Source: Sulfuricurvum sp. (GTDB taxonomy: Bacteria; Campylobacterota; Campylobacteria; Campylobacterales; Sulfurimonadaceae). From it: DNA of 64,000 bases. The notes beneath the pieces were generated by a model, which saw only the letters and a program-made list of their open reading frames with translations, had not been told where the DNA came from and searched no databases. Made by a program: the position numbers and the translations under genes. Below, in pieces: positions 1 through 64,000 of this stretch. Where the stretch lies: assembly GCA_030692765.1 (NCBI GenBank), contig JAUYUB010000024.1, positions 62,001-126,000 of the forward strand, read 5' to 3'. Position 1 is the stretch's first letter, and each line of letters begins with the position of its first letter.

Positions 1-312
1 CTTCAGGACATAGAATTTGACCGAACGCGTGGGTTACACTCAATACCTTCACGATACGGGAGTACGATAACCCTACGCATATCATCGTATTTCCATGCGA
101 TAACCATCGTTTTTTGGACATTGTTTGTGTATGAAGCCGGTTTGGGAACGGTCGCGTATCTGGCAATTTTATTTTCGATACTGATGCTGGGGTACGAACA
201 TTATCTGGTTCGTTTGGATTTTACAAAAATAGACAGGGCTTTTTTTACGGTAAACGGATATCTTGGTTTTGTTTTTTTTGGATGTATTATTTTAGATAAG
301 GCAATGGGATGA
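1..312 (+). CDS. mqnP: UbiA-family prenyltransferase, C-terminal part (probable MqnP)
   Basis: The frame is open from the first base, so only the last 103 residues are present and the start lies outside the window. The C-terminus carries hydrophobic helices around the segment YEHYLVRLDFTKID, followed by AFFTVNGYLG. This is the usual ending of 4-hydroxybenzoate-type polyprenyltransferases (UbiA family), integral membrane enzymes that attach a polyprenyl chain to an aromatic acid. Because mqnC of the futalosine menaquinone route is in the same window, the homologue MqnP is the likelier identity than UbiA; that choice is inference. The stop overlaps the next start as ATGA. Confidence 0.8.
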   Translation, partial: LQDIEFDRTRGLHSIPSRYGSTITLRISSYFHAITIVFWTLFVYEAGLGTVAYLAILFSILMLGYEHYLVRLDFTKIDRAFFTVNGYLGFVFFGCIILDKAMG

Positions 313-830
313 ACAACGTACATTTGATTGAAGCTCCTTTGGAAGGCGAATTTGACATCGCAGAACGTCATCCCCAATATTTTGAACGAGAATATGATAC
401 GATAGGTGAAAGTGATGATGACGCAATAGGACAGTGGCTTAGAGTGGCCAAAGCCAAAGGGGAAACGAGCGACAGCGATCCCGTGGTGCTGCATCTGATT
501 GTTGAACTTTATCGCAAAATAGATCGATTGGAACAAATCATTACCAACACGACACCCACGTATTTTCCTTTGAGTCAAAAGGTGAAGGTTTGCCGAATCG
601 GGTTCGAGCATTTTGAAATAAGTGAGCCATTATTAGAATCAGGAAAACGGTATTATGGGCGTATCGTATTGCCGCTTCAAAATAAAAAAGTGGTCCCGCT
701 GTATTTCGAGGCACAAAGTACGACATTGGCTAAAATTGTCCGTATTCATTCAAGAGATGAAAGAGAATGGGGTGCCTACGCTAGATCAAAAGAACGTCTT
801 AAAATACGTCATTTAAAGGGGAATGTGTAA
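309..830 (+). CDS. hypothetical protein, possible PilZ-like C-terminal domain
   Basis: A 173-residue soluble protein with no signal peptide or membrane segment. Its start overlaps the prenyltransferase stop (ATGA), so translation is probably coupled. The first 80 residues are acidic and end in a short helix (ELYRKIDRLEQII). The second half, from about residue 90, reads as a small beta-rich domain (SGKRYYGRIVLPLQ, VPLYFEA) that loosely resembles PilZ-type folds, but I cannot see the RxxxR and DxSxxG c-di-GMP motifs. The function is not recognised. It sits just before a membrane-anchored coiled-coil protein and the two may act together. Confidence 0.7.
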   Translation: MNNVHLIEAPLEGEFDIAERHPQYFEREYDTIGESDDDAIGQWLRVAKAKGETSDSDPVVLHLIVELYRKIDRLEQIITNTTPTYFPLSQKVKVCRIGFEHFEISEPLLESGKRYYGRIVLPLQNKKVVPLYFEAQSTTLAKIVRIHSRDEREWGAYARSKERLKIRHLKGNV

Positions 831-831
831 T

Positions 832-1341
832 ATGGGAATCGAACTGGTCATTATTGCACTTGCTATTTTAATTTTGGGATTGACCTATTATTCAGTGAAC
901 AAAGAGAATGAGGTGAACACAAAACTTCGTGCTGTTGCGCATGCTGTGGAAGAGCTGCACCGCGAGGTATACAAACTTGAAAAGCGGGTGAAGCAAGAGC
1001 TCGAAATCATGACCTCGCTTCAGGAAACACTTCCAGAAACAGCACGTCTTGCTAATGCTAAAACCGATCAGGATATGAGTGAGCTATCCGCTCCGATTAT
1101 GGAATCTTTGGAGCATATCGAGGGGACGTTTACTGCTTACAAAGAAAAAACAGAAAACCGTTTGCGCTATTTAGAGGAGCGGATTCGTAACCTCTCGCTG
1201 CCAACGTCTATCAGCGGAATGGACGATGAAAAAGTGATCAGCCGATACAATCAGGGGATGGAGGTGGATCTCATAGCCAAAGAGCTACGTCTTTCAAAAG
1301 CCGAAGTCGAATTTGTTTTAAAAATAAACCAACTCAGATAG
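832..1341 (+). CDS. membrane-anchored coiled-coil protein with C-terminal helix-turn-helix
   Basis: About 169 residues. One N-terminal membrane helix (IELVIIALAILILGLTYY) is followed by a long charged coiled coil (residues ~25-120) and a short C-terminal segment (VISRYNQGMEVDLIAKELRL then SKAEVEFVLKIN) that looks like a helix-turn-helix of the kind seen in sigma-factor region 4 and DUF2802-like proteins. The start is placed at ATG 832 because the earlier in-frame ATG at 823 overlaps the upstream gene by 8 nt; either is possible. The cytoplasmic HTH on a membrane tether suggests DNA or protein binding at the membrane. The function is unknown. Confidence 0.75.
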   Translation: MGIELVIIALAILILGLTYYSVNKENEVNTKLRAVAHAVEELHREVYKLEKRVKQELEIMTSLQETLPETARLANAKTDQDMSELSAPIMESLEHIEGTFTAYKEKTENRLRYLEERIRNLSLPTSISGMDDEKVISRYNQGMEVDLIAKELRLSKAEVEFVLKINQLR

Positions 1342-1358
1342 TTATAAGCTTTTAAAGG

Positions 1359-1364
1359 TATAAT
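1359..1364 (+). promoter_or_regulatory. -10 element of the tRNA-Arg promoter
   Basis: A perfect TATAAT lies 18 bp upstream of the mature tRNA 5' end, in an AT-rich stretch right after the coiled-coil gene. No good -35 is visible, as is common in Campylobacterota vegetative promoters. Confidence 0.6.
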
Positions 1365-1382
1365 TTCGTTCTCTTTAAATGT

Positions 1383-1459
1383 GCGTCCGTAGCTCAGCTG
1401 GATAGAGCACCGGTTTGCGGTACCGGCGGTCAGGGATTCGAATTCCTTCGGGCGCACCA
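1383..1459 (+). tRNA. tRNA-Arg (anticodon GCG)
   Basis: The cloverleaf can be folded by hand. The acceptor stem GCGTCCG pairs with CGGGCGC, with one G-U. The D stem is GCTC/GAGC. The anticodon stem CCGGT/ACCGG encloses the loop TTGCGGT. The T arm AGGGA/TCCTT has the loop TTCGAAT. A73 and an encoded CCA complete the 77 nt. The anticodon read from positions 34-36 is GCG, decoding CGC and CGU as arginine. Many bacteria use an A34 (inosine) tRNA for this box, so the G34 form is worth noting. Confidence 0.95.
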
Positions 1460-1547
1460 TCTATAAACTCCCTACTTATCGAACTTTCATCAACTTAAAA
1501 TAAAACACAAAAATGACTTAAGAATTCAACCACTCCCACTTTTTTTT

Positions 1548-1582
1548 GAACTATTTATTTGGCGTATCAATTTAAATAGTTC
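1548..1582. repeat. 10-bp perfect inverted repeat
   Basis: GAACTATTTA and its exact reverse complement TAAATAGTTC are separated by 15 nt. The repeat lies in the gene-poor stretch 1460-1839, about 90 nt after the tRNA and 33 nt before a TATAAT at 1615-1620. It may be an operator or the weak terminator of the tRNA transcript, since a T8 run lies just to its left. No coding potential was seen around it. Confidence 0.4.
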
Positions 1583-1670
1583 CGTAACTGATACTGTTGT
1601 TTTATTTTTATTGGTATAATGAATTGTTTTATATTCTAATTTATACATACACAAAGATAGGAGATGATTT

Positions 1671-1712
1671 ATGGATCAGCTTCAAAGTGGAATGCCCCCC
1701 CCCGTTATATAG
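1671..1712 (+). pseudogene. aborted mini-ORF containing a C9 tract
   Basis: There is a good ribosome site (AGGAGA, 6 nt before ATG 1671) and a TATAAT at 1615-1620. The reading frame codes for only 13 residues, runs through nine consecutive C (1695-1703) and stops at TAG. Adding or removing one C gives stops 20-40 nt further on, so no tract length restores a long protein here. It looks like the 5' end of a decayed gene, or a short leader ORF. Nothing else is seen in 1460-1770 apart from this, the inverted repeat and the promoter element. Confidence 0.4.
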
Positions 1713-1779
1713 ACACATTAGTTTTTCACTAACACATAATTAAGCTACAGACTAAGATTTCCTAATTGTATAATGTTTG

Positions 1780-1812
1780 TGTAACCGTTTTGTATCCTCC
1801 TATTTTTATAAT
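1780..1812 (+). promoter_or_regulatory. PhoB-like direct-repeat box and -10 for the phosphatase gene
   Basis: TGTAACC (1780-1786) and TGTATCC (1791-1797) form a direct repeat with an 11-bp period. Exactly 9 bp later there is a perfect -10, TATAAT (1807-1812). No -35 hexamer is needed in this layout because an OmpR/PhoB-class activator sits in its place. The same spacing is seen upstream of the TonB operon and the RTX gene. The transcript would start about 20 nt before the GTG start codon. Confidence 0.6.
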
Positions 1813-1839
1813 ACGATATAAATATACAGGAGGTTTACG

Positions 1840-2460
1840 GTGTATAAAAGATATCTGCTGGTTCCCATATTTGCTCTTGCTGGATTGTATGTTTGGTATG
1901 TCCATTTTAACTATCGCTTTGAAGTTATTGATAAAAATAAAGTGTATAAATCTGCCGCTATACCGCCAAAAGAACTTTCTGCGTATCTTCGGAAGTACAA
2001 TATTAAAACCGTTGTTGATTTACGCGATGGTGGAAGTTATAGTGATCTGAATCCTGTTAATCAATCTGAAATCGACGCAGAAGCACGTGTCATTGCAAAA
2101 ATTGCTAATGTAGAACACATTAATATACCTTCCCCGCAAGTACCAACACGTGAAACATTGACCCGTTTTTTAACTGTTATCAATGATAAAAATGCTTATC
2201 CTATCTTAATCCATTGTCATCATGGAACCGGTCGTGCACAAATTTATTCAGCAATTTATCGAATCGAAATGTTAAAAATGGCCAATGAAGAAGCCCGTGC
2301 TAAAACCAGATGGATTACAGAGATGCCTGGATATAAAAGTTCTTTTGCACGTACAAAAGAAAAAGGGGAGTTTTTAGCGCTATACCATCCCTCTGAACAA
2401 GGACCTAAAAGCACGAGAGATACTTTGCATGCTTCGTTGTACGGACTCACTATCCAATAA
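1840..2460 (+). CDS. exported/membrane-anchored dual-specificity-type protein phosphatase
   Basis: A 206-residue protein. An N-terminal hydrophobic segment (residues ~4-21) acts as a signal anchor. The body has the Cys-phosphatase fold: VYKSAAIPPKELSAYLRKY, then a VVDLRDG strand, and the P-loop HCHHGTGR (about residues 126-133), which satisfies CX5R with the nucleophilic Cys and the phosphate-binding Arg. This is the layout of periplasmic TpbA-like tyrosine/dual-specificity phosphatases; the true substrate cannot be read from sequence. The start is GTG at 1840, with CAGGAGG 8 nt upstream. It is monocistronic, and the PhoB-like box ahead of it suggests induction by phosphate limitation. Confidence 0.85.
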   Translation: MYKRYLLVPIFALAGLYVWYVHFNYRFEVIDKNKVYKSAAIPPKELSAYLRKYNIKTVVDLRDGGSYSDLNPVNQSEIDAEARVIAKIANVEHINIPSPQVPTRETLTRFLTVINDKNAYPILIHCHHGTGRAQIYSAIYRIEMLKMANEEARAKTRWITEMPGYKSSFARTKEKGEFLALYHPSEQGPKSTRDTLHASLYGLTIQ

Positions 2461-2626
2461 ATTTTGCTATTTCAAGTGGTAAGTGTAATGCACAGTTAAG
2501 CTAGAGGATATGATTTAGACTGTACGAATATTGTGTGATTGATTATTAAGGTTGTAGAAGTTGATGGGTAGCATATTAATCCCATATTCATGTTTTGAAT
2601 GAATAAAGATAAATTCTAAGCCATTT

Positions 2627-2659
2627 CGTAACCTAAGCGTAATAATTTTTATGTACCAT
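2627..2659 (+). promoter_or_regulatory. PhoB-like direct-repeat box and -10 for the TonB operon
   Basis: CGTAACC (2627-2633) and CGTAATA (2638-2644) repeat with an 11-bp period. A weaker -10, TACCAT (2654-2659), follows after 9 bp, the same spacing as in the two other boxes of this window. It lies 26 nt before the start of the DUF3450 gene, the first gene of the TonB/receptor operon. Confidence 0.55.
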
Positions 2660-2684
2660 TCGCAAAATACTTTCTGGAGTACAA

Positions 2685-3464
2685 ATGTTTGAAAATAAAA
2701 AAAAGAGTCTTCACTCTTTGGCGCTAAGTTGTTTAATGCTTTCATCTCCTTTGTTAGCCACACAAAACAATGAAGAGATGGTTCAGTCCATAATGAAACT
2801 GCGTTCCGAAGTTGAATCACTCTATTCAAAAATCGATGAAAACAAAGAGAGCTATAAATCTCAGATGAAATCGCTTGCTTCTCAAAGTGCTGATAATAAA
2901 GCACAGCTTAATCGTCAAATGACTTCAAAAAAGCTTGCTCAGTTAGAGCTTTCGAAAGTACAGTCTGATATTGCTATGGCATCAGGCAAAAATGTGAAAC
3001 TTACACCGTTGTTAGAAAGTGGGATGTCGTTGCTAAAAGAGAGCATTCGAAGTGGTATTCCATTTAAGGCCAAAGAACGAATGGCTGGAGTTGATAAAAT
3101 TAAACAACAGCTTGATGCGGGAGTTATCACAGAAGAGAAAGCGTTATCTTTGTTGTGGGCAGGATTTGATGATAACTTACGCATGACCAAAGAGATTGGA
3201 GTATTCAAACAAGAGATTGTTTTGGATAAGAAAAAAGTTCTTTGTGAAGTCGGAAAAATCGGCACAGTCATGATGTTTTTCGCAACATCAGACAATCGCG
3301 CAGGCTACGTAGTAAAAGAAGGCAATGTATACGATTACAAAGTGGTCAACGATGAAAAAGAGAAAGAGAAGATTGTCGCATTGTTTAGTGCATTGAAATT
3401 ACAAATTCGAACAGGGTATTTCCAGCTTCCAAATGCCTTAGTAATGATGGAGGGTGGAAAATGA
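2685..3464 (+). CDS. DUF3450-family periplasmic protein of a TonB system
   Basis: A 259-residue protein with a signal peptide (positive start, hydrophobic SLALSCLMLSSPLLA, cleavage near residue 25). A long coiled coil spans ~30-100 and an alpha/beta C-terminal part covers ~170-255. Length, coiled coil and position match DUF3450 proteins, which accompany the long ExbB of TtpC-type TonB2 systems in marine bacteria. It is probably a periplasmic accessory to the energising complex; its exact role is unknown. TGGAG precedes the ATG. The stop overlaps the next gene by 4 nt, and it is the first gene of an operon running to 10872 or beyond. Confidence 0.8.
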   Translation: MFENKKKSLHSLALSCLMLSSPLLATQNNEEMVQSIMKLRSEVESLYSKIDENKESYKSQMKSLASQSADNKAQLNRQMTSKKLAQLELSKVQSDIAMASGKNVKLTPLLESGMSLLKESIRSGIPFKAKERMAGVDKIKQQLDAGVITEEKALSLLWAGFDDNLRMTKEIGVFKQEIVLDKKKVLCEVGKIGTVMMFFATSDNRAGYVVKEGNVYDYKVVNDEKEKEKIVALFSALKLQIRTGYFQLPNALVMMEGGK

Positions 3465-4774
3465 AAAGAATAGTAATAAGCGTATTATTTGTTGCGTTGA
3501 GTTTAGCACATGCGAACGATATTACCAATGCATACGCAAAAGAGTTTGCATTTCTAAAAGCGCAAAAAACCGAGCTTCAGAATCGCTTGCAAAAAGAGAA
3601 AAAAGAGCAAGACATTCAAATCATGAAATTGAATCAAGAGGTCGGTGGACTTCAAAATCAGTACATACAAGCAACACAGTCTACGGATGCATTGCAAATG
3701 GATGTAAAAAAAACGTCAGAGTCTCTTGGTGATGCAACAGGAAATAAAGAAATTGTTGCAAGTCTTGCAATTCAGGCAAAGAATACACTCAGTGATAATG
3801 GAGCACCGATCAAAGATGAGTCCATTTCCGATTTAGCAGCAATCGAACTTGCTTTTAATGAATCAGCGAGATTATTTAAAGAACTATCTTCTATTCGTAA
3901 AACACAGGGAGAGTTCTTTCTTCAAGACGGAACCAGTGTTAAAGGTGAAATTGTCCATGTTGGAAATGTAGCTGCGTACGGTATATCGTCAGAAGGTGCA
4001 GGAGCACTTGCCCCTGCTGGAAATGGTGCGTTTAAACTGTGGAATCAACAAGGACCGCTAAGTGAAGGTAAGATGTTGGCTGATGGTAAAATGCCTCAAG
4101 AGCTCAATATGTTTATTTATGAAACCCTCGACAAAGAAGTTGATTATCCGAAAGAAAAAACCATAAAAGAGACTTTAGATATGGGTGGCCCTATTGCATA
4201 TTTTATTGTAGTACTTGGTATACTTGGCCTATTCCTTCTTCTTTATAAAGTTAAAGTACTATTAAATGCGGGTTCAAATGTAGAAGAAATCAAACAAATT
4301 ATTGTGGACAAATTGCAAAATGGAAAAGGTGATGAAGCACTTGATGCAATTAACGGTTATCATGGCTCTGTTGCAAGGGTAATGAAAGCAACGCTGAGAA
4401 ACATAAAGTCAGACAGAGAGCATATTGAAGACATTATTACGGAAAATATCATCAATGAAAGTACTAACATCGATCAATATGGAAACTTTATACTTGTTCT
4501 TGCAGCGGTAGCACCATTGGTTGGTCTTTTGGGTACGGTTACGGGTATGATAACAACATTTGATGAGATTGCATCGTTTGGAACAAGTGATCCAAAACTT
4601 CTCTCGGGAGGGATCTCTGAAGCGCTTGTAAATACAGAGTTAGGACTTGCCGTAGCTATTCCTTTGCTTTTGGGAGGAAATCTTCTTTCGGGTTGGGCAC
4701 AGAGAATAAAAGATACGATGGAGCAAAGTGCATTACATATCGTTAATGTCCATAAAAAGCATAAAATACAATGA
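3461..4774 (+). CDS. TtpC-like long ExbB/TolQ-family proton-channel protein
   Basis: A 437-residue protein. A signal peptide (residues 1-18) is followed by a periplasmic coiled-coil domain (~20-120), a globular periplasmic part, and then the MotA/TolQ/ExbB domain with membrane helices near 243-265, 340-362 and 390-411. The signature APLVGLLGTVTGM is intact. The periplasmic extension ahead of the ExbB domain is the feature that separates TtpC-type proteins of TonB2 systems from ordinary ExbB. It probably couples the proton gradient to TonB together with the next two proteins. It overlaps both the DUF3450 gene and the second exbB by 4 nt. Confidence 0.88.
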   Translation: MKRIVISVLFVALSLAHANDITNAYAKEFAFLKAQKTELQNRLQKEKKEQDIQIMKLNQEVGGLQNQYIQATQSTDALQMDVKKTSESLGDATGNKEIVASLAIQAKNTLSDNGAPIKDESISDLAAIELAFNESARLFKELSSIRKTQGEFFLQDGTSVKGEIVHVGNVAAYGISSEGAGALAPAGNGAFKLWNQQGPLSEGKMLADGKMPQELNMFIYETLDKEVDYPKEKTIKETLDMGGPIAYFIVVLGILGLFLLLYKVKVLLNAGSNVEEIKQIIVDKLQNGKGDEALDAINGYHGSVARVMKATLRNIKSDREHIEDIITENIINESTNIDQYGNFILVLAAVAPLVGLLGTVTGMITTFDEIASFGTSDPKLLSGGISEALVNTELGLAVAIPLLLGGNLLSGWAQRIKDTMEQSALHIVNVHKKHKIQ

Positions 4775-5394
4775 TGTTTGCACCTCTAGAAAGCATAAAA
4801 GAGTTTATCGAGCTGATGAACAGCGGTGAAACGATTATGTGGGTACTTTTTGTACTCAATCTTATGCTCTGGTATGGCCTTGGATACCGTTATGCAGCAC
4901 TTACGAGGGGTACTGCTGGCAGTGTCAGACACCTTTTGGATAAACATGAAATAAACGGCGAAAAACAACCCATACGTGGGATGTTAGATTATGCTGTTAT
5001 TGATGCAATCAGTGCAAAAAATGAAGCCAATGGCATACTTCAAGATTGCAGAGACTATGTTTATGATGCTCTTTTTCCTTATTATATGGAAATTGGAAAA
5101 TATTCTATATTGATTAGGACAATTGCTTTACTGGCACCTCTCGTTGGATTGCTTGGAACTGTCACCGGAATGATTGAGACTTTTGATGCATTACAGACTT
5201 CTAGTATGTATTCACAATCAAACAGTATATCTGGGGGGATTTCAAAAGCACTCCTTGCAACTGAACTTGGTTTAATGGTTGCTGTTCCAGGATTGATTTT
5301 AGGAAAAATATTGGATAGAAAAGAAGAACGACTTGAGCTTGATTTCGAACAAGTAACAAAAATATTAAGTACGAAGGATTCACATGAGATGTAG
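4771..5394 (+). CDS. exbB: ExbB/TolQ-family proton-channel protein
   Basis: A 207-residue protein with three membrane helices: residues ~20-40, ~115-140 (LAPLVGLLGTVTGMIETF) and ~155-178 (TELGLMVAVPGLILGKIL). This is a normal-length ExbB without the extra periplasmic domain of its neighbour. With ExbD it forms the inner-membrane proton channel that energises TonB. The ATGA overlap with the long ExbB and the 11-nt overlap with exbD indicate a coupled operon. Confidence 0.9.
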   Translation: MMFAPLESIKEFIELMNSGETIMWVLFVLNLMLWYGLGYRYAALTRGTAGSVRHLLDKHEINGEKQPIRGMLDYAVIDAISAKNEANGILQDCRDYVYDALFPYYMEIGKYSILIRTIALLAPLVGLLGTVTGMIETFDALQTSSMYSQSNSISGGISKALLATELGLMVAVPGLILGKILDRKEERLELDFEQVTKILSTKDSHEM

Positions 5395-5788
5395 ACGAAA
5401 ACAACATGATGCAGATAACTTAAATCTTACCCCACTTATTGATGTTTTGTTTGTTTTATTGATATTTTTTATGGTCACAACTACCTTTGTTAAAGATATG
5501 AAAGTGGATATCGATCGTCCAGCTGCTGCTTCAGCTGCCGTAGCGGACGTAAAAGTAATACGAGTCTATATCGATAGCTCCAATGAGATTTACATTGATA
5601 ATCAGCCAATCAAATTGTGGGCGATACAATCGAAATTACGTGATCTTCTCCGCACATCTGCTGAAAAATCGATATTGGTGGTGAGCGATTCGAAGATTCC
5701 GGTCAACTCTTTGATCGATGTTGTTGATGAGTGTCGAATGAGCGGTGCAAAAGAGGTCGCGGTATCAACGACCAAAGAGCTTGGGTAA
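5384..5788 (+). CDS. exbD: ExbD/TolR-family protein
   Basis: A 134-residue protein with the ExbD pattern. A short cytoplasmic N-terminus is followed by the membrane helix NLTPLIDVLFVLLIFFMVTT (residues ~10-30) with the proton-carrying Asp, and then a periplasmic domain of about 95 residues with the usual SKIPVNSLIDVVDECR region. It is the partner of the two ExbB proteins upstream. The GAAGGA just before the ATG is a ribosome site inside the exbB 3' end. Confidence 0.92.
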   Translation: MRCRRKQHDADNLNLTPLIDVLFVLLIFFMVTTTFVKDMKVDIDRPAAASAAVADVKVIRVYIDSSNEIYIDNQPIKLWAIQSKLRDLLRTSAEKSILVVSDSKIPVNSLIDVVDECRMSGAKEVAVSTTKELG

Positions 5789-5794
5789 TTCATA

Positions 5795-6424
5795 ATGGCA
5801 ATGCACATCAACACAAGGAAGAGGCACAAGTTTGCTCTTTTAACCGCAATTATCGGTTCGATAATTATGATGATGCTCGTCTTAGCATTTAACAAACCAT
5901 CAGATAAAAAAGCAGAAACGGTGGTTGCAAAAAGTAGAATTTTGGATGTTAAACGCCAAGAACAAGTCAAGCAGAATGAAGCAAAGAGCCAGCCTAAATC
6001 AGAACCAAAGCAAGCACCGGCAAACAACAACGCGCTTCCTGACATAGGCTCAATGGTCGGCGGAATTGCGATGAATATTCCCGAGCTATCTTTGGGCGGT
6101 CTTATTCAAGATGCGGCATCTTTGCTGGATGAAGGTTCAGACGATGGCGATGGAAGTGTTGATACTTCGCCTAAAGTACTGACGCGTACCGAGATGGAAT
6201 ACCCAAGCAATGCTGCTAAAGAGGGTTTGCATGGGTATGTCGTTGTCAATGTTTTAATCGATACGGATGGCAATGTTGAGATGGTTAAAGTACTTGAATC
6301 TCAGCCATCAGGTGTATTTGATGATGCAGCTATGAGAGGGGTAAAGGATTGGAAATTTACACCCGCTATGAGCAAAGGTAAACCTGTCAAGATGTGGGCA
6401 AAACAAAAGATTAAATTTAATTAG
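5795..6424 (+). CDS. tonB: TonB-family energy transducer (short, TonB2-like)
   Basis: A 209-residue protein with one N-terminal membrane helix (residues ~11-32) and a short linker with only a few Pro/Lys repeats. The C-terminal TonB domain (~125-209) has the expected AAKEGLHGYVVVNVLIDTDG, the AAMRGVKDWKFTPA segment and the final strand. The brief linker is typical of TonB2-class proteins, which are thought to need a TtpC-like partner to span the periplasm. The long ExbB upstream fits that need. There are 6 nt between exbD and this gene. Confidence 0.9.
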   Translation: MAMHINTRKRHKFALLTAIIGSIIMMMLVLAFNKPSDKKAETVVAKSRILDVKRQEQVKQNEAKSQPKSEPKQAPANNNALPDIGSMVGGIAMNIPELSLGGLIQDAASLLDEGSDDGDGSVDTSPKVLTRTEMEYPSNAAKEGLHGYVVVNVLIDTDGNVEMVKVLESQPSGVFDDAAMRGVKDWKFTPAMSKGKPVKMWAKQKIKFN

Positions 6425-6433
6425 GACTGTATT

Positions 6434-7705
6434 GTGATAAAAAAAATTCTAACGGTACTGATATTTATCGCGTGTGCACATGGTGCAGACAATAATGCCA
6501 AAATAGGTGATTTAGATCATATGGCGATCGCGACAGCAATGGTTTATGATGGAAAATACGATGGTGCTAAATCGGAATTGGACCTAGTCGACATCAATTT
6601 CCAAGCGTTGGACCGTGCCAAATATTATACAATTAAAGCGACATTGGCATCTAAAACAAATCTGCATGAGCAAGCCGTAGAGAATTTTATTAAAGCGATT
6701 GATGAAACCAAAAAAATGGTGTATGTTTCCCCAAAAGAAGCGCAAGACAAAAAACGTAAATATCTGTTCAAAATTGGCAGTACATCTAAGGTGACAGAAG
6801 AGATAAAGAGTGACCCAGAATTTGAACACAATAAACAAATTAAAATTGAACGCCTTTATGCTAATCTGTCTCAATCGTATTACAAATTAAAAGAGTACAA
6901 AAAATGTGTTGATGCCCTCGATTTATCGGGGGAAAATGGTCAGAATAAAGCGGGTTTATACGCATTTAGAGCAGACTGCTATTGGAAAGCGGGTGAGCAT
7001 TCCAATGCGATGGAAGCACTAAATCGCGGATACGAGAAATTTTCGGATGTTCAATTGCTGAAACAAAAGTATTTTTATTTATCCGAACTAAAACTCTATA
7101 AAGCAGCAGTAGAAACAGCCAAAATTTACATTGATAAAGCTGGTAAAAAGGAAGATGACTATCTTTATCTTGCACAAATGTTAATACAGGCAAAACAAAC
7201 TGAAGATGCGATAATGATACTTGAAGAGGGGAAAATGATTTTTCCTTCCAATCCGACATTCGGCGTTATGCTGACTAATGTGTATCTCAAAAAAGAGATG
7301 CGTCACACTGGTGCAGCAATAATGGAAAGCAGCGCCAATATCGATCAAAAGTATTTAAAAGACTCTGTTGAATCTTTTCGTCAAGTTAAAGATTATTCAC
7401 ACGCTTTATATCTTAATATGCACGTAGTAGATCAAAAAGATAATATCAAACAAAAAATCGCAATGCATTTGGAGCGGGGTGAGTTTGAGCAAATTATCGG
7501 TTTAAAAGATGCGATGATGAGAAACGGGATGCAAGATGATGAAAATATAATCTATACATTGGCCTATTCTTATTACATGGCCGGTGATTATCCGAATGCG
7601 GAGATATACCTGCAATCTATAAATGATAACGATCTGTTTCAAAAAGCGACTATCATTCGTAAGAATATTGAAAAATGTAAAGCTAATCCAAGGGAGTGTA
7701 TCTAA
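6434..7705 (+). CDS. periplasmic tetratricopeptide-repeat protein of the TonB operon
   Basis: A 423-residue exported protein with a GTG start. The signal peptide is at ~1-17 (IKKILTVLIFIACAHGA). The rest is helical repeats recognisable as TPR-like units, for example around 140-175 (LYANLSQSYYKLKEYKKCVDAL), 178-205 (RADCYWKAGEHSNAMEALNR) and 375-395 (YTLAYSYYMAGDYPNAEIYL). TPR proteins are a constant member of DUF3450/TtpC-type TonB clusters and probably scaffold the complex in the periplasm. The stop overlaps the receptor start (TAATG). Confidence 0.85.
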   Translation: MIKKILTVLIFIACAHGADNNAKIGDLDHMAIATAMVYDGKYDGAKSELDLVDINFQALDRAKYYTIKATLASKTNLHEQAVENFIKAIDETKKMVYVSPKEAQDKKRKYLFKIGSTSKVTEEIKSDPEFEHNKQIKIERLYANLSQSYYKLKEYKKCVDALDLSGENGQNKAGLYAFRADCYWKAGEHSNAMEALNRGYEKFSDVQLLKQKYFYLSELKLYKAAVETAKIYIDKAGKKEDDYLYLAQMLIQAKQTEDAIMILEEGKMIFPSNPTFGVMLTNVYLKKEMRHTGAAIMESSANIDQKYLKDSVESFRQVKDYSHALYLNMHVVDQKDNIKQKIAMHLERGEFEQIIGLKDAMMRNGMQDDENIIYTLAYSYYMAGDYPNAEIYLQSINDNDLFQKATIIRKNIEKCKANPRECI

Positions 7706-10700
7706 TGAAACGATTATTAGGCGCCATTATGATCGTTTTAGGGGTGATAACACCTCTGTTTGCCAGTTCTGAAGGAACTTTGAGTATTTATCTGTTTAAT
7801 CAAGGAACTCCACTCGTCAATAATGAGATACGTCTTGACGGAAAGATAGATTATTCTACCGATAAAGATGGGAACCTAAGAGTAGAGCTAGCTTCCGGTA
7901 ATCATCAAGTCGAAGTGTTTGCGAAAAACAAACAAGGCAGCAATTTGGGTTACTCAAAAAAACAAGTGGTGATTAAAGAAGGGAAAAATACTCAATTGAT
8001 TATCTCATTTGAAAATGAAAAAGAGCCAAATGTCTCACTGGAGACACCGGACGATAATAAAGAAAATGGAGTTAAAAAAATCGATACTACTAAATTAGGA
8101 ATGATTCAAGGGGTAGTGTTGAATGAGGAGAAGCATCAGCCTGTTGCCAATGCTCGAATATTTGTCAAAGGGACATCCATTGACTCAAGAAGTGATACGA
8201 ATGGGCGCTTTTCTTTCTCGATTCCTGCGGAACAAAACATTTCAATATCCATTGTTCATTCTGAATACAGCGCTAAAACATTCAATAATTTAGTAGTTGC
8301 TAAAGATGCCACGATAAAGCAAACAGTTGTGTTGACTCCTGCGAGTGTAGAACTCGAAGAATTTGTAGTCTTGGCTCCAAAAGTGAGTGGATCAATTAGT
8401 AGTATCATGCTTGAAGAAAAAGAGAGTCAATCTATCACAAACATCCTAAGTTCTGAAGAGATGTCAAAAAAAGGCGATAGCGATGCTGCTACAGCATTGA
8501 AGCGTGTTACGGGTGTGACTCTTGTAGGGGGAAAAAATATTTATGTACGTGGTCTTGGGGATCGTTATTCGAATATCGAGATGAACTCTATGCCTATTCC
8601 CTCACCTGATCCAACCAAGCGTGTTGTTCCGTTGGACATCTTCCCATCAGGTGTTATTGAATCGATGAAGGTACAAAAAAGTGGTACACCTGATGTTCCA
8701 GCCAGTTTTGGTGGTGGATATGTTGATATACGTACAAAACACGATGTAAATGAAAATTATCTTCGAGTCTCAATGGAGACTAAAGGTAATTCAAATACTG
8801 GGAAAAATGTTGATGGATATCAAGGAGGCGGATCAGACTGGACAGGATTTGACGACGGATACCGAGCGATATCGACAGATATTTTAAATAATTCTCAGGT
8901 TGTGGTAGGAGAGCGTATGAAAGCATTTACTACTGACTATTTTACAAAAGAGCAATTATCGAAATTTACACAAGATTACCTCTCTCGGAATTATGATGTC
9001 ACTCAAAAGTCACTACCGATGGGCGGAAAAGGTTTTGTTGAAGGGGCCTATAAGCTTCAACTTTCTGACAAGCATAAACTAAGCTTTTTTGGAAACTACG
9101 GATATGAGCAGGATCATAAATTTAGAGAAGAATCGTATGCAAGGTATGAATATAACCAAGCTACAGGTGAACTTGAAGTAGAGCCAGAACAATATGGCAC
9201 ATTGCGTAATACAACAAGCAAATACAAGCAATCCAGATTGTTTAATATCGGATACAATTTTGATGATGTGTTCAAGCTTCAGTATACTAAGCTCTATACC
9301 CACAATACGGATGATGTCACTAGGGTAGTTAGCGGGATTATGGGTTCGAATGATGAAGATATGTCTAAATACTATTTGGACTGGGAAGAGCGTACTCTGG
9401 ATGTGAACCAGATCAACGGAACTTTTGATTATCTTTTGTATGATCACCCATCGACCGTTACTTTCGGTGCTGAGAAGGCAACTTCCAAACTCAATCAACC
9501 GAACAATTATCAATATACTTATCGAAATGAAGGAGAACCGTATCTAGATAATAGAATCTCTAATAATATCTCCAATAAACTTGAATCGGATGATGAAGTT
9601 TTAGCCTTTTTTCTGACCAACAGGTTAAATTATGAGATTTTTTCGCCTCAAGATTATTTTGAAATGGGTGTTGCATTGAGCAGTAAAGAGCGTATCTCAC
9701 GTCAGAACAAGTATTATTTGCGAAAAATCAGTGGTTCTAGCATTGTGGATGATCTAGATATGACAGGAAATATCGAGTCTATATACAACGAATATGTTCG
9801 TGATGACACACCCTACGATGAAAGATCTCTTGTTGTTTCACAATTATTTCAGCCATCTGATTATTTTGATGCTGAGGCAGAAGAACAGAGTTTTTATATG
9901 AGTGCATTCATGAATCCTACAGAGCAAATCGAGATGTTGATAGGATTTCGTAAGGTTTCATTTGAGCAAATTGTTTATCAGTACAAGGAAGATCGTCAAA
10001 ATCCAGACCCGACTAAACGTAGATTGATTCAAAAAATACCTGAATCATTAAACTTAGATGATATTTTCCCAAGTCTCAGCCTGAAATATAAAATAGATGA
10101 AATGAACCATATCGATACAGCTATTTCAAAGACATATATCGTACCTGATTTGCGTGAATTTACTGATGGTGAATATTTTCATCCTTATGAGGTTGCGACC
10201 GTTGTGGGGAATCCGGAATTAGAAAATACGAATATCTACAGCTTTGATTTGAAGTACAGTCACTTTTTCTCCGATACGGAAAATATTAAATTTGGGCTGT
10301 TTTATAAATTATTGGATAAACCGATAGAAGATGTAATGCTTCCCTCTTCTTCTTTACCGATCTATTCGTATGATAATGCTAGCTCGGCTACACTCTATGG
10401 GTTTGAGATCGATGGACGAAAAGAACTTGATTTCATTTCACCTTTATTGGAAGGATACTTTATCGGTGGAAATTTTTCTTACACGAATTCGGATGTAACA
10501 CTTAGAAAGGAGCAAGAAGCTATCTATACCACCAATCACAGACAGCTTCAGGGTTTATCTCAAACGGTGATAAACTTATCATTAGGATATGAGGCATCGG
10601 ATCGTTCGGCTGTATTTACCTATAACGAAATGGGTGAACGAATTCGTAAAGTAGGTATGATTGATGATGTTGAGCGTTTCCCGGATATCTATGAAGTACC

Positions 10701-10872
10701 AGCGTCTGTTTTAGATTTTGTATGGATGGAAAAGTTTACCCCCTCTTTTAGCGGGCAAATAAAATTGCAAAATCTTTTGGATGAGGAGACGATATGGGAA
10801 CAGGGAGGAAGAATCACCAATCGTTATAAACTTGGGCAAAGTTTTTCTTTTGGTGTTACCTACAAATACTAG
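7705..10872 (+). CDS. TonB-dependent outer-membrane receptor with N-terminal carboxypeptidase-regulatory-like domain
   Basis: A 1055-residue protein starting at ATG 7705. The signal peptide is at ~1-21. A first Ig-like/PEGA-like domain covers ~25-105, a charged linker follows, and a CarboxypepD_reg-like domain covers ~133-210 (GMIQGVVLNEEKHQPVANAR). A TonB-box-like stretch VELEEFVVLAP lies near 214-224. The plug (~240-345) contains TNILSSEEMSKKGDSDAATA and YVRGLGDRYSNIEMN. The large beta-barrel ends in an aromatic residue. Such receptors import large or scarce ligands through the outer membrane; the ligand is not known. It is the last large gene of the TonB operon, and a shared PhoB-like promoter suggests a phosphorus-containing ligand (inference). 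Confidence 0.92.
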   Translation: MKRLLGAIMIVLGVITPLFASSEGTLSIYLFNQGTPLVNNEIRLDGKIDYSTDKDGNLRVELASGNHQVEVFAKNKQGSNLGYSKKQVVIKEGKNTQLIISFENEKEPNVSLETPDDNKENGVKKIDTTKLGMIQGVVLNEEKHQPVANARIFVKGTSIDSRSDTNGRFSFSIPAEQNISISIVHSEYSAKTFNNLVVAKDATIKQTVVLTPASVELEEFVVLAPKVSGSISSIMLEEKESQSITNILSSEEMSKKGDSDAATALKRVTGVTLVGGKNIYVRGLGDRYSNIEMNSMPIPSPDPTKRVVPLDIFPSGVIESMKVQKSGTPDVPASFGGGYVDIRTKHDVNENYLRVSMETKGNSNTGKNVDGYQGGGSDWTGFDDGYRAISTDILNNSQVVVGERMKAFTTDYFTKEQLSKFTQDYLSRNYDVTQKSLPMGGKGFVEGAYKLQLSDKHKLSFFGNYGYEQDHKFREESYARYEYNQATGELEVEPEQYGTLRNTTSKYKQSRLFNIGYNFDDVFKLQYTKLYTHNTDDVTRVVSGIMGSNDEDMSKYYLDWEERTLDVNQINGTFDYLLYDHPSTVTFGAEKATSKLNQPNNYQYTYRNEGEPYLDNRISNNISNKLESDDEVLAFFLTNRLNYEIFSPQDYFEMGVALSSKERISRQNKYYLRKISGSSIVDDLDMTGNIESIYNEYVRDDTPYDERSLVVSQLFQPSDYFDAEAEEQSFYMSAFMNPTEQIEMLIGFRKVSFEQIVYQYKEDRQNPDPTKRRLIQKIPESLNLDDIFPSLSLKYKIDEMNHIDTAISKTYIVPDLREFTDGEYFHPYEVATVVGNPELENTNIYSFDLKYSHFFSDTENIKFGLFYKLLDKPIEDVMLPSSSLPIYSYDNASSATLYGFEIDGRKELDFISPLLEGYFIGGNFSYTNSDVTLRKEQEAIYTTNHRQLQGLSQTVINLSLGYEASDRSAVFTYNEMGERIRKVGMIDDVERFPDIYEVPASVLDFVWMEKFTPSFSGQIKLQNLLDEETIWEQGGRITNRYKLGQSFSFGVTYKY

Positions 10873-10977
10873 AGGGTATTTCAAGATTTTTGGTTTATCA
10901 TCGAGTAGTACAGTTCCAAGTTTGATTGTAGTTGATAAGAATTACAAGCATCATTGGAATATTTTAAAAGGAAAAAT

Positions 10978-11133
10978 ATGAAAATTGTGATTACTATAAT
11001 TGCTATCATGCTTTTTGTAGGTAGTTTTGGTGGGTGTAGCGTCGTTAATTCGAATCAAGCTTTCGATAACAAAGCCAATGAAAAGTCAGTTTCGAAAGAA
11101 AAAGAAGCAGTCTGGACCCATTTCACTTATTGA
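10978..11133 (+). CDS. small lipoprotein
   Basis: A 51-residue ORF starting at ATG 10978 with AAAAGGA upstream. A hydrophobic N-terminal segment (KIVITIIAIMLFVGSFGGC) ends in a lipobox-like FGGC with Cys19, leaving a mature peptide of about 33 residues, mostly charged. It lies 105 nt after the receptor and before the RTX-gene promoter, so it is probably the last gene of the TonB operon. The function is not known; a lipid-anchored partner of the receptor is possible. The 105 nt between receptor and lipoprotein hold nothing recognisable. Confidence 0.6.
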   Translation: MKIVITIIAIMLFVGSFGGCSVVNSNQAFDNKANEKSVSKEKEAVWTHFTY

Positions 11134-11189
11134 TACCATACCGTGTCCTCTCTATACATCCCTCTTTACATTCTTTATCAGACTTGCTC

Positions 11190-11222
11190 TGTAACATACG
11201 TGTAACCTTAATGCCATATCAT
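11190..11222 (+). promoter_or_regulatory. PhoB-like direct-repeat box and -10 for the RTX beta-helix gene
   Basis: TGTAACA (11190-11196) and TGTAACC (11201-11207) form the cleanest 11-bp-period repeat in the window. TATCAT (11217-11222, five of six to consensus) follows after exactly 9 bp. The predicted transcript has a leader of about 110 nt before ATG 11341. The gap 11134-11340 otherwise holds nothing recognisable. Confidence 0.65.
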
Positions 11223-11340
11223 TTCATGAAAGATTGATTTAGAAATGAGTAGTTGGTGTACTGGCAACATGTATTTCATCCAACATGCATACGGCTTTTA
11301 ATAAATCGATTGAAAAATTTAAACTGAAAGTGAGAAATCC

Positions 11341-13125
11341 ATGGCAGCGACAAAGCAGACCTTAACAGGTGATATTACAACGAATATGACATTGACCAAA
11401 GACAAAGTATGGGTTTTGGATGGATTGGTAGCCGTTAAGAACGGTGCTACATTGACGATCGAAGCGGGTACGATCATTGTTGGAAAAGACGGAACAGGTT
11501 CTGCAACATCGTATATGATCATCGACAAAGGTTCAAAAATTGATGCGCAGGGTACAGCTCTAGCACCGATCGTTTTTACATCTGAAAAAGCATATGATGG
11601 TGCAGCTGATGCTGTAGGACAATGGGGTGGTTTGACCATTATTGGAAATGCTGGAAATGCACAGGTTAATGCATACGAAGTGAACACTGCATTTGTAGCT
11701 GGTACATCAAATATGGCGGATAATTCCGGTATCCTGAAATATGTCAAGATTTTGAACTCTGGTATTACAATGCAGCAAGACAAAGAGATCAATGGTCTAA
11801 GTCTTGTGGGTGTTGGGTCAGGGACTACGATTGACAATATCACCGTTAACAATTCGGATGATGATGGTATTGAATTATGGGGTGGAACGGTCAATCTCAG
11901 TAACATTACAATTTCTGGTTGTACAGATGATCATTTCGATATCGATGATGGCTATTCGGGAACAGTAACAAATTTGACTATTGTACAAACATCAGGAAAT
12001 GCAGCGATCGAGATGTCTGGTACAACTAATGCGACATTTGATGGATTAACAATTACTCAAAACAAATCGAATAAAGAGGGTGTTATTTTCTTTAAGGGTG
12101 CTGGAATCGGCGGAACATTCAAAAATGCAACGATTACCGATAACGTGGCAGGAACTGCAGGAGCGATCCATAGTGATAATGCGGGAACAGATACAGCTCA
12201 CGCGAGTTTTACGAATGTTACCCTCAATGGAACATCAACAGATGCTCAATTCACTGGACCTTCAGCTATAGCGCTTAAAACAAAATTTGATGGTGGAAGT
12301 GTACAGTTTAATGGTTCAATTACTTCAGATGATGATGTATTGACAGGCACATCAGGTATTGATACCCTTTCGTATGAGACATCTGGTAAGGCAGTAAAAT
12401 TCAGCCTTGCCCTTCAAACTGCTCAAAAAACAGGAGGATCTGGAACTGATACAGTTAGCGGCTTCGAGAACGTGACGGGTTCAGCCTATAATGATAAACT
12501 GACCGGAGACAGTTCGGACAACGTGATAGATGGAGGAGTAGGCGCTGATAATATGGCAGGCGGTTTAGGCGATGACACTTATTACATCGACAACAGCAAA
12601 GATAAAGCGACCGAAGCTAAAGAAGCTGGAAACGATACGGTACACACTTCGATCAATATCACTAAAGCGATCAATAATATCGAAAACTTTATCGCCGATG
12701 GAACTTCCGGTATCACAATAGTTGGAAACACTCTTAATAATATTATCACTGGAAACAGTGGAGCAAATGTATTGGACGGGGGATTGGGTAATGATACGCT
12801 CATCGGAGGCAATGGTGCTGATACGTTTAAGTTCTCAACAAAATTAGCATTTACCAATTACGATATCATTTCTACCTTTACTTCAGGCGAAGACAAAATC
12901 GAGCTGAGCAAAAAAATATTTAAATCAATAGCAAAAACATTCACTGCTGATAATTTTATCAACGGTACCGCAGCGGTCGAAGCGACTGATTATTTGATCT
13001 ATAACAAAACGACGGGAATACTTTATTATGATGCTGATGGAATCGGAACCAAATCAACAGCGATTGAAGTGGCCATCATCGGTAACAATACTGATTTAGC
13101 TTTCACTGACTTTACTGTAGCCTGA
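11341..13125 (+). CDS. secreted parallel beta-helix protein with C-terminal RTX repeats
   Basis: A 594-residue, very acidic protein rich in Gly, Thr, Asn and Asp, with no Sec signal. Residues ~1-330 are a right-handed beta-helix type repeat, opening with the motif LTGDITTNMTLTKDK, then GATLTIEAGTIIVG and WGGLTIIGNAGNA, as in many surface-layer and envelope proteins. Residues ~335-515 carry RTX calcium-binding nonapeptides (DGGVGADNMAGGLGDD near 397, LDGGLGNDTLIGGNGAD near 477). The end resembles serralysin-type C-termini used for type I secretion. It probably leaves the cell through a TolC-type exporter encoded elsewhere. No catalytic motif was recognised. Its PhoB-like promoter ties it to the receptor operon. 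Confidence 0.85.
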   Translation: MAATKQTLTGDITTNMTLTKDKVWVLDGLVAVKNGATLTIEAGTIIVGKDGTGSATSYMIIDKGSKIDAQGTALAPIVFTSEKAYDGAADAVGQWGGLTIIGNAGNAQVNAYEVNTAFVAGTSNMADNSGILKYVKILNSGITMQQDKEINGLSLVGVGSGTTIDNITVNNSDDDGIELWGGTVNLSNITISGCTDDHFDIDDGYSGTVTNLTIVQTSGNAAIEMSGTTNATFDGLTITQNKSNKEGVIFFKGAGIGGTFKNATITDNVAGTAGAIHSDNAGTDTAHASFTNVTLNGTSTDAQFTGPSAIALKTKFDGGSVQFNGSITSDDDVLTGTSGIDTLSYETSGKAVKFSLALQTAQKTGGSGTDTVSGFENVTGSAYNDKLTGDSSDNVIDGGVGADNMAGGLGDDTYYIDNSKDKATEAKEAGNDTVHTSINITKAINNIENFIADGTSGITIVGNTLNNIITGNSGANVLDGGLGNDTLIGGNGADTFKFSTKLAFTNYDIISTFTSGEDKIELSKKIFKSIAKTFTADNFINGTAAVEATDYLIYNKTTGILYYDADGIGTKSTAIEVAIIGNNTDLAFTDFTVA

Positions 13126-13149
13126 TTCTCAACATCAGGGAGCGTTAGA

Positions 13150-13212
13150 AGCTTCGTGTCAGTCCTATAGAACTTTAAATTCTAAAGGACTGACAGATAA
13201 ACGAGGCTTTTA
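13150..13212 (+). terminator. long stem-loop after the RTX gene
   Basis: A 16-bp stem with one mismatch (13157-13172 with 13180-13195, 7-nt loop) is enclosed by a second stem (AGCTTCGT with ACGAGGCT), followed by TTTTAAT. It most likely ends the RTX transcript, and could serve the convergent elyC transcript from the other side. Confidence 0.65.
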
Positions 13213-13249
13213 ATATTATATACACTGCAATTATCTATTAAGGACTGTT

Positions 13250-13996
13250 CTAGAGATAGCCTTTTAATCTTCCCCACACAAGACCCAGATACTCATGAAA
13301 ACCAGCCTCAGAACGTCCTAGCCCATCAGCACTTGGAAATTGCCAGAGTGTATCATGCTCTTTTACTTGAAAGTCTGTAGGAGCAGAAATGACCTCTATA
13401 CCCTCTTTACGAAAAAGTGCCGATGCACGAACCATATGGGATGCTGAGGTGACGAGAATCAGTGGTTGCTTTCCGATGATCTTTTTAGCGGCAGCAGCTT
13501 CTTCCTGAGTATCTTGAGGCGTTTCGAGAAGAATAATATCGGCAGGGTTAACGCCAAGAGCAATGGCCATTTGAGCATTTTTACATGCATTGGAGACAGG
13601 ATCTCTTCCCCTGTGCCCGCTAAAAATAATTTTCATATTCCCATGGGCCTTGTAGAGTGAAACGCCCTCGTTGAGTCGTGCCAGTGAAACCAGTCCTATC
13701 TCTGAGGAGAGAGGGATCCGGGGATTGCTGGTGTGTCCGTTTCCAAGTACATGGATGTATTTTACAGGTGTATCGGTAAGTTTTACTTTGTCATAAGCGC
13801 TTTCAAGCGGTAATAGCAGCAGTGCCGAAAAAGGAGGATAAGATAAGAGGCTGATCCACAACAGTGCAAAAAGAAGGATTTTTTTAGCACGACGATGATC
13901 GTTACGCTGCCAAAAATAAAATCCGATTGCGACTAAAAGAAGAAAGATTGGGAAAGGCATCAAAAAAGACGAAAGGAATTTTTTGACGAAAAACAT
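13250..13996 (-). CDS. elyC: ElyC/SanA/YdcF-family (DUF218) membrane protein
   Basis: A 248-residue protein with two N-terminal membrane helices (~8-28 and ~38-58) and a periplasmic DUF218 domain. The domain starts with VKYIHVLGNGH, has the RLNEGVSLYK and IIFSGHRGRDP segments, and ends with TSASHMVRASALFRKEGIEVI. Length and two-helix topology match ElyC of enterobacteria, a factor affecting undecaprenyl-phosphate or peptidoglycan metabolism. The symbol is by family resemblance only. It is the last gene of the nadD-rsfS-elyC run, 2 nt after rsfS. Confidence 0.8.
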   Translation of the reverse strand: MFFVKKFLSSFLMPFPIFLLLVAIGFYFWQRNDHRRAKKILLFALLWISLLSYPPFSALLLLPLESAYDKVKLTDTPVKYIHVLGNGHTSNPRIPLSSEIGLVSLARLNEGVSLYKAHGNMKIIFSGHRGRDPVSNACKNAQMAIALGVNPADIILLETPQDTQEEAAAAKKIIGKQPLILVTSASHMVRASALFRKEGIEVISAPTDFQVKEHDTLWQFPSADGLGRSEAGFHEYLGLVWGRLKGYL

Positions 13997-13998
13997 CT

Positions 13999-14328
13999 CT
14001 ATGCTTTATTTTTCCGTGCTGCGATTTCGCGTAAAAAGCTTTCTAGATCATAGATGCTGCGATAATTAGGAGTTAGAACATGGATGAGAATATCTCCCAA
14101 ATCAATCGCGATCCAGTCGCCGCTTTCATCGATGGCTAAAAACTCTTCGTCCGGTTTTAGTCCACGTTTGAGGTGATCGAGCAGGGCAAATGTATGACGC
14201 TCTCCCAATGAGGTTGCGATAACAACGTAATCTGCGAAATAATCGGTTCCTTGAAGATCAAAGACTTCAATGTTTTCGGCTTTGTTCATGTCTAATACAT
14301 GACTGATTTTTTCAATTCTTGGGTTCAT
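13999..14328 (-). CDS. rsfS: ribosomal silencing factor RsfS
   Basis: A 109-residue protein, the usual length of RsfS (YbeB/Iojap). The conserved core is present: the GTDYFADYVVIATS stretch, then WIAIDLGDILIHVL. RsfS binds uL14 on the large subunit and blocks subunit joining when nutrients are low. It overlaps nadD by 17 nt; the nadD-rsfS pair is widespread in bacteria. Confidence 0.93.
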   Translation of the reverse strand: MNPRIEKISHVLDMNKAENIEVFDLQGTDYFADYVVIATSLGERHTFALLDHLKRGLKPDEEFLAIDESGDWIAIDLGDILIHVLTPNYRSIYDLESFLREIAARKNKA

Positions 14329-14854
14329 AATGTTCCTTGTAGTAAGTAATAATATCGTTTTCGATCGTGTGTTCGAGACCCAATGAAGTTAATCGGTCTC
14401 GAAAATGGGTTGAACTTATCGTTTCATTGACGTCTAGCGTTATCATCCCCTCAGGGATAACGATGTTATCGCGTGTGGCAACGACAAAAATAACTTTTTG
14501 ACAAAGCTTTTCATACGCGTGCCATTTTGGCAATGATGACAGATTATCGGCTCCGATGATCAGATAGAGCTTTTCACCCGTGGATGCATAATGTTCCACG
14601 GTTTCAATCGTAGGAACACTGCGATGCAGCCTGACTTCAAAATCACTGATTTCGACTTTTGAGTATGGTTCAAAAATTTTCTTCAACCATGCAATGCGAA
14701 CAGCACCCTCGGCACATACATATGATTTAAAAGGGTTGCGGAAATTAGGGACAATAATGAGTTTGTCAATATCCAAAACATCCAATGCTTTGAGTGCAAC
14801 ACTCACGTGACCTGCATGGGGTGGATCAAAACTTCCGCCATAAAGTGCTAGCAA
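14312..14854 (-). CDS. nadD: nicotinate-nucleotide adenylyltransferase
   Basis: A 180-residue protein with the nucleotidyltransferase signature GGSFDPPHAGH at residues 6-16 and ISSTHFRDRL near the C-terminus (the ISSTxxR motif). It converts nicotinate mononucleotide and ATP to deamido-NAD in the cytosol, the step shared by de novo and salvage NAD synthesis; nadB of the same pathway lies at the other end of this window. It is first in the nadD-rsfS-elyC run and divergent from gapA, with 86 nt between them for both promoters. Confidence 0.94.
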   Translation of the reverse strand: MLALYGGSFDPPHAGHVSVALKALDVLDIDKLIIVPNFRNPFKSYVCAEGAVRIAWLKKIFEPYSKVEISDFEVRLHRSVPTIETVEHYASTGEKLYLIIGADNLSSLPKWHAYEKLCQKVIFVVATRDNIVIPEGMITLDVNETISSTHFRDRLTSLGLEHTIENDIITYYKEHYEPKN

Positions 14855-14940
14855 CGTTTGCCTTGTACAGTATTTTAATCGAAATTATAACCGAATTTTG
14901 GTAAAATCCCCTTATTACCGTAGAAGAGGAAGAGAGTTTA

Positions 14941-15957
14941 ATGGCGCTAAAAATCGCTATCAATGGATTTGGTCGAATCGGTCGCGGTGTTACGAGGTTA
15001 ATTGCCTCGCGCGATGATGTTGAACTTGTAGCCATTAATGATATGGCTTCCATTGAAATGATGCTGTATTTATTACAAAATGATTCCGTTCATGGTTCTT
15101 TTGGTGAAGAAGCATCGATTGTGGATACAACCCATCTCAAAATCGGCGCGCAAACAGTTACTATTTTTTCCCATAAAAATCCTGAAGATTTAGATTTTGG
15201 AGCTTGCGGTGCGGATGTGGTATTTGAATGCAGCGGTTTATTCCTGACAGCAGATTCTACACGACACCATCTTGAAAAAGGGGTAAAAAAAGTCATTATT
15301 TCGGCTCCTAAACAAGACGAAACAACACCAACCTTTGTCTTGGGAGTGAATCATCATCTGTACGCCGGAGAAGCAATTATCTCCAATGCATCGTGCACGA
15401 CCAACTGCTTGGGCCCCATTGCCAAGATTATCGATGAAGCGTATGGAATAGAAAAAGGGTTGATGACTACGATTCATGCTTATACAAACGGTCAGTCGAT
15501 TATGGATACAGCACACGGGACAGATATGCGCCGTTCACGTGCGGCTGCGGTGAACATGATTCCTACTACGACCGGTGCCGCCAAAGCCCTTTCGCTCGTT
15601 TTACCATCACTGGAGGGGAAGCTGCATGGTCAAAGCGTACGCGTTCCTACTCCTGATGTGTCGATGGTGGATTTGAATGTTTTGGTACGTGAAAATGTGA
15701 CGAAAGAAGCAATAGTGGTACTTTTCAAACAGTATGCGGAAGGTGATATGAACGGGATATTGGAAGTCGATGAGCGCTATCGTGTATCGCAAGACTTTGT
15801 AGGTTCCAGTTACAGCGCGATTGTCGCGGCGGATTTAGTGCAAGTGATCGATGGTAATTTGGTTAAAATCATGGCGTGGTATGACAATGAATGGGGTTAT
15901 TCCAATCGGCTTATTGAAATGGCACTGTTTATTACAAATTTTAAAGGACAAAAATGA
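14941..15957 (+). CDS. gapA: glyceraldehyde-3-phosphate dehydrogenase, type I
   Basis: A 338-residue protein with an N-terminal Rossmann fold ([14 protein letters not shown]) and the active-site motif [10 protein letters not shown] with its catalytic Cys near residue 152. Substrate-binding segments such as [19 protein letters not shown] and the C-terminal [11 protein letters not shown] are also present. It catalyses the NAD(P)-linked interconversion of glyceraldehyde-3-phosphate and 1,3-bisphosphoglycerate. GAGGAAGAG lies just upstream. It begins the gapA-pgk-tpiA-fabI operon and overlaps pgk by 4 nt (ATGA). Confidence 0.97.
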
Positions 15958-17147
15958 AATTATTGAGCATCAAAGAGTGTGATTTGCATGAGAAAAAAGT
16001 ATTTATACGATGTGATTTTAACGTTCCTATGGATGAATTTGGCAATATTACTGACGATCGTCGTATCCGTTCAGCACTTTCAACGATCAAATACTGTCTC
16101 GATCAAGAGTGTGCGATTATTTTAGGATCTCATTTTGGCCGTCCAAAAGCGGGTGTATTTAGCGAAGAAGACTCTCTTGCCCCTGTAGTTCGCCGTCTGC
16201 AGCAACTTTTAAAAATGGATATTCTCCTAGCAAAAGATGTCGTAGGAGAAGATGCTAAAAAAATGTCGCAAGAGCTAAAGTTAGGTGAAATACTCGTTTT
16301 GGAAAACCTCCGTTTTGAAAAAGGAGAAACTAAAAATGACCCTGAATTTAGTGCTGCCTTAGCTTCTCTTGCTGAAGTTTATATCAACGATGCATTTGGA
16401 GTGAGTCACCGTGCGCACGCATCGGTTGAAGGCATTACGCAGCATTTTGACCGTGAGCACAAAGCAGCAGGCTTTTTGTTACTCAAAGAGATCGAATTTT
16501 TTGATACGTTGTTGGAAAATCCTGCACGACCATTTGCAGCGATTGTTGGGGGGAGTAAGGTGTCGGGTAAACTTGAAGCATTAGTGAACCTTTTACCTCG
16601 TGTTGATAAAGTCCTTATCGGCGGCGGTATGGCATTTACATTTCTTAAAGCAATGGGATACGATGTTGGAAAATCACTCGTTGAAGATGATTTGATTGGT
16701 GAAGCAACCAAGATCATAGAAGAAGCGAAGCGTTTGAAAGTTAAGTTTTACTTGCCTGTGGATGTGGTAGTCGCTGATGCGTTTAGTGCCGATGCAAACA
16801 GTCGTACGGTCAGTGCGCAAGAGATTCCAAGTGATTGGATGGGATTAGATATTGGACATGCTAGCGTTGAGCTGTATGGTGAAGCGCTGGAAGATGTAAA
16901 AACAATTTTATGGAATGGTCCTATGGGCGTTTATGAGATGGAGCGTTTCGCAAAGGGCTCCAATAAGATGGCGCATTTTTTGGCTGATTCTCATGCAACC
17001 ACCGTTGTTGGTGGTGGAGATACGGCAGACTTGGTTCAGCGTATCGGATTGGATGAAGAGATGACCTTTATTTCTACAGGTGGAGGAGCTTCTCTCGAAC
17101 TGTTAGAAGGTAAAGTGCTTCCAGGTGTTAAACCTTTATATCAATAA
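15954..17147 (+). CDS. pgk: phosphoglycerate kinase
   Basis: A 397-residue protein. N-terminal domain: [15 protein letters not shown], the HFGRPK segment ([10 protein letters not shown]) and [11 protein letters not shown]-terminal domain: [24 protein letters not shown] and the nucleotide-binding [11 protein letters not shown] followed by [13 protein letters not shown]. All the usual signatures are present at normal length. It transfers phosphate between 1,3-bisphosphoglycerate and ADP. It lies 9 nt before tpiA. Confidence 0.97.
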
Positions 17148-17156
17148 GGAAAAATC

Positions 17157-17867
17157 ATGATTTTATGCGCCAATTTTAAAGCCAATAAAACGCGTCAAGA
17201 GACACAAGCTTATATGGCCGTTGTGGAGTCATTTGTCTCTGCTAATGAGATAGATGAAACGGTGATTGTCTTCCCCCCTTTTACTGCATTGGAACATATT
17301 TCTCGCAACGTTCTTATTGGAGTGCAAAATGCGTATCCGGCGCAAAATGGTGCCTATACGGGTGAGATCACTTTGGAACAACTCGAAGAATTTGGAATTA
17401 AAACCATTCTGATCGGTCACAGCGAACGCCGCCATGTGTTGGGTGAAACACAAGAGCAGATTGCTGCAAAATTCCGCTTTTTTGCTGACAATGGATTTGC
17501 TATTATCTATTGTGTCGGTGAACCGTTGGAAATAAGAGAGCAGGGTGATGACGTTATGATGCGCTATGTGGATGCTCAGTTTGAGGGTATTGACTGCGAT
17601 TATAAGGATTTGATCATTGCGTATGAGCCGGTGTGGGCGATCGGAACAGGACTGACACCGACAATAGATCAGATTGTTGACATGCATACGGCATTACGCT
17701 CTAAGACGCACGCACCGCTTTTGTATGGCGGAAGTGTGAAAGTGGGTAATGTACGCAGTATTATGGAACTTCAAAATGTAGATGGTGTATTAGTGGGTTC
17801 AGCATCACTGAGTGCGAATGATTTTTGCGAGATGATCGCACAAGCGGCAGAATTAAAACAATTATAA
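17157..17867 (+). CDS. tpiA: triosephosphate isomerase
   Basis: A 236-residue protein, slightly short for the family but typical of Campylobacterota TpiA. The phosphate/substrate lysine lies in LCANFKANKTR, the catalytic His in IGHSERRHVLGE, and the catalytic Glu in IAYEPVWAIGTG. The phosphate-binding LLYGGSVKVGN is near the C-terminus. It interconverts dihydroxyacetone phosphate and glyceraldehyde-3-phosphate. It is the third gene of the glycolytic operon, 11 nt before fabI. Confidence 0.96.
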   Translation: MILCANFKANKTRQETQAYMAVVESFVSANEIDETVIVFPPFTALEHISRNVLIGVQNAYPAQNGAYTGEITLEQLEEFGIKTILIGHSERRHVLGETQEQIAAKFRFFADNGFAIIYCVGEPLEIREQGDDVMMRYVDAQFEGIDCDYKDLIIAYEPVWAIGTGLTPTIDQIVDMHTALRSKTHAPLLYGGSVKVGNVRSIMELQNVDGVLVGSASLSANDFCEMIAQAAELKQL

Positions 17868-17878
17868 AGGTAAGATAA

Positions 17879-18715
<837 letters not shown>

Positions 18716-18717
<2 letters not shown>

Positions 18718-19120
18718 ACTTTCCTATAGCGGGTAGTGCGTTTACTGCATCAATATGAGAAGCCTCTTTAGGCTTTCCTTCCTTCATCTTCGCCTCATTC
18801 TCATGATACACCTTCCATTTATCGGCAAAACTTTGTAAGGTAAACGGTTTTTCATCTTCAGCTTTTGAAGCCGTAGAATCGACCTCTACTCTTTGAGTCG
18901 CATCTTCCTTAGGTCTTGTTGCTACAGGTGCCGTGAGCGGTGTCCACTCCTCTTTTAGCCATGTATCCAATGAGCGCTGCATCGTTCCCCCTTGGGAATC
19001 AGCGGCAGTATTTGGCGAAACGGCCTGTAATGAGGGGTTTTGTGAAGGGGAAACGGTTGCATTTGTAGCGCAACCAGCTAGGATAAAAGCAGCAATAATA
19101 ATTGATAATGAGATACGCAT
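18716..19120 (-). CDS. hypothetical lipoprotein
   Basis: A 134-residue protein with a lipoprotein signal peptide (RISLSIIIAAFILAGC, Cys at 17, perfect LAGC lipobox). The mature part is hydrophilic, Ser/Thr/Lys/Glu-rich and probably partly disordered, with one more structured stretch near 90-110 (FTLQSFADKWKVYHENEAKM). No family was recognised. It stands alone, convergent with fabI and divergent from the first porin gene. Confidence 0.75.
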
Positions 19121-19393
19121 AATTGAAAGATATCCTTTTTCTGAAGATTGAAGATTAGTTTGTACTATAACATAATTGAGTCTGAATTTTACAAAAATTT
19201 TACAAAGACCATGGATAAAAATTTAAGCACAAAAGTATAAAATACCATGATATAGGGGTTTATTTAAAAATATTGATAAGTAAACTAAAATTTTATTATT
19301 ACAGCTTTCTTTAAGAAATGGAGCGTTACAATGGTTTTTGACGAAACAAAATCAGGGTTAAAACCCAAGTCAAGCTTAGCTTAAGGAGAATAA

Positions 19394-20698
19394 ATGAAAT
19401 TAGTTAAAATGAGTCTTGCAACAGCTGTGTTGCTAGGTGCGAGCGCATTCGCAATCGACAATGTAAAAGTAAGCGGTGACGCACAATTGTTTTATGGTAC
19501 CAACTCTGCAGGTGCAGCAACAACTGCAAGTGGTATTGAACCAGCAGTAGGTGGAAACGGTGGAGATCTTTTTAGCAAGGGAAACAGTGCGGCTGATACT
19601 GCAGTACGTCTTGGTGTAACCGGGGATTTACTAAAAGGTGTTTCATTTGGCGTAACAGGCTACGCGGTTAGTACTCTTGGTCTTGAGAACAATCTTGTTA
19701 GTAATGTATGGTCAGGTGCCCATGGTGCAACTGCTAATAATTCAAGCGCAGGTGCTCAAGTAGATGATGCTTCATGGATTGGTGAAGCGTGGTTGGCAGC
19801 AACTGCGGGTAAAACTACCGTTAAAGCGGGTCGTATGGCTCTTGACACTCCATTAGCATATTCTGAAACATGGTCAATTACGCCTAATACATTTGAGGGT
19901 GCAGTGCTAATCAATCAAGACATCCCTGATACGACAGTAGTTGGTGCATGGATTGGCAATGGTAATGGTGTTAATACAATTGGCTACGCTAATCTATCTG
20001 TAGGGGTTGATGGAATTGTTGGATCAGGGGGTGACTTTCAAACATTTTTAAGTGATGGTGCTTATGCAGCAGCAGTTATTAATAACTCTTTGAAACCTTT
20101 AGTAGTACAGGCATGGTATTACAATGTTTCTAATATTGCAAATGCCTATTGGTTACAAGCGGATTGGGATTGTCAATTGATCAAAGATGTTAAAATTGGT
20201 GTTCAATATGCAGATATGGATACGAAAGGTCTTCTTGATACGTTTAATGATTCTAGTGCTTATGCTGTTAAGCTTGGGTATGAGGGGATCAAAGATTTAA
20301 AACTTTATGCGGCTTATTCAGATGTAACGAAGGATGGTTTGTTAAAGGTTGCTAACGTTGCTACTGGGAATCTTAGTATCGCACAGTCAAAGCTTTACAC
20401 TGAAGGATACATGAACTACGGATACGTAGGTTCTGAAGGTGCTGAGACCTATGCTGCTGGAGCAACATATAATGCTGGCGTCGCAACTTTAGGTGCGCAA
20501 TACATGAATTCAAATGGAACGCTTAATAGCTCTTTTGATACTATTGGTGAGCATGATGTGACTGAAGTTACACTGACTGCAACAAAATCTTTTGGTCCAT
20601 TGGATACAACAGTTGCTTATTATAGTACTGATGCAGATGACCAAAATGATGGTAAACGTTATGACAGCATTCTTGCAATGTTGAAATTAAACTTCTAA
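19394..20698 (+). CDS. major outer-membrane porin, copy 1
   Basis: A 434-residue protein with signal peptide KLVKMSLATAVLLGASAFA, cleaved before IDNVKVSGDAQ. The rest alternates short hydrophobic strands and Gly/Asn/Asp turns and ends in the barrel signature MLKLNF with a C-terminal Phe. The MOMP/OprD-like Campylobacterota porin pattern is evident (AWIGNGNGVN, AWYYNVSNIANAYWLQAD). It would be a trimeric or monomeric diffusion channel. AAGGAGAATAA precedes the start. The next gene is a paralogue with the same signal peptide and ribosome site. The 270 nt upstream hold AT-rich promoter sequence, including TATAAAAT near 19237. Confidence 0.9.
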   Translation: MKLVKMSLATAVLLGASAFAIDNVKVSGDAQLFYGTNSAGAATTASGIEPAVGGNGGDLFSKGNSAADTAVRLGVTGDLLKGVSFGVTGYAVSTLGLENNLVSNVWSGAHGATANNSSAGAQVDDASWIGEAWLAATAGKTTVKAGRMALDTPLAYSETWSITPNTFEGAVLINQDIPDTTVVGAWIGNGNGVNTIGYANLSVGVDGIVGSGGDFQTFLSDGAYAAAVINNSLKPLVVQAWYYNVSNIANAYWLQADWDCQLIKDVKIGVQYADMDTKGLLDTFNDSSAYAVKLGYEGIKDLKLYAAYSDVTKDGLLKVANVATGNLSIAQSKLYTEGYMNYGYVGSEGAETYAAGATYNAGVATLGAQYMNSNGTLNSSFDTIGEHDVTEVTLTATKSFGPLDTTVAYYSTDADDQNDGKRYDSILAMLKLNF

Positions 20699-20714
20699 TC
20701 ATTTTTTACTTTCC

Positions 20715-20738
20715 TCACCCTTCGGGGTGAACCTTTTA
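20715..20738 (+). terminator. terminator after porin copy 1
   Basis: TCACCC-TTCG-GGGTGA is a 6-bp stem with a stable UUCG loop, followed by ACCTTTTATT. It separates the two porin genes, so each probably has its own transcript. Confidence 0.7.
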
Positions 20739-20852
20739 TTCTTCTTCTAAATCAATAAACTGCTTAAAAAATAATCATTCATATTCATCTATTGTGCCTC
20801 TATAGTGATAAACTTGTTTTTGACATAAGTCAATAGAACTTAAGGAGAATAA

Positions 20853-22151
20853 ATGAAATTAGTTAAAATGAGCCTTGCAACAGCTGTGTTACTAGGTGCG
20901 AGTGCATTCGCGATTGATAATGTAAAAGTAAGCGGTGACGCTAAATTGTATTACAGTACAGACAGCGCAGATCGCCCTGGTCTTAGCGACGGTTTATTTG
21001 GCCAAGATGCCAGTGTTGGCGATACCGCACTTCGTATTGCTGTAACGGGTGATTTGACCTCAAACGTCTCTTTTGGAGCGACTGGTTATGCAGTTAGTTC
21101 ACTAGGCCTAGAAAACAATCTTGTATCAAATGTATGGGCTGGTTCTCGTAACGGTGTACAAGACAGTGCATGGATGGGTGAGTTGTGGATGGCAGCAACA
21201 GCCGGTAAAACCACAGTAAAAGCAGGTCGTATGGAGCTTGATACTCCATTGGTATTTTCTGAAAAATGGTCAGTTGTTCCAAATACATTTAACGCAGCAG
21301 TATTGATTAATCAGGATATTCCAGACACTACAATCGTAGGTGCATGGATTGGTCAAGGAAACGGATTGAATGCCGTAGGTGCATTTGATCCTGATTTCTC
21401 GAACGATAATTTAGAGGGTTGGGACTATATGGGTAAGGACTTCGGAACATTTGCAGCTGGTGGTGCTTATGCTCTGGGAGCTATCAACAATTCATTCAAG
21501 CCATTGGTTGCACAAGCATGGTATTATAATGTATCGGATGTTGCAGATGCGTATTGGTTGCAGGCGGACTGGGATTGCCAATTGGTTGAAGGTGTAAAAG
21601 TAGGCGTTCAATACTCAGAAATGGATACTAAGGGAATATTGAGTGACCAGAAAGATTCAAGTGCTTATGCAGTGAAACTCGCATATTCAGGTTTAAAGGA
21701 CTTAACGCTCTCTGCTGCATACTCTAGTGCCGATGAAGATAATGGAGCTTTGAATATCGCAAACGTGGCAACGGCTAACAGCGTTAATGGGTATAGCATT
21801 TATGGTGCCAACTCGGCTAAATTTGCCGCACAAACCAAATTGTACACTGAAGCGTGGTGGAATTATGGGTATGTAGGTGTTGCGGGCGCTGATACGATTA
21901 CATTAGCTGCAGCGTATGATGCTGGTTTCGCACAATTTTTTGCGCAATATACTGATGTAAGTATTCAGCCTGCTCCTGTTGCCCCTGCTACTGCGGGTGA
22001 TACAACTGATTTGACAGAAGTAACATTAACTGCCACTAAGACATTTGGTCCATTGAGTACAACATTGGCATATATCTTTGCAGATGATACTAGTGTAAAT
22101 AATAGCAAGAGCTATGATACTGTTATGGCAATGTTCCAATTTAACTTCTAA
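20853..22151 (+). CDS. major outer-membrane porin, copy 2
   Basis: A 432-residue paralogue of the preceding porin. The first 20 residues are identical, and shared blocks recur through the barrel (SSLGLENNLVSNVW, TAGKTTVKAGRM, AWYYNVSDVADAYWLQADWD, TEVTLTATKTFGPL). The loops differ in sequence and length. It ends in MFQFNF with a terminal Phe. The duplicate has the same AAGGAGAATAA leader. Divergent loops on a conserved barrel suggest different pore selectivity or surface variation; regulation could favour one copy under given conditions (inference). Confidence 0.9.
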   Translation: MKLVKMSLATAVLLGASAFAIDNVKVSGDAKLYYSTDSADRPGLSDGLFGQDASVGDTALRIAVTGDLTSNVSFGATGYAVSSLGLENNLVSNVWAGSRNGVQDSAWMGELWMAATAGKTTVKAGRMELDTPLVFSEKWSVVPNTFNAAVLINQDIPDTTIVGAWIGQGNGLNAVGAFDPDFSNDNLEGWDYMGKDFGTFAAGGAYALGAINNSFKPLVAQAWYYNVSDVADAYWLQADWDCQLVEGVKVGVQYSEMDTKGILSDQKDSSAYAVKLAYSGLKDLTLSAAYSSADEDNGALNIANVATANSVNGYSIYGANSAKFAAQTKLYTEAWWNYGYVGVAGADTITLAAAYDAGFAQFFAQYTDVSIQPAPVAPATAGDTTDLTEVTLTATKTFGPLSTTLAYIFADDTSVNNSKSYDTVMAMFQFNF

Positions 22152-22217
22152 TTTATAGAACTCTTTTGAGCCTTGTACTTGTTTTTGTTTCGTCGCTAAT
22201 GCAATTGCAGGACTTAG

Positions 22218-22250
22218 CCCTCTCCCATTAAAGGTGGAGGGTCTTCTTTC
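22218..22250 (+). terminator. terminator after porin copy 2
   Basis: CCCTCTCC and GGTGGAGGG form an imperfect GC-rich stem around CATTAAA, followed by TCTTCTTTCTTG. Confidence 0.5.
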
Positions 22251-22285
22251 TTGACTCCCACAATCCCTTCGGTTATAATCAAAAT

Positions 22286-23239
22286 ATGAAATATTTACTT
22301 CGATCTTTATCGTATACGCTTTTAATGCTCATATTAATTTCTCTTTTATCGTTTGGAGCTATTCACATGGCTCCTAACAGTTTTATGAGCGGCGAGCTCA
22401 ATCCTAACATGACTCCCGAAGCGATCGCACAGCTTAAAGCGATCTATGGACTGGATAAACCACTGGTGCAGCAATATACGGATTGGGTTATAAATTTGTC
22501 ACAGTTTAATTTTGGGATATCGTTTGTTAGCGGTCAGCAAGTCAATGAGGTGGTTGCAGATCGTCTTCCTGTTACACTGTGGATGAATATTATTGCCTTA
22601 TTTACGACCTTTCTTCTGTCTCTATGGATGGGGATCAAATCGGCGATGGCGTATGAGAAAAAAATGGATCATGTGATTACACAGATCTCATTGTTAAGTT
22701 TTGCAATGCCCTCTTACTATTTGGCATTGGTTTTGATGATGGTACTGAGTGTTACGCTAGGGTGGTTTCCTATTGCGGGATTGCATTCGTTTGAGCCTCC
22801 GGAGGGGTTAGGGTATTATTTGGATATGGCGTGGCATTTGGTCCTGCCTATTGGGGTGATGGTATTTGTAGGGGTGGGAAGTTTGGTATTGTACATACGC
22901 TCACTGACGCTTGAAATCCTCAAAAGCGATTATGTCTATTTTGCACGTGCGCGGGGAATCGATGAGAAAAAACTCATCCGCTACTTTATCCTCCCCAATC
23001 TACTGCCTCCGATTGTGACGATGTTGGGACTGTCATTGCCAGGGTTGATTGGAGGATCGGTGATACTGGAGTCTATTTTTGGGATCGAGGGGATGGGGCA
23101 GCTTTTTTACATGAGCGCGATGAGTCGGGATTATCCGGTGATTATGGGGATTTTGATGATGAGTGCATTTTTGACGCTGATCGGCAACCAGATTGCCGAT
23201 GCGGTGCTGTTAAAGCTTAATCCGTTTGTTAAACGGTAA
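22286..23239 (+). CDS. ABC transporter permease, DppB/OppB type
   Basis: A 317-residue protein with about six membrane helices. The N-terminal TMR_N-like periplasmic segment LKAIYGLDKPLVQQYTDWV is typical of OppB/DppB. The EAA-type cytoplasmic loop is near 215-235 (YVYFARARGIDEKKLIRYFI) and the end follows the usual GIEGMGQLFYMS pattern. Such permeases import peptides, nickel or microcin-like compounds with a second permease, two ATPases and a binding protein. None of these partners is in the window, so it is either an orphan or works with a set elsewhere. It is convergent with nusA. Confidence 0.85.
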   Translation: MKYLLRSLSYTLLMLILISLLSFGAIHMAPNSFMSGELNPNMTPEAIAQLKAIYGLDKPLVQQYTDWVINLSQFNFGISFVSGQQVNEVVADRLPVTLWMNIIALFTTFLLSLWMGIKSAMAYEKKMDHVITQISLLSFAMPSYYLALVLMMVLSVTLGWFPIAGLHSFEPPEGLGYYLDMAWHLVLPIGVMVFVGVGSLVLYIRSLTLEILKSDYVYFARARGIDEKKLIRYFILPNLLPPIVTMLGLSLPGLIGGSVILESIFGIEGMGQLFYMSAMSRDYPVIMGILMMSAFLTLIGNQIADAVLLKLNPFVKR

Positions 23240-23246
23240 GGTTTTT
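23222..23246 (+). terminator. intrinsic terminator overlapping the permease stop
   Basis: CCGTTT-GTT-AAACGG is a perfect 6-bp hairpin over the last codons, followed by TAAGGTTTTTAATT. The T-rich tail reaches the end of the convergent nusA gene. Confidence 0.65.
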
Positions 23247-24369
23247 AATTACCAAAAAGGGCTTCGAGAGAACCGATACCGTCTTTTTTCTCTTCAGCAG
23301 CTGTAGCCGATTCGCCTTGCTCTTTGAGTTCGATGATGTAGCCTGTGAGCATTGACGCTAGACGGATATTGATTCCGCTTTTACCGATTGCTTTTGATTT
23401 TTGATCACTTGGCAATGTGATAATCGCTTTCTTCTCTTCTCCTTCACCCTCATCAACAATCATAACTGAACTGATGATTGCAGGGCTCATCGCTCTTGAG
23501 ATAAAGAGTTCAGGAGAGGCACTGTACTCGATACAGTCGATATTTTCACCGCACAGCTCTTCACTGACGGCATTGATACGTACTCCGCGTACGCCAACGG
23601 TAGCACCGATAGGATCGATTTGCGGACGAATCGTGTAGAGGGCTATTTTGGCACGCTCTCCAGGGATACGGGCAGATTTTTCGATGATGACGATACCGTC
23701 TTTGATTTCCGGTACTTCGAGTGCGAGCAACTCTTCGAGGAACTTGGGAGAGGTGCGTGAAAGCTCCATCCCGATTCCAGTATTTTTATCCACTTGAACA
23801 CGGCGAACAATCGCACTTACGACATCGCCCACTTTGAATTTTTCACCCTTGATACGATTTTTCATCGGTAATATAGCACGAATCTCATCAACCTCTATCG
23901 TGGTGTTTTGATCATTGTCTACACGGGTAACGCGGCCGGATACGATCTGGTTGATCTTGCTTTTGTATTTGTCATAGAGGTCATTTTCGACAAGACGCTG
24001 TATGTGAAACTCGATTTCACGGTGCAGGGTTGCAAATGCGCTTCTACCATAAGTCTCAATATCATGTTCCATTTGGAGTTGATCACCGATTTCTGCTTCA
24101 TCATCGATCTCTTTAGCAGCACTAATGCTCATGTAGGCACCTGCTTGCTCTCCTTCAAGTTCAGGAGCGTCATCAGTAACAACCGTAATGACTTGACGTA
24201 GTTTAACCCCTTTTGTGTCATCATCAATATCGGCTTCAAAGGCAAAAGTCGGGTTGATAATACGTTTGGCTGTTTGGATAAAAGAGGTTTTGATGGCCGC
24301 TTTTACATTCTCTTGGCTTAGCCCTTTTTCACTTGCGATTGAATCAATAATGTCTAAAATATTTTCCAT
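23245..24369 (-). CDS. nusA: transcription termination/antitermination factor NusA
   Basis: A 374-residue protein with the start placed at ATG 24369, because GAGGA sits 8 nt upstream on the minus strand; an ATG nine codons earlier is less likely. The N-terminal RNAP-binding domain (~1-120) is followed by S1 (~135-200, SGRVTRVDNDQNTTIEVDEI) and two KH domains (~215-345, GVRGVRINAVSEEL and AIGKSGINIRLAS). It lacks the C-terminal acidic repeats of enterobacterial NusA, which is normal outside the gammaproteobacteria. It binds elongating RNA polymerase and nascent RNA, affecting pausing and termination. Confidence 0.95.
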   Translation of the reverse strand: MENILDIIDSIASEKGLSQENVKAAIKTSFIQTAKRIINPTFAFEADIDDDTKGVKLRQVITVVTDDAPELEGEQAGAYMSISAAKEIDDEAEIGDQLQMEHDIETYGRSAFATLHREIEFHIQRLVENDLYDKYKSKINQIVSGRVTRVDNDQNTTIEVDEIRAILPMKNRIKGEKFKVGDVVSAIVRRVQVDKNTGIGMELSRTSPKFLEELLALEVPEIKDGIVIIEKSARIPGERAKIALYTIRPQIDPIGATVGVRGVRINAVSEELCGENIDCIEYSASPELFISRAMSPAIISSVMIVDEGEGEEKKAIITLPSDQKSKAIGKSGINIRLASMLTGYIIELKEQGESATAAEEKKDGIGSLEALFGN

Positions 24370-24486
24370 GGAAATGTCCTCATTTGGGTGTATCATAAAA
24401 AAATAATGGGTAAATGGGAAGCTTTTTTATGAAGAATATGAATTATACAACAGATTCACTTAATAGGATATTTATTGAAACACCGA

Positions 24487-24492
24487 TATAAT
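24487..24492 (+). promoter_or_regulatory. -10 element upstream of the HP0268-family gene
   Basis: A perfect TATAAT lies 42 nt before the start codon, in the 165-nt gap between divergent nusA and this operon. No clear -35 is seen. Confidence 0.5.
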
Positions 24493-24534
24493 CCCCTATT
24501 AATCAAGAACTCAAATAACCCAAGGGGTAGATAC

Positions 24535-24777
24535 ATGGAACTTAAAGTAGCGCGCAACGATACCGATGCTAAACCAAAAAAAATTGACCTAAAAAAAATG
24601 ACAGAGATGATTGAGAAAAGCAACTCTGTCATTTTCTATTTTGACCGTGAAAATTCTCATAAAGATCTTTTGGCATTGCAAGATCATTTTGAAGGCATGG
24701 GAAAAAGCTTTTACATGCGCGAAGTCCGTTTTGGACTCTCTACAAATGAATACATGTATGAGGTCCACATTCTCTAA
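24535..24777 (+). CDS. HP0268-family nuclease-like protein
   Basis: An 80-residue protein (start ATG 24535, AAGGGGT upstream). The core [20 protein letters not shown], then the [20 protein letters not shown] end, matches the length and pattern of Helicobacter pylori HP0268, reported as a small nuclease with a nicking activity and found only in Campylobacterota. Identification is by recalled family resemblance. The TAA stop shares its last A with the miaB start (TAATG), so translation is probably coupled. Confidence 0.8.
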
Positions 24778-26078
24778 TGTCTAAAAAGCTTTTTATTGAA
24801 ACTTTGGGATGCGCGATGAATGTTCGCGATTCCGAGCACATGATTGCCGAGCTCAATGCGCGTGAGGGGTACGAACTTACTACCGATGCGCGTGAAGCGG
24901 ATTTGATTATGATCAATACCTGTTCGGTTCGTGAGAAACCGGTACACAAACTTTTTTCTGAGTTGGGTGTGTTTAACCGACTTAAAAAAGAGGATGCAAA
25001 AATCGGCGTCTGCGGATGTACCGCATCGCATTTGGGTAAAGAGATTATTAAAAAAGCACCGTTTGTCAATTTCGTATTAGGCGCGCGCAATGTCTCTAAA
25101 ATTGCGGATATTATTCACAAAGACAAAGCCGTAGAGATAGACATCGATTACGACGAATCTCAATTTGCTTTTAAAGATTTTCGCTCCAGCGGATATAAGG
25201 CTTATATCAATATCTCGATCGGCTGTGACAAGCAGTGTACATTTTGTATTGTCCCAAAGACACGTGGGGATGAGATTTCTATTCCCTCAGATTTGATCGT
25301 AGCGGAAGCTGCCAAAGCAGTCCAAAGCGGTATGAAAGAGATCTTTTTACTGGGTCAAAACGTGAACAATTATGGCCGCCGTTTTTCAGGTGACCATGAA
25401 AAAGTAAATTTTACAGAACTGTTGCGCCGTGTGAGTGCGGTTGAAGGTGTGGAGCGTATACGATTTACGTCGCCGCATCCGCTTCATATGGACGATGAAT
25501 TCATCGAAGAGTTTGCCAAAAATCCTAAAATCTGTAAATCGATGCACATGCCGTTGCAAAGCGGATCGACCGAAATACTCAAAGCGATGAAGCGCGGCTA
25601 TACCAAAGAGTGGTTTTTGAACCGTGTGGAAAAACTGCGTTCAATGGTCCCGTATGTCAGTATCAGTACGGATATTATCGTTGCTTTCCCAGGAGAGAGT
25701 GAGGAAGATTTTGAACACACGATGGATGTGGTGCGTCAGGTGCGTTTTGAACAGGTATTTAGTTTTAAATATTCTCCAAGGCCTCTGACAGAAGCTGAGT
25801 CATTTATGAATGTTGTTGATTCAGAAGTGGGATCAGAGCGTTTAAATACTCTTCAAGCGTATCATGATTCTATTTTGGATGATCTTAAGGTGATCAATCT
25901 TGGCAAAGTCGTAGAGGTCTATTTTGAAGAGCTTCGAAGTGACGGTTATGTTGCTGGACGCAGTGATAATAACATCATGATCAAGGTCAAGGGAAGCGAA
26001 GAGTGGCTTGGTAAAATTGCCAAAGTAAAAATCACGGAGGTTTCCCGTATGGTTCAATACGGAGAAATCCTTGCGTAA
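24777..26078 (+). CDS. miaB: tRNA-2-methylthio-N6-dimethylallyladenosine synthase
   Basis: A 433-residue radical-SAM methylthiotransferase. The N-terminal MTTase domain has Cys residues in [16 protein letters not shown] and VCGCTASH. The radical-SAM cluster motif is CDKQCTFC (about residue 150), followed by IVPKTRG, and the C-terminal TRAM domain includes [16 protein letters not shown]. It thiomethylates i6A37 in tRNAs reading UNN codons. A paralogue with the same architecture, rimO, lies at 35.0-36.4 kb. The 3' end overlaps the acyltransferase gene by 8 nt. Confidence 0.95.
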
Positions 26079-26697
26079 ACGCTTTTTACGCGCACTTGCC
26101 CTTAATTTAGTCCCATTCATTGGGGCATTTCTTATCCGAATTATTTATTTAACTTCACGCAAACGTTTTCATATGCCGCAAACGGTTCCGCAAGAACCGG
26201 TTATATTTGCCTTTTGGCACGGCGATTTATTGATGCAGCCTTATTTGTATTACCAATTTCGAAAAACTCCCAAAGCAAAAGTACTTATTAGTGACCATTT
26301 TGACGGTCAAATCATTGCGAGTATTATGACTTTTTTTCGTTTAGGGACGATTCACGGTTCAACAACCCGAGGCGGGGCAAAAGTATTGATTCAGGGACTG
26401 AAATCACTATCAGAGGGCTACGACATAGGCATTACTCCTGATGGCCCAAAAGGGCCTCGCTATACAGTGAGTGATGGAGTGGTTGTAATGGCCCAAAAAC
26501 GTCAGGCAAAAGTGATCGTTTACAGTTGTGTCCCCTCATCATATTGGCAACTTGGAAGCTGGGACCGTTTTGTGATTCCAAAGCCGTTTGGCATTTTAGA
26601 TTTTTATGCTTCTGAACCGATTGATTTGGAAGGATTGGAGATGGATGCAGCAAAAGAACGTTTGTATAATGCGCTGATGTTACATGCCTTGTCATGA
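26071..26697 (+). CDS. lysophospholipid acyltransferase-like protein (DUF374)
   Basis: A 208-residue protein beginning at TTG 26071. One N-terminal hydrophobic segment is followed by the acyltransferase-like core. The catalytic motif lies in [15 protein letters not shown] (an HxxxxD-like variant), followed by [18 protein letters not shown] and the [18 protein letters not shown] block that defines DUF374. The family sits at the inner membrane and is thought to act in envelope lipid or lipid A acylation; the substrate is not known here. It overlaps both miaB and the recombinase gene by a few nucleotides. Confidence 0.85.
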
Positions 26698-27539
26698 TCG
26701 ATTTACACATTCAAAAAGAGGAGTTTCTCAAACATTGTGAGGAATTCAAAGGATATTCTCCTTTGACTATTTTTAGTTACGAAGAGTCCATAGCTCAGAT
26801 GCTGCAACACGCTGATATTGAGTATATAGAGCAAGAGATACGTATTAATTTAACCCCGTTACGGATGAAAATTGTTTCACTAAAAGCCAAAACAATCGCA
26901 CGTAAACTAAGTGCGATCCGCAGTTTCGTTAAGTACCTTCGCCGTGATGGAATGGTTGTTCATCTGAGGGCAGATGAAAGTATCAAAATTCCTAAAACAC
27001 TTCCAAAGCCTGTGTCGCATGAGCATATTCTAGGAGCGCTCTCTCATGCTCCCATGATGGAACATTTGGCTATTTTAATGCTGTATACGATGGGACTAAG
27101 AATCAGTGAACTCGCAATGCTACGTACTGCAAATGTAGGAGAACGATGGTGCAGAGTAATGGGTAAAGGGTCTAAAGAACGTGATGTACCCGTTTTAAAA
27201 CACGTTTATGAAGCAATACAGCACTATAAAGCTCAAAAGGGCGAAGGGAAATTTCTCTTTGAGGCAAACGGAGAAAAATTAAGCGAAAATAGTCTAAGAT
27301 ACTTTATTATGAAGGTGTTTAAAGAGGTTGGATTGCATGTTACTCCTCACCAGCTTCGACATGCATACGCAACGGAGTTATTAAACAATAATGCCCGGAT
27401 TGCCGATGTTAGCGAATTGCTCGGTCATTCAAGTATGGCAACAACACAGATTTATACCAAGTTGGGAAATGCGTTGAAAATGGATAATTACCTCAAGTCG
27501 CACCCTTTATGTCACAAAACAGAGGATAAAGAGTGCTAG
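26694..27539 (+). CDS. xerH: XerH/XerD-like tyrosine recombinase
   Basis: A 281-residue protein. The SAM-like N-terminal DNA-binding domain (~1-105) is followed by a catalytic domain with all key residues: Arg in MGLRISELAML (~136), Lys in GKGSKERDVP, HxxR in TPHQLRHAYATE (~219), His in ELLGHSSMATT, and the nucleophilic Tyr in TQIYTKLG (~256). Campylobacterota usually have a single chromosomal recombinase, XerH, resolving dimers at difH. No dif site was identified nearby. It overlaps the next gene by 7 nt, an unusual link between a recombinase and pilus-like genes. Confidence 0.85.
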   Translation: MIDLHIQKEEFLKHCEEFKGYSPLTIFSYEESIAQMLQHADIEYIEQEIRINLTPLRMKIVSLKAKTIARKLSAIRSFVKYLRRDGMVVHLRADESIKIPKTLPKPVSHEHILGALSHAPMMEHLAILMLYTMGLRISELAMLRTANVGERWCRVMGKGSKERDVPVLKHVYEAIQHYKAQKGEGKFLFEANGEKLSENSLRYFIMKVFKEVGLHVTPHQLRHAYATELLNNNARIADVSELLGHSSMATTQIYTKLGNALKMDNYLKSHPLCHKTEDKEC

Positions 27540-28570
27540 AGCGGCTATTCCAAAAAATATTTGTTTCCATTGTCCCTGTTGAAGATGGTCATGAAGTGTT
27601 GAGTGTTGCTCTTAAAAACAAGAAAGTTTTGTATAAAGAACAGCGCCATTTTGAGGGAAGTGAACCTTCACGTGCCATGAACCGTTACATTCAAGAAACT
27701 GTCGATGTCTCTCCTATCTACTACATCAGTACAATTAATACTCAGGCGCATCAAGGGGCTCATGCAGGTTGCGCTAATAACAAAAAAACGCAGCACAGTG
27801 ATGATACCCGTGTGAGTGAAGTTTGCCGCAATAAGAAGTGGACGCTCTATGCTTCTTTTGATGATCTGCATTCTTTGACCTATGAATATCATACGGTGGG
27901 CCTTGATTTTATTTTTTCCCCTTTTTCCATTCTTGAGTATTCTTTTGCAGATAAGATAAAAGAGAGCTTTGCTCTTTATGCATTTTCAATGCCGGGCCTT
28001 TTCGCGGTTGCGATCTTTGATAACGGAATGCTTGAATATGCCCATTATTATACGGATCGAGCCACTCCCGATCTAGAGGATACATCAGAAGTTTTGGGCG
28101 TTGATTTTACCTCCACAATCATTGAAGAAGAAGAGGATAAGGACGGGCTGATCAATCTGGATGATATTGAGGGACTTGAGGATCTTGATATTATTGATGA
28201 CTTGGATTCCCTTAGCGATATTGACGACCTTAACGAACTTGAAGAAGTTCATGAATTTAGCGAGGATATGCCTACGAATGAAGAGAAACGTCAATCACGA
28301 GAGCAAATAATGATTAAAGATGAGATAGACGGCTCTTCAGAGGATTACCAGCACTTTAACTACATCCAAAAGGCGTTGAATGAGTTTTACATGATGGATG
28401 AGTGTCGTAGCCGTTTTGTGGAAACCGTGTGCATTGCAGATTCTAAAGGTGCAAGCGAAGAGTTGAAACGTTATTTGGAGGAAGAACTCTTTTTGAATGT
28501 TCTGGTACGTAAAGTAGATGTGATTGAAACCATAAATGCACTTGCAATGCAAGAGGAGGAGGGACTTTGA
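27533..28570 (+). CDS. PilM/GspL-like cytoplasmic protein (tentative)
   Basis: A 345-residue protein with a GTG start and no signal or membrane segment. The first ~190 residues could form an actin-like ATPase-fold half (SVALKNKKVLYKEQ and ALYAFSMPGLFAVAIFDNG). Residues ~200-250 are a striking acidic, leucine-rich stretch with repeated Asp-Leu and Ile-Asp steps. The C-terminal ~75 residues contain a QKALNEFYMMDECRSRFVET region. The call rests on position: the next two genes look like PilN and PilO, which bind PilM in type IV pilus and transformation machines. An ATP-binding motif is not clear. Confidence 0.55.
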   Translation: MLERLFQKIFVSIVPVEDGHEVLSVALKNKKVLYKEQRHFEGSEPSRAMNRYIQETVDVSPIYYISTINTQAHQGAHAGCANNKKTQHSDDTRVSEVCRNKKWTLYASFDDLHSLTYEYHTVGLDFIFSPFSILEYSFADKIKESFALYAFSMPGLFAVAIFDNGMLEYAHYYTDRATPDLEDTSEVLGVDFTSTIIEEEEDKDGLINLDDIEGLEDLDIIDDLDSLSDIDDLNELEEVHEFSEDMPTNEEKRQSREQIMIKDEIDGSSEDYQHFNYIQKALNEFYMMDECRSRFVETVCIADSKGASEELKRYLEEELFLNVLVRKVDVIETINALAMQEEEGL

Positions 28571-29094
28571 AATACAGTCTAATCACTCCTCGTCGTAAAA
28601 AAGTCATCAGCGGTGAGATTCAACTTGCACTTTTTTTCTTTATGGTGAGCATCGTGATGGTTGTAGGGACCTATGCATTTTTGAGCTATAAAACCTATGA
28701 GTTTAAATCGCAGCATGCAAGTATAGGCAATAGAATAAAGAACCTAAACGAGAAGACGCATATTTTAGAAAAAAATATTGAAAATATTGAGGCAGCGGTT
28801 CGGATACATGAGGAGATCACGACGAATAATATGGTGATGAAGGAGAGTATTCGTAACCTTTTTGATCTTGTTCCGGATAAAATAACACTGACCCGTGCAG
28901 AACTGGGAGCTAAAACTTTGGTCCTTTCGGGTATTACACCTAGTAAAGAAACGTATGAATCTTTATTACAGGCACCGCTAAAGTCTATTTTTCATCGAAC
29001 GTATACGAGTTACTATCCAGCTCAAAACGGATGGTATAACTTTACGTCGACGAATTATTTGGATGATGAAACTGCGGTAGAGGTGATTGAATGA
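28567..29094 (+). CDS. PilN-like inner-membrane protein
   Basis: A 175-residue protein with a TTG start behind a strong GGAGGAGGG. One membrane helix at ~18-40 (LALFFFMVSIVMVVGTYAFL) is followed by a periplasmic coiled coil (~50-85) and a small alpha/beta end with LGAKTLVLSGITPSKETYESLL, which fits the PilN/GspL-C fold. In type IV pilus and Campylobacter DNA-uptake systems such a protein links cytoplasmic PilM to PilO. It overlaps both neighbours by 4 nt. Confidence 0.65.
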   Translation: MKYSLITPRRKKVISGEIQLALFFFMVSIVMVVGTYAFLSYKTYEFKSQHASIGNRIKNLNEKTHILEKNIENIEAAVRIHEEITTNNMVMKESIRNLFDLVPDKITLTRAELGAKTLVLSGITPSKETYESLLQAPLKSIFHRTYTSYYPAQNGWYNFTSTNYLDDETAVEVIE

Positions 29095-29612
29095 GCAAGC
29101 GTCAGAATCACCGGACTTTGTATTTAGTCCTTATCTCTCTATTTTTATTTACAGCTATTGTCGTTTTCTCGGTTCTTTTCTTGATTCCAAAGGGTAAAGA
29201 ATATCGTACATTACGACTCGAAAGTAAAAAAGAACAGCAGATGATTGCCAGAGTGCAAGAGGAATACGACAGAGTTGACGAAAAATTAGAGAAGCTAAAA
29301 GGTGAAAATAGTCATACCCTTACAGCATTTAAAACACCGTTTAATCCGAAAAAGTTTACGAACAACAATCACGAGGATTTTGAAAACCTGTATTTAACAG
29401 AGATTGAGATGGTAGATCATAACGGTTCGTTTAAAGTCTATGAAGTGAATGCTACAACCAAGATAACGTCACCCCAGGTCTTTTATCAGTTTCTTGAAAA
29501 AATAAACAAGAGTGATTGGATTATTGGAGTTAATTTTCCTATCTATTTTGAGCGTGAGGGGGATAGGATCAAATCCTCCTTTACGATGAAAGTTCATCAT
29601 AACACTATTTAA
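29091..29612 (+). CDS. PilO-like inner-membrane protein
   Basis: A 173-residue protein. One membrane helix (~11-31) is followed by a coiled coil (LESKKEQQMIARVQEEYD onward, ~45-80) and a periplasmic ferredoxin-like domain (KVYEVNATTKITSPQVFYQF). This is the same topology as PilO, the partner of PilN. It is the last gene of the plus-strand run from HP0268 to here and ends 8 nt inside convergent proC. No secretin, pilus ATPase or prepilin peptidase gene is nearby, so the rest of the machine must be elsewhere. Confidence 0.65.
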   Translation: MSKRQNHRTLYLVLISLFLFTAIVVFSVLFLIPKGKEYRTLRLESKKEQQMIARVQEEYDRVDEKLEKLKGENSHTLTAFKTPFNPKKFTNNNHEDFENLYLTEIEMVDHNGSFKVYEVNATTKITSPQVFYQFLEKINKSDWIIGVNFPIYFEREGDRIKSSFTMKVHHNTI

Positions 29613-30369
29613 AGCTTTTGGCCTTTTCATATGCTAAGCGGATAGCTTCCATACATCCGTTGCGCACACCAAAGTTTTCCAATGCTCCGTAACCTGCAGC
29701 GGTTGTTCCTCCCGGACTCATAACACGGTCTTTTAGTAAAGCCGGATGAGTTGTTTGTATGAGTGTCCCAAATCCTTCAAAAAGTCCTCTCATGAGGGTC
29801 ATGGCATCATCTCTTTTGAGTCCCTCACGTACTGCACCGTCACAAAGGGCTTCTGCAATAAGGGTAAGATAAGCAGGGCCGCTTCCCGCGAGCGCGGTTG
29901 CAATATCAAGTTCTTTTTCGCTTCCAAGCCACAATGTGTTACCAATCGAACTAAACAATGCAACCGCTTCATCCCGCAGAGCAACATCACCTACAAGCGA
30001 TGTCATGGATAGACTCACTTCAGCAGCAAGGTTTGGCATGGCCCGCACATAGCTTACAGCACTGATGCTGTGCAGTGAAGATAGCGAAGTTCCTGCTAGT
30101 ACTGAATAAAGGGCTTTTGCCTTACCTTGCAAGCGGGTAGAGATTTCGGGAAGATTGTAAGGCTTGACACACAGGATCAGGGTCTTTCCTTCACAGCTAG
30201 AGTCTTCATAGAGTGTTTTTTGAATATTGCTTCCCAATGAGGTTTCAAATTGGTCTAAAGCATCTTGTGTGCGTCCTATGACTTCGAGTGTATAGGTCTC
30301 TTTTAATCCTTTTGCAATGGATAGAGCCATTTTTCCATTGCCAATGAAGGTAATAGCGGGCTTATTCAT
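29605..30369 (-). CDS. proC: pyrroline-5-carboxylate reductase
   Basis: A 254-residue protein starting at ATG 30369, where the family's first strand begins (KPAITFIGNGKMALSIAKGL, a GxGxM Rossmann motif). The C-terminal dimerisation domain has ATALAGSGPAYLTLIAEAL and DRVMSPGGTTAAGYGALE, the P5CR signature. It catalyses the last step of proline synthesis with NAD(P)H. The start overlaps the fliW stop by 8 nt, so the two are cotranscribed; an upstream in-frame ATG at 30414 lies inside fliW and is less likely. Confidence 0.94.
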   Translation of the reverse strand: MNKPAITFIGNGKMALSIAKGLKETYTLEVIGRTQDALDQFETSLGSNIQKTLYEDSSCEGKTLILCVKPYNLPEISTRLQGKAKALYSVLAGTSLSSLHSISAVSYVRAMPNLAAEVSLSMTSLVGDVALRDEAVALFSSIGNTLWLGSEKELDIATALAGSGPAYLTLIAEALCDGAVREGLKRDDAMTLMRGLFEGFGTLIQTTHPALLKDRVMSPGGTTAAGYGALENFGVRNGCMEAIRLAYEKAKSFK

Positions 30370-30751
30370 TGGATTGGCCTTTGAGATAGTTACGAATCGG
30401 TTCTGCAATAGCAAAATCAGAACGGTTGTCGATGATGACTTGAGCCATTTTTTGATTGTCTGTGTTAAAGATCAAGGGAGCAACAAAATTGATAGTTGAA
30501 TCTTCAATGGAACTGCTTAAAATAACAATGTTAAAGATGAGTAGATTAGTGCTCTCATCAATTTGCATTGCAGCTTGGAGGGATGTCGGAATATCAAACG
30601 AGTATTCACGTAAAGCATAGGGATTGATAAGCGTAAAAGAAGGGCCGCCATCCATTGTTTCAAGACGCATAAAAATATCATCAATTTTTTTAAGTTCCAT
30701 GTGAGTCACAGACTCGAAACCAAGCATCGGAAGTTGTAGAGTAAACTGCAT
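30362..30751 (-). CDS. fliW: flagellar assembly factor FliW
   Basis: A 129-residue protein with the FliW pattern: LPMLGFESVTHMELKKID at the start, the FTLINPYALREYSFDIP core, and the INFVAPLIFNTDNQKMAQ stretch near the end. FliW binds CsrA and flagellin and couples flagellin amount to its translation; in Campylobacter and Helicobacter this pair controls FlaA. It is first in the fliW-proC pair and divergent from bamD with about 160 nt between. Confidence 0.92.
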   Translation of the reverse strand: MQFTLQLPMLGFESVTHMELKKIDDIFMRLETMDGGPSFTLINPYALREYSFDIPTSLQAAMQIDESTNLLIFNIVILSSSIEDSTINFVAPLIFNTDNQKMAQVIIDNRSDFAIAEPIRNYLKGQSNE

Positions 30752-30914
30752 AATAGCCTCACAAAGTTAAGGATTGTTCACGATTTTAACACACGAACTA
30801 TAAAAAAGTCACATGATAAAAATAATCGCTTTAAAAGTAGGATAAAACGCTCCTTTATATTAATCTCTTTTTGGTAAAATGGTTTTAACTTAAATAGAAA
30901 ACGGACAGTATGAA

Positions 30915-31634
30915 ATGATGATTCGAATCATAATTATGACAGCAGTGACTGTACTCTTTTTGGGCGGATGCGCAAAAGATGTTGATGAATACAATAAGTC
31001 TGCTGATTATTGGTACGAAAAAATGATTACGGCCATATCAGATGGAAATTTAGAGAGAGCAGACAGTGCCTATAGCTCATTGCAAAGTGAGCACATCGCT
31101 TCACCTTTGTTGAATGAAGCAACATTGATCATGGCACAGGCGCATATGGCGTATGAAGAGTATTTACTCTCAGAACATTTTTTGGATGAATACAATCGTC
31201 GCTATGCGACTTCTGCAGGAAAAGAGTACGCTGAATTTTTGAAAATAAAATCGAAGTTTTTAGCCCTTCCTAATCCTGGACGGGATCAGGGGCTGATTGA
31301 TGAGACATTAAAAGGAGCACATCTTTTTAAAATAAATTATCCTTATTCGATTTATACTCCGTTGGTTACCACGATGGAGACACAGTTGCAGTTGGCAAAG
31401 TCAACATTGAATGAACACATTGCAGGATTGTATGATCGATTAGGAAAACCAAAAGGTGCAGTGGTCTATCGCAACAGTGCTCCAGTAACATGGATTGATC
31501 CGTCAGAAGTCCAAGCAGCACAAGTGCCATGGTATCGTGAGATATTTGAAGGGGATGGAACCAGCAGCTGGTATGATTTTATGATTCCAAAAACGCGGAG
31601 TGTCGTTTCTATGGATGATAACGAAACTAAATAA
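30915..31634 (+). CDS. bamD: outer-membrane assembly lipoprotein BamD
   Basis: A 239-residue lipoprotein with a signal peptide ending in the lipobox FLGGC (Cys ~19). Helical TPR-like repeats follow: SADYWYEKMITAISDGNLER, LIMAQAHMAYEEYLLSEHFL and the later VTTMETQLQLAKSTLNEHIAGLY. Size and pattern match BamD, the essential lipoprotein partner of BamA in beta-barrel insertion. Two adjacent ATGs (30915 and 30918) are possible starts. It lies 22 nt before lon and is probably cotranscribed. Confidence 0.9.
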   Translation: MMIRIIIMTAVTVLFLGGCAKDVDEYNKSADYWYEKMITAISDGNLERADSAYSSLQSEHIASPLLNEATLIMAQAHMAYEEYLLSEHFLDEYNRRYATSAGKEYAEFLKIKSKFLALPNPGRDQGLIDETLKGAHLFKINYPYSIYTPLVTTMETQLQLAKSTLNEHIAGLYDRLGKPKGAVVYRNSAPVTWIDPSEVQAAQVPWYREIFEGDGTSSWYDFMIPKTRSVVSMDDNETK

Positions 31635-31656
31635 ACATTTTTCAAGGATTTAGTCA

Positions 31657-34080
31657 ATGCAACTTAGTAATTACAGCCCGTTTCCAACCGTTTTGCCGGT
31701 TATTGCGGAGGATGATCTTTTTTTATATCCTTTTATGATTTCCCCGCTTTTTTTAAATGATGAAAAAAATATAGCCGCTGCAACGGAGGCTATAGAAAAC
31801 AACTCTCTGGTGATCGTCTGTCCGGTTAAGCCGGACCATGAAGGCGGGCGTGACAGTTCATCGGTTTACGACGCGGGAGTCATTGGCTCCATTATGCGTA
31901 AGGTCGTCCTTCCTGACGGACGTATCAAAATTTTGTTTCAAGGTCTTGCGCGCGGGCATATTATGGAATTTAGCAATGATGATCCGTTACGCGCCCATGT
32001 CGATATCATTGCGCCTGAGGGTGTTAGCAATCTTAAGATGGATGCGCTCCTCGAAATATTACGCGAAAAGGTACGTGCCCTGGCTCAGGTTAGTAATTAT
32101 TTTCCGGCAGATTTACTGCGTACCATTGAAGAAAATCATGAAGTTAATCGTATTATTGATCTGATCTGCAGTTCGATTAAGCTCAAAAAAGAGAGTGCTT
32201 ATCATCTCTTTATCGAGCGTGATCCTGAAAAGCGTTGTCTGATCCTTATCGATGAGCTTATAGAAGAGACGGAAGCCGCACGATTGCAAAAAGAGATCCG
32301 CTCCAAAGTGCATACACGTATCGAAAAGGTAAACAAAGAATATTTTTTGAAAGAACAGCTCAAACAGATACAAAAAGAGCTTGGTACCGATACGCATCGT
32401 GATGAAGAGATAGAAGAGTTTCGTAAAAAGCTTGAGAGCAAAAAGTCTAAGATGCATGAAGATGCCTACAAAGAGATCAATAAACAGCTGGAGCGTTTTG
32501 CACGTATGCATCCGGACAGTGCCGATGCTGGGATGATACAAACCTATTTGGAATGGGTATTGGATATTCCGTATGGGGAAGAGGCCAAAAAAGCGCTGCA
32601 TGTGAACGAAGTAGAAACGCAACTGAATAAAGACCATTTTTCACTGCGCAAACCAAAAGAACGCATTTTGGAATATTTCTCAGTCAAAGAGCTTTTGGAG
32701 CTTCGGGGAATGGCTGACAAAGAGGGACGCGGAGCAATTTTGTGTTTTGTGGGTCCTCCTGGTGTCGGTAAGACATCGTTGGCAAATTCGATCGCCGTAG
32801 CACTCAAGCGTCCGTTGATTCGAGTCGCACTTGGCGGGCTGGAAGACGTAAATGAATTGCGTGGACATCGCCGTACGTATGTGGGAGCAATGCCTGGACG
32901 TATTGTTCAAGGGTTGATCGAAGCTAAGAAGATGAATCCGGTTATTGTTTTGGATGAAATTGACAAAGTGGCAAAGTCCAATCGCGGTGATCCGACTGCC
33001 GTATTGCTGGAGATCTTGGATCCGGAGCAAAACAGTCATTTTAGAGATTATTATCTGAATTTTAATCTTGATTTGAGCAAAGCAATCTTTATCGCGACAG
33101 CCAATGATGCAGGTCAGATTCCGGGACCTCTGCGTGATCGTATGGAGTTTATACCGGTGAGTTCTTATACGCCACAGGAGAAGTTTCAGATTGCAAAGCA
33201 GTATTTGATTCCGCAAGAGCTTAAAAAGCATGGACTGAAGTCTTCGGAACTTTCTATTTCGAAAACGGCTTTAGCTGAGGTGATAGAGAAGCATACAAGG
33301 GAAGCTGGAGTACGAAATCTTCGCCGCCGTATTGCAGATATCGTTCGTAAAAGTGCTAAACGTATTTTAGAAAACCCTAATGCAGAAAAAATCAATGTTA
33401 GCATTAAAAATATCAAAGACTTTTTGGAAAAAACGGTTTTTGAGATTGAAAAGACGGATCATATCAATCGTGTCGGCGTAGTAAACGGTCTTGCATGGAC
33501 GGCAGTTGGAGGGGATGTACTCAAAATCGAAGCGATTCGTATCAACGGAAAAGGGATGCTGCAGCTGACCGGAAGTTTGGGAGAGGTAATGAAAGAGTCC
33601 GCACGTATTGCCCTCTCAGTGGTTAAAACGCTCATTGATAGCGGTAAGATTACCGTAGATCACTCGGTTATTCCTCTAAGTCCTACTGAGCGTGAGGGTA
33701 ATGTTACTGTGGATGCCAGCGAAGTGTATAAGCGCTTTGATCTGCACATTCACGTACCTGATGGTGCAACACCAAAAGATGGTCCGAGTGCGGGGATCGC
33801 AATGTGTACGGTTATCGCTTCAATACTTTCGAATAAAAAAATTCGTGCCGATATCGCGATGACGGGTGAAGTGTCGCTTAGCGGCAATGTTCTGCCAATC
33901 GGCGGGTTAAAAGAAAAATTGATTGCTGCTCATCGTGCGGGAATGGTTTTGGCCCTTATTCCTCAAAAAAACTATGAGCGGGATTTGAATGACATTCCGG
34001 ATGAAGTGAAAAATGCTGTGGAAATAGTGGGGGTTAGTCGTATTGAAGAGGTGCTTGAGCGTCTTTTAATCGAAGCATAA
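31657..34080 (+). CDS. lon: ATP-dependent protease Lon
   Basis: An 807-residue protein with an N-terminal substrate-binding LonN domain (~5-200), a coiled helical region, an AAA+ module with Walker A GPPGVGKTSLAN (~366) and Walker B VIVLDEIDKV, and a C-terminal protease domain with the catalytic Ser in PKDGPSAGIAM (~710) and Lys in the GLKEKLIAAHRAG helix (~752). It degrades misfolded and regulatory proteins in the cytosol. The last 47 nt overlap the convergent tilS gene. Confidence 0.97.
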   Translation: MQLSNYSPFPTVLPVIAEDDLFLYPFMISPLFLNDEKNIAAATEAIENNSLVIVCPVKPDHEGGRDSSSVYDAGVIGSIMRKVVLPDGRIKILFQGLARGHIMEFSNDDPLRAHVDIIAPEGVSNLKMDALLEILREKVRALAQVSNYFPADLLRTIEENHEVNRIIDLICSSIKLKKESAYHLFIERDPEKRCLILIDELIEETEAARLQKEIRSKVHTRIEKVNKEYFLKEQLKQIQKELGTDTHRDEEIEEFRKKLESKKSKMHEDAYKEINKQLERFARMHPDSADAGMIQTYLEWVLDIPYGEEAKKALHVNEVETQLNKDHFSLRKPKERILEYFSVKELLELRGMADKEGRGAILCFVGPPGVGKTSLANSIAVALKRPLIRVALGGLEDVNELRGHRRTYVGAMPGRIVQGLIEAKKMNPVIVLDEIDKVAKSNRGDPTAVLLEILDPEQNSHFRDYYLNFNLDLSKAIFIATANDAGQIPGPLRDRMEFIPVSSYTPQEKFQIAKQYLIPQELKKHGLKSSELSISKTALAEVIEKHTREAGVRNLRRRIADIVRKSAKRILENPNAEKINVSIKNIKDFLEKTVFEIEKTDHINRVGVVNGLAWTAVGGDVLKIEAIRINGKGMLQLTGSLGEVMKESARIALSVVKTLIDSGKITVDHSVIPLSPTEREGNVTVDASEVYKRFDLHIHVPDGATPKDGPSAGIAMCTVIASILSNKKIRADIAMTGEVSLSGNVLPIGGLKEKLIAAHRAGMVLALIPQKNYERDLNDIPDEVKNAVEIVGVSRIEEVLERLLIEA

Positions 34081-35050
34081 CCTCAAATGCTTTGGGATGT
34101 ACGGCGAGATAGCCGCGCATTTTAGGTTCGATTTTTTGGATTCTACACACTTCTTTAAACTCTTTTTTCATGCTTTCATCTACGATATACGGGGTAATAT
34201 AGGTATAGTTTTCCTCGACAGTAACCACATAGGTACGACCCACAATCAGCGATTTTTCCTGCTTTAGGAGTTCTTTTTCATTTCCTCGCATGACATGCCC
34301 CAGCGATTTCAAAATACCATCCACGGCAACAATAAGGGAATGGCTGTTTTTTGGATTGGTAAAATAGTAGAGTCCATCTATGTGTTCAATCGAGACACCT
34401 TCAATCAGTGCTGCATTGTCTTCTTCCAGGTAGCGAAAACTGCGTTTGATCGCTTCACGGTACTCTTGCATCAGGGGCGTACTGAAACGACGGCGAAAGA
34501 TGTTACGGGTGTAGCGATCATCACTATTACTTTCATCAATAAAGTGCGCGTGATCATGTTGAGACAAATACTCTTCAATACTCTCACGATCATGTTCCAG
34601 CAAAGGACGTACAAGCCTCATCCCATCTCTGGAATCAATGGAACGGATACCCAGCAGTTCAGGTAATCCAGAACCGCGGCAAAACTGCATCATGAGCCAT
34701 TCTAAGCGGTCGTTGAGCTGATGAGCAGTGAGAACATAGGTGTAGTTATATTTTTCTACCAGATACTTTAAAAAGGTGTAGCGCTCTTCACGGGCACGGT
34801 GTTCAAAATTTTTTCCTTCCAAATGACAGGAATGGACATAACAACGAAGATGATGAGCAAGTGCAAGTTCTTCAGCACTTTGAGCTTCCTGGTCACTTGA
34901 GGGCCTGGTATGGTAGTTCACATGGGCGATATCAAAAGTAATGTTATGAGAACGTAAAAGATGAAAAAGAGCAGTGGAATCAACTCCGCCAGAAAAAGCG
35001 AGGAGAGCTTTCCCTTTTTGAAGTAGGTCTAGGTGGAGGAGACTAAGCAT
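34034..35050 (-). CDS. tilS: tRNA(Ile)-lysidine synthase
   Basis: A 338-residue protein with the PP-loop motif AFSGGVDSTALFHLL near residue 18 and the HVNYHTR and TAHQLNDRLEWLMMQ segments typical of TilS. The C-terminal part is short compared with the E. coli protein, normal for Campylobacterota. It converts C34 to lysidine in the CAU-anticodon tRNA-Ile so that AUA is read as Ile. It overlaps rimO by 8 nt upstream and lon by 47 nt at its 3' end, tail to tail. Confidence 0.93.
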   Translation of the reverse strand: MLSLLHLDLLQKGKALLAFSGGVDSTALFHLLRSHNITFDIAHVNYHTRPSSDQEAQSAEELALAHHLRCYVHSCHLEGKNFEHRAREERYTFLKYLVEKYNYTYVLTAHQLNDRLEWLMMQFCRGSGLPELLGIRSIDSRDGMRLVRPLLEHDRESIEEYLSQHDHAHFIDESNSDDRYTRNIFRRRFSTPLMQEYREAIKRSFRYLEEDNAALIEGVSIEHIDGLYYFTNPKNSHSLIVAVDGILKSLGHVMRGNEKELLKQEKSLIVGRTYVVTVEENYTYITPYIVDESMKKEFKEVCRIQKIEPKMRGYLAVHPKAFEVMLRLKDAQAPLQYD

Positions 35051-36359
35051 CGCCCAGGATTGTTGCTAAAAGCTTTGTCCCTGAGAGTTCAGTGATTCGG
35101 GCACGGTATATTTTCCCAAAGATGAGCTCTTCGTCGATTTCGCGATCATTGACGTAGATCTCGCCGTCCACGTCGGGAGCCCAAATCAATGCGCGTGCGC
35201 TGAGAAGGAATTCATGTTCGTCACTCTCGCCGTCGATGATAAGAGAGATTTCGGTTCCGATGAGTTTATTCAAGCTTTCTACTTCGACTTTGGAAGCAAT
35301 TTTCCCCAATTTTTTGGCACGTTCGTTGATGGTTTTAGCAGGAATTTTTTCTTCGATTTTGTAAGCACTTGTCCCTTCTTCATCGGAATAGCTAAACACA
35401 TTGAGCCGATCAAAGCCAAAACTGCCTGCAAACTCTGCCATTTCATCAAACATAGCCTGCGTTTCGCCAGGATGTCCAACGATGAAGCTCGTGCGGACAA
35501 ACGAGTTTGGCAATGAACGCATCGCATTAAGCAGTTCCACGGTTTTTTCTTTGCCAAATCCACGTTTCATGATACGAAGCATCTCGTCATTGATGTGCTG
35601 GATCGGCATGTCAAAATAGTTGTGAAATATTTTGGAATCCCCGATGGTTTTGATGAGTTTTAGGGTCGTAGTCGATGGGTATAGATAGAGGATACGGGCA
35701 GTTTTAACCCCGTCAATGAGCTCGATACGTTTAATGAGGTGGATAAGCCCTTCATTGACGTTTTGGTCTCGTAAATACGAACTTGAATCTTGGGAGATAA
35801 AGGTGAAGTCGTAATATCCTTTTGCAACTAATCCTTCTACTTCACGTGCTACACTATCGAGATTACGGGAATTGAGTTTGCCTTTGAACGAGGGAATCGC
35901 ACAGAAGCTACACTGCTGATTACATCCTTCGGATAGTTTGATATACGCATGATAGGTTGAACCCGTGACAACACGCTCAGCACCGTCGATGAGATAGACT
36001 TCAGGGGTAAAACGGCTTTGTTTGAGGGCAAGAAGCTCATCGATCTTGTCATAGTCGCCAACGCCTGTGAAGATATCGACTTCGGTAAGCTCTTTGGAAA
36101 GATCGTCCTGGTAACGCTCACTCAAACATCCCGCCATAACTAAGACTGAATCTTTTTTACGTCCTGCATTGAGGTTAAATACGGTATTGAGTGACTCTTG
36201 TTTGGCTGCATCTATGAATCCGCAGGTATTGACGATGATGACATCGGCTTCAGTGCTCGCGTCCGTCATTTCATACTCTTGCAGTCGTCCCAACATGACC
36301 TCGGTATCAACGAGATTTTTGGTACAACCCAGTGAAACGATGTGAAGTTTTTTAGCCAT
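35043..36359 (-). CDS. rimO: ribosomal protein uS12 methylthiotransferase RimO
   Basis: A 438-residue radical-SAM methylthiotransferase. The N-terminal SLGCTKNLVDTEVMLG and NTCGFIDAAKQES, the cluster motif CNQQCSFCAIPSFKG (~145-158), the QHINDEMLRIMKRG stretch and a C-terminal TRAM domain separate it from its paralogue miaB in this window. It modifies an aspartate of ribosomal protein S12. It starts the rimO-tilS pair, divergent from the membrane-protein gene at 36423. Confidence 0.95.
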   Translation of the reverse strand: MAKKLHIVSLGCTKNLVDTEVMLGRLQEYEMTDASTEADVIIVNTCGFIDAAKQESLNTVFNLNAGRKKDSVLVMAGCLSERYQDDLSKELTEVDIFTGVGDYDKIDELLALKQSRFTPEVYLIDGAERVVTGSTYHAYIKLSEGCNQQCSFCAIPSFKGKLNSRNLDSVAREVEGLVAKGYYDFTFISQDSSSYLRDQNVNEGLIHLIKRIELIDGVKTARILYLYPSTTTLKLIKTIGDSKIFHNYFDMPIQHINDEMLRIMKRGFGKEKTVELLNAMRSLPNSFVRTSFIVGHPGETQAMFDEMAEFAGSFGFDRLNVFSYSDEEGTSAYKIEEKIPAKTINERAKKLGKIASKVEVESLNKLIGTEISLIIDGESDEHEFLLSARALIWAPDVDGEIYVNDREIDEELIFGKIYRARITELSGTKLLATILGDA

Positions 36360-36422
36360 TTACCAACCCTTGGATATTATTAATGGTATTATAGCCAATC
36401 ATTTTTTGGCTACACTTTCATT

Positions 36423-36992
36423 ATGAAATATCTAATACTCTTTTTAGCTTTACTTCCAGCGATGGTGATGGGGACATATCTTCTCTACGGATCGGGATTT
36501 GTCTGGTTTGATGATATGGTACGGTGGGCAGAGCATGCTTTTTCTCTCTATCTCCCTGTTTCAAGCAATAAGCTCTATTTCCTCTCCAAGTTTTCTGCAC
36601 TGAGTGCGCTGTGGCTATTGGTGATCGCTTTTTGGGTTCAGCCACTGCGTACGTATTTGCGATTTGATTTGGTGGAGTTTAAAAAGCTTCTGGGTGGTTT
36701 TACGGTTGGGTATGGTGCTCTTCATCTGCTCTTTTTTATTGCAGCGCACCATTTTAAAATCGCTCATATTGGAACGCTGTTTGTTCAACATCTCTTTTTA
36801 TCGGTTGGATTGGGCGCAATGTTGATACTTTCCATAGCCCCGCAGGTTAAAGCATGGTATAAACTCCTCTATATCGGAGTGGTTTTGGTGATTATTCATC
36901 TTTTGTTGGGGTATAAAACATTGGATAATACGCATATTTTGGCAATTTCATTGTTGAGTTTAGGGTTAGCATTACGATTGGTGAAGCGATGA
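36423..36992 (+). CDS. polytopic membrane protein, possibly ferric-reductase-like
   Basis: A 189-residue protein with five or six predicted membrane helices (~3-23, ~55-75, ~90-112, ~118-140, ~148-165, ~170-186). The middle helices carry several histidines (YGALHLLFFIAAHHFKIAH and VQHLF), which could bind haem as in ferric-reductase-like/MsrQ proteins, but the match is not firm. No strong ribosome site is visible. The stop overlaps the next start (ATGA), so the two hypothetical genes form a pair. Confidence 0.6.
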   Translation: MKYLILFLALLPAMVMGTYLLYGSGFVWFDDMVRWAEHAFSLYLPVSSNKLYFLSKFSALSALWLLVIAFWVQPLRTYLRFDLVEFKKLLGGFTVGYGALHLLFFIAAHHFKIAHIGTLFVQHLFLSVGLGAMLILSIAPQVKAWYKLLYIGVVLVIIHLLLGYKTLDNTHILAISLLSLGLALRLVKR

Positions 36993-37843
36993 AGATTATC
37001 CTCATCCTCATCACGAGCATAACTATCTACGCTTCCGACGTAATCCTCTCAAACACCCTCGGAGCCTACTACTGCGCCCAAGAACCCAATCCCAAGACCT
37101 ATATCAAACATACGGTCGAAGAGCCGATCAGTATCTACTGGGAAGATAATATTTATCCGGGATTCGATGAAGCGGATAGCAAGCTCATGGTTGCCAACTA
37201 CCTCGATGGGGTGCATTTGCAAACGATGGCGCTTAATACTCCTGATGGGAAGGTGAGAGTCTATAGCTATGCCAATATTCCTCAGAGCTATATTGATCTG
37301 TTTAAAGAAAGCAATGTGGCTAAGAAAGAGGCTAAGGAGAAGCATAAGGCATTTAATGAAGCTTGGGGTAAATATAAAAGTAAAGAGTATAGCAAAACAG
37401 AATTTGATGTTATATCAAAAGATTGGGCGCAAGTAGATAATAAAAGCGAAGCCCTCACCAAACAAATCGAATCCGCCCGATCCAAACTCGATCTAGTCAT
37501 CACTGAAACAACCCGTGATCAAATACCCCAAATGAACTACACCATAAAAACCGATGAAGTTCATTTCTCTGATCTAGCACGCAAAGTTCTCTACAGCGAC
37601 GAAGTAAAAATAACTGACAATCGTACTAAGGAGGTGATTGCTTATGATCGACGGATTATGCAACTTTATTCAGCTGCATTGATACCAGATTTTGCAATAG
37701 GGATGCGATATTATGTTCCAGATGCATTATGTGGGCAGGAAAAAGGAGGGTTGTTTGAGAGAGGAGTTTTCACTACCCTAGAACGTAGTACCACAAGATG
37801 GGTAGGTCTTAACCAAATACTCTATAAAAAATATACAAAATAA
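36989..37843 (+). CDS. exported hypothetical protein
   Basis: A 284-residue protein with signal peptide KIILILITSITIYAS (cleavage ~17). The mature part has Cys residues near 28 and 248, a charged coiled-coil-like middle (~105-165), and flanking beta-rich parts. No family was recognised. Codon use and base composition change within the gene. It overlaps the membrane-protein gene by 4 nt, hinting that the two products work together at the envelope. Confidence 0.6.
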   Translation: MKIILILITSITIYASDVILSNTLGAYYCAQEPNPKTYIKHTVEEPISIYWEDNIYPGFDEADSKLMVANYLDGVHLQTMALNTPDGKVRVYSYANIPQSYIDLFKESNVAKKEAKEKHKAFNEAWGKYKSKEYSKTEFDVISKDWAQVDNKSEALTKQIESARSKLDLVITETTRDQIPQMNYTIKTDEVHFSDLARKVLYSDEVKITDNRTKEVIAYDRRIMQLYSAALIPDFAIGMRYYVPDALCGQEKGGLFERGVFTTLERSTTRWVGLNQILYKKYTK

Positions 37844-37857
37844 AAAAAGGATTAAAA

Positions 37858-37899
37858 ATGACAACACTTAACCAAGAACTTATAACGGATATTGAATAA
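37858..37899 (+). other. 13-codon mini-ORF (possible gene remnant)
   Basis: AAAGGA, then ATG at 37858, then 13 codons (TTLNQELITDIE after the Met) and TAA. The ribosome site is good but the product is tiny. It may be the start of a gene removed by deletion; the AT-rich sequence that follows up to 38023 contains only a promoter. Confidence 0.25.
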
Positions 37900-37933
37900 A
37901 ATAGAAGTGATAGGTTTTTTCTCTAATTTGCAT

Positions 37934-37960
37934 TTGACATTAAATCAAATTAGTTATAAA
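37934..37960 (+). promoter_or_regulatory. near-consensus sigma-70 promoter for the AAA ATPase gene
   Basis: TTGACA (37934-37939) is followed after 15 bp by TATAAA (37955-37960). A full -35 is rare among the promoters visible in this window. The leader is about 55 nt, with AAAGGA before ATG 38024. Confidence 0.55.
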
Positions 37961-38023
37961 ATACATTTAATACAGAATGGTATTTTTGTATAAAGTCTAT
38001 TTTATATTTTAAAGGAAACAGGG

Positions 38024-39214
38024 ATGTCGCTTCCGATTCTTCAAAAAATATCCGCTCAGATTCTTAGCAGACCGATACCCGCATATCAACGGTGGCTGTA
38101 TAAAAAAATCGATTTTACAGGTAAACTGATCGGTATCAAAGGTCCTCGCGGGGCAGGGAAAAGTACGCTTTTACGTCAATATGCGTCATTATGTTCTATT
38201 GAGCCATCAAAAATTTTATTTATCAGTTGTGATCATCCGGCAATGGCGGACGTGAGTTTATACGATATCGCCGAAGCTTTTTATGCGCGGGGCGGTAAGC
38301 TTTTAATCATTGATGAGATACATAAAAACGAAAGTTTTTCGACAGCGCTTAAAGCTATTTACGATGTTTTTGATTTGCAAGTGATCTTTTCAGGCTCATC
38401 GGCGCTTAGGCTTGAGCATGCTCAAGGAGATTTATCCCGTCGCGCCGTTGTCCATTATCTGGGTGTCTTATCCTTGCGTGAGTTTGTTGAGATTGAGACG
38501 GGTGAAGATTTCCAAAGCTATACACTCGAAGAGATACTAACAGGTCATTATGACATTGTATCCACGATTATGAAGCGGATTCGACCACTGGAACAATTTA
38601 CCAATTATTTAGAATATGGATGTTATCCGTTTTATCAAGAGTCTCGCATTGATTATTCACAGAAACTGCTTGAAGTGATTTCACTTACCATCGATGCCGA
38701 TTTGTGCGGTATTTTCAACATTGATCCTTCCAAGCTCGACAAGCTCAAAAAAGTGATGTATATGCTTTGCTCGACGTCTCCGTACGAACTCAATGTTTCC
38801 AAGCTCAGTGGTGCAGTAGGAACATCGTGGCCGACACTGTCTAAATACTTAGAGAGAATGGATGCGGGGAGTCTGATACATATTGTTCGTGGTGGAAGCG
38901 GAATGCGTGCAGTGAACAAACCTGATAAACTGTTGCTGGATAATCCTAATATGTTTAACGTACTGTGTGCCTCAGGAGATATCGGTTCGATTCGTGAAAG
39001 CTTTTTTGTGTCTCAGCTGACGATGTCAAACCAAATTCATTATCACGACAAAGGTGATTTCATCGTAAACGATAAATATGTCTTTGAAATAGGGGGAAGC
39101 TCCAAAAAGAAGTTTCAATTGGAGGGAAATCCAAACGGATACATAGCGGCGGATGATATCGAAATAGGATATGAGCATAAAATTCCGCTTTGGCTTTTTG
39201 GATTTATGTATTGA
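38024..39214 (+). CDS. AAA ATPase with C-terminal DUF4143-like domain
   Basis: A 396-residue protein. The N-terminal AAA_14-type ATPase has Walker A KGPRGAGKSTLLRQY (~38-52), Walker B KLLIIDEIHKN and a sensor-like VIFSGSSALRLE. A winged-helix-like middle (~240-290, LNVSKLSGAVGTSWPTLSKY) precedes a DUF4143-like end with IHYHDKGDFIVNDKYVFEIGG, which has nuclease-fold spacing (D..E.G). These ATPases are widespread, often transferred, and of unknown role. It stands alone with its own strong promoter. Confidence 0.85.
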   Translation: MSLPILQKISAQILSRPIPAYQRWLYKKIDFTGKLIGIKGPRGAGKSTLLRQYASLCSIEPSKILFISCDHPAMADVSLYDIAEAFYARGGKLLIIDEIHKNESFSTALKAIYDVFDLQVIFSGSSALRLEHAQGDLSRRAVVHYLGVLSLREFVEIETGEDFQSYTLEEILTGHYDIVSTIMKRIRPLEQFTNYLEYGCYPFYQESRIDYSQKLLEVISLTIDADLCGIFNIDPSKLDKLKKVMYMLCSTSPYELNVSKLSGAVGTSWPTLSKYLERMDAGSLIHIVRGGSGMRAVNKPDKLLLDNPNMFNVLCASGDIGSIRESFFVSQLTMSNQIHYHDKGDFIVNDKYVFEIGGSSKKKFQLEGNPNGYIAADDIEIGYEHKIPLWLFGFMY

Positions 39215-39258
39215 TGTGCTATGTGTATGAAAAATAAAAATTTAAAAAAAGCAGTTGA

Positions 39259-40416
39259 ATGAAACATTTTGACGTCATCATTTTAGGAGCAGGGGCGAGC
39301 GGACTGATGTGTGCGGCACAGTTGCGGGAAAAAAGCACACTTAAGATTGCCATCATCGATGGTAACATGAAACCTGCACTCAAACTCAAAGCCTCAGGCG
39401 GCGGGAAATGCAATCTCACGAATGTCGAAGTAGATGCGAGCCATTTCTTAGGGGAAGAATCGCTGGTCTCTCATGCATTGAGTGTTTTTTCCAAAGAAGC
39501 CTTGCTGCGGTATTTTTATGATGGCGGGCTTCGTCCCGTCATACGCAAAGAGAGATACTATTTTTGTCCAAAAAGCTCTGATGAGGTGATCTCGATTTTG
39601 CTAGGAAAATCGCAAGGGTGCGAGATGCTTATGGGGCATAAAATTGTGAGCGTTCAAAATGATGCACCGTTTGTGGTAACAACGGATAAAGTAAAGTTTA
39701 GCGCATCCAAAGTGGTCGTGGCAACAGGCGGTGCGAGTTATAAAGAGTTGGGAGCCAGCGATATCGGATTAAAAATCGCCCAAGAGTACGGGCATAAAAT
39801 TGTCCCGTTTGCTCCGGCACTGGTAGGATTGACGCTACAGCCAAAAGAGTTTTGGATGAAAGAGCTCAGCGGTGTGAGTCTGCGCGCACATATTGATGTA
39901 GCGGGCAAAACATTGGACGAAGATTTACTGTTTGCTCATAAGGGGATCAGCGGTCCCGTTGTTCTCTCTGCATCGCTGTATTGGCACAAAGGTGAGATTG
40001 CCATCAATTTTTGTCCGAAGGTCGATTTGGCATTGTTGAAAAATGAGAAAAAATTACTCAGTACCACGTTGCCGTTGCCAAAACGGTTTACGAAAGCGTT
40101 TTTGGAAGTGATTGAGCTGGAAGACAAACCGTGCAATCGCTTAAATGCAGATGAGTATAAAAAACTCATGAAAATACAAAACTACAATATGGCCCCTTCG
40201 GGAACTTTTGGACTTACTAAAGCCGAAGTATGTCGTGGTGGAGTGGCTTGTGAAGAATTAGACATTCAAAGTCTGCAGAGTAGAAAAATAAAAGGGCTCT
40301 ATTTCATTGGTGAAACAGTTGACGTGACAGGTGAACTTGGGGGCTATAATTTTCAATGGGCTTTTAGTTCTGCAGTGACGTGTGCAATGGAGATGGTTAA
40401 AAATAATTCTAAATAA
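39259..40416 (+). CDS. NAD(P)/FAD-dependent oxidoreductase, HI0933/YhiN family
   Basis: A 385-residue flavoprotein. The N-terminal FAD-binding motif is DVIILGAGASGLMCAAQL, followed by LKASGGGKCNLTN, which marks the HI0933 (BaiN/YhiN) family. The C-terminal FAD contact is in IKGLYFIGETVDVTGELGGYNFQWAF. The reaction is not known; related proteins reduce flavins or steroid intermediates. It is a single gene 44 nt after the ATPase. Confidence 0.88.
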   Translation: MKHFDVIILGAGASGLMCAAQLREKSTLKIAIIDGNMKPALKLKASGGGKCNLTNVEVDASHFLGEESLVSHALSVFSKEALLRYFYDGGLRPVIRKERYYFCPKSSDEVISILLGKSQGCEMLMGHKIVSVQNDAPFVVTTDKVKFSASKVVVATGGASYKELGASDIGLKIAQEYGHKIVPFAPALVGLTLQPKEFWMKELSGVSLRAHIDVAGKTLDEDLLFAHKGISGPVVLSASLYWHKGEIAINFCPKVDLALLKNEKKLLSTTLPLPKRFTKAFLEVIELEDKPCNRLNADEYKKLMKIQNYNMAPSGTFGLTKAEVCRGGVACEELDIQSLQSRKIKGLYFIGETVDVTGELGGYNFQWAFSSAVTCAMEMVKNNSK

Positions 40417-40458
40417 TGATATAATCTTTTCTAATCAGCATTAATGAAGAAGCTTTAG

Positions 40459-40505
40459 TGCCACAGCGGCTAGCGAAGTTGGATTGGGCTTTGCTCGATC
40501 GCACG
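40459..40505 (+). repeat. structured intergenic element with nested inverted repeats
   Basis: The sequence opens with GTGCCACAGCGGC and closes with GCAC. Inside it GATTGGGC-TTT-GCTCGATC folds as an 8-bp stem with G-U pairs and a TTT loop. It lies between two flavoprotein genes and just ahead of the ribosome site of the second. It could be a leader structure or a palindromic repeat; the loop GGCTTTGC recurs in the hairpin at 44.6 kb. Confidence 0.35.
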
Positions 40506-40521
40506 CGTAAAAAGGATTAGT

Positions 40522-41751
40522 ATGAGTCGTAAACGCGTTATTATTGTGGGCGGGGGTTATGCCGGTGTGCAAGCTCTCAGAACATTGGCACCTTCAGGGG
40601 AATGTGACATTGTATTAATCGATCAGCATCCTTACCATTATTTGCAAACCGAAGCATATGAATTGATTGCCAATGAGTGTTCAATGACGCGCGTAATGAT
40701 TGACTTGGTGGCGCTGTGTTTGAGCTATGGAAATCATGTGACGTACATCAAAGACACGATCCGAGAAGTGGATTATGAAGCCAAACGCATTATTGGTAAT
40801 ATTTCGGGACATTCGTATGACTACATGTTGTTATGTACGGGTAGCCGTACTGCGTATAATGGCGGAACCGAAGGGCTTCGAGAACATTCTCACGGCGTGA
40901 AAACACTGCAAAGTGCGCTATCGTTTAAGCAGCAATTTGAGCAGCGTTTGTATGAGCGTATGGAGAGTGAGGGGGGCTGGTGCTCGGAACCTTTTAACAT
41001 CGTCATCGGCGGCGGGGGCTTGAGCGGTGTAGAGATTGCGGCTGAAATGGCACATTATATTCGTATTTTTCACAAAGACAATACATTAACGTGCGATAAC
41101 ATTCATATATTCTTAATCATTCCTCACGAGACAGTTTTGGAAGGGATGGAAGAGTATTTGATTAAACAAGCAACCAAACGGTTGATCCAATTGGATGTAA
41201 AAATCATCAATCATTCTCGCATAACTTCTGTCCAAGAACACGCACTGATGCTCAATGGAACCGATGCGATTTGTTTTGATTTTATGATTTTCACAGGAGG
41301 AATTGTTGCGTCAACTCTAACAGCAGGGATGAAGGTGGCGAAAAATAAAAAGTCACAGTTGATTACCGATGAGTACATGCGCGTAGTGGAATGCGAGGGT
41401 GTTTTTGCAGCAGGAGACATTGCAGAGCTACATGACCCCGAGGGAAAACTGGTTCCTCCAACAGCACAAGGGGCAGAAGCCAGCGGATTAAGTGCCGCGA
41501 AAAATATTCTCGCACTTATCCAAGGAAAGCCGATGATCCCTTCCGATGTCCGGCTTAAAGGCATGATGATAGCACTGGGCGGTGGTTATGCGAGTGTTTC
41601 ACTGCTGGGATGGATGCGCTTTAGCGGTGTAGCGGGATACGCGATAAAAACAATCATTATGCGCGGATACCATTACCTTCTTCATCGTCAATGCGCAAAA
41701 GGTCTGGAACACATGCCGAAAAAGCAAGCAAAATGTCGAATGGGATTTTAA
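40522..41751 (+). CDS. NDH-2-like pyridine nucleotide-disulfide oxidoreductase
   Basis: A 409-residue flavoprotein with two dinucleotide folds: RVIIVGGGYAGVQALRTL at the N-terminus (FAD) and FNIVIGGGGLSGVEIAAEMA near 155-175 (NADH). The GVFAAGDIAELHDPEG FAD motif and the PPTAQGAEASG signature of type II NADH dehydrogenases are present. A hydrophobic C-terminal part (~350-385) could be membrane-associated. It probably passes electrons from NADH to menaquinone without pumping protons; a sulfide:quinone reductase is excluded by the lack of the redox Cys pair. Confidence 0.82.
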   Translation: MSRKRVIIVGGGYAGVQALRTLAPSGECDIVLIDQHPYHYLQTEAYELIANECSMTRVMIDLVALCLSYGNHVTYIKDTIREVDYEAKRIIGNISGHSYDYMLLCTGSRTAYNGGTEGLREHSHGVKTLQSALSFKQQFEQRLYERMESEGGWCSEPFNIVIGGGGLSGVEIAAEMAHYIRIFHKDNTLTCDNIHIFLIIPHETVLEGMEEYLIKQATKRLIQLDVKIINHSRITSVQEHALMLNGTDAICFDFMIFTGGIVASTLTAGMKVAKNKKSQLITDEYMRVVECEGVFAAGDIAELHDPEGKLVPPTAQGAEASGLSAAKNILALIQGKPMIPSDVRLKGMMIALGGGYASVSLLGWMRFSGVAGYAIKTIIMRGYHYLLHRQCAKGLEHMPKKQAKCRMGF

Positions 41752-41796
41752 TCTAATCGCAAGTACAATACGCCATTAAACGCATAGGAGCTTTTT

Positions 41797-42594
41797 ATGA
41801 TATTGATGGCGGGACCGTGTGTAATCGAGAGTGAAGAAAATCTTTTCAAAATCGCAAAAGAATTGGAACACTATCACAACGATGCGCGTTTTGATTTTTA
41901 TTTTAAATCGAGCTTTGATAAAGCGAACCGTACCTCTTTGGACAGCTACCGCGGGCCGGGATTGGAAGAAGGATTGCGACTGCTTCAAAAAGTTAAAGAC
42001 GATTTTGGGTATAAAATTGTCACCGATGTACATGAAAGCTATCAGGTTCCCATAGCGGCTGAGGTTATAGATATGCTTCAGATACCTGCATTTTTATGCC
42101 GTCAGACTGATTTATTGGTAGCTGCGGGAAAAACGGATAAAATTGTCAATATCAAAAAAGGTCAATTCATGACCCCTAGTGATATGCAGTATTCTGTCAT
42201 GAAAGTACTCAAAACACGCGGATGCGATGAATTGAGCTATGAAGCATCGCAAAAAAACGGGGTCTTTTTGTGCGAACGCGGATCGAGTTTCGGATACGGT
42301 AATTTGGTAGTTGATATGCGTTCCTTGCACATTATGCGTCAATTCGCTCCGGTTATTTTTGATGCGACCCATTCGGTACAAATGCCGGGTATCGGTGGCG
42401 GTAAAACAGGGGGGGACAGTTCAATGGTTCCTCATCTCGCACGTGCAGCCGCAGCCGTTGGAGTCGATGGATTTTTCTTTGAAACCCATTTTGATCCGAC
42501 ATGCGCTTTGAGTGACGGCCCAAATATGCTAACATTAGAACAATTAAGTGGACTCACAGAGACATTATTAAAACTAGATGGAATAAAAGGATAA
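41797..42594 (+). CDS. kdsA: 3-deoxy-8-phosphooctulonate synthase
   Basis: A 265-residue protein with the KdsA pattern: start [14 protein letters not shown], the [13 protein letters not shown] segment, the [16 protein letters not shown] motif, and [14 protein letters not shown]. It condenses arabinose-5-phosphate with phosphoenolpyruvate to make KDO-8-P for lipopolysaccharide. It is the first gene of a tight run (kdsA-ribH-nusB-mqnC-M16-recG), 5 nt before ribH. Confidence 0.96.
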
Positions 42595-42599
42595 ACACA

Positions 42600-43070
42600 A
42601 TGAAACTTATCGAAGGAAAACTCAGCGTCCGTGTTGGGAAAAAAGTAGCGATTGTCAGCACACGATGGAACCATTTTATCGTTGATCGACTAGTAGAAGG
42701 GGCAAAAGATGCTTTCTCACGTCATGGCGGGAATGATGATGATTTAACACACGTATTGGCTCCGGGTGCCTTTGAATTGCCGATGGTGATCGATCAGCTT
42801 TTAAACAGCGGAAAATACGATGCTGTATGTGCGTTGGGTGCGGTTATCCGTGGTTCAACTCCTCATTTTGATTACGTTTCTGCGGAAGCTACCAAGGGAA
42901 TCGCAACGGTGAGTCTAAAGCACAAAAAGCCGGTATCGTTTGGTCTACTGACCACGGATACGATTGAACAAGCCATCGAACGTGCAGGAACAAAAGCAGG
43001 TAACAAAGGCTTTGAAGCAATGACGGTTGTGATCGAATTGCTTGATCTTTATGAAGCGATGGAGGCGTAA
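42600..43070 (+). CDS. ribH: 6,7-dimethyl-8-ribityllumazine synthase
   Basis: A 156-residue protein with the lumazine-synthase signatures [32 protein letters not shown] and [16 protein letters not shown], the last containing the catalytic His. It makes the lumazine precursor of riboflavin from the butanone phosphate and the ribityl pyrimidine. The stop overlaps the nusB start by one base (TAATG), and the kdsA-ribH-nusB order is usual in Campylobacterota. Confidence 0.96.
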
Positions 43071-43468
43071 TGGCGACACGACATCAAGCCCGTATGGCGG
43101 TTGTTAGTTTGCTGTACGCTTATGATTTAGGAAACCAGAGTATCATGGATTTTAGTGATGAGATTCTCGAAGAAAAAAAGATCCGCAACAAACAGCGTGA
43201 TTTTGCCCTTGATCTTTTCAAAGGGGTGGTTGAGCATTTAACACCTGTCGATGAAGCTATAGATAAACATCTCAAAGACTGGGATTTTGACCGTTTGGGC
43301 TCGATTGAGCGCGCGACATTACGCTTGGGTGCGTATGAAATCATGTTCGGAGAACTCGATTCTGCGGTGATCATCAATGAAGCGATTGAGGTGACCAAAG
43401 CATTTGGAAGTGAGCAATCGCCAAAATTCATCAATGGTGTTCTTGATGCCATTGCAAAAGACAAATAG
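43070..43468 (+). CDS. nusB: transcription antitermination protein NusB
   Basis: A 132-residue all-helical protein of usual NusB length. It has the RHQARMAVVSLLYAYDLG start, the DFDRLGSIERATLRLGAYEI block and the INEAIEVTKAFGSEQSPKFI block followed by VNGVLDAIA-like residues. NusB works with NusE at boxA of rRNA transcripts; nusA is also in this window. It lies 7 nt before mqnC. Confidence 0.95.
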   Translation: MATRHQARMAVVSLLYAYDLGNQSIMDFSDEILEEKKIRNKQRDFALDLFKGVVEHLTPVDEAIDKHLKDWDFDRLGSIERATLRLGAYEIMFGELDSAVIINEAIEVTKAFGSEQSPKFINGVLDAIAKDK

Positions 43469-43475
43469 AGACCTG

Positions 43476-44522
43476 ATGCGACTCACTAAAGAACAAGCTT
43501 TAGATTTTATCCGTAACGGCGACCTCAAAGAACTGGGAAAAATGGCAACCGCGCGTAAGCGTGAATTGCATCCGCAGGGAATCACGACTTTTGTCGTGGA
43601 TCGTAATATCAACTATACCAATGTCTGTTGGGTAGATTGTAAGTTTTGCGCTTTTTATCGTAGTCCAAAATCGGACGAAGCGTATGTCTTGACATTTGAG
43701 GAAATCGACCAAAAAATCGATGAGCTTTTGGAAATTGGCGGAACCCAGATTTTGTTCCAGGGCGGTGTTCATCCCAAGCTCAAGATCGAGTGGTATGAAG
43801 ATCTTGTAGAACATATCCACACCAAATACCCAACGATCACCATTCATGGCTTCTCCTCAATCGAGCTGGATTACATTGCCAAAGTGTCTAAAATAACGAT
43901 ACAAGAGTGTCTCTCTCGCCTTCATGCAAAAGGATTAGCGTCTATACCAGGTGCAGGAGCAGAGATTCTTAGTGACCGTGTTCGTGATATTATCGCACCT
44001 AAAAAGATAGACAGTGCAGTATGGCTGGAAGTTCACCGCGAAGCGCACAAGCTAGGGATTATGTCAACGGCTACGATGATGTACGGTACAGTAGAAACTG
44101 ATGAAGAGATTGTAGAGCATTGGAATCTTATTCGAGATTTACAAGATGAGACGGGCGGTTTTCGTGCGTTTATCATGTGGTCATTTCAGGGAATGAATAC
44201 GCAGCTTATGGAAGAACATCCTGAGATTGAAAAACAGTCATCAAACCGCTATTTGCGTCTTTTGGCAGTATCACGTCTGTTTTTGGATAATTTTAAAAAT
44301 ATTCAAAGCTCATGGGTAACACAAGGACCGTACGTAGGTCAAATGGCACTGCTGTACGGTGCCAATGATTTGGGCTCGACGATGATGGAAGAAAACGTAG
44401 TTCGCAGTGCGGGGGCTGGTTTTCGCATGGCAAAAGAGGAGATGATCCGTCTGATCCATGACATAGGAGAAACACCTGCGATTCGTAACACCGCATACGA
44501 GACGTTAGAAAAATTTGCATGA
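43476..44522 (+). CDS. mqnC: cyclic dehypoxanthine futalosine synthase (radical SAM)
   Basis: A 348-residue protein with the start placed at ATG 43476, where the family N-terminus begins (RLTKEQALDFIRNGDL); the longer in-frame start lies inside nusB. The radical-SAM motif is in NYTNVCWVDCKFCAFYR (CxxxCxxC), followed by GGTQILFQGGVHPKLKIEWY and HGFSSIELDYI. MqnC rather than MqnE is favoured by the CAFYR context and length. It cyclises dehypoxanthine futalosine in the futalosine menaquinone pathway. It overlaps the M16 gene by ATGA. Confidence 0.92.
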   Translation: MRLTKEQALDFIRNGDLKELGKMATARKRELHPQGITTFVVDRNINYTNVCWVDCKFCAFYRSPKSDEAYVLTFEEIDQKIDELLEIGGTQILFQGGVHPKLKIEWYEDLVEHIHTKYPTITIHGFSSIELDYIAKVSKITIQECLSRLHAKGLASIPGAGAEILSDRVRDIIAPKKIDSAVWLEVHREAHKLGIMSTATMMYGTVETDEEIVEHWNLIRDLQDETGGFRAFIMWSFQGMNTQLMEEHPEIEKQSSNRYLRLLAVSRLFLDNFKNIQSSWVTQGPYVGQMALLYGANDLGSTMMEENVVRSAGAGFRMAKEEMIRLIHDIGETPAIRNTAYETLEKFA

Positions 44523-45901
44523 GTAAAGACTTGCTCTTCTTTCGCATTTATGTGAAAAGCTTTATGGGGGTGCAGGGGACACTTGTGTCCTTGCTATCCA
44601 AAGTGGCTTTGCCAGTTTGGATATTTAGTATAATGATTTTATTTTTAGGGCAGACACTCATGGCAAGTACTTTGGAATACATAGAAGTCAAAGGGGTTAA
44701 AATCCCGTTTATACACGAAGAGGACAAGCGCCTTCCAATCATATCGATGCAGTTGGTTTTTACGGGAAGCGGCAGTATTGACGAGGGAAAAAGTGCAGGA
44801 TTGGCACGTATTAGTGCAAAAATGATGAACGAGGGTACCCTTAAGCGCGGAGCCGTCGATTTTGCGGATGCTTTGGATGCACGGGCGATTCAGCTTAGCA
44901 CCAATGCCGGTAATGAGTCATTGGTTATGGAATTAGGCACGCTCAAAGAAGAATTTGGCACAGGGCTTTCTTTGATGGCAGAATTACTCAAAGAGCCTAA
45001 TTTAACGAAAGAGACACTGGAAAAAGTCAAAACCAGAGCACTGAGTGATATCGCCCGTAAAGAGGCAGATTTTGATACGGTAGCCTCCGATGAACTCAAA
45101 GCGATTTTGTTTGAGGGAACGCCTATGGCTACTCCCAATATCGGCACTAAAGAATCGATTGGCGCATTGAAATTAAAGGAAGTTAAAACTTTTTTAGACC
45201 AACATCGTGTCTTGGCAAATGCACTCATCGTCATCGGTGGTGATATAGATGCTGCAACTGCAAAAGAAAAAGTGTCTAAATTACTTAAAAACTTTAGCGT
45301 AGGAATCAAGACTAAAGAGCGTTATTATGAGCCGCGTAAAACACCTAAAGAATCGATTTTAAAACGCCCTAGTACGGAACAGGCCTATTTGTATTTCGGT
45401 TCACCGTTTGCGATGCGTGAGGGAGATGCAGAGTTTTATAAATCACGTGTGGCAATGTTTGTCTTAGGCTCGAGCGGTTTTGGCAGCCGTATGATGGAAG
45501 AGATCCGTGTTAAACGCGGTTTGGCGTATTCTGCGTATTCACGTTTGGGTGTTGCTAAAACGCATACGTATTTTAGCGGATATCTTCAGACCAAGCTGGA
45601 GTCTCAAGACGAAGCTAAAAAAACCGTTGCCGAAGTGATTGACACTTTTCTAAAAGACGGTGTAACACAAGCAGAATTGGATCAAGCCAAAAAGTTTATG
45701 CTGGGTTCAGAACCGATGCGTGTAGAAACACTCTCTCAGCGTCTTGGGCGAACTTTTGGTGAATACTATGGAGGAAAACCATTAGGTCATTCACTCACAG
45801 AGCTCAAACAAATCGGAGAGTTATCTTTGGATGATCTCAATGACTTTATCAAACGCCATGGTGAAATCCGCGATCTTAGCTACGCCATTGTTACCAAATA
45901 A
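44519..45901 (+). CDS. M16-family peptidase-like protein lacking the zinc motif
   Basis: A 460-residue protein. The hydrophobic N-terminal segment (~28-50) should act as signal peptide or anchor. Two M16 domains follow. In the first, the place of the zinc-binding HxxEH is GKSAGLARISAKMMNEGT, with no His or Glu, so it is probably inactive. The second has the usual SRMMEEIRVKRGLAYSAYS. Inactive M16 subunits pair with active ones in bacteria and mitochondria; no active partner lies beside it. The start at 44519 overlaps mqnC by ATGA. Two hairpins (44572-44623) lie within residues ~18-35, so a later start (44633 or 44660) is possible. Confidence 0.85.
   Translation: MSKDLLFFRIYVKSFMGVQGTLVSLLSKVALPVWIFSIMILFLGQTLMASTLEYIEVKGVKIPFIHEEDKRLPIISMQLVFTGSGSIDEGKSAGLARISAKMMNEGTLKRGAVDFADALDARAIQLSTNAGNESLVMELGTLKEEFGTGLSLMAELLKEPNLTKETLEKVKTRALSDIARKEADFDTVASDELKAILFEGTPMATPNIGTKESIGALKLKEVKTFLDQHRVLANALIVIGGDIDAATAKEKVSKLLKNFSVGIKTKERYYEPRKTPKESILKRPSTEQAYLYFGSPFAMREGDAEFYKSRVAMFVLGSSGFGSRMMEEIRVKRGLAYSAYSRLGVAKTHTYFSGYLQTKLESQDEAKKTVAEVIDTFLKDGVTQAELDQAKKFMLGSEPMRVETLSQRLGRTFGEYYGGKPLGHSLTELKQIGELSLDDLNDFIKRHGEIRDLSYAIVTK
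44572..44623. repeat. two adjacent hairpins inside the M16 5' region
   Basis: The first hairpin (44572-44594) has the perfect core GGACAC-TT-GTGTCC with a longer imperfect stem. The second (44595-44623) pairs TATCCAAAGTGGC with GCCAGTTTGGATA over 12 of 13 positions around a TTT loop. They abut without spacing and keep the M16 frame open. A TATAAT lies 5 nt after (44629-44634). They look like an inserted palindromic repeat element. Confidence 0.6.
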
Positions 45902-47672
45902 CGAGGAAACAGCTAAAAAACTTCACACATTAGGGGTGAGCAGTGTTACGGCTCTCTCTCTACTCGTTCCCTCATCTTTCGAAGATCGTCGTCTCAGTCA
46001 TGAACTAACACATAACAGTATGTGTGTTATTGATGCAACGGTTGAACACATCGTGCGCACTCCTAAAACGCTTAAAATCACTTTCTTTGTCCATAACTTA
46101 GAAGCAACACTCGAGGGGGTAATCTTCGCGCCAAGACCCTATATGATACATCAGTTCTCAAAAGGGACACGGGCTTTTTTTAGCGGTAAAGCAGTATTGG
46201 AACAGGGGCATTGGCAGATAATGCAGCCGGTTAAAATCACAGGCATCGGTACGATCGTCCCCATCTATAAAACACCGTTGCGTGTGGATGTGATGCGGCG
46301 TTTGATACAAACATTGGTTAGTGTTGAATCCTTATGCAGCGAGGGAATTCCACACGCTATTGCGCAAACCTTATATGATATCCATTTTCCTATACAGCCA
46401 AAACCTCTGGACGAACAACAACTCAATGCCCTTAAATTTGCAGAGCTATACGATTATATGGGACGTCTTCGCCATAAACGTAGATTTCATCCAACACACT
46501 ATCGCTCTAGTAGTAGTGTAAATAAATGGATGAAAAGTCTCCCGTTTGAGCTAACAAGCGATCAGAAAAATGCGATTGCCGATATATCCAATGATCTTCG
46601 CGCACCCAATGCCGCACGCCGTATGATTGTGGGTGATGTGGGATCGGGTAAAACGATGGTGATTTTCGCCTCAGTCGTTTTGATGCAGCCCAATCGTTCG
46701 TTGTTAATGGCACCCACAACGATTTTGGCCAATCAACTCTATGAGGAGGCGCAGAAATATTTGCCGTATCTCAAAACGGCACTGGTCACCAGTGCAACGA
46801 AAAAGGGTTCTTTGGAAGAGTATGATTTTATCATCGGTACGCATGCTGTTTTGCATCGCCCCATACCCGAATGTGCTTTGGTGATGGTGGATGAACAACA
46901 CCGATTTGGTACCGCACAGCGCCATGCCCTTACAAAACTCACCGACCATGAGACAGCACCTCATTTTCTACAGTTTTCAGCCACACCCATACCGCGTACT
47001 CTCGCGATGATTGAATCGGCACACATTGATGTCAGTTTGATAGTTCAAACACCGTTTGTAAAAAACATTGATACCAAAGTGATCCATAAAAACGATTTTA
47101 CAGCCTTACTGGAACACATACGCGCAGAGATAGATCAAGAACATCAAGTGCTGATCGTCTATCCGCTGGTTGAGCAAAGCGAAAGCATAAACTACCAAAG
47201 TATTGAAGAAGCGCGCAGTTATTGGGAGAGCAAGTTTGCAAATGTTTACGTCACGCATGGAAAAGACAAAGAAAAAGAGCAGGTTCTGATTGATTTTCGC
47301 GAATCAGGCTCGATTTTACTCGCAACTACGGTAGTCGAAGTAGGGATTTCACTTCCGCGTCTTTCCACGGTAGTAATCGTAGGGGCAGAGCGATTGGGAC
47401 TCTCAACGCTTCATCAGTTGCGCGGACGTGTTAGTCGTACCGGTTTGCAGGGATATTGTTATTTGTATACCAACACAACCGGTAAAAATGAGCGGTTGCA
47501 ATCGTTTGGCAGCTGTATGAGTGGGTTTGAAATCGCGGCGTTGGATTTAAAATTTCGTAAAAGCGGTGATCTACTCGAGGGGAGACTCCAAAGCGGGAAC
47601 AAGTTTCGATGGGTAGATATGGGAGAAGATGAAGCGATTGTAAGAGAGGTCAAGGCAAGCCTTAACCTCTAA
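45858..47672 (+). CDS. recG: ATP-dependent DNA helicase RecG
   Basis: A 604-residue protein with the start placed at ATG 45858, as the earlier frame start lies deeper in the M16 gene. A shortened N-terminal wedge/OB domain (~30-170) precedes the SF2 helicase core: Walker A IVGDVGSGKTMV (~259), the DEQHRFG motif II (~345), SATPIPRTLA, and the C-terminal LRGRVSRTGLQGYCYL with the RecG-specific IAALDLKFRKSGDLLEG. It remodels stalled forks and Holliday junctions. It overlaps the M16 gene by 44 nt and closes the kdsA operon. Confidence 0.95.
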   Translation: MVKSAILATPLLPNNEETAKKLHTLGVSSVTALSLLVPSSFEDRRLSHELTHNSMCVIDATVEHIVRTPKTLKITFFVHNLEATLEGVIFAPRPYMIHQFSKGTRAFFSGKAVLEQGHWQIMQPVKITGIGTIVPIYKTPLRVDVMRRLIQTLVSVESLCSEGIPHAIAQTLYDIHFPIQPKPLDEQQLNALKFAELYDYMGRLRHKRRFHPTHYRSSSSVNKWMKSLPFELTSDQKNAIADISNDLRAPNAARRMIVGDVGSGKTMVIFASVVLMQPNRSLLMAPTTILANQLYEEAQKYLPYLKTALVTSATKKGSLEEYDFIIGTHAVLHRPIPECALVMVDEQHRFGTAQRHALTKLTDHETAPHFLQFSATPIPRTLAMIESAHIDVSLIVQTPFVKNIDTKVIHKNDFTALLEHIRAEIDQEHQVLIVYPLVEQSESINYQSIEEARSYWESKFANVYVTHGKDKEKEQVLIDFRESGSILLATTVVEVGISLPRLSTVVIVGAERLGLSTLHQLRGRVSRTGLQGYCYLYTNTTGKNERLQSFGSCMSGFEIAALDLKFRKSGDLLEGRLQSGNKFRWVDMGEDEAIVREVKASLNL

Positions 47673-47677
47673 TTTTT
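47645..47677 (+). terminator. terminator at the end of recG
   Basis: AGAGGTCAAGGC and GCCTTAACCTCT pair with one mismatch around AA over the last recG codons, followed by TAATTTTTAAT. It lies tail to tail with hpf and can serve both directions. Confidence 0.65.
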
Positions 47678-48221
47678 AATACAGTCCAAACTTTCCGTCA
47701 TTGCGTTTGTACATGACACGCATCTTCCCCTCAATGTCCATAAAGACTTCGAACACTTTGCTACTCTCTTTGAGTTTTTCGATAATCTCTCCAACCTCTT
47801 GAGGTTTGTATAAAATCAGCTCTGTTGGGACGATCTCGTCTTCCATACCTTCACTGATAGCATGAAGGTCGATAGGTGTGGCAGCGGCAGCTTTTGCTTC
47901 ATTGATACCGACATGGCGATGATCGCTTTCTTTGTCGTGTAAACGGCGCAGTGCTTTTTGGGCACGATCGATGGCGAGATCCACTGCAGCGTACAAATCA
48001 TCACTGCGCTGCGTGATTACGATCGTATTCTTACCGGCGATATTGATGGTAAATTCGATACTTACCCCTTTTTTACGTTCGTTCATAGAAGTCACCGCAT
48101 TAACGCTGATGAGATCGAGATGATATTTATCCAGAGTGTCTATTGAATGCAGTATATGTTCTTTATTGGCGTCACTAAGTTCGATATGGCGTCCGACGAG
48201 AGAGATATTCATGGCTGTCAC
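47676..48221 (-). CDS. hpf: ribosome hibernation-promoting factor, long form
   Basis: A 181-residue protein. The N-terminal YfiA/HPF domain (~1-100) has NISLVGRHIELSDANKEHIL and the LYAAVDLAIDRAQKALRRLHDKE segment. The C-terminal domain (~125-181) contains ELILYKPQEVGEIIEKL and ends with YKRNDGKFGLY, the dimerising tail of the long form. It dimerises 70S ribosomes to 100S in stationary phase. ATG 48221 or 48212 could be the start. Confidence 0.93.
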   Translation of the reverse strand: MTAMNISLVGRHIELSDANKEHILHSIDTLDKYHLDLISVNAVTSMNERKKGVSIEFTINIAGKNTIVITQRSDDLYAAVDLAIDRAQKALRRLHDKESDHRHVGINEAKAAAATPIDLHAISEGMEDEIVPTELILYKPQEVGEIIEKLKESSKVFEVFMDIEGKMRVMYKRNDGKFGLY

Positions 48222-48520
48222 CTTGTTGCGTAAATGATAGAGAAATAAATTATATCACACAAAATGCAAACGTCAAGAGGCAGATAAAAATAAATGATAA
48301 CTCATGAAAATAAATAAAATTATTAACTTCTTTTTAATAATGTTAGGAATAGACTAATGAGAGTTGTGCTCTTTTTCATTAACATCGTTTGGGATGATTG
48401 GGATGGGGCTTTAAAGTATGGGTTTTTCGTCGATATAGAGAGATACGTACTGTTTTGTTTGTACTTTTTTACTACCGAGCCCCAATTGTGTAGTGCCATA
48501 AAAATCCGTAGGAGGATGAA
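48222..48520 (+). promoter_or_regulatory. AT-rich intergenic region with possible structured leader
   Basis: About 300 nt without a gene, between divergent hpf and the MshQ-like gene. GGGGCT (48405-48410) can pair with AGCCCC (48478-48483) to enclose about 67 nt that contain a smaller GTAC-based inverted repeat. The structure ends 38 nt before the start codon, where GGAGG is the ribosome site. I could not match it to a known riboswitch class. Confidence 0.3.
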
Positions 48521-51500
48521 ATGAAAACTTTCAAATTTTTCCAAAAAAGCATCATAGCTTTGATAGTGTTAACTACTTTATCATTTGCTGATACAACTAC
48601 GAATGACAGTTGTGCAAATGCAGAGCTAAATGGTGCCCTTACAAATCTTTCTGTAGCTACCAATATAACTTTAAATGGAACTTTAACAAGTGGTAATGTG
48701 GATGAACAGGATTATTATAAAATTACAGTTGCTAGCACAGGAACGCTTGAAATAAATACTACCACTTCTGAAAGTACTGATTTTAGTGTAGGTAGAACGT
48801 GTACTGCAACAACATGCGGTACTGATATTTATACAAATGCTAATGCAGTTATAACTTCACATAAAACTGGTATTTTTTCAGTTGTTGCAGGAGATGTAAT
48901 ATATTTTAAAGTTTCACGTAATAATAAAAATCTCACTTATAATATGAGTATTAGTTATAAGCTTCCTCCTACAGTTGGGTGGGAAAATGCATCGTATCAA
49001 ATTAGTGAAAATATTGCTTTACCGTATGGACAAACATCACAGTTAGCAATGAATATTGTTTTAAGTGGAGCAGTCGATTATCCTATAACTGTTGTGTATC
49101 AAACACACGATGTTACAGCAATTGGAGATCGTGATTATAGTATTGTTGGCGGTACTGTTACAATTCCTGCAGGGACAACCAGCAAAATGGTCAATATGTA
49201 TATTTTCCATGATGAAGCAATCGAATTGGATGAAACATTTAATGTCATTCTTTCGAGTCCAGCTGGAAGTGGGGGGGTAACGTTACGATCCGATCGCACG
49301 ACGGCTCCTGTTTTAATCGCTGAACAAACGACGGCTCCACTATGTTATGACGACAGTTTTAGCGCGACTTTGGATTCAAAATGGCGGACATTATTTAGTA
49401 ATGGAGGGTTTACTCCGGCAATTAATAACGGTCATTTGAAGCTTACTCCAGGTAAAAAAAATATTGCAACAGCAGTTACTAAAGATTATGAATTTCCCTC
49501 AAAAGAGAATTTAATTGTCATTGAATTTCAGCACTATGCTTATGGTGGGTGTTTTGAAGAGAGTACACCTTCTGCCGGATTGGGAACGTATGGCGCAGAT
49601 GGGATCGTTGCGGTACTATATAATTCTGCAGTTGGAGCTAGCCCAGTCCCTGGGTCATATGGTGGATCTATGGGATATGCACAACGAACAGGAGTCAATG
49701 GATTTCAGGGAGGATGGCTTGGCTTAGGGCTTGACGAATACGGAAATTTTGGTAACTGTAATGAAGGCCGAATCGGAGGCTTGCCAGGAACTACATGTGA
49801 CACCAACACAGCTTTTAATCCTCAAAGTTATACGAACAGAGCTGTTATACGAGGGGATGGCAGTGGAACAAGTGGATATGAGTTTTTAAGTGCTGCAAAT
49901 TTATCTGCTTCACCACTTGCACCACTTGTTGACTATACGAATCCTCCCAGACTTCCAGGTGATAAATTTCGTATGACGGTTGACGCGCGTGATAATGCTC
50001 ATCTTTACATTACCCTTGAGCGTGATACTGGGACGGGTTATGTAACGGTAATTAATAAATTTGATGCTAAGCTAGCAGGCTATAATCAGTCAACTACGCC
50101 CGACTTTGTTCGATTTGCTTTAACCGCAGGAACGGGTGGCGGATGTAACGCCCATGAAATTGATGAATTAAAAGTTTGGGGTCGATGTACGCCATATAAT
50201 CCGACGCCAGGAACGCCTCCTGCAAATACGGGAGCTGTTGATGTTGTTGATAACTATCCAACAAATGGATACGCAACACAAAAAGGATTAGCAACCAAGA
50301 TCACTTCTAAACCAGCCAATACCCTCGATGCTGTTTGGTTGGGAACAGCAGGGGGAGGAACAGCTGTGCCATACTATACGGCAGGTAATAATGATGTAGT
50401 GGATATGCCTGTCCTTTTTTATGTTTCAGATATTAACAGTACTGATGATAATGCAGCCTGTACGACAGAACGGTATCAGTTGATGGGAGCGAATGGTTCT
50501 CCTCTCGTTGCAACTTTTCAAGCTGGAGATACTTATGCACGCACTACGTCAAGTTTCACGGTTCAGTCCAGTGCAAAAAAGCACTCTAAAATTGTTCCAA
50601 AATACATCAATTTTTATGGGATGAATCTACTTGATCCTTCAATTACCTGTCTTATCAACAGTTCAAATAGCGGAAATATTGCTGGTTTGCCTCAATGTGT
50701 CAATAGTGAGAATCAATACTTATCTGCTTTCGGACAAGCAGCAGTTAATCGATGTCGTAATGATCTGACGAAGGGTCAGCCATGTATGCCTCAAAATGGT
50801 GGGGTCGGTACGGGTGAATACAATCATAATTATGGCTGTTATCAATGTACCTTAGATGCTCTTGCAACAAAAGGGTGTTCTTCGGATGCGTTTGCTATTC
50901 GGCCGGATAAATTTGTGATTGCTTCTACTAATACAGCAATGCCAAATTTGCTTCGTGCTGGACAAGAGTACAATAACATTGTTCATGCGTATAACTATAA
51001 CACAACAACGAATACGATAGATTATAACGTGAGTTCAGCGATGAATGTATTTAATCTCGTTACGACAAAATATAACCGTAATAATGTGATAACTGCTAGC
51101 ATGGCCGGTACAGCTACTTTACCAACCAATGATATGAATATGTCAAATGGGATATCTACTAAAGTTGGTATTGGTGGTAATGAAGTTGCCGGATTAGTGT
51201 TTAATGATGTTGGTAAAATTAATCTGAGTCTTCAAGATCGTATCTGGTCCGCAGTGGATGATGATGATATCCCTTCGGCATTAAATTGTTCTGGTACATA
51301 TATTTGTAGTGATAAAAATGTTACTTTTATCCCTGATCATTTTGATTTTAATGAACTTAATATTACGAACAATAATGGCAATCCTGGCTCATTTACCTAC
51401 ATTGCAAATCAAGTAGGTCAAATGGCTGGGCGGATTCATACACAAATAAGAGCATTGAATACAAATGCTGTCGTTACACAAAACTTTGCTACATTTCCAC

Positions 51501-52348
51501 TTTGGGAAAACAATATAAGTATTACACCTGTAGTGACATCGGGTTTGTATCTTCATCCGGATGCGAATGAAACAACGATTTCAAATCTCGCCCTTGGATT
51601 TACGGCAGGAACTAAGACTATTCCTTGGAATGAAACCAATACGTCTCACTATTTACGTTTTAATTTCCCTCGGGATGTTAATCCTGTGACACCTCCAAAT
51701 CCATTCGATACAAATGGAGCAGATTTGAATATTGCAGCATCATCAATCTATGTTGATGGTGGCAATCAGACAACTATTAATGGATCACGTAATGGTACGG
51801 CAGATGGAAGCTCCCGATTTGTTTATGGCCGTATCATACCACGTGATGTACGTGTATTTGGTGCAAATACTCCATTTACTGCGAATGGATGGTATGAGGT
51901 ATTTAATACTCCTGCCATTGGTACAACGGCATTGCCAATAAGTAAAAATTCCGCTACATGGTCTACGAACACGCTGCATAACGATGCAAATGACGGAGAT
52001 GGCAACGTGATTGTTGTAATAACTGGGGCAAATCCTGTGAACACAGCTGCTGTCAATGGTGTGGAAACATATACGTTTGTGGCAGGTTATGCTGTGGGTG
52101 GATACCAAGCACATATTCGTACTGCTCCGTGGTTATGGTATGGTATAAATGCATTGCCGTATCTTGATCCGGCCAATGCAGCCAATCTTAACTGCTTGAC
52201 CCATCCGTGCTTTAATATCAATGTAGTCCCTTCAATTGGCGCGACAGGTAGTGCAAAATCAACAAATGAAGCGAATAAAGATAGTAAACGATCTATAGGA
52301 GGGGGAGCGTGGCAGAGTACGACAGATTATGCTCCGGCGGTGCGATGA
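48521..52348 (+). CDS. MshQ-like surface/adhesin protein with Calx-beta and lectin-like domains
   Basis: A 1275-residue exported protein. The signal peptide is at ~1-23. A pre-peptidase-C-terminal-like domain covers ~28-140 (NLSVATNITLNGTLTSGNVD). A Calx-beta-like domain covers ~152-260 (GDRDYSIVGGTVTIPAGTTS). A lectin/LamG-like domain (~275-560) has a Gly-rich GFQGGWLGLGLDEYGNFGNC stretch and several Cys. The C-terminal part (~790-1265), with FIPDHFDFNELNI, matches the DUF6701 region of MSHA biogenesis protein MshQ. Three pseudopilin genes follow with a 4-nt overlap, so it is probably a pilus-tip or pilus-assembled adhesin. GGAGG precedes the start. Confidence 0.8.
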   Translation: MKTFKFFQKSIIALIVLTTLSFADTTTNDSCANAELNGALTNLSVATNITLNGTLTSGNVDEQDYYKITVASTGTLEINTTTSESTDFSVGRTCTATTCGTDIYTNANAVITSHKTGIFSVVAGDVIYFKVSRNNKNLTYNMSISYKLPPTVGWENASYQISENIALPYGQTSQLAMNIVLSGAVDYPITVVYQTHDVTAIGDRDYSIVGGTVTIPAGTTSKMVNMYIFHDEAIELDETFNVILSSPAGSGGVTLRSDRTTAPVLIAEQTTAPLCYDDSFSATLDSKWRTLFSNGGFTPAINNGHLKLTPGKKNIATAVTKDYEFPSKENLIVIEFQHYAYGGCFEESTPSAGLGTYGADGIVAVLYNSAVGASPVPGSYGGSMGYAQRTGVNGFQGGWLGLGLDEYGNFGNCNEGRIGGLPGTTCDTNTAFNPQSYTNRAVIRGDGSGTSGYEFLSAANLSASPLAPLVDYTNPPRLPGDKFRMTVDARDNAHLYITLERDTGTGYVTVINKFDAKLAGYNQSTTPDFVRFALTAGTGGGCNAHEIDELKVWGRCTPYNPTPGTPPANTGAVDVVDNYPTNGYATQKGLATKITSKPANTLDAVWLGTAGGGTAVPYYTAGNNDVVDMPVLFYVSDINSTDDNAACTTERYQLMGANGSPLVATFQAGDTYARTTSSFTVQSSAKKHSKIVPKYINFYGMNLLDPSITCLINSSNSGNIAGLPQCVNSENQYLSAFGQAAVNRCRNDLTKGQPCMPQNGGVGTGEYNHNYGCYQCTLDALATKGCSSDAFAIRPDKFVIASTNTAMPNLLRAGQEYNNIVHAYNYNTTTNTIDYNVSSAMNVFNLVTTKYNRNNVITASMAGTATLPTNDMNMSNGISTKVGIGGNEVAGLVFNDVGKINLSLQDRIWSAVDDDDIPSALNCSGTYICSDKNVTFIPDHFDFNELNITNNNGNPGSFTYIANQVGQMAGRIHTQIRALNTNAVVTQNFATFPLWENNISITPVVTSGLYLHPDANETTISNLALGFTAGTKTIPWNETNTSHYLRFNFPRDVNPVTPPNPFDTNGADLNIAASSIYVDGGNQTTINGSRNGTADGSSRFVYGRIIPRDVRVFGANTPFTANGWYEVFNTPAIGTTALPISKNSATWSTNTLHNDANDGDGNVIVVITGANPVNTAAVNGVETYTFVAGYAVGGYQAHIRTAPWLWYGINALPYLDPANAANLNCLTHPCFNINVVPSIGATGSAKSTNEANKDSKRSIGGGAWQSTTDYAPAVR

Positions 52349-53028
52349 TACAATCATCTAAGCGCCCCGCAATCGCGATGATTGAACTGATATTTGCCAT
52401 TGTTATTATCGCTATTAGTGTTATTTCAATACCGACAATGATTACGGTTGCAGATAGAGCGGCAAAACAGATCACGGTAGATGATGATGTTATGTCACGT
52501 CTAGCGGGATGGACGATTGACAAGTTTCAAGCACGATGGGATGGCAACTATTCGGCATCAGGAAGCGGGCCGCTTTGGATTGCAGGAACTACAGATTTGA
52601 ACTGTAGTCGGGGCTCAGGAAACGTTTGGTATCGCTTTAATCCTGATTCAACCGTTCAATGCAACAATCAAAAGATAAGCCCCTCGGTAATTCCAAGTAG
52701 CGGTAGCGGGGTCTTAGCGAATGGGATTGAGCAATTAAATCATGGGAATGCTGGTAATGGTGAGACTATTAGTATTACCCCTGCTGGCGGTACAGCTTAC
52801 ACAGTTACTGCGACGTATGAAGTGCGGTATGTGACTTCTGCATTGAATGGTCCTCCTGCTGGAAATACGGCAACAGCAACCTGGGTGCTTGGCTCATCAA
52901 CCAATATGGCTCCTGATGGTTCGTTGAATGTGCCAACACATCTGAAACGTGTTGTTACACGTTTTCGAAATGCAGCCTTGGATGTTGATACAACGCTTAC
53001 TTTTTTCAAATCAAACAAAGGCAACTAA
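52345..53028 (+). CDS. type IV pilin-like protein (pseudopilin 1)
   Basis: A 227-residue protein with the start at ATG 52345, which overlaps the previous stop as ATGA; the earlier in-frame ATG lies inside the MshQ-like gene. The N-terminus KRPAIAMIELIFAIVIIAIS is a class III prepilin signal with cleavage probably after Ala and Glu at position 5, followed by a hydrophobic helix. The rest is Gly/Ser/Thr-rich beta structure. It resembles PilV/MshD-type minor pilins. Confidence 0.75.
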   Translation: MIQSSKRPAIAMIELIFAIVIIAISVISIPTMITVADRAAKQITVDDDVMSRLAGWTIDKFQARWDGNYSASGSGPLWIAGTTDLNCSRGSGNVWYRFNPDSTVQCNNQKISPSVIPSSGSGVLANGIEQLNHGNAGNGETISITPAGGTAYTVTATYEVRYVTSALNGPPAGNTATATWVLGSSTNMAPDGSLNVPTHLKRVVTRFRNAALDVDTTLTFFKSNKGN

Positions 53029-53961
53029 ATGAAAAATATGAAATTTAGAAGTGCTTTTTCGATGATTGAATTGCTTTTTGTTATTGTGATTATGGGAATC
53101 GTTGGAGGCATAGCGCTTGAAACGATTCGTCAATATTATGAAAATATCTATCGTATGCAAGAGTACACCCAACGGGTTTCGGATGCCGATCATATTTTGG
53201 ATCAAGTGAGTGGGTATTTTGAAAATGCTATCAGCAGTTCGATAGTAAATCTAGATCGGGTAGAGAACGAAGGAGTTTGTTACGGGCCTCCTGTTGATGG
53301 TGATGCAAACGACTATACGATAGCATTTGTGGCACCGGACCAAGATACTCTACGAGTTTCAGGGACCCCTGGTTGGAGTGAAGATACGCTTTTGGGGGCA
53401 AACAATGTTATAACAGCAATGGATGCAGATTATGGGGTGTCAAATACGATTATCACAGCTCTTTATCCGGCATCCTCATTGGGAAGTTCAGCAATATATG
53501 ATTCAGAAAGTTCTGATGTTGATGCTTGTACAAGATTTGGTTTAAATGGCGGTTTAACAGGAAGTGCGGGTTATCATCGGATTGCCGCTGGTTCTACGGC
53601 AACTGCACTTCCCTTGAATACAGAGAACAATGCTTCCAATGGCAAGCGAAAGTATTTACTGCGCACTGGATATGCGTTTCGTGTTTTAGACAATGGAAAT
53701 TTTACATTGTACACGAATTTTCGTCCTTGGCTGGGAGAGCGATATACGGCAGCAGCTAAAATTAATGTCTTAGGTGACAAGGTCGCGCACTTTTATGCGG
53801 ATTATGATGCGACTGATTTTCTAACTAATCCAAATTTGAATGATCGTGGTTTAGTATGGAGGCTAAAAGTATGTATGCAAGGGTTAGATGCAGATTTGGA
53901 TGATTCTATTGCTGAGGGTCAAACCATTTGTCGTGAAAGGAGAGTTCATGTACGCTACTAA
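53029..53961 (+). CDS. type IV pilin-like protein (pseudopilin 2, PilW-like)
   Basis: A 310-residue protein immediately after pseudopilin 1 with no intergenic base. The prepilin signal RSAFSMIELLFVIVIMGIVG has Glu at position 5 and a long hydrophobic helix. A large variable C-terminal part with paired Cys near ~84 and ~165 follows. The size and order (MshQ-like, PilV-like, PilW-like, PilX-like) mimic MSHA minor-pilin clusters. A 14-nt overlap with the next gene implies coupled translation. Confidence 0.75.
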   Translation: MKNMKFRSAFSMIELLFVIVIMGIVGGIALETIRQYYENIYRMQEYTQRVSDADHILDQVSGYFENAISSSIVNLDRVENEGVCYGPPVDGDANDYTIAFVAPDQDTLRVSGTPGWSEDTLLGANNVITAMDADYGVSNTIITALYPASSLGSSAIYDSESSDVDACTRFGLNGGLTGSAGYHRIAAGSTATALPLNTENNASNGKRKYLLRTGYAFRVLDNGNFTLYTNFRPWLGERYTAAAKINVLGDKVAHFYADYDATDFLTNPNLNDRGLVWRLKVCMQGLDADLDDSIAEGQTICRERRVHVRY

Positions 53962-54403
53962 ACGATCCGGCTTTGCAATGATATTAGCGATATTTGTGGT
54001 TGTATTGATTGCAATGGGAGGTGCACTGTTAATGAATAGCGGCGCACAAGAGTCTAAGAAAGTTGGTGACAAATATTTAAAGGCACAGGCAGATCTACTG
54101 GTTAAAAGCGCTACCGAGTATGCGCTAATGCGTATTCAAGACTTTAATACTTCCGGTGGGGTTTGCTTGAATCAGCTTAATATCGCGGTTAATGATACTA
54201 GTGGTGGAAATATGTTTAACATTGATGTTTCGATGCAGTATTCATTTCGTGGTAATTCACCGTGTGGTGCTGCAGGAACAGCAGGTGTACTGGCAGCCGA
54301 TACTGGTAAGGATACGACAGTCTTAATGGATGTAACGGTTACGGATAATAATCTAGGGACGGAACCGATTCGTTCTCATGAGCGGAGTTGGCAAACATTT
54401 TAA
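53948..54403 (+). CDS. PilX/GspK-like pseudopilin 3
   Basis: A 151-residue protein starting at ATG 53948, with AAAGGAGA upstream. The N-terminal signal KRSGFAMILAIFVVVLIAMG has the Gly cleavage site but Leu instead of Glu at position 5. This is normal for GspK/PilX-type tip pseudopilins, which do not need the Glu5 contact. It has two Cys at ~78 and ~109. It is the last gene of the MshQ-like cluster, tail to tail with the receiver gene. Confidence 0.7.
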   Translation: MYATKRSGFAMILAIFVVVLIAMGGALLMNSGAQESKKVGDKYLKAQADLLVKSATEYALMRIQDFNTSGGVCLNQLNIAVNDTSGGNMFNIDVSMQYSFRGNSPCGAAGTAGVLAADTGKDTTVLMDVTVTDNNLGTEPIRSHERSWQTF

Positions 54404-54450
54404 TTAAGGCAGAAGTATAATTGTCCTACCCTTGCGGGAAAGAAGAAGAA

Positions 54451-54828
54451 TTAGATAGTAAGCTGAGCAATTTTAGAGATTACGTCTTTCTCACGTACAG
54501 GCTTCATAAGAAAACCATTAGCGCCGCATTCTAGTGCTTCTGTCTTTTTGGTTTCATCAGTAGTTAGGATGATAACCGGAAGCTGACGTAGAGATTCATC
54601 GGCTCGGATGACTTTGAGCATCTCAATGCCTCCCATTACCGGCATAATAATGTCTAATAAGATGATATCGATATCATCTTGTGCTTTTAGAACACCGATA
54701 GCATCTGCACCATTTTTAGCTTCTACGACTTCATATACGTTTGGCGCTTTCATCAGCATCGTTTTGAGTAGTTTTAAATTGATGAAATCATCATCAACTG
54801 CGAGTACTTTTAGTTTGTTATCGATCAT
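54451..54828 (-). CDS. single-domain response regulator (CheY-like)
   Basis: A 125-residue receiver domain only. The acidic pair is in LKVLAVDDDFINLKLL, the phosphoacceptor Asp in IILLDIIMPVMGGIEML (~56), Thr/Ser in VIILTTDETKK, and the conserved Lys in GFLMKPVREKD. It has no output domain. It is the last gene of the minus-strand signalling operon, 14 nt after the hybrid kinase, and is probably its diffusible phosphate acceptor. Confidence 0.92.
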   Translation of the reverse strand: MIDNKLKVLAVDDDFINLKLLKTMLMKAPNVYEVVEAKNGADAIGVLKAQDDIDIILLDIIMPVMGGIEMLKVIRADESLRQLPVIILTTDETKKTEALECGANGFLMKPVREKDVISKIAQLTI

Positions 54829-54842
54829 GTTCTCTTCCTACT

Positions 54843-57800
54843 TTAGATAAATTTTTCAAATACAAGACGTAATAGGTCTTTATTGACGATGTTTTTAATC
54901 ATCTCATGTACGTACATAGCATCATTTTCATCTTCTTTAGTATTGGGATCAATAAGCATGACCAATGAGATATCGCTGTTTATAGCACGGATGGTATCAT
55001 ACAGTTCTTTGAGGTCTAACTCTTTTAATGTTTTATCGAACAATGCAACTTTGTAACGTTTACTAGCAATATTTTCCTGTAGTTTTGTTACAGAATCAAC
55101 ACATTCATAAGTGTATCCCAAGTCATCGAGTATTCGTCTAAAGAGTTTCATCTCAAGAGAGTTTTGTTTTGCCAGTAAAACATCTGCATCGTATGCTGAG
55201 ACCTTTGTATCAGGTAGTAATTCTATAACCTCAGGAGCATCTGTTTTGATTCGGATGACGGGTTCATCTCCGGTAATCTTCTCTTCAACCGGAAGTTCTA
55301 GATCTGGTAAGACTTGATTGTCATTTATGGCAGCAATTTCCACAACAGCTTCACTGGAGAGGTGATCTGCTGATTTTGGGACAACATTAATCTCTACGAT
55401 TTTATGAGAAAGGAAATTATTGAGCAATGAAATGATTTCACTTCTAACCAGTGGCTTCGTTGTGTATTCATCCATCCCTGCAGCCAAGAAACGTTCACGG
55501 TCACCTTTAAGGGCATTTGCCGTCAAGGCAATAATCGGTATGTGATGCTGATCGTAATCGGCTTCATAATCAAGAATCTCTTGTGTTGCTTCAATACCAT
55601 CCAGTACTGGCATTTGAATGTCCATAAAGATCAGATCAAATTGGTTATTTTTACGTTTTTCAAAGGCTTCTAAACCATTATTGGCGAGGGTGACTTTCAA
55701 GCCAATGTCTTCAAGAGTACGACGTATAAGTTTTTGATTGATGATGTTGTCTTCAGCAACGAGGACGGATGCTTCAAAACGTGAATTCTTCTCATCGAAT
55801 TTTTTACGGCGTGCAGACTTTTGCTTGCGATTATTGAATGCTTCTATGTCATACGTTTCCAGAATACTTCGAACCTTACTGCTGTTCACTGGTTCGTAAA
55901 GTACTTTGAAAATATCCAGACCCATAGAGTCGATTTTTTTCATGTAGTACGATTTTGTAATAAGGACCAATTGCTCTTGGGCTGAAGCAAATTGGACCAA
56001 ATCAACATCATTCGTATAATCGTTATCCACAAATAAAAGGTCATAATTGACTTGACGCTCAAGGAGTTTAAGCTCTTCGACATCATGAAATGTTGTGTAA
56101 CTGACACCAAAGTAATCTAAATATTCTTTAAGATAGGTCGATTGTGTTTTCTTCTTGCTTCTGCTCTCATGGATGACGGCATTGATATTTGAGAAAGAAC
56201 CTTTAACCGGGTCGTTTAGTGTCTCTATTTCTTCAAAAGAGAGGGTGAAGAAGAACATAGTCCCATCACCTGGAGTACTCTCAAGATCGAGTTGTCCTCC
56301 CATAAGTTCGACAAAACGGCTTGAAATCGTAAGTCCAAGACCTGTCCCTCCATATTTACGGGTAATAGAGGTATCTGCTTGGGAAAAGGCTTCAAAAATA
56401 CGTGATTTTTGCTCACTTGTTACCCCGATACCACTGTCTTTTACCTGGAAGCGTACGCGTGCACGATTAGGCTCATCACTCTCTATACGGCGGACATCGA
56501 CATTGACGCTTCCGCCGGCATTAGTGAATTTAACCGCATTACTGAGAAGGTTGATAATAACCTCTTTGATCTTGGTCGGATCCCCTTTGAGAGGACGTTC
56601 AAGGCTCGGATCAATGAAACATCCAAGGTCAATGTGTTTTTCAGAGGCACGGACAGCATAGACATCCACAGCACTTTCAAACTCTTCGAGAGGGTTAAAG
56701 GCGATGTCTTCGATTTCGAGTTTGTTGCTCTCAATTTTTGAAAGGTCAAGAATGTTATTGATGATCTCAAGAAGGTTCTCCGAACTTTTTTCAATGATAT
56801 CAATAAATTCGCGCTGCTCATCATGCAGTTCGGTATCTTTGAGAAGTTCGGTAAATCCGACAATACCATTGAGTGGGGTACGGATCTCATGGGACATGTT
56901 GGCCAAAAACATGGATTTGGCTTCACTGGCTTCTTGCGCAGATTGCTTATCACCCATCGTTTGCTCAATAATACGTTCAAGAAGGGCATAGGCCTGGGCG
57001 GTACCATCCGCAGTATCAAGGTTGATTGATTTGCTGAGCTCATCGGCTTCGTTATCGTGCGTATCTTCCGCAACACGCTTAAGTACGGACTCAAGGTTTT
57101 TGATATTTTTTGCGATTTCATTGGAGAGTAACATTCCCAATATAGCAATCAAGATAGAGACGATCCATACGGTAATAGCAGAGATCAGAAATTGGATCGC
57201 TTGTGCTTTGACAGCGGATGCTCTGCTATCCATTGAATCCAGGACGATCTTTTCACTCTCATTGATCGCATTTACTTTTTCTGAGAGCATTGCAAACCAA
57301 ATACCGGATTGGGTATCGTAGTCTCCCTCGTCACTGGAACGTAAAACACTGCCCCTTTCTGTTGTGATATCCTGTAATAGCTCTGTGTTGTCTTCGGAAA
57401 GAAGGGTGGCTTTGAGAGCTGTTTGCAGTGCTTTGTCGGTTACGCTTTCGAGGTTTAGCGCATCTGCATTACCGATGAAGCTGATCCATTTTTCAAGCTC
57501 TTCGTCCTCTAAAGCATTCCCGCGTGACAGCAAATAAGTTAGATAGTCACGCTCTAGACTGGTGTATTCATTGGCACGTACCAATGAAAGATAGTTATTG
57601 GCCATGGAGGCAACTTTTTCATCCAGCAATACAGTTGAAAGAGAAGAAAGCTCTTGAATCAAAGCTTCCTGCGGTTTGCCGTAAACATCATTAAAAATCT
57701 CTTCAAAATCAGCCGTCTTGTTGTCAATGGAAGGACGAGTCTGAAGGCGTGATTTTTCCAATGCTGTAATAATGGCCACGGTTTTAGGGGAGTTGCTCTG

Positions 57801-58088
57801 AGCAATAAATGCTTTTATTGAAGCGTCAACGATGATGCGTTGGGCATGAAGTGATTTGAGAGTAGCTGCAGAAGCATTTCCTAGATACATCACCGTCATA
57901 CCGCGCTCACGCGAGATATCATTAATCATGGTATTTAATTGTTTATTGCTCTCCAGTCGCAGTTGGAGGGTTTGAGCTGCTTGGAAGCTTACGTAGGAAG
58001 TATATACGTAATAACTCGCAAGTGTGAATAAAATCAATATCGGTAAGAGACTGATTAGGCGAAGTCGATTTTTAAGTCCTAAATGCAT
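54843..58088 (-). CDS. NIT-domain hybrid sensor histidine kinase with multiple receiver domains
   Basis: A 1081-residue protein. Membrane helices at ~10-30 and ~293-315 flank a periplasmic nitrate/nitrite-sensing (NIT)-type domain with [21 protein letters not shown] HisKA region has the phosphorylated His in [17 protein letters not shown] (~400). The HATPase domain (~505-625) has [16 protein letters not shown] and [11 protein letters not shown] degenerate receiver (~645-750), an intact receiver (~773-890, Asp in [12 protein letters not shown] ~821), and a C-terminal degenerate receiver (~965-1081) follow. Nitrate or nitrite as ligand is a family inference. The HPt protein upstream probably relays the phosphate. 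Confidence 0.88.
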
Positions 58089-58100
58089 AGTGGATTCCTC

Positions 58101-59693
58101 TTAAAGTTGATCAAGATAGTTAACAAGGCGTGCAGAAGCTTTTTTGGCTTCTTGGGCATCATTGGTGACGGAAAGAATAGCGAGTTCATCCGAAATTTCG
58201 CTAAGACGTAAATTATCGCTGATACCTTTGAGCTTAGCCGCACTGCTTCTCCAGGTATGGGTGTCAAATGCATTGATGGCTTGAATAATGGTGCTGTTCA
58301 TAGCTAATGCATCGGCTTTATAATCACGAAGTAATTCTTCCATAAAGGCCGGTTCCATTCCAAGTGCGCCTGCCACTGCGTTGAGATCGTATTGCAGTGG
58401 AGTTGCAACGGTCTCTTTAGTTGGAACCTCCTGAGAAAGGTCTTCTTCTAGTGTTAAAAAGTCCTTTTTAAAAGGAACTTCTTCTGTGACATCAGAGGAT
58501 GGGTCATCTGTTAAGTCAATCTCATCAAGATGGACCAAAAGTGGTTCATCCTCATTTTGCTTAAGAGAAAATGCATAGATGTCATCCGTTTTTTCAGGGA
58601 TACTTTGTAGGGAAGGCTTAGTTTCTTCTTTCTTAGGAACAGGTGATTCCTGAGTTTCTAAGACTTCTTTTCCCTCTAGTTTTGCGATAATACTGTAGTA
58701 GTATTTGAGATTGCTCTGGATCTCAAGGGGATCCGTCGAGCTGTTGATAATCGTAAGTGCTTCAAGAGCGTTTTCAATGCGTAAATTGGCAGCTACCCCT
58801 TTAAGTTTATGAGAAAGAATATGCAGGGTATTTATCTCATTTTTTGCGGTTGCTTCGTAAAGCTCATCTTTGAATTCATGGGATTGCTGGATAAAGTCAC
58901 CGATGAATTCTTCAATCAAGTCAACAGGAAGACCAAGTTCATTGGCCGCAATATTCGGATCATATAGGTAAGAACGATCGACTTTATGCTGAGAAAGGTA
59001 CTCTTTCTCTTGGGCAGAGTATTGCGTAGTATCCTGTATTGGAGCTTGTACGGCTGCAGTAGGAATAGGAACCGGTTTAACTTCCGGGCTTACAGTTTTT
59101 TGCTCCTCTTTCTCTGAAGATGAATCCAATTCTTCAGCACTTAATGGAGCCATTAGTGAAGCATAGATGTCATCCGTTTCATCGAGTGGTGTGGACTTTG
59201 TTTTTGGAATATCAAAGATAGTCGGTTCACTTAATTGTGTTGAAGGGAGGTGTGTATAATCGGGCAGCGGTGCCGGTTGAGCACTTTTTAGGACAGGTTC
59301 ACTTGGGCTGGCGAACTCTTGGCTTGGTGCTTTTGAAGCTGTGGTGTGCGCTTTGAATTCTTCGCCGCTGATGCTTTTTATCTGGGACATTTCGATACGG
59401 TAGCTATCTGCGGAAGGCTCACTGCACAAATGAAAAGGGCTAACGCTAAGGCGGCAGCTGAATGTGCGTCCGTTTGCATGTACGATGGCACTGGAGGCAT
59501 CCGAATCAGCATGCAGTAAAAAATCAATCCATCCGAAATTTTTAAAGTTATGAATATAGCCTGGTTCATTGGCAAAAAGATCAGCCACATCGGAGCAAAC
59601 ATTTAATAGCTCGTCTAATGAAGCATAATTGAGAAGACGTAAGCCCTCATCGTCTATACCTATGAATTCTTGTTTGTTGTTATAAAGTAACAC
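58101..59693 (-). CDS. PAS-like and dual HPt-domain phosphotransfer protein
   Basis: A 530-residue protein. The N-terminal ~110 residues are PAS-like (LLYNNKQEFIGIDDEGLRLL). A Pro/Ser/Glu-rich linker follows, then an HPt domain with the phosphorylatable His in LHILSHKLKGVAANLRIE (~291), a second linker, and a C-terminal HPt-like domain where the same helix reads RSSAAKLKGISDNLRLSE (~484), with Ala at the His position. Only the first HPt can carry phosphate; the second may bind without transfer. It is cotranscribed with the hybrid kinase (12-nt gap) and the PAS protein. Confidence 0.82.
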   Translation of the reverse strand: MLLYNNKQEFIGIDDEGLRLLNYASLDELLNVCSDVADLFANEPGYIHNFKNFGWIDFLLHADSDASSAIVHANGRTFSCRLSVSPFHLCSEPSADSYRIEMSQIKSISGEEFKAHTTASKAPSQEFASPSEPVLKSAQPAPLPDYTHLPSTQLSEPTIFDIPKTKSTPLDETDDIYASLMAPLSAEELDSSSEKEEQKTVSPEVKPVPIPTAAVQAPIQDTTQYSAQEKEYLSQHKVDRSYLYDPNIAANELGLPVDLIEEFIGDFIQQSHEFKDELYEATAKNEINTLHILSHKLKGVAANLRIENALEALTIINSSTDPLEIQSNLKYYYSIIAKLEGKEVLETQESPVPKKEETKPSLQSIPEKTDDIYAFSLKQNEDEPLLVHLDEIDLTDDPSSDVTEEVPFKKDFLTLEEDLSQEVPTKETVATPLQYDLNAVAGALGMEPAFMEELLRDYKADALAMNSTIIQAINAFDTHTWRSSAAKLKGISDNLRLSEISDELAILSVTNDAQEAKKASARLVNYLDQL

Positions 59694-59705
59694 GTTGTCT
59701 CCCTT

Positions 59706-60119
59706 TTAGCTTTCTTTAGCGATCATTTCTTGATAGAGAAGAGCAGTTTCTTCGATGTTTTTACGTGACGCTGGTTTACGAGCAGCCATATACCCTTTTA
59801 ATGTGCCATTTTCATCATAGATAGGAGCCACTTCGGTATCAACCCAATAATATTTTCCGTCTTTACGGAGATTTTTAACCAATCCGTGCCAAATGGTACC
59901 GGATAAAATGGTTTTCCATAATTGTGTAAAAGCAGCTTTTGGCATGTCCGGATGGCGGATAATGTTGTGAGGTTTTCCGACAAGCTCATCAACACCGTAT
60001 CCCGAAATTTCGCAGAAACGTCGATTGGCAAAGGTGATGATACCATTTAAATCGGTTTCACTGACGATGGCGCGCCCTTCAAAAAAATATTCTTCATCAA
60101 TTGGATTGGGTCTATCCAT
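59706..60119 (-). CDS. Aer-like PAS-domain protein
   Basis: A 137-residue protein consisting of one PAS domain. It has the ETDLNGIITFANRRFCEISG, IIRHPDMPKAAFTQLWKTI and GLVKNLRKDGKYYWVDTEV stretches of Aer-type FAD-binding PAS domains (compare the Aer NxxxRHPDMP pattern). There is no membrane or output domain. It may sense redox state and hand the signal to the HPt/kinase pair downstream. It is first in the four-gene operon. Confidence 0.88.
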   Translation of the reverse strand: MDRPNPIDEEYFFEGRAIVSETDLNGIITFANRRFCEISGYGVDELVGKPHNIIRHPDMPKAAFTQLWKTILSGTIWHGLVKNLRKDGKYYWVDTEVAPIYDENGTLKGYMAARKPASRKNIEETALLYQEMIAKES

Positions 60120-60185
60120 AAATACTCCTTATTAACTGGCACTGTAAATACAAGTCTAAGAATATGGCATAAACTCTATAAAAGA

Positions 60186-61994
60186 TTACTGAGATTTTAG
60201 TGAATTATAATAATTATGAACATTTTTAGCTCCAGATGTCCCAATAAGCTCTTTTATTGTTTCAAAGTCAGCTTTTGCAATGGCATCAAACGTTTCATAG
60301 TAGGTGAGTAATTTTTGAATTTTTCCGGGGGTAATTCCAGTAATAGACAGTAAAAGTGAGCTTTGGTCTTCTTTGAGCTTGCTCTTTTTATGAAAGGTTA
60401 TGGCACAGCGATGGGATTCATCGCGCAATAACTGTAGAAACTGCAACCGTTTATCGCTCGTATCAAGCCTGAAAATCCCTTGTGACGTATGGAGGATATC
60501 TTTTGCGGAACCTTTTGCTCTATGGGCTTTGGCATCAATTTTTTCTTTGCTGATACCGATCACGTCGATGAGGGTACCGTTGGAGTCCAGTAGCTCGAGG
60601 GCAAGTGAGCGTAAGGTTTCGCCACCATCTATAACCCATAAATCAGGTGGAGGATTGGATTCAAAGCTCTTTATGCGTCGAGTGAGCATTTCGCGCATCT
60701 GGGAATATTCGTCTTTATGTTCCAAATGATATGTACGGTATCCTTTTTTATCAAAATTGCCATCACTATAAGCAATCATAGCTCCCACAGTCGCTTGACC
60801 GGAAAAATGGGAATTGTCAAATGCTTCGATACGATTGGGGATATTTTCAAGTCTAAAAACTTCTGCAATTTGATCAAGAAGAATGTTTTTATCGTTTTTT
60901 GGTGATTTAAGCAGCTCAATCGCGTTGATATAGGCAAGATTTGTAAGTTCTTTTTTGATTCCTTGTTTGGGAAGAATAATCGAAGCTTTTTTTTCAAATA
61001 ATTGGCTTAGATGCTGTGTGACCCAATCAATGGATTCAAAGGATGCGTGAATGAGTATGGGAACAATGATCGGGGGTTTTTCACTGCCATAGTAGTTGAC
61101 CAGTGCCCGCTCGTAGGCTTCATCCAGAGAATAGGAGTCGTTAGCGGTGAAAAAATCATGGCTACTGGAGGCGATTTTTCCATCACGGATAAACAAGCGG
61201 ACAACACAGCCGCGGATCTCATCGGCGGCGATGGCAAAAATATCATAGGCCTCGGTTGAGGCAAGATCGATCTGGGAGTGTTCGGTACTGCGTCCAATGC
61301 GCTCCAGTCTATCACGCAAGGCTTTAGCCTCTTCAAAACGTAAGTCTTCGGCGTAAAATTCCATTTTAGCACGAAGTTTTGGGATCAGAAGCTCTTTATT
61401 TGCCACCCATTGAATCGCAGTGTCAATCATCTCTTTGTACTGCATTTTATTGATGGGAAATTCACAGGGACCCAGGCATTGATTCATTTGATAATAGAGA
61501 CACGCTTTTTTTCCCTTTAGACAGCTTTTTTTCTGTACTAATGGGAGCAATTCGTAAAGGGAATCGAGAATATCCCGTGCCCCTGTAGAAAAAGGACCAA
61601 AATAACGTATGGCTTTGCCTTTGATAATTTTACGGGTGATATCAAAGCGGGGGAATTCTTCCTCGAGATTTACATAAATATAGGGGTAGGTTTTATCATC
61701 GCGCAGAAGAATATTGTACTTTGGTTTGAGCTGTTTGATGAGGGAATTTTCCAAAATAAGAGCATCGTGTTCGTTTTCAACCACCAAATAATGAAAAGAA
61801 GCCGTTTCGCTGAGCATTTTTTGAATACGCAAAGACAAGGTAGGTTTGGGGGAGAGCTGCGGTGTGAGATTGAAATAGCTTTTGACCCGCTTAGAGAGGT
61901 TTTTGGCTTTTCCTATATAGAGAATACGTCCTTTGGGATCAAGATATTGGTAGATACCGGCACAATGAGGGAGGGAACGTATTTTTTCAATCAT
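60186..61994 (-). CDS. uvrC: excinuclease ABC subunit C
   Basis: A 602-residue protein. The GIY-YIG nuclease domain starts at ~13 (AGIYQYLDPKGRILYIGKAKN). A Cys cluster (SCLKGKKACLYYQMNQCLGPC), a UVR segment (EFYAEDLRFEEAKALRDRL), the RNase H-like endonuclease domain with DNSHFSGQATVGAM and WVIDGGETLR, and a C-terminal HhH (GITPGKIQKLLTYY) follow in the usual order. It makes both incisions in nucleotide excision repair. Confidence 0.96.
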   Translation of the reverse strand: MIEKIRSLPHCAGIYQYLDPKGRILYIGKAKNLSKRVKSYFNLTPQLSPKPTLSLRIQKMLSETASFHYLVVENEHDALILENSLIKQLKPKYNILLRDDKTYPYIYVNLEEEFPRFDITRKIIKGKAIRYFGPFSTGARDILDSLYELLPLVQKKSCLKGKKACLYYQMNQCLGPCEFPINKMQYKEMIDTAIQWVANKELLIPKLRAKMEFYAEDLRFEEAKALRDRLERIGRSTEHSQIDLASTEAYDIFAIAADEIRGCVVRLFIRDGKIASSSHDFFTANDSYSLDEAYERALVNYYGSEKPPIIVPILIHASFESIDWVTQHLSQLFEKKASIILPKQGIKKELTNLAYINAIELLKSPKNDKNILLDQIAEVFRLENIPNRIEAFDNSHFSGQATVGAMIAYSDGNFDKKGYRTYHLEHKDEYSQMREMLTRRIKSFESNPPPDLWVIDGGETLRSLALELLDSNGTLIDVIGISKEKIDAKAHRAKGSAKDILHTSQGIFRLDTSDKRLQFLQLLRDESHRCAITFHKKSKLKEDQSSLLLSITGITPGKIQKLLTYYETFDAIAKADFETIKELIGTSGAKNVHNYYNSLKSQ

Positions 61995-62066
61995 AACCTG
62001 GTCTTAATCAATAATTTATGGTAGCTATTATACCATCCCTATTGAAAACATGGCATAGGGAAAAAG

Positions 62067-62195
62067 ATGACTAAACTATGGTTAATTACGCTGACAGGTG
62101 TCCTATTGATGCTAAGTGTAAGCGGATGCGGGTATAAAGCGCCACCATTTTATGAGAAACCAACTCCAGAAAAAGGGTCAACCGTTGCGCTATGA
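62067..62195 (+). CDS. small LptM-like lipoprotein
   Basis: A 42-residue ORF with AAAAAG before ATG 62067. The hydrophobic signal TKLWLITLTGVLLMLSVSGC has Cys21 as the lipid site, followed by GYKAPPFYEKPTPEKGS. The short Cys-Gly-x-Lys-x-Pro-Pro/Leu-Tyr pattern is that of LptM (YifL)-like lipoproteins, which help the LptDE lipopolysaccharide translocon mature in enterobacteria. The match is short. It overlaps nadB. Confidence 0.55.
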   Translation: MTKLWLITLTGVLLMLSVSGCGYKAPPFYEKPTPEKGSTVAL

Positions 62196-63624
62196 TGTTG
62201 TCATAATCGGTTCAGGAATAGCAGGCTTGTATGCCGCACTGAATCTTCCTAAAACGCTTAAAGTATTATTGATCAATAAATCCCATCCGTGGGAGTGCAA
62301 TACTTATTATGCCCAAGGCGGCGTAACTACGGCGTACGATGATGCGGATATTGATTTGCATATCAAAGATACACTTGATGCAGGTTCCGGTATGTGTGAT
62401 GCCAATGCCGTACGTTTGATGAGTGAAAGTTCGCAAGGGATTATTCAAGACCTTATCAAGCGAGGTTTTGGATTTGATACGGATGCCCAAGGCAATCTTT
62501 TGTATACCAAAGAAGCGGCTCATTCACGCAACCGTATTTTACATGCAGGTGGAGATGCGACAGGGCGCCATTTACATTTCTTTTTACTGCAGCAAAACCC
62601 TCATCCGATGTTATCAGATGCAACTGTGGTTGATCTTTTGATTCATAAGGGAGCTTGTTGCGGTGTTGAAGTGATCAGTGAGGGGAAGCGTCGTATTATT
62701 GAAGCCAAGCACGTAATCATTGCCAGTGGCGGTGTCGGATCACTGTACGAGTATCATACAAATGCCCATACCATCAGCGCGGATATACATGGAATCTGTT
62801 TGGAAAAAGGGATTGCTCTTGAAAACATGGAGATGATGCAGTTTCATCCTACGGTTTTTGTGAGCAACAGCGGGGCACGTAAACAGCTTCTCTCAGAAGC
62901 ATTGAGAGGCGAGGGGGCATGGATTGTTGATGATAAGGGCTATCGCTTTTTGTTTGAGTACGACGAACGTGGAGAAATGGCTCCGCGCGATATTGTAAGT
63001 CGCGCGATTTTTGATTACAAACAGCGAACCTCTAGTCAAGTGTATCTTTCGTGTGAGCATTTTGATAAAGAGTATTTTAAAGAGCGTTTTCCTAATATCT
63101 ATAAAGCATTGCGGGATTTTGGTTATCATCTTCCCAAAGACAGGGTTCCTATCTCACCCGCATTTCACTATTCCGTCGGGGGTATCAAAAGCGATTTAGA
63201 GGGTAAGGTCCCGGGTATCAATAGACTGTATGTCATTGGAGAAGCAGCATGCACAGGAGTGCACGGGGCAAATCGTCTTGCAAGTAATTCACTGCTTGAA
63301 GGGCTTGTATTTGCCGTAAAAGTAGCTAACAATATCGTGCATACACCTACTCAAGGATGTTCTGAACCCTTCGTGATAGGTGATGATGTGTTAGAGTTGT
63401 CATCAGACAAAGAAAAAAAAGATCTGTTACGTAAAATAATGTGGCAAAAAGTATCCATTGTTCGTACTACGGCAGGTTTAAACAGTGCTTTGGATACGGT
63501 TAAGGCAATGCTGGATGAGCCTGTAGGGCGATTGCTTCTTTTACGTCTTTTGAGTGCGAAATGTATTATTGAGTCGGCGCTGAAACGGACTGAATCAATA
63601 GGGGTGCATTACATTACTGCTTGA
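62185..63624 (+). CDS. nadB: L-aspartate oxidase
   Basis: A 479-residue flavoprotein with the FAD motif YDVVIIGSGIAGLYAAL at the very start, the CNTYYAQGGVTTAYD and SRNRILHAGGDATGRHL segments, the MEMMQFHPTVF motif, and ACTGVHGANRLASNSLLEGL. It oxidises aspartate to iminoaspartate, the first step of NAD synthesis. I place the start at TTG 62185, where the family N-terminus begins and AAGGG precedes; an in-frame ATG at 62152 lies inside the lipoprotein gene and has no ribosome site. The C-terminal helical domain is shorter than in E. coli. Confidence 0.93.
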   Translation: MRYDVVIIGSGIAGLYAALNLPKTLKVLLINKSHPWECNTYYAQGGVTTAYDDADIDLHIKDTLDAGSGMCDANAVRLMSESSQGIIQDLIKRGFGFDTDAQGNLLYTKEAAHSRNRILHAGGDATGRHLHFFLLQQNPHPMLSDATVVDLLIHKGACCGVEVISEGKRRIIEAKHVIIASGGVGSLYEYHTNAHTISADIHGICLEKGIALENMEMMQFHPTVFVSNSGARKQLLSEALRGEGAWIVDDKGYRFLFEYDERGEMAPRDIVSRAIFDYKQRTSSQVYLSCEHFDKEYFKERFPNIYKALRDFGYHLPKDRVPISPAFHYSVGGIKSDLEGKVPGINRLYVIGEAACTGVHGANRLASNSLLEGLVFAVKVANNIVHTPTQGCSEPFVIGDDVLELSSDKEKKDLLRKIMWQKVSIVRTTAGLNSALDTVKAMLDEPVGRLLLLRLLSAKCIIESALKRTESIGVHYITA

Positions 63625-64000
63625 TCTCGTTTTTCATGGGAGTTTGCCGCATATTTGAGTAAAAATGGGACACTTAGATTTAGGATAAATGCTGCTACCG
63701 AGATTAAAAGCAAATCTGAACCCGTGATGAGCTTCATGGAAAGTGCTGCAATCGCGACGAGAAAGGTGACCTCGGCACGTCCTTGCATCGCCACGCCGAT
63801 GAGTATCGAAGAGCGCCATGGAAGGCCGTTGATATAACGGGCTGTAAATGAAGCGGCAAACAATTGAATGACAAATAATACGCCAGCTAGCAAAAATGCA
63901 TGGCTAAGAATCCCCATAAAGAGTGAAAAACTTTTGATTTCCATGTGCAATCCGATACTGATAAAAAACATTGGGGCAAAGAAATAAAGGGTTAAAAAAC
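63609..64000 (-). CDS. CPA2-type cation:proton antiporter, C-terminal part
   Basis: Only the last ~130 residues are in the window; the frame stays open to base 64000 and the start lies beyond. Membrane helices with the pattern FFAPMFFISIGLHM, then GRAEVTFLVAIAAL, match the end of KefB/Na+-H+ antiporter family proteins (CPA2 superfamily). There is no C-terminal TrkA domain, so K+ regulation through KTN is unlikely. It is convergent with nadB, with a 16-nt overlap. Confidence 0.8.
   Translation of the reverse strand, partial: FLTLYFFAPMFFISIGLHMEIKSFSLFMGILSHAFLLAGVLFVIQLFAASFTARYINGLPWRSSILIGVAMQGRAEVTFLVAIAALSMKLITGSDLLLISVAAFILNLSVPFLLKYAANSHEKRDQAVM

Follow-up and report, generated by a model that had tools for sequence, protein, structure and literature searches.

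Three very probable PHO boxes of PhosR before a phosphatase gene, a TonB2-type operon and a beta-helix/RTX gene in Sulfuricurvum sp.

Three promoter sites in the stretch of Sulfuricurvum sp. DNA analysed here (64,000 nucleotides, referred to as the window) can very probably be assigned to PhosR, the PhoB-like regulator, as its PHO boxes. The units behind them are a phosphatase gene, an operon for a TonB2-type motor with a SusC-like receptor, and a gene for a beta-helix/RTX protein; control of all three by PhosR is considered highly likely, and together they look like an accessory phosphorus-scavenging module. This reading draws on the following features, all evident at the level of sequence: the architecture of the sites, their identity with those in pst promoters across the genus, the content of the module, and its association with phosR and pst genes elsewhere.

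The sites were located on the plus strand before the phosphatase gene (1780..1812; TGTAACC-N4-TGTATCC-N9-TATAAT, -10 at 1807-1812), the TonB operon (2627..2659; CGTAACC-N4-CGTAATA-N9-TACCAT, -10 at 2654-2659) and the beta-helix/RTX gene (11190..11222; TGTAACA-N4-TGTAACC-N9-TATCAT, -10 at 11217-11222). The two 7-bp half-sites, their 11-bp period and the distance of exactly 9 bp to the -10, all noted in a preliminary description, were read directly at each site. The spacers are GTTT, TAAG and TACG, respectively, and relative to YGTAACC-N4-YGTAAYM the first and third sites carry one mismatch each and the second none. The sites share the marks of the PHO box class: two 7-nt direct repeats, 4 nt apart, take the place of a -35, and their spacing to the -10 is constant at 9 nt. 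All three precede genes in the correct orientation. A plus-strand search for a -35/-10 pair of the sigma-70 type gave nothing at any of the three sites, as expected for activator-dependent promoters.

The pattern was scanned at several levels of stringency. Half-sites alone, with up to two mismatches, gave 6 matches in the window against 3.19 expected, and 11 of 100 shuffles reached 6; with the full pattern at up to three mismatches, two scans returned 122 matches against 106 in the reversed control and 108 against 95, enrichment thus being nearly absent, so that only close matches carry meaning. This only twofold excess of half-sites and the near equality with the control at three mismatches are what speaks for chance similarity within AT-rich intergenic DNA, with no co-regulation of the three units. 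Random occurrence across the genome had been named beforehand as an outcome that would overturn the proposal, and it is not what was seen for close matches: when the half-sites were combined with the 9-bp phasing and the -10 (second half-site YGTWAYM, up to one mismatch), 16 matches were obtained in the genome against 0 in the reversed control. In the 41 genomes of the genus the pattern gave 295 matches and its control 29, part of these matches being a second, CTTAACAC-type box. Half-sites by themselves are weak evidence; once the -10 and its 9-bp phasing are included, the case is strong.

A scoring matrix was trained solely on pstS promoters, taken from 29 further species of the genus and not from the own genome. 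Its three highest scores over the 64-kb window fell exactly on the sites described above: 23.8 (phosphatase gene), 20.0 (beta-helix/RTX gene) and 19.0 (TonB operon). The next best score was 10.4, and the earlier statement that the 64 kb contain no other such site therefore holds. The same sites ranked 1-3 with a matrix built from 16, or from 12 other, pstS promoters (28 of the 29 used). By chance, 0.013 sites scoring at least 19 are expected in a window and 0.43 in a genome, as estimated from 200 Mb of order-2 Markov sequence. Three such sites in one window, each correctly oriented before a gene, and the conservation of boxes in L049 and L050 despite an inversion, render the chance explanation exceedingly improbable. 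In L049 and L050 the box of the TonB operon is kept at the same place, with a score of only 10.0 because its -10 is TAACAT; the beta-helix gene is inverted there, yet its box is kept as well. Outside the window, the matrix was also applied to 30 sites chosen from motif-scan listings. A perfect half-site pair on the minus strand (C12:186962) lies between two plus-strand genes, faces no gene, has no -10 at 9 bp and scores 8.7; it was not counted.

The preliminary description had suggested a search for the pattern at pst/pho genes. In the own genome, boxes were found at pstS, phoU-phosR-phosS and pstC, with pstS-matrix scores of 27.6 (pstS), 16.6 (phoU) and 13.7 (pstC); the gap to the -10 is 10 bp in the pstS and pstC promoters. 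The same layout stands before the phoD operon and two phoX genes, with weaker scores on the pstS matrix (phoD operon 11.8, second phoX 9.3, phoX 8.6). Owing to these low scores, the phoD and both phoX sites, like that of OlsF (6.7), are individually not significant. No clear box was seen by eye in the upstream region of the own porin gene. High-scoring matches also precede lepA (20.4) and fusA (17.0), for which we know of no link to phosphate. Among 40 relatives, pstS promoters were read in 29 and pst clusters were fetched from 20. The common pattern of the 29 pstS promoters is YGTAAYC-N4-YGTTACC-N9-TACAAT, with the 9-bp gap in 26; the fetched clusters carry a box at pstS (20 of 20), phoU-phosRS (19 of 20) and pstC (19 of 20), a few pstS, phoU and pstC sites (L134, L139, L140, L142, L147) being assigned by position with no ORF reported downstream.

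The genes for PhoU, PhosR, PhosS, PstC and PstA are clustered in the own genome. PhosR, whose gene lies between phoU and pstC and beside pstS, contains PF00072 and PF00486 and is followed by a HisKA/HATPase protein; an OmpR-family protein with a kinase and phoU/pst neighbours, it belongs to the PhosR/PhoB regulators. Its best NCBIfam model is TIGR02154 (PhoB), at 201.5 bits, under the cut-off of 296.2. Instead of PhosR, the three units might be under a different OmpR-family regulator that recognises a similar half-site, for example a metal regulator: the genome holds 14 OmpR-type DNA-binding matches (13 above cut-off), and a distinct box, CTTAACAC-N3-TGTAACAC, with similar half-sites and the same 11-bp period, precedes two TonB-receptor genes and one membrane-protein gene and turns up again in many of the genus's genomes. 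On the matrix trained only on pstS promoters, however, the three own-genome sites of this second type score 6.4-12.6 against 19.0-23.8 for the window sites, and the regulator adjoining the operon in other genera is PhosR-like in every case tested (see below). Control by such a regulator is accordingly rated as quite improbable.

The module was also followed into other genera (class-wide search; 397 genomes drawn, up to 6 candidates scored per genome). At 19 operon loci in other Campylobacterota genera, phosR was present in the fetched stretch in 15 cases and pst genes in 7; no phosR was seen within the fetched stretches of L239, L241, L246 (where the contig ends) and L252. PHO4-type permease and porin genes also occur at these loci, and the beta-helix half is encoded near the operon in 17 of the 19 (41-70% identity). 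Twelve neighbouring regulators were compared with the regulators of 14 own loci, and the best match of all 12 was the own PhosR. Together with the boxes at pst genes and the results of the pstS matrix, the presence of phosR near the operon supports the original proposal that one activator, plausibly of the PhosR/PhoB type, acts on all three units.

Upstream of TtpB (the 19 loci and L065), 17 of 20 regions scored at least 10 on an extended score, which adds further tandem half-sites and was devised after the upstream regions had been seen; none of 950 letter shuffles did so. With the plain two-half-site score, a value of at least 10 was reached at 11 of 19. The TtpB upstream regions of L239, L241 and L246 remained below 10 even on the extended score. 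L253 (distant DUF3450, 20% identical), L232 and L233 were left out of the TtpB counts, and no box was found in their upstream regions. Scores of at least 10 were obtained upstream of the beta-helix gene in 13 of 17 cases, and at PhosR (7 of 12), PstS (2 of 3) and PstC (0 of 3) genes of other genera. In an undivided control with module genes included, 38 of 242 ORFs reached at least 10; since most of the 22 ORFs listed were TtpB, beta-helix, PstS, PhosR or porin-like, the control was split by gene class. ORFs matched to TtpC/ExbB, ExbD, TonB, TtpD or the receptor then gave 0 of 102. Among 73 unrelated ORFs from these stretches, 5 reached at least 10 and the remaining 68 scored 3.1 or below; all five are genes for porin-like or similar exported proteins, situated between or next to phosR, pst, permease or receptor genes. 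The whole module was also found on an Alteromonas plasmid, together with phoB, phoR and a phosphate-binding protein. A search for the E. coli-type box (CTGTCAT) gave one match with 3 mismatches at the Alteromonas locus, located in the terminal part of the upstream gene, and four such matches at a Pseudoalteromonas locus, two of them, overlapping, about 140 bp before the beta-helix gene.

The first unit of the window (1840..2460, plus strand) encodes a dual-specificity (cysteine) phosphatase of 206 aa, probably exported, that was recognised by PF22741 (E 3e-14) and PF03162 (E 5e-7), both above cut-off. A single N-terminal hydrophobic segment was read by eye, and the C-x5-R signature lies in the recognised domain as HCHHGTGR (HCYHGTGR in the phosphatase of G039). 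A PDB sequence search returned weak matches (best E 0.0018; TpbA 0.003). The gene occurs in 2 of the 41 genomes of the genus, the own included, and was found at none of the 19 module loci of other genera; its box in G039 (GGTAATA-N4-TGTAGCC-N9-TATGAT) has the right layout and scores 7.9. This rarity, the score in G039 and the absence from the module loci were counted against control by PhosR.

The middle unit, likewise on the plus strand, consists of genes for a TtpB-like protein (DUF3450; 2685..3464, PF11932, E 2e-24), a TtpC-like MotA/TolQ/ExbB protein with a long N-terminal extension (3461..4774, PF01618 at residues 304-421 of 437), ExbB (4771..5394, PF01618), ExbD (5384..5788, PF02472), TonB (5795..6424, PF03544), a TtpD-like TPR protein (6434..7705, several TPR families) and a SusC-like TonB-dependent receptor of 1058 aa with an N-terminal CarboxypepD_reg domain (7696..10872; PF13715, PF07715). 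By its predicted products, this unit matches a TonB2-type (TtpBCD) motor gene for gene, with the six genes ttpB-ttpC-exbB-exbD-tonB-ttpD in order, followed by the receptor. The receptor scored 154.9 bits against TIGR01782, under the cut-off of 310, and gave no match in a PDB sequence search. A possible small lipoprotein of 51 aa is encoded between the receptor and RTX genes (10978..11133, plus strand; from translation, with a lipobox-like GSFGGC seen by eye).

The third unit (11341..13125, plus strand) encodes a probably secreted protein with an ElpS-like beta-helix (about residues 1-330; PF13229) and RTX repeats (PF00353). In place of the earlier name, RTX protein, it is better named an ElpS-type beta-helix protein with an RTX tail. 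Residues 1-330 match 21 plasmid records, with 32-45% identity among the 20 matches listed. Proteins encoded before a TonB-dependent receptor and a T2SS in Sphingomonas (39%) and Indioceanicola (37%) match the beta-helix at E <= 1e-32, and assignment to the ElpS family is made through these relatives. The family's surface-lipoprotein character is not shared: by eye, the window protein has no lipobox. Several beta-helix homologues in other genera look like lipoproteins, again by eye. PDB matches begin only at residue 329, in the RTX part, and a structure predicted without an alignment was of low quality (mean pLDDT 43.2).

The following course of events is proposed. Under low phosphate, a dimer of phosphorylated PhosR would bind the two direct repeats 11 bp apart, stand in for the -35 and recruit RNA polymerase to the -10 beginning 9 bp downstream, and the phosphatase gene, the motor and receptor operon and the beta-helix/RTX gene would be switched on. 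The beta-helix protein, probably secreted, may bind or capture a molecule containing phosphorus on the cell surface or close to it; the receptor would import this molecule across the outer membrane, powered by its own motor, and phosphatases would free phosphate for PstSCAB. That the imported substrate is a phosphorus compound is regarded as fairly probable. Alternatively, PhosR might regulate a TonB operon whose cargo is iron or a different metal, needed for instance by the metal-dependent PhoX and PhoD. Pho-regulated alkaline phosphatases require metals. The characterised TtpB/C/D system, moreover, serves iron uptake (PMC6957404, available part). Metal import is nevertheless judged unlikely, in view of the CarboxypepD_reg receptor with its beta-helix partner, as described for the Flavobacterium phosphate-induced pairs and Caulobacter ElpS/Cc0171 (PMC8115612, PMC2996285, available parts), and of the pst, PHO4-type permease and porin genes at module loci.

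Import of a phosphorus compound would also carry a wider meaning, towards which the evidence leans slightly: TonB2-type motors may not serve iron solely, and Campylobacterota and some marine Gammaproteobacteria may possess a self-contained outer-membrane importer for a phosphorus-containing polymer or organophosphate, switched by PhosR/PhoB, in which a SusC-like receptor and its dedicated TtpBCD-ExbBD-TonB motor are joined by a surface protein of the ElpS type. In the lineage of the window it would stand apart from the phosR/pst locus, with its boxes kept, and the surface protein would have become an RTX-secreted form instead of a lipoprotein. The pattern of about YGTAAYC-N4-YGTWAYC-N9-TANNAT is usable as a PHO-box definition in this Campylobacterota group and makes its phosphate regulons readable from genomes. 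Through a named gene set, a motor studied for iron would be tied to the acquisition of phosphorus, and the Caulobacter (ElpS) and Flavobacterium (PUS) findings would be joined with a motor. In a search made up mostly of open-access papers and covering part of the listings, no paper was found that connects the TtpBCD/DUF3450 TonB motor with phosphate limitation; the one that brought DUF3450, TonB and phosphate together concerned iron.

Comparisons with known systems refer to the available parts of the cited papers. In the PHO box, direct repeats of 7 nt occur as a pair with spacers of 4 nt (PMC4415409), and PhosS/PhosR of Campylobacter jejuni includes a PhoB-like regulator with pst and phoX as targets (PMC3197622); repeat layout and PhoB-like regulator are alike here, as are the probable targets pst and, with weaker sites, phoX, whereas the half-site is YGTAAYC instead of the CTGTCAT of E. 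coli (PMC4415409). Vibrio vulnificus TonB2/TonB3 (TtpB-TtpC-ExbB-ExbD-TonB-TtpD) consists of these six proteins too and likewise begins with TtpB (DUF3450) and ends with TtpD (TPR), with a potential Fur site and iron siderophores where the window operon has a PHO box, and with the receptor gene first in TonB3 and last in the window (PMC6957404). The PUMA3 regulon of Pseudomonas aeruginosa (phdA-pdtB-exbB2D2-tonB4) likewise contains a PhoB-dependent ExbB-ExbD-TonB set; it also requires the sigma factor VreI, and TtpB, TtpC and TtpD are not named for it in the available text (PMC4971064). In Flavobacterium johnsoniae PUSIII/PUSIV, a low-phosphate-induced receptor (PF07715 and PF13715) adjoins the polygalacturonase-like lipoprotein FI, and FII is located with phoBR; the likeness is one of description, and the available text does not describe a dedicated TonB2-type motor for PUS (PMC8115612). 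ElpS (Cc0170) of Caulobacter crescentus is a phosphate-starvation surface lipoprotein whose gene lies beside that of the TonB-dependent receptor Cc0171, cc0171 being reported as constitutive (PMC2996285). The window protein differs from ElpS in having no lipobox and in ending with RTX repeats; its beta-helix (37-39%) and the receptor (24-25%) are related to the pairs ahead of T2SS genes in Sphingomonas and Indioceanicola. The closest known systems are Caulobacter ElpS/Cc0171 and the Flavobacterium phosphate-utilisation systems.

The layout that the preliminary description had claimed for three places of the window (1780-1812, 2627-2659, and 11190-11222, forward strand) was confirmed: two 7-bp half-sites repeat with an 11-bp period and are followed, after 9 nt, by TATAAT, TACCAT, and TATCAT, respectively. 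The half-sites alone make a weak case, because the pair was matched six times in the window at up to two mismatches, against 3.19 expected. Loose scans of the genome holding the window (own genome), with three mismatches allowed, gave 122 matches for the pattern and 106 for the reversed control, and 108 versus 95 in another scan. With the -10 element included and at most one mismatch, the genome-wide scan returned 16 matches in the own genome and none for the reversed pattern (295 versus 29 in 41 genus genomes); some of the matches at this threshold belong to a second, CTTAACAC-type box. A score matrix was then trained on the pstS promoters of 29 of 40 relatives, the own genome being excluded; the relatives' box reads YGTAAYC-N4-YGTTACC-N9-TACAAT, with a gap of 9 in 26 of the 29 and of 10 in three. 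Scores refer to this matrix unless stated otherwise. Both window strands were scanned, and the three sites ranked on top (23.8, 20.0, and 19.0), as they did after retraining on 16 divergent or 12 near pstS sites. A score of 19 is expected by chance 0.013 times per window and 0.43 times per genome (200 Mb of order-2 Markov sequence). The fourth-ranked place on either strand reached only 10.4, in agreement with the earlier statement that the 64 kb hold no other such site.

In the own genome, pstS lies on one strand and phoU-phosR-phosS-(CCA-nucleotidyltransferase-like gene)-pstC-pstA on the other, PhosR and PhosS being the PhoB-type regulator and its kinase. Among the pst and pho genes, for which a search for the box had been proposed, three carry it: TGTAATC-TTTT-TGTTATC-N10-TACAAT at pstS, GGTAATA-GCTT-TGTAATA-N10-TACAAT at pstC, and TGTAATC-AAAT-GGTGATG-N9-TACAAT at phoU. 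In 20 relatives whose pst cluster was read, scores of at least 12 were obtained upstream of pstS in 20, of phoU in 19, and of pstC in 19 (a few genes being assigned by position); the phoU and pstC sites are outside the training set. The sole mismatch-free place found outside the window by the own-genome pattern scan precedes a receptor-PhoD operon, and weaker sites lie upstream of PhoX and of a second PhoX. On this sequence evidence, PhosR-type control of the three window units is strongly supported.

The second box, CTTAACAC-N3-TGTAACAC, has the same period and -10 distance as the PHO box. It stands upstream of two TonB-receptor genes and one membrane-protein gene of the own genome (contig positions C16:5304-, C21:88250+, and C28:88118+; loci L010, L013, and L016), where it scores 6.4-12.6, and recurs, as motif matches only, in many genus genomes. 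It probably marks a separate OmpR-type regulon, perhaps one for copper; for the C28 receptor, NCBIfam ranks TonB-copper first, with a score under that model's cut-off.

As to the content of the three window units, the RTX protein of the third consists of a beta-helix (PF13229) followed by RTX repeats. The first product is probably an exported cysteine phosphatase. The own genome has a partial second match to its C-terminal end (C23:72766-72924, 67% identity, one stop), possibly a remnant; the second phoX is some 4 kb away. The operon encodes DUF3450, MotA/TolQ/ExbB with an extension, ExbB, ExbD, TonB, a TPR protein, and the receptor; its genes 1-6 match the Vibrio vulnificus TonB2 system TtpB2-TtpC2-ExbB2-ExbD2-TonB2-TtpD2, as presented in PMC6957404. 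A gene for a putative lipoprotein of 51 aa (10978-11133) is situated between the receptor and RTX genes, ahead of the third box.

Homologues of TtpB and of the beta-helix half are each present in three of 41 genus genomes and the phosphatase in two, the own genome included each time; the RTX part also matches in others, giving 14 of 41 in all (own included). In the two genus relatives with the operon (L049 and L050), operon and beta-helix gene again occur together, the latter inverted, without the RTX tail and with an N-terminal extension. The operon box is kept at the same position (10.0), and the beta-helix gene keeps its own (21.8).

In the class, TtpB was matched in 23 of 397 sampled genomes, namely the own genome, three distant ones (21-26% identical), and 19 that were all read with their flanks. 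Operon order is kept in 19/19 as far as each contig extends. The fetched stretches contain phosR in 15 (L234-L238, L240, L242-L245, and L247-L251), pst genes in seven, the beta-helix half in 17 (41-70% identity), and a PHO4-family phosphate permease in two (L236 and L239). All 12 regulators readable as ORFs had the own PhosR as best match when compared with the regulators of 14 own loci. Upstream of TtpB, the plain two-half-site score reached 10 in 11/19. Many loci carry three to four tandem half-sites there (for example, L237, L243, and L248), and an extended score counting further half-sites, devised after these regions had been inspected, reached 10 in 16/19 (17/20 with L065) and in 0/950 letter shuffles. 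A score of at least 10 was also found at 13 of 17 beta-helix genes, at none of 102 ORFs matched to TtpC/ExbB, ExbD, TonB, TtpD, or receptor, and at five of 73 unrelated ORFs taken from these stretches, the remaining 68 scoring at most 3.1. These five encode porin-like proteins or exported proteins of a similar sort, and genes for PhosR, Pst proteins, a permease, or a receptor flank them on one or both sides (one Pfam porin, two like the own porin, two judged by their starts). Against expectation, this score was reached at only 7/12 PhosR, 2/3 PstS, and 0/3 PstC genes of the other genera.

Further candidate members were collected in the own genome. The ornithine lipid synthase OlsF (NCBIfam 746 bits, cut-off 620) is preceded by four half-sites; the matrix, built on two, gives no more than 6.7 there. 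On C17:6891-17976, GspG and the pseudopilin-like genes after it have a site of 19.1; several RTX-tailed proteins, kin to the tail of the window protein, follow them. An LpxH-like phosphoesterase (C10:20299-, NCBIfam below cut-off), which we take to be perhaps a PlcP-like lipid-remodelling enzyme, has a site of 18.8 a few bases upstream. Phosphatases, secretion, and the replacement of lipids are functions that suit a Pho regulon. A MauG-like di-heme protein (C28:113393, best NCBIfam model below cut-off) has one of the highest-scoring boxes (24.6); PMC8115612 tabulates a MauG-like gene of F. johnsoniae in PhoX context. Boxes of 24.5 and 12.0 serve a divergent pair encoding an EAL-CBS-GGDEF protein and a 240-aa exported protein (C1:59114-59193), and in three relatives (L136-L138) a similar boxed EAL pair shares a 12-kb stretch with the pst cluster, which suggests phosphate control of cyclic-di-GMP. 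Good matches upstream of lepA (20.4, C19:8320) and fusA (17.0, C25:46191) are out of keeping with a Pho regulon; we know of no phosphate link for either gene.

At low phosphate, PhosS would most likely phosphorylate PhosR, which would then bind the direct repeats and activate the units. The beta-helix protein and the receptor may capture a phosphorus-bearing molecule, its import being powered by the dedicated motor and phosphate being freed by the phosphatases. Import of a phosphorus compound by the TonB module is inferred from context.

Beyond the class, the beta-helix half matched 21 plasmid records (12 from Pseudoalteromonas), and a TonB-dependent receptor gene directly follows in all five inspected. 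In Alteromonas macleodii pBGP9, phoB and phoR are followed, in this order, by genes for a phosphate-binding protein, an oxygenase, the beta-helix protein, the receptor, DUF3450, two ExbB-type proteins, ExbD, TonB, and TPR. In two Pseudoalteromonas records, motor genes lie upstream of the beta-helix/receptor pair, with no pho genes in view. In Sphingomonas and Indioceanicola, T2SS genes follow the pair, the arrangement of Caulobacter elpS (cc0170)-cc0171-gsp; according to PMC2996285, ElpS is made specifically under phosphate starvation and cc0171 is constitutive. The Flavobacterium lipoproteins FI, FII, and FIII reportedly resemble the Caulobacter protein; FI adjoins a phosphate-induced receptor that shares, by description, both Pfam domains of the window receptor, and FII is located with phoBR (PMC8115612). 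A partial literature search, with most subscription journals outside it, yielded no description of a PHO box with a complete TonB2-type motor. The window box is an addition to the known PHO boxes, and its combination with such a motor is a variation on the ElpS/PUS systems.
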